From contig CAKWRB010000045.1 of assembly GCA_934845495.1 (NCBI GenBank), positions 1-8,651 on the forward strand: a stretch of DNA of 8,651 bases, in the 5' to 3' direction. This document shows, piece by piece, positions 1 to 8,651 of this stretch (positions are counted from its first letter, which is position 1; every line of letters starts with the position of its first letter). The translations under genes were made by a program, and so were the position numbers. The stretch is from an uncultured bacterium (lineage in GTDB: Bacteria > Bacillota > Clostridia > Oscillospirales > Ruminococcaceae). The notes under the pieces are model-generated. The model saw nothing but the letters and a program-made list of their open reading frames with translations. It ran no database searches and had not been told where the DNA came from.

Positions 1-1
1 G

Positions 2-229
2 GTGCAGACCCTGTATCTGGACAGCACCGATATGGATCAGATCCGCGGCAAGCGTGTCCTCATTGTGGATGATGTTGTCTCCACCGGGGAATCGATGTAT
101 GCTCTGGAAAGCCTCGTAGAAAAGTCCGGCGGTATCATTGCCGGCAAGTGCGCTGTTCTGGCTGAAGGCGATGCCAAAGAGCGCAAGGATGTCACCTTCC
201 TGGGAGAGCTCCCGCTTTTCTTCAAGTAA
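2..229 (+). CDS. Purine (adenine-type) phosphoribosyltransferase, C-terminal part
   Basis: The last 75 codons of a type I phosphoribosyltransferase; the gene begins left of the window, so the GTG at position 2 is probably an internal valine. The stretch VLIVDDVVSTGES is the PRPP-binding loop of this fold (two acidic residues followed by a T-G turn), preceded by a basic GKR and followed by the usual helix and final strand. Enzymes of this type join a purine base to PRPP to give the nucleotide plus pyrophosphate, in the cytoplasm, for purine salvage. The ending (AEGD..ER.D..FLGELPLF) resembles clostridial proteins annotated as adenine phosphoribosyltransferase, but the base-specific part is outside the window, so adenine specificity is inferred. 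The stop lies 34 bases before comEC on the same strand with no terminator between, so the two are probably co-transcribed. Confidence 0.82.
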   Translation: MQTLYLDSTDMDQIRGKRVLIVDDVVSTGESMYALESLVEKSGGIIAGKCAVLAEGDAKERKDVTFLGELPLFFK

Positions 230-263
230 GCTGTGAATCTGTAAACTAAAGGGGAATACCGTT

Positions 264-2303
264 ATGAAACGACCGCTGTTCGATGTAGGAATGTCAGTTC
301 TGATCGCATCAGCGGTCGTTTTGTATGGAAACACATACAGCTATCTGCTGCTTCCGCTCTTACTGGCAGGATCTCTGTTCTGTGCCGTCAAAGCAGCCGA
401 CCGTCGATGGAGAAGGGCTGCGATCTGTATGCTGAGCGGCGCTGCCGCCATCCTGTTCATTCTGGCAGCTGGTCTGCGCCTGGAATCCCGGTTCCGGCCA
501 CTGGATGGTCAGACGGCGGAGGCAGTCGGTGTGGTGACTGAAAAGCGGCATGGTCAGCTGTATGAAGCATACGGCACGGTGCGCACTGCCAACGGCGAAG
601 CCCGAAGGATCAAATTTACACTCTGGAATGCCGTCGCCGATGAGCTGGAAGCCGGGGATTCGTTCCGGTGTACAGTCCGTGTGACCTACAACGATCCCCA
701 TACAAGCGAATACCGTACCTCAGTGGGGGAGAGCCGCTTCCTGTTTTGCTCCACTGGCGAGGAGATCGACCGCCTGGACGAGTCGGTTTCTCCGATACGG
801 GCAGTCATTGCCCGGTTGCGAGCAGAGACGAGCCAGCAGATGATCCGGTGTCTGGGCACCCGGGAGGGCGGGCTGTTCAGCGCCATTACCACCGGTCTCC
901 GACCCGGGTTTGAGGAGCCTGCCCAGCAGATGAAGGAGGCCGGCATTTACCATGTGCTTGCCATTTCCGGGCTGCACATTGCAGTGTTCTGCCACCTGGT
1001 GCTGGGGTTCACCAATCTGCTTCCGCTGCGCCGCCGGATGCGAAACGGATTGGCTCTACTTTGCCTGTGGTATCCGGTTCTTCTCTCCGGGGGCAGTCAT
1101 GCAGTGCTTCGGGCAGCGGTGATGTACTCAGTGTTGTTGTTTGGCCGGATCATAAGCCGTAAAGCGGATGGCCTTAACAGTCTTGGATTAGCTGTTTTGC
1201 TGCTGATTCTGGCGGATCCCTTTGCGGTGCTCTCCTATGGGTTTCTGCTCTCAGTTTTGGCCACGCTGGGGATTCTGCTCTACGAGCGTCCCCTGTCTCA
1301 GCTCCTGGAAAAGCATCTTCCAGTGCGCGGGGGAAAGCTCAGCACCGATCTGATCCATCTGCTCTCCTGCGGTGTTGCCGCCCAGTGTCTGACCCTTCCA
1401 ATCCTGGCAGAACTCGATTCGCGCCTGGTTCTCAATGGTCTGGTATCCGGCCTTGTGATCCTGCCGCTGATGACCCCCATGCTTCTTCTGGGGTATCTGC
1501 TGGCGCTGTTGCTGTGGCTGATGCCGGGAACGGCTGTCTATCTGGCTGGTCCTGCCAGGCTGTTGGGCGGACTGTTCCTGCAGCTCACTGCATGGCTTTC
1601 CCGGCTTCCATTTATTGTTCCGCTGGATACACCGGCCTCCAGAGCAGCGGTCCTGCTTATGACGGCGCTGCTGGTTGGTGCAACGGCACTGCCTGCTGTT
1701 CGCCGCTTTTTCCGCCCGGTCCTGTTGGCAGGGGTATCCCTTTGCTGTCTGCTGGTTGCCTGGGAACAGTGGTGGCTGGCGGGTTCGGTGCAGGTGATTT
1801 CCCGGGGTGAGGATTTCCTGCTGGCGCAGGACAGCCGTGCCGTGCTGCTGTTGGCAGATCGGGAGGGGGCAATGCTGGAAGAACTTCGTAGGAATGGAAT
1901 AAAGCAGCTGGATCTGCTTATCGTGGAAAACGATGCACCACTGCATTCAGAGAGTATGCTCGAATTGCTGGAGGAGTATCCGCCTCTCCAGATCATTGCC
2001 CAGGACAGCGCTGCAGTGACAGGCTATCTGGAGAGCGCCTGTGATGCGCCGGTCCACTGCCGGGAGGAGGTCACAGCCGTGCTGTCTGGGAAGCTTCAGC
2101 TCTGGTATCAGCAGGGGCTGGGCATTGAAGTTTCCGGTGGGGAGATTTTACTCTTAAAGTTTCAGTCTGTTTATGGTATAATGAATCAGTATGAGCCGGA
2201 TGTTCTGATACTGCCCGGACAGGCGGCGCAGATTCGCTCGAATGAGAGTATCCGGGTGCGGGAGAATACCGAGCAGCGCACCGAACTGCTGTTCTGGAAA
2301 TAG
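264..2303 (+). CDS. comEC: ComEC/Rec2-family DNA uptake channel with degenerate C-terminal domain
   Basis: A 679-residue polytopic membrane protein of the ComEC family, which forms the inner-membrane channel for single-stranded DNA in natural transformation. Residues about 10-70 hold N-terminal membrane segments, about 80-165 a soluble OB-like part, and about 200-480 the Competence domain, with the family signatures GIYHVLAISGLHIA (227-240) and GGSHAVLRAAVM (276-287). Residues 508-679 align by pattern with the metallo-beta-lactamase-like domain of other ComEC proteins, but VGQGD has become ISRGED, the THxHxDH metal motif has become VENDAPL (554-560), and the HHGS motif is absent. It is therefore unlikely to bind metal or act as a nuclease. 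It is shorter than Bacillus ComEC, which has about 776 residues. The ATG follows AAAGGGGA by 9 bases. The comEC-holA order is common in Firmicutes. No other competence genes are visible, so transformation itself is not shown. Confidence 0.93.
   Translation: MKRPLFDVGMSVLIASAVVLYGNTYSYLLLPLLLAGSLFCAVKAADRRWRRAAICMLSGAAAILFILAAGLRLESRFRPLDGQTAEAVGVVTEKRHGQLYEAYGTVRTANGEARRIKFTLWNAVADELEAGDSFRCTVRVTYNDPHTSEYRTSVGESRFLFCSTGEEIDRLDESVSPIRAVIARLRAETSQQMIRCLGTREGGLFSAITTGLRPGFEEPAQQMKEAGIYHVLAISGLHIAVFCHLVLGFTNLLPLRRRMRNGLALLCLWYPVLLSGGSHAVLRAAVMYSVLLFGRIISRKADGLNSLGLAVLLLILADPFAVLSYGFLLSVLATLGILLYERPLSQLLEKHLPVRGGKLSTDLIHLLSCGVAAQCLTLPILAELDSRLVLNGLVSGLVILPLMTPMLLLGYLLALLLWLMPGTAVYLAGPARLLGGLFLQLTAWLSRLPFIVPLDTPASRAAVLLMTALLVGATALPAVRRFFRPVLLAGVSLCCLLVAWEQWWLAGSVQVISRGEDFLLAQDSRAVLLLADREGAMLEELRRNGIKQLDLLIVENDAPLHSESMLELLEEYPPLQIIAQDSAAVTGYLESACDAPVHCREEVTAVLSGKLQLWYQQGLGIEVSGGEILLLKFQSVYGIMNQYEPDVLILPGQAAQIRSNESIRVRENTEQRTELLFWK
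2174..2182 (+). promoter_or_regulatory. Possible internal promoter (extended -10) inside comEC, ahead of holA
   Basis: TGGTATAAT is a perfect TGn-TATAAT extended -10 box, lying in a locally AT-rich patch of an otherwise GC-rich gene. At 17 bases upstream the hexamer TTAAAG (2154-2159) is a weak -35. Transcription would start near 2189, about 127 bases before the holA start, and could supply holA, rnmV and the genes beyond independently of comEC. It lies within coding sequence, so chance is a real alternative. Confidence 0.4.
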
Positions 2304-2307
2304 GAGG
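2302..2307 (+). promoter_or_regulatory. Ribosome binding site that fixes the GTG start of holA
   Basis: AGGAGG overlaps the TAG stop of comEC (2301-2303) and sits 8 bases before GTG at 2316. This supports the GTG as the holA start and suggests translation coupled to comEC. Confidence 0.8.
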
Positions 2308-2315
2308 AGCCAACT

Positions 2316-3362
2316 GTGGCACAGATCAACGAAAAAGAACTGAATCGAACCCTGCGCTCCGGCCCGCCATCCGGTGTTTTCCTTCTGTATGGCAGCGACC
2401 ACTATCTGGTGGACCGATATGCAGCGCTGATTGTGGACCGGGCTGTCAAAGGGGACAAGACCTTTAATTATGAGCGAATTGATGGAGCCAAAATTGACTT
2501 CGATCATCTGTACGACAGTGTTCTCACCCTGCCGATGATGGCCGACCGCCGGGCAATCGTTCTGGACGATCCGGACATCGACAAGCTCTCTGCAGGCGAT
2601 CTGGACAAATTGCTCCAAATCCTGGGCGAAGCGGTGGAGCCGACTGTACTGGTGATTGCCATCAAACAAAACGAGTTCCTGCCAAAAAAATCCAACCGCT
2701 GCCGCAAGGTGCTGGAGGCGGTTGACCGCCTGGGCATTGCCGCGGAACTGGGGGAGCGGAGCGCCGCGGATCTGGCAGCGTTTGTAATCAAGCGCTGTGC
2801 AGCGGCAGGCTGCAGCATCTCCAAGGAAAATGCGAATCTGTTGGTGTCCAAGACCACCGGAGAGCTCATCGCAGTGCAGAATGAAGCTGACAAGGTAATT
2901 GCCTTTACAGGTTCTGGCGAGGTTGCAAGGGAGGCGATAGACCGCCTGGTGAGCGCTACGGTGGAGGCAGAAGTGTTCAGTCTCTCCAAGGCGATCCTGA
3001 CACGGGACTATGCCCGGGCCCAGAGCATTCTGGCGGCGCTGATCTACCTCCGGGAGCCGGCTGTGAATATCCTGCATGTGCTGAGCATGGCCTTTGTGGA
3101 CCTCTGCCGTGCCCGTGCAGCGATCTCTGCCGGTGTGGAGACATCGAAGGCTGCGTCGGACTTCGGCTATCGTGGGCGGGAATTTGCCATGCGCAATGCC
3201 TATCGGGATTGCCGGAAGCTGCCGCAGAACTTTCTGCGGCGGGCACTGGAGGTGCTGGCACAGGCCGACTTCACCCTGAAGAGCTCCGGAGCGGATGAAA
3301 AGATCGTTCTGCAAAAGACAATTACCGAGCTGTTTTTGCTGCTCGGGGAGGAGAGGGCATGA
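2316..3362 (+). CDS. holA: DNA polymerase III delta subunit
   Basis: A 348-residue protein matching the delta subunit of the replicative clamp loader, which opens the beta sliding clamp and works with the gamma/tau and delta-prime subunits in the cytoplasm. The N-terminal signature GVFLLYGSDHYLVDRY (about 19-34) followed by the LPMMADRRAIVL strand (about 72-83) is characteristic of HolA; the Walker-type ATP site of true AAA+ motors is absent, as expected for delta. The middle third is the lid-like helical part and the C-terminal third (about 215-348) the helical collar. Length fits the family (about 340). The start is GTG. The 3' end overlaps rnmV in an ATGA arrangement, implying coupled translation. 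Delta is normally essential, so this gene anchors the run as core chromosome. Confidence 0.95.
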   Translation: MAQINEKELNRTLRSGPPSGVFLLYGSDHYLVDRYAALIVDRAVKGDKTFNYERIDGAKIDFDHLYDSVLTLPMMADRRAIVLDDPDIDKLSAGDLDKLLQILGEAVEPTVLVIAIKQNEFLPKKSNRCRKVLEAVDRLGIAAELGERSAADLAAFVIKRCAAAGCSISKENANLLVSKTTGELIAVQNEADKVIAFTGSGEVAREAIDRLVSATVEAEVFSLSKAILTRDYARAQSILAALIYLREPAVNILHVLSMAFVDLCRARAAISAGVETSKAASDFGYRGREFAMRNAYRDCRKLPQNFLRRALEVLAQADFTLKSSGADEKIVLQKTITELFLLLGEERA

Positions 3363-3973
3363 TTCATCTCAAGCAGGCCGTCGTAGTCGAGGGTCGTTAC
3401 GACAAAGCAAAGCTGTCCTCCATTCTCGATGCCGTCATCATCGAGACTGGAGGCTTCCGGATTTTCAAGGATAAGGAGAAGATGGCCATGCTCCGGGAGA
3501 TTGCCCGGCGGCAGGGTCTGGTGATCCTCACTGATTCGGATACTGCTGGCTTCCGGATCCGCCGGTATCTCAGCGGAAGCATTCCAAAGGAGCAGATCAT
3601 CAACGCCTATATCCCGGATATTTTCGGGAAGGAAAAGCGCAAGGATAAGCCGTCAGCCGAGGGAAAGCTGGGGGTGGAGGGAGTGCCCGCCGAAGTGATC
3701 CGCCAGGCGCTGGAACAGGCCGGTGTATTTGCCGAACCAGCGGAGAAGGAAACCCGGCGCATCACCAAGACCGACCTGATGGAGGCCGGCCTTTCCGGTG
3801 GGGCCAACAGTTCCCGGCTTCGGGACCGCCTGAAAAAGCGACTGGGGCTTCCGGAACACCTGGGCCCCAATGCCCTGGTGGGAGTGCTGGGGTGCATCCT
3901 CAGCTACGAAGAATTTTTGGCCCTGGCTGCAGAGATCCGGGCAGAGGACGAGGCCGAAACAGCTGACTGCTGA
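3359..3973 (+). CDS. rnmV: Ribonuclease M5 (5S rRNA maturation, TOPRIM nuclease)
   Basis: A 204-residue TOPRIM-fold nuclease. RNase M5 trims both ends of the 5S rRNA precursor in low-GC Gram-positives, acting on ribosome-associated pre-5S with protein L18. The TOPRIM acidic residues are visible: Glu11 in VVVEGRYDK and the DxD pair Asp59/Asp61 in LTDSDTAG. The stretch KLGVEGVP (103-110) corresponds to the family's KVGVEHA-type motif. Residues about 130-190 form the C-terminal helical part (TKTDLMEAGLSGG, then NALVGVLGC) that is typical of clostridial members and often annotated as DUF4093. The ATG overlaps the holA stop by 4 bases and is preceded by GGAGGAG with 5 bases spacing. In Bacillus rnmV is followed by ksgA; here ksgA is not next, and the MBOAT gene follows instead after 38 bases. 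Confidence 0.93.
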   Translation: MIHLKQAVVVEGRYDKAKLSSILDAVIIETGGFRIFKDKEKMAMLREIARRQGLVILTDSDTAGFRIRRYLSGSIPKEQIINAYIPDIFGKEKRKDKPSAEGKLGVEGVPAEVIRQALEQAGVFAEPAEKETRRITKTDLMEAGLSGGANSSRLRDRLKKRLGLPEHLGPNALVGVLGCILSYEEFLALAAEIRAEDEAETADC

Positions 3974-3995
3974 ATCAACCTATGAAATACAGAAG

Positions 3996-4004
3996 AAAGG
4001 GGAG
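3996..4004 (+). promoter_or_regulatory. Ribosome binding site that decides the MBOAT start
   Basis: AAAGGGGAG lies 7 bases before ATG at 4012. The upstream in-frame ATG at 3982 has no ribosome binding site, and the protein pattern MTFSSISF, typical of MBOAT N-termini, begins at 4012. Confidence 0.75.
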
Positions 4005-4011
4005 CGAGGAA

Positions 4012-5355
4012 ATGACATTCAGCAGCATCAGTTTTATCTATCTGTACCTGCCGCTGGCAATCATTGTGTTCCGGTTCACACCGGCGCACCGGCGGACCCT
4101 CTGCCTGACATTGCTCTCCTGGGGCTATTACCTGCTGGCCTGCGCTCCGGCAGCACTGATCCTGGCGGCAAACTGTCTGCTGGATTTCGTGCTGCTCAGT
4201 TTCCTGGAACTCTACCGCACCCGTTATCCTGAGCGGTCAGCGGGATATCTGGCCTTTGCAGGGAAGGCAGTGGTGGTTCAGGCTCTGGTGATGGTTTACG
4301 TTCACTGGATCCCTGGCGCAGCACTGGGGAGCTTTGTCTATACAGCGACACTGATCGGCTATCTATGGGATCACAGCCGGGGCAAGGCCGGGGATTTCTG
4401 TTCCTTCTGGGATTACGCACTCTTCACCACCTTCTTTGCCAAAAGCTATCTTGGTCCGGTGGTGCGGTATGAGCGCTTTGTGTCCCAGTTCAGCCAACTC
4501 CGGTCCTCGGCAACGCTCATCAGCCGGGGAGCAGTGCAGTTTGTCATCGGCCTGGCCAAAAAAGTGATGATTGCCGATGGCGCTGTGATTCTCTACCACA
4601 AGCTAGCTTCGATCCAGGTGGAGGAGTACACCTTCTTCTCGGCCTGGATGCTGGTGTTTGCAGCAGCGATGGCGATCTTTTTCACTATTTCAGCGTATGG
4701 AGATATGGCGCGCGGGCTGTGCGGCATCTTCTCGCTGGAGGTTCCCCGGGTCGCCTACTATCCGTACCAGGCCAAGAGCGTGGTGGAGTGCGTATCCCGT
4801 ATCAATATGCCGCTCTATGATCTGGTGGTGGAGATTGTCAGTGGTTCAGCAGAGCGGATCCGTCAGCTCCGCCGGTATCGCCATGCCGATACACGGGAAC
4901 TTCTGGCAGTTCTGATCGGGATCATCGTAGTGGGGCTCTGGCTCGATCCCAGCCCCAGAATCCTGCTCTGGGCGGGATTCCTGTTCTTGATGGTGTTGGC
5001 CGAGCGGTACCTGTACTTCTGGCTCTTCCGTTACATTCCCGGTCTGCTGCAGTCGGCGGTGACCTTCGGTCTCTTTCTGTTCAGCCTGACTCCACTGGTG
5101 ATGCCGCAGTTTACCTGTACCGGAAAGCTGATTTCGGCATTGATGGGTTTTTCTGCCCAGCGTATGATCTCGGACGAAACAAGCTACTATCTGGCTTCCA
5201 GCTATCTGGTGATCCTGTTGAGCCTTCTCTTCTTCACCAGTCTTGCCGACCGCCTTTCCGGGTTCCTGTCCCGGAGGTTCCCGGTGGTCTTTGAGTGGGG
5301 AATGGCCATTTTCAATGGATCGCTGCTGATCCTCACTACGGCCCTGCTGCTCTGA
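4012..5355 (+). CDS. MBOAT (AlgI/DltB-like) family membrane protein lacking both signature histidines
   Basis: A 447-residue polytopic protein recognisable along its length as a membrane-bound O-acyltransferase of the AlgI type: MTFSSISF start, SFVYTATLIGYLWDHSRGK (107-125, canonical SFYTFQ...YLIDVYRGE), FFAKSYLGPVVRYERF (141-156), FVIGLAKKVMIAD (177-189), then ISAYGDMA (226-233) and YYPYQAKSVVE (249-259). Family members pass acyl groups across the membrane to extracellular polysaccharide or teichoic acid. The catalytic region is altered: canonical EFWRRWHISLS reads ECVSRINMPLY (His to Asn265), the following RDYLYIPLGG block is unrecognisable, and GLWHG reads GLWLD (His to Leu311, codon CTC at 4942-4944). 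The frame is intact with no stop or shift. Classical acyl transfer is therefore unlikely. It lies 33 bases before its DHHW partner and shares its operon. Whether it binds, conducts or regulates something instead cannot be told from sequence. Confidence 0.85.
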   Translation: MTFSSISFIYLYLPLAIIVFRFTPAHRRTLCLTLLSWGYYLLACAPAALILAANCLLDFVLLSFLELYRTRYPERSAGYLAFAGKAVVVQALVMVYVHWIPGAALGSFVYTATLIGYLWDHSRGKAGDFCSFWDYALFTTFFAKSYLGPVVRYERFVSQFSQLRSSATLISRGAVQFVIGLAKKVMIADGAVILYHKLASIQVEEYTFFSAWMLVFAAAMAIFFTISAYGDMARGLCGIFSLEVPRVAYYPYQAKSVVECVSRINMPLYDLVVEIVSGSAERIRQLRRYRHADTRELLAVLIGIIVVGLWLDPSPRILLWAGFLFLMVLAERYLYFWLFRYIPGLLQSAVTFGLFLFSLTPLVMPQFTCTGKLISALMGFSAQRMISDETSYYLASSYLVILLSLLFFTSLADRLSGFLSRRFPVVFEWGMAIFNGSLLILTTALLL

Positions 5356-5376
5356 TGCAGGGAAAAGTCTGTTTTC

Positions 5377-5384
5377 AGGAGGTG
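5377..5384 (+). promoter_or_regulatory. Strong ribosome binding site of the DHHW-family gene
   Basis: AGGAGGTG, close to a full anti-16S match, ends 4 bases before ATG at 5389 (6 bases counted from the AGGAGG core). A site this good argues that the gene is still translated despite its lost catalytic motifs. Confidence 0.75.
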
Positions 5385-5388
5385 CCCT

Positions 5389-6534
5389 ATGGCGAAACGA
5401 ATTTCTGCAATCTTTTTCCTCACCGTGATTTTTTCAGTCTTTGCTGTGCTGTGTGTGCGGTTTGCCACAGGGGAAGCCAGTAACTTGACCCTGACCCTTC
5501 GGGCGCTGGTAGATGGAAAAATCTCTGCTCAGCTGGAACAGTCTGCCGATGAAAACATGCCTGCCTATCCGCTGCTGCACGAGCTGGCAACGGATGTTCG
5601 CCTGTTTGGGGGCGCAGCAGAAATAGATGGGATTCTGGTGGGAGATACCATGCTGATGAAAAATGTCCAGCCACCGGATGAGGAGATTGCCAGTAAAAAC
5701 AAACAGTCGATCATCGATCTTGCCGTATTCCAGGATCACCCCACCTATGTGATGCTCCTGCCCACCGCCTGTGCCATCAAGCAGCAGGAGCTGCCGGAGT
5801 ACATCAGCCTTTTCAACCAGCGCAGTTACATCGATTCAGTGTATACTGAGATGTCCGGTACGGTTTCGGTGGTGGACACCTATATGAAGCTGCTCTCCGG
5901 TATGAAGGAATACATCTACTACCGTACCTCCGACCACCTCACGGCCAAGGGCGGCTATCTGGTCTATGAGCAGCTTGGCAAGCGGTTGGGTATCTCGCCG
6001 CTGCGTACGCTGGACCAGTTCGATATCGATTACTCGGATGACTACTTCTATGGAAATTTGTACAAACAGCTGCCAGTGGATCGGGTTCAGCCCGACCGGG
6101 TACTGATGTACCGCTTTTCCAAATACCGTCGTGAATATCAGGTGACGCACTACGATCAGGGAGAATCCCGTACCTATTACACCCTGTTCCCGGAGTTCAT
6201 AACAGATCTTCCGGACTACGGGGGAGAGGATGGGTTGATCCTGGGTGGGCTTTCCCCGGTGATCACACTCAAAAGCTCTACCAGCAGCGATAACAGTCTG
6301 GTGATTTTTGCTGATGAAACGGTGCTGAGTTATATCCCGTTCCTGTTGGTACACTATTCGGATATCGCCATTGTGGATGTACGGCGTGCTACACCGGAGG
6401 AGCTGGAAGCGGTGGATCTAGAGGATTACAATCAGGTGTTGGTTGGTGTCTCGGTGGATACATTTATGCATGAGGACATGCACACTGTACTCTCCAACTA
6501 TCTTCCCAAAATCAAGGAGCTGTCCGCAAACTAA
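5389..6534 (+). CDS. DHHW-family (AlgJ/AlgX-like) MBOAT partner with degenerate catalytic motifs
   Basis: A 381-residue protein with one N-terminal membrane anchor (about 6-27) and the rest predicted outside the membrane. It follows the layout of DHHW proteins, the SGNH-like partners of MBOAT transferases: an N-terminal GILVGDTMLM strand (81-90), a middle region ending at IYYRTSDHLTAKGGYLVY (176-193), and a C-terminal block SLVIFADETVLSYIPFLLVHYSDIAIVD (303-330). In active relatives these read YYRTDHHWT and KDSYxNSF.PFL..HY. Here DHHW is SDHL (181-184: Asp to Ser, first His to Asp, Trp to Leu; one His kept) and the serine nucleophile is Glu310. The fold-level match is good but the Ser-His-Asp machinery appears lost. 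Gene order next to the MBOAT supports family membership. It is the last gene before a strong terminator. Assignment rests on motif alignment by eye. Confidence 0.75.
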   Translation: MAKRISAIFFLTVIFSVFAVLCVRFATGEASNLTLTLRALVDGKISAQLEQSADENMPAYPLLHELATDVRLFGGAAEIDGILVGDTMLMKNVQPPDEEIASKNKQSIIDLAVFQDHPTYVMLLPTACAIKQQELPEYISLFNQRSYIDSVYTEMSGTVSVVDTYMKLLSGMKEYIYYRTSDHLTAKGGYLVYEQLGKRLGISPLRTLDQFDIDYSDDYFYGNLYKQLPVDRVQPDRVLMYRFSKYRREYQVTHYDQGESRTYYTLFPEFITDLPDYGGEDGLILGGLSPVITLKSSTSSDNSLVIFADETVLSYIPFLLVHYSDIAIVDVRRATPEELEAVDLEDYNQVLVGVSVDTFMHEDMHTVLSNYLPKIKELSAN

Positions 6535-6563
6535 AAAAGACCGCCTAAAAAGCGGTCTTTTTT
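6533..6563. terminator. Bidirectional intrinsic terminator between convergent genes
   Basis: GACCGC (6539-6544) pairs with GCGGTC (6552-6557) around a 7-base A-rich loop; six A (6533-6538) precede and six T (6558-6563) follow, giving up to 12 bp. Each strand reads a U-tract after the stem. It overlaps the TAA of the DHHW-family gene (6532-6534) and lies 15 bases past the stop of the leftward YoaK-like gene, so it probably ends both transcripts. Confidence 0.92.
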
Positions 6564-6577
6564 CTGCATTTTTGGGA

Positions 6578-7282
6578 TTATCGGAGGGTATCCAGATGCC
6601 GGGCCAGGATCCACAGGCAGGCGCTGAGCGGAAGAACGCAGAGCAGGATGGCATAGTTCCCCCAGTATCCTGTTGCAACACCGCCCAGGGCAGAACTGAG
6701 GATAAAGATAGCAATGATCCCATAGTAGTGGAGCGCCTTGCTGCCCTCGGCTGGCTGGCGGAGGGCAAAGCAGTGGTAAAAGGCTTCGGTGGCGCTGCGC
6801 AGGTTTCCGGTGCACATAGTGGAGGTATAGGAATAGGTTTTCAACCGCCGGAAGGCCTCCATCTGCAGGCCGCAGAGCACTCCGATCAGAACATTGGCAG
6901 CGGTGTTGTATTCACTGGGAACCAGCGCAGTGATGACTGTAAGCAGGATTTCAATCAGCAGGATCGCTTGCTTCCAGTGCAGCAGGTGATGCCGTTCAAA
7001 AAAGGTCTTTACCATTTCGGCAAGATAGACTCCCAGGGCAAAGCAGACAATGGGGATCAAGTATTTGAAAGCACCGGCAAAATCACCGGCAGCCAGGTTC
7101 ATACCCAGTTTGGCCATGTTGCCAGTCTGACCATTGGCAAAGACATGGTCCCGCGCCACATAGGAGTAACTTTCAAAAAAGCCGCCGATTACGGTGAGAA
7201 GGGTGCTGAACAGCAGGGCTTCAGAGGCATCGTTCCGTGGTTTTTCCAGGATGGAGGGGGTGGTTTGTTTGATTTCGTTCAT
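6578..7282 (-). CDS. YoaK/DUF1275-family membrane protein
   Basis: A 234-residue integral membrane protein. The N-terminal signature LTVIGGFFESYSYVARDHVFANGQTGNMAKLG (about 29-60) is the hallmark of the DUF1275/YoaK family (canonical GGFLDAYTYL..GGVFANAQTGN), and a second half-signature, YSYTSTMCTGNLRSATEAFY (about 150-169), fits the family's TGN repeat. About six membrane segments are visible. No biochemical function is established for the family; transport has been suggested because of its membrane topology. It reads opposite to the comEC-DHHW run and converges on the shared terminator. The ATG is preceded at 12 bases by only a weak AGGAAG, so expression may be modest. A dedicated promoter lies upstream at 7346-7354. 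An accessory, single-gene unit. Confidence 0.88.
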   Translation of the reverse strand: MNEIKQTTPSILEKPRNDASEALLFSTLLTVIGGFFESYSYVARDHVFANGQTGNMAKLGMNLAAGDFAGAFKYLIPIVCFALGVYLAEMVKTFFERHHLLHWKQAILLIEILLTVITALVPSEYNTAANVLIGVLCGLQMEAFRRLKTYSYTSTMCTGNLRSATEAFYHCFALRQPAEGSKALHYYGIIAIFILSSALGGVATGYWGNYAILLCVLPLSACLWILARHLDTLR

Positions 7283-7345
7283 ATTTGAGCAGCACTTCCT
7301 ATATCGTTGTATTCCGGCTCAGAGCCTGTCATTTTCTGTGAGGTT

Positions 7346-7354
7346 ATTATAACA
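7346..7354 (-). promoter_or_regulatory. Extended -10 promoter of the YoaK-like gene
   Basis: Read on the minus strand this is TGTTATAAT, a perfect TGn-TATAAT box in the 111-base gap before the gene. At 17 bases spacing the -35 hexamer is GTTCCA, a poor match, which is tolerated with an extended -10. Expected start is near 7339, giving a leader of about 57 bases. No clear terminator for the upstream glycosyltransferase gene was seen in the gap, so read-through from it is also possible. Confidence 0.65.
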
Positions 7355-7393
7355 CAATTCTCCCCAAATGGAACTGCCAAAATTGCCATATTT

Positions 7394-8521
7394 TTACCCG
7401 GGGAATTGGGGGCGGTCCGTGGTACCCGGCAAGAGTGAGCCGGTATCGTGAAAATGCTGCAGCAGACGGACATTTTCCTGCAGGCGCTGATTCTCCGGAT
7501 CCAGCTCTAATGCCTGCAGCGCATACTCCAGCGCAAGCGTATGGCGGCCAAGGTGATACCAGGCGATGGAGATCAAATCCCAGGGCAGACTTCCCCAGGC
7601 CTCTGCTTCACAGATATAGCTCTGGGGGCGCTTTTGGATTCGCAGGGCTCGCTGGGCTGCAAAGAGGACGCCGTGCCAGTCCTCCTGCCGGTACAGCTCC
7701 ATGGCAAGATCGGTCAACGGCTCCCGGAGATAAGGCGCCTCAGCAGCTGCCCGGAGATACCACTGTACCGCGGTGTCCGGTTCGCCTTTATGGCTGTAAG
7801 CGGTGCCGATGTACCGCATAGAGGCGGCCCGCTCATCCGGCCAGTGGGCATTGGGCATGGCAAGGTGTTGCTTCAAAGTATGGATACAGTTGTCCCACTG
7901 CCGGTGGTAGAGGTATTCCCGGCCAAGATAGTGGAGGCAGCGGTCATCTTCCGGGGCTTCACGGACAGCAAGTTCCAGCATCGGCAGATATTGCTCTCTG
8001 GATTTCCGGGTGTCCGGATGGTGCTCCAACCGGATGCCTGGGGCAGATACGATTTTTGGGGTTGTGCTGTCTCCGAGCCAGTGCAGCACCTCGTGAACTG
8101 GATGCACCCACCGATACCCGTGGCGAAGGTGGATCTTCTCCTGCCAGAATGTGACACCATCCCCGCCATTGGGCTGAAAACTCCACACATAGGGGTAACG
8201 TACCTGTGTGGTCCCTGGTTCCCAGACCTGTTCCAGAGCAGAGCGCCATCCGGGGCGGAAGAGTTCGTCTAAATCGGTGCAGACGCACAGGTCGGCATCT
8301 TCATCCACCAGTTCCAGGGAACGGTTCCGGGCTGTATCAAAGCGCCAGGGGGAGATGGTCTCCTCATAAACAAGCGCACCGCGTCGGCGGAGCAGTGCTG
8401 GGGTTTTGTCCGTGGAACCGGTATCCAGCACCACAACCTGATCTGCTTCCTGCATGGAATCCATCCAGCGATTTACAAATTGGCTTTCATTTTTACAGAT
8501 GGCATATACAACGATTTTCAT
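7394..8521 (-). CDS. Family 2 glycosyltransferase with C-terminal TPR-like repeats
   Basis: A 375-residue cytoplasmic protein without membrane segments. Residues 1-185 are a GT-A fold family 2 glycosyltransferase: MKIVVYAICKNES (1-13), VVVLDTGSTDKT (29-40) for nucleotide-sugar binding, the FDTARNRSLE helix (61-70), the DxD metal motif Asp83-Leu-Asp85 in CTDLDELFRPGW, and the HGYRWVHPVHEVLHW acceptor-side segment (134-148). Residues about 195-345 are paired helices of TPR type (YLGREYLYHRQWDNCI, YIGTAYSHKGEPDTAVQWY, WYHLGRHTLALEYALQALELDP). This GT2-TPR layout occurs in glycosyltransferases of clostridia, phages and the SunS peptide-glycosyltransferase type; the TPR part often holds a protein acceptor. 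Donor and acceptor are unknown. The start at 8521 is chosen over an in-frame ATG at 8572 because of AGGAGG 7 bases before it and because the GT fold begins there. It lies 82 bases beyond another gene end and its terminator, with no obvious promoter of its own. Confidence 0.88.
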   Translation of the reverse strand: MKIVVYAICKNESQFVNRWMDSMQEADQVVVLDTGSTDKTPALLRRRGALVYEETISPWRFDTARNRSLELVDEDADLCVCTDLDELFRPGWRSALEQVWEPGTTQVRYPYVWSFQPNGGDGVTFWQEKIHLRHGYRWVHPVHEVLHWLGDSTTPKIVSAPGIRLEHHPDTRKSREQYLPMLELAVREAPEDDRCLHYLGREYLYHRQWDNCIHTLKQHLAMPNAHWPDERAASMRYIGTAYSHKGEPDTAVQWYLRAAAEAPYLREPLTDLAMELYRQEDWHGVLFAAQRALRIQKRPQSYICEAEAWGSLPWDLISIAWYHLGRHTLALEYALQALELDPENQRLQENVRLLQHFHDTGSLLPGTTDRPQFPG

Positions 8522-8528
8522 CGGTGGA

Positions 8529-8534
8529 CCTCCT
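8529..8534 (-). promoter_or_regulatory. Ribosome binding site that decides the glycosyltransferase start
   Basis: On the minus strand AGGAGG sits 7 bases before ATG at 8521. The alternative in-frame ATG (8570-8572) falls inside the terminator hairpin and would add 17 residues unlike the family. Confidence 0.85.
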
Positions 8535-8553
8535 GGAAGTCTTTGTTGTATCG

Positions 8554-8587
8554 AAAAATGACGGGCAGCCACAGGGACTGCCCGTCA
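8554..8587 (-). terminator. Intrinsic terminator of the gene at the right edge
   Basis: Read leftward, a 10-bp stem TGACGGGCAG / CTGCCCGTCA with a 9-base loop is followed by five T. It starts 17 bases after the stop of the partial gene at the window edge. There is no matching T-tract on the plus strand, so it works leftward only. It lies between that gene and the glycosyltransferase, whose expression would then depend on read-through or an unseen promoter. Confidence 0.85.
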
Positions 8588-8603
8588 AATCACGGAGGAT
8601 AAA

Positions 8604-8651
8604 TCAGTTGAGCTTCTGAATCACCATGCTGGTATATGCTGCAGTGGTATT
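8604..8651 (-). CDS. C-terminal 15 codons of an unidentified gene
   Basis: An open frame entering from the right edge and ending in TGA at 8604-8606, with tail NTTAAYTSMVIQKLN. Fifteen codons alone prove little; the support is the leftward terminator placed immediately after the stop. The sequence is too short to identify. A pattern of small residues ending in an amphipathic helix would fit a surface or filament protein as well as many others, so no function is proposed. Confidence 0.5.
   Translation of the reverse strand, partial: NTTAAYTSMVIQKLN

Follow-up and report, generated by a model that had tools for sequence, protein, structure and literature searches.

The window, a stretch of 8,651 nucleotides, carries a run of genes whose first full member is comEC-like and whose last two encode a membrane protein of the MBOAT fold and a partner of the DHHW/SGNH fold (Table 1). 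The sequence-only reading had described these two frames as open, adjacent and served by a common terminator, and both the open reading frames and the sequence bear this out. The two genes share one reading frame, with the second starting 33 bases 3' of the first, and their order is also found in relatives; an alternative in-frame ATG at 3982 would lengthen the MBOAT-like protein to 457 aa. The sequence GGGGAGCGAGGA lies immediately 5' of position 4012, the start of the MBOAT-like gene, and AGGAGGTG lies at 5377-5384, 5' of the DHHW-like gene. The hairpin at the 3' end of the pair has the longest stem among the six terminator-like sites seen in 3300-6700, where 3.2 are expected from shuffles; between rnmV and the MBOAT-like gene, no site resembling a promoter was detected, and a search of Rfam returned no match. 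The rnmV-like gene scores 85.3 bits against TIGR00334, below the cut-off of 110.65.

Table 1. Genes and sequence features of the window (canonical, relatives that keep the catalytic residues; degenerate, relatives that have lost them)
Feature	Coordinates	Strand	Evidence or remark
comEC-like gene	264..2303	+	PF03772, E 4.7e-44; upstream of the pair in relatives too
holA (DNA polymerase III delta)	2316..3362	+	TIGR01128, 216.7 bits, above cut-off; synteny in relatives
rnmV-like gene (ribonuclease M5-like, Toprim + DUF4093)	3359..3973	+	PF13331, 69.6 bits; synteny in relatives
Degenerate MBOAT-fold membrane protein gene	4012..5355	+	447 aa, open ORF, without C-terminal shuttle tail
Asn265 codon, WRRWH His position	4804..4806	+	His in 98/98 canonical; degenerate (n=73): N 66, H 4, Q 2, L 1
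Leu311 codon, GxWH catalytic His position	4942..4944	+	His in 98/98 canonical
Stop codon directly after last predicted helix	5353..5355	+	Canonical relatives have 12 more residues, ending in the shuttle motif
Degenerate DHHW/SGNH-fold partner gene	5389..6534	+	381 aa, open ORF, N-terminal helix 2-26
SDHL replacing DHHW, residues 181-184	5929..5940	+	Triad Asp to Ser, Trp to Leu
Glu310 replacing Ser nucleophile	6316..6318	+	Alignment with canonical relatives
Intrinsic terminator-like hairpin, 3' of pair	6533..6563	+	12-bp stem, T run

The partner is recovered by the DHHW profile PF14286 with 62.1 bits (cut-off 25). The Pfam MBOAT profile PF03062 does not match the window's MBOAT-like protein at E up to 0.1, but it does match some of its degenerate relatives. 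Since a PDB sequence search with the MBOAT-like protein found nothing, its fold is taken from structure prediction, which confidently returns an MBOAT; the DHHW/SGNH fold of the partner is likewise predicted by a confident model, the models having a pLDDT of 92. To place these proteins among their relatives, 212 adjacent pairs were reduced to 171 by removing near-identical duplicates. In 73 of these (the window and 72 further loci) both partners are degenerate, in 98 both are canonical, and none is mixed. Thus, the proposal that the substitutions in the two partners occur together holds throughout the survey. The regions fetched were drawn from those matches to a profile of degenerate DHHW proteins that had the higher scores, which leaves canonical pairs under-sampled, and the family sample covers matches below about 280 bits only in part. 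A scan of viral contigs gave one locus, with a canonical MBOAT. One homologue (P0016), which combines a family-like start with an otherwise canonical protein, is probably a chimera of the assembly and was excluded.

Both partners lack catalytic residues, as the sequence-only reading had it: in the MBOAT-like protein, Leu311 and Asn265 stand in the places of the two catalytic His, and in the partner Ser has replaced the triad Asp and Glu310 the nucleophilic Ser. None of the 73 degenerate MBOATs has His at position 311, where Phe (48) and Tyr (13) prevail over Leu (6), Ile (4), Ala (1) and Arg (1). A third loss goes beyond the earlier claims: the C-terminal tail with the acyl-shuttle Tyr is gone from the window MBOAT. 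The strict shuttle motif F.Y..F is present in all 98 canonical and in none of the 73 degenerate MBOATs, two of which match a looser pattern; correspondingly, the canonical proteins invariably extend 12 residues past the last aligned residue of the window protein, as against 0-4 residues in 72 of the 73 degenerate ones. The one degenerate MBOAT with a 12-residue tail, at locus L208, has Cys in place of the Tyr. Auto-acetylation of PatA depends on the His as well as on the C-terminal Tyr (PMC12148441). Judging from the PatA/PatB model, the C-terminus of the MBOAT should be on the outer side, whereas the N-terminus of the partner is expected inside, so that an 11-residue joint between the two proteins would distort a model of them as one fused chain.

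On the partner side, Asp and His are present in 98/98 canonical proteins and Ser in 90/90 of the rows that reach its position, the other 8 ending earlier and being counted as canonical because this class is defined by Asp and His with Ser either present or cut off. The degenerate partners lack all three triad residues in 43 cases, two in 28 and one in 2; that of the window retains His183. Their former Ser position holds nine different residues, including Ser itself in 4 of the 73, and the adjacent Asp309 is Asp in every one. The column that we ourselves matched to the family's DxRY motif is Arg in all 88 canonical rows that extend to it and in only 4 of the 73 degenerate ones, that of the window (Arg332) included; the equivalent residue is described as the oxyanion Arg359 in BcPatB1 (PMC9487903). 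A comparison of conserved positions extends these distinctions to the entire proteins. Sixty-three MBOAT positions conserved in the canonical relatives are no longer conserved in the degenerate class, in which L32 alone is newly conserved, and in the DHHW proteins conservation extends to both classes at 22 positions and is confined to the degenerate one at N104, Q132 and G157. As the 73 degenerate pairs share the residue losses and the canonical relatives keep the residues, the losses are not due to chance.

The linkage to rnmV that had been proposed is borne out by an rnmV-like gene preceding 68 of the 73 degenerate pairs, a position that can be scored only with sufficient upstream DNA, many canonical pieces being short. 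It is absent at L016, L018 and L226, for which at least 6 kb of upstream DNA was seen, and from the shorter upstream stretches of L157 (1.6 kb) and L170 (about 300 bases). Twenty relatives carry a canonical pair behind rnmV, that is, at the same locus, which indicates that the dead pair likely arose from an enzyme in place. We infer that this canonical ancestor O-acylated a surface polymer. When the motif columns are left out, the MBOAT and DHHW trees each have a branch (99 and 98, respectively) with all 73 degenerate rows on the same side. The neighboring genes, however, reject a single clade of the 23 degenerate rows tested (AU p 0.005): L208 falls among canonical rows, and the canonical L186 falls among degenerate ones. 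The data of the pair itself do not reject a placement of L208 with the canonical pairs (AU p 0.19). L208 may therefore represent a second, independent loss, by exchange of the Tyr for Cys rather than by truncation, or a basal intermediate, and L186 may owe its position to a transfer or to misplacement of a long branch. Thus, the coupling of the losses is strict, but the events behind it are few, as the relay may have been lost only once or twice. In a mirror-tree test of partner contact, the correlation of MBOAT and DHHW distances over 64 loci was not above that expected from shared ancestry (partial r 0.053, a value reached in 223 of 1000 permutations).

Between the window and L001, dN/dS is 0.091 for the MBOAT and 0.074 for the DHHW gene, alongside 0.089 for holA, 0.065 for rnmV and 0.21 for comEC; over nine degenerate comparisons the pair ranges from 0.05 to 0.20, similar to its neighbors, values that are rough because dS exceeds 1 in several. 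The MBOAT frame is open in all 73 degenerate pairs, with lengths of 432-519 aa. Frameshifts or stops in related pairs had been named as the sign of decay, and a small part of this is seen here: internal stops are absent from all 69 degenerate DHHW sequences matched in the family sample, but broken copies of both genes, from the species closest to L001, occur in a metagenomic protein catalogue. These comprise, for the MBOAT, P0010 (31 member sequences), P0012 (17), P0011 (2) and P0014 (1), next to the intact P0002 (236), and for the DHHW protein P0078 (39), P0079 (1) and P0080 (1), next to the intact P0068 (234); a further broken copy, P0013, is nearest another branch. The broken copies may be sequencing errors or null alleles, and intact copies of the pair outnumber them. 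Taken together, these data support the view that selection has kept the pair as a unit with a dead relay.

The key relay residues are absent, yet the frames and, for the most part, the operon have been kept, which makes a different, non-catalytic job likely. We infer that the acyl relay of the pair no longer works and that the partners remain associated as a complex in the membrane. With some reservation, we favor a scaffold or sensor pair that would hold a surface polymer without acylating it, residues being missing at every station of the relay. The outer domain of the DHHW-like partner would retain the polymer groove of its ancestor and bind the polymer there, with the MBOAT part as its membrane anchor; where the genome has sibling catalytic pairs, the dead pair might tune or compete with them. 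Several observations weigh against this scaffold or sensor: the loss of 63 conserved MBOAT positions is as compatible with relaxed constraint as with a new role, the window partner keeps His183 and Arg332, the conserved Asn265 and Phe/Tyr311 could support another reaction, the mirror-tree result is null and broken copies exist. A more specific version, which we regard as unlikely, holds that the whole trans-membrane acyl relay was turned in place, as a unit, into a non-enzymatic pseudo-MBOAT and pseudo-SGNH receptor complex, widespread within a single gut-associated Clostridia family, binding the surface polymer that the relay formerly acylated and reporting or gating it across the membrane.

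A competing explanation, possible though on balance doubtful, is that the dead pair joins or competes with canonical MBOAT-SGNH pairs of the same cell and would tune their acylation in the manner of HHATL. This was among the roles originally suggested, and the presence of a second canonical pair in the same genomes was among the checks proposed. A further PF14286 locus occurs in 70 of the 73 genomes with a degenerate copy and at least two others in 56, compared with 9 and none, respectively, of the 20 genomes whose canonical pair occupies this locus (Fisher p 7e-7 and 1.5e-10, uncorrected for kinship). The 73 genomes are those of the 72 loci plus G025, in which the DHHW gene stands at a contig end without an MBOAT, outside the 171 pairs. 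HHATL, with the same His-to-Leu change, is described as a negative regulator of hedgehog acylation (PMC5831804), and the tetramers reported for DltB (PMC11035591) make mixed oligomers conceivable. However, the association may trace to one event in the tree, or to two, and a PF14286 profile search found no further locus in three genomes (G004, G601 and G542), of which G004 has no PF03062 match and the other two only the degenerate MBOAT. In these genomes the dead pair needs a job of its own. Assembly gaps are unlikely to account for both G601 and G542, since their loci, L167 and L173, are sisters. Three genomes without any other detectable MBOAT or DHHW protein speak against an obligatory regulatory role, although most of the comparative checks first proposed favor the original reading.

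It is distinctly unlikely, in our estimate, that the scaffold evolved some other membrane reaction using Asn265 and Phe/Tyr311 of the MBOAT and Asp309 and its neighbors in the DHHW protein. The low dN/dS, Asn265 in 66/73 and an aromatic residue at 311 in 61/73 degenerate MBOATs, and the invariant Asp309 would suit such a reaction, but the nine residue types at the old Ser position do not point to one new nucleophile, most of the degenerate partners have lost the DxRY Arg, and the newly conserved positions amount to L32 in the MBOAT and three in the partner. Slow decay, in which the pair is dead weight carried along by essential operon neighbors, appears more improbable. The lost conserved positions and the broken copies of both genes are consistent with it, and the upstream comEC, holA and rnmV might shield the locus; against this, the pair stands last in the operon and is hence deletable, L016, L018 and L226 retain it away from rnmV, its frames are open, its folds are predicted with confidence, its dN/dS, if roughly estimated, is that of its neighbors, and intact catalogue copies prevail. 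That the pair is still an acyltransferase whose shuttle Tyr comes from a separate small protein, as in the Dlt system, where DltX contributes the C-terminal motif (PMC12148441), is scarcely credible, since the window has no ORF ending in the shuttle motif, matching small ORFs occur at 9 of the 73 degenerate loci in a scattered, chance-like manner, and the MBOAT His and SGNH Ser are gone as well.

The DHHW Pfam family and the canonical relatives at the same locus tie the window pair to the PatA/PatB-type O-acyltransferases (PatAB; Bacillus cereus PatA1/PatB1; AlgI with AlgJ/AlgX), which likewise combine the two folds in adjacent MBOAT and SGNH genes; unlike these, it lacks the MBOAT His, the shuttle-Tyr tail and the SGNH Ser and Asp. 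As canonical and dead pairs share one locus in relatives, an acylation complex with its chemistry can be compared directly with one without it, which lets one ask which polymer and phenotype the complex serves. The DltB/DltD/DltX D-alanylation system differs in that the window MBOAT has no equivalent of His336, no DltX-like shuttle ORF was found in the window, and the partner matches DHHW rather than DltD in Pfam. The Eubacterium siraeum DHHW protein EUBSIR_00411 (4nzk) has the DHHW motif and the KDS serine, both missing from the window partner. The titles and abstract openings searched reported neither a bacterial pseudo-MBOAT nor the joint death of an MBOAT, its shuttle tail and its SGNH partner. 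The mammalian pseudo-MBOAT HHATL (GUP1) is a single eukaryotic protein and is not known to have an SGNH partner. It makes pseudo-MBOATs known in animals, and its catalytic His is described as changed to Leu (PMC5831804), as in the window MBOAT, which shares with it a replaced His in a fold predicted to be kept.

In the MBOAT-SGNH relay, as described in the accessible part of PMC12148441, a conserved MBOAT histidine acylates the tyrosine of the protein's own C-terminal hexapeptide, and the SGNH serine then accepts the group. All stations of this relay are present in the canonical relatives from the fetched regions, namely the WRRWH and GxWH motifs, a 12-residue tail that in most ends in YNPFLYFRF, and the DHHW and DS motifs. 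Aligned with these relatives, the window MBOAT has both histidines replaced (Asn265 and Leu311), and its stop lies directly behind the last helix; in the partner, DHHW has become SDHL and the serine Glu310, with His183 and Arg332 retained. The GxWH histidine is identified as the catalytic one because of the alignment and the DltB residues Trp335/His336 and Trp288/His289 named in the accessible part of PMC11035591.

A single scan of GTDB genomes returned 30 loci, 23 of which (L001-L015, L017, L019-L024, and L026) have an rnmV-like gene ahead of the degenerate pair, with holA also present in 22 of these. Profile searches covered the family of Merdimmobilis hominis (396 genomes) and its order (394 genomes); with these and 77 fetched regions, the adjacent pairs came to 212, or 171 once near-identical ones were removed. 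Of the 171, 88 lie behind rnmV; in 68 of these, counting the window, both partners are degenerate, and in the other 20 both are canonical. The 83 with no rnmV seen in the fetched piece comprise 5 degenerate and 78 canonical pairs. Not one of the 171 is mixed in state, so that the substitutions co-occur in both partners, a point that the sequence-only reading had named for checking. It had also named constant linkage to rnmV/holA: rnmV precedes 68 of the 73 degenerate pairs, but none was found in at least 6 kb of DNA upstream of the pair in L016, L018, and L226. In L016, the pair follows frames named by eye as tsaD-like and comF-like. The degenerate form occurs in at least 69 of the 396 family genomes (a hand count, with lower-scoring matches read in part) and at least 5 of the 394 order genomes.

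Among the 73 degenerate MBOATs, the GxWH histidine has given way to Phe in 48, Tyr in 13, Leu in 6, Ile in 4, and Ala and Arg in one each; the other histidine position carries Asn in 66, His in 4, Gln in 2, and Leu in 1. Their partners lack three (43/73), two (28/73), or one (2/73) of the DHHW triad residues. Catalogue homologues reaching these sites show the same losses, except P0092, which keeps the DHHW-protein serine. The strict shuttle motif F.Y..F ends all 98 canonical MBOATs and none of the 73 degenerate ones, two of which match a looser pattern. In the alignment, 12 residues extend beyond the window's last residue in 98/98 canonical proteins, as against 0-4 in 72/73 degenerate ones; the remaining locus, L208, keeps the 12-residue tail with Cys at the Tyr position. 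No separate ORF in the window ends in the shuttle motif, and the small-ORF matches to a shuttle-type end, seen in 9 of the 73 degenerate loci, resemble chance hits.

In 20 loci, rnmV is followed by a canonical pair of the nearest type. The presence of such pairs at the same locus indicates that the dead pair is likely derived in place from an enzyme. In trees built without the motif columns, every degenerate row falls on one branch for both partners (support 99 and 98). For L208 and L186, neighbour genes conflict with the pair trees (AU p 0.005); therefore, the losses may number one or two, with L208 (genome G400) possibly being a second, independent loss. The surroundings of the MBOAT motifs in L208 look canonical.

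Between the window and the related locus L001, dN/dS is 0.091 and 0.074 for the pair, 0.089 for holA, 0.065 for rnmV, and 0.212 for comEC. Across nine hand-picked degenerate comparisons, several with dS above 1, the pair ranges over 0.05-0.20. No internal stop is found in the 69 degenerate DHHW matches of the family sample, and MBOAT frames of 432-519 aa are open in 73/73. These observations and the retention of the pair apart from rnmV argue against slow decay, which we consider improbable. What speaks for decay is that broken copies of both genes, named beforehand as its expected sign, do exist in the protein catalogue: MBOATs P0010 (31 members), P0011 (2), P0012 (17), and P0014 (1) versus intact P0002 (236), and DHHW proteins P0078 (39), P0079 (1), and P0080 (1) versus intact P0068 (234), all nearest L001. 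Intact copies are, however, more numerous. P0012 has more than one frame change, and P0013 (13 members) is closest to another branch and begins at residue 201 there. P0014 diverges past residue 184, where the window DNA has six consecutive A; thus slippage, sequencing error, and null alleles are all possible for the broken copies P0010-P0014 and P0078-P0080. P0016, with a start near-identical to the degenerate family and an otherwise canonical MBOAT, is probably a chimera or recombinant.

The median gap is 22 bases from rnmV to the pair where they occur together and 19 bases between the pair genes. The otherwise tight operon has extra ORFs or long gaps (~550-1020 bases) between rnmV and MBOAT in L158, L166, L167, and L171 and between MBOAT and DHHW in L155; the L167 insert is, by eye, a lipoprotein-like ORF.

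PF14286 loci, counted by hand with split matches merged, recur elsewhere in 70 of the 73 genomes with a degenerate copy, with two or more in 56. Among the 20 genomes in which the pair at this position is canonical, a further locus occurs in 9 and two or more in none (Fisher p 7e-7 and 1.5e-10, respectively, kinship ignored). The second canonical pair that the sequence-only reading proposed to look for is probably present in many of these genomes: part of the additional loci were read, and of the 83 pairs with no rnmV in the fetched piece 78 are canonical. G004, G601, and G542 have no second PF14286 locus in their possibly incomplete assemblies. In these same assemblies, PF03062 has no match in G004 and matches only the degenerate MBOAT in G601 and G542. 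These counts imply that the dead pair usually has sibling pairs yet can persist alone. In L221 (genome G006), tandem canonical MBOAT genes with equal profile scores stand beside one DHHW gene. In L028, L029, and L030, from Ruminococcus MAGs, the DHHW-like protein has lost part of its triad, and no MBOAT was found next to its gene; the genomes of L029 and L030 have no PF03062 match.

Both folds of the pair are predicted by modelling. Judging from the missing residues, the pair would carry out no acyl transfer; the two proteins may still form a complex in the membrane, with an outer domain that would bind a polymer, and could conceivably tune the sibling pairs. Comparison of 73 degenerate with 49 canonical rows reveals 22 positions per partner conserved in both classes and 63 canonical-conserved MBOAT alignment columns lost in the degenerate class, a pattern that would fit a scaffold with a disused funnel. 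Against this reading, no MBOAT-DHHW coevolution beyond shared ancestry is detected (partial r 0.053). The nearest dead-MBOAT precedent is HHATL, which shares the window's His-to-Leu change and is reported to act negatively on hedgehog signalling (PMC5831804, accessible part). In the accessible parts of the MBOAT-SGNH papers covered, with subscription papers and preprints mostly outside the search, no mention of a dead pair was found. The window pair is most aptly classed as a novel MBOAT-SGNH variant with a dead relay, outside the O-acyltransferases.

Coordinates of features in the window and in related loci
Locus	Positions	Strand	Feature
Window	264-2303		ComEC-like protein
Window	4012-5355		Degenerate MBOAT-like gene
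Window	4558-4563		Run of six A
Window	5389-6534		Degenerate DHHW/SGNH-like partner
Window	6581-7282		DUF1275 membrane protein
Window	7397-8524	minus	Glycosyltransferase-2 domain fused to TPR repeats
L208	1725-3113 and 589-1707		Degenerate pair
L221	5554-6969 and 8657-10072		Tandem canonical MBOAT genes

In the comparison of the window with L001, dN/dS is 0.21 for the ComEC-like protein and 0.07-0.09 for its operon neighbours, a faster evolution of the former. The DUF1275 gene adjoins the Glycosyltransferase-2/TPR gene; L001 and L002 are the only GTDB-scan loci in which the two are seen again.
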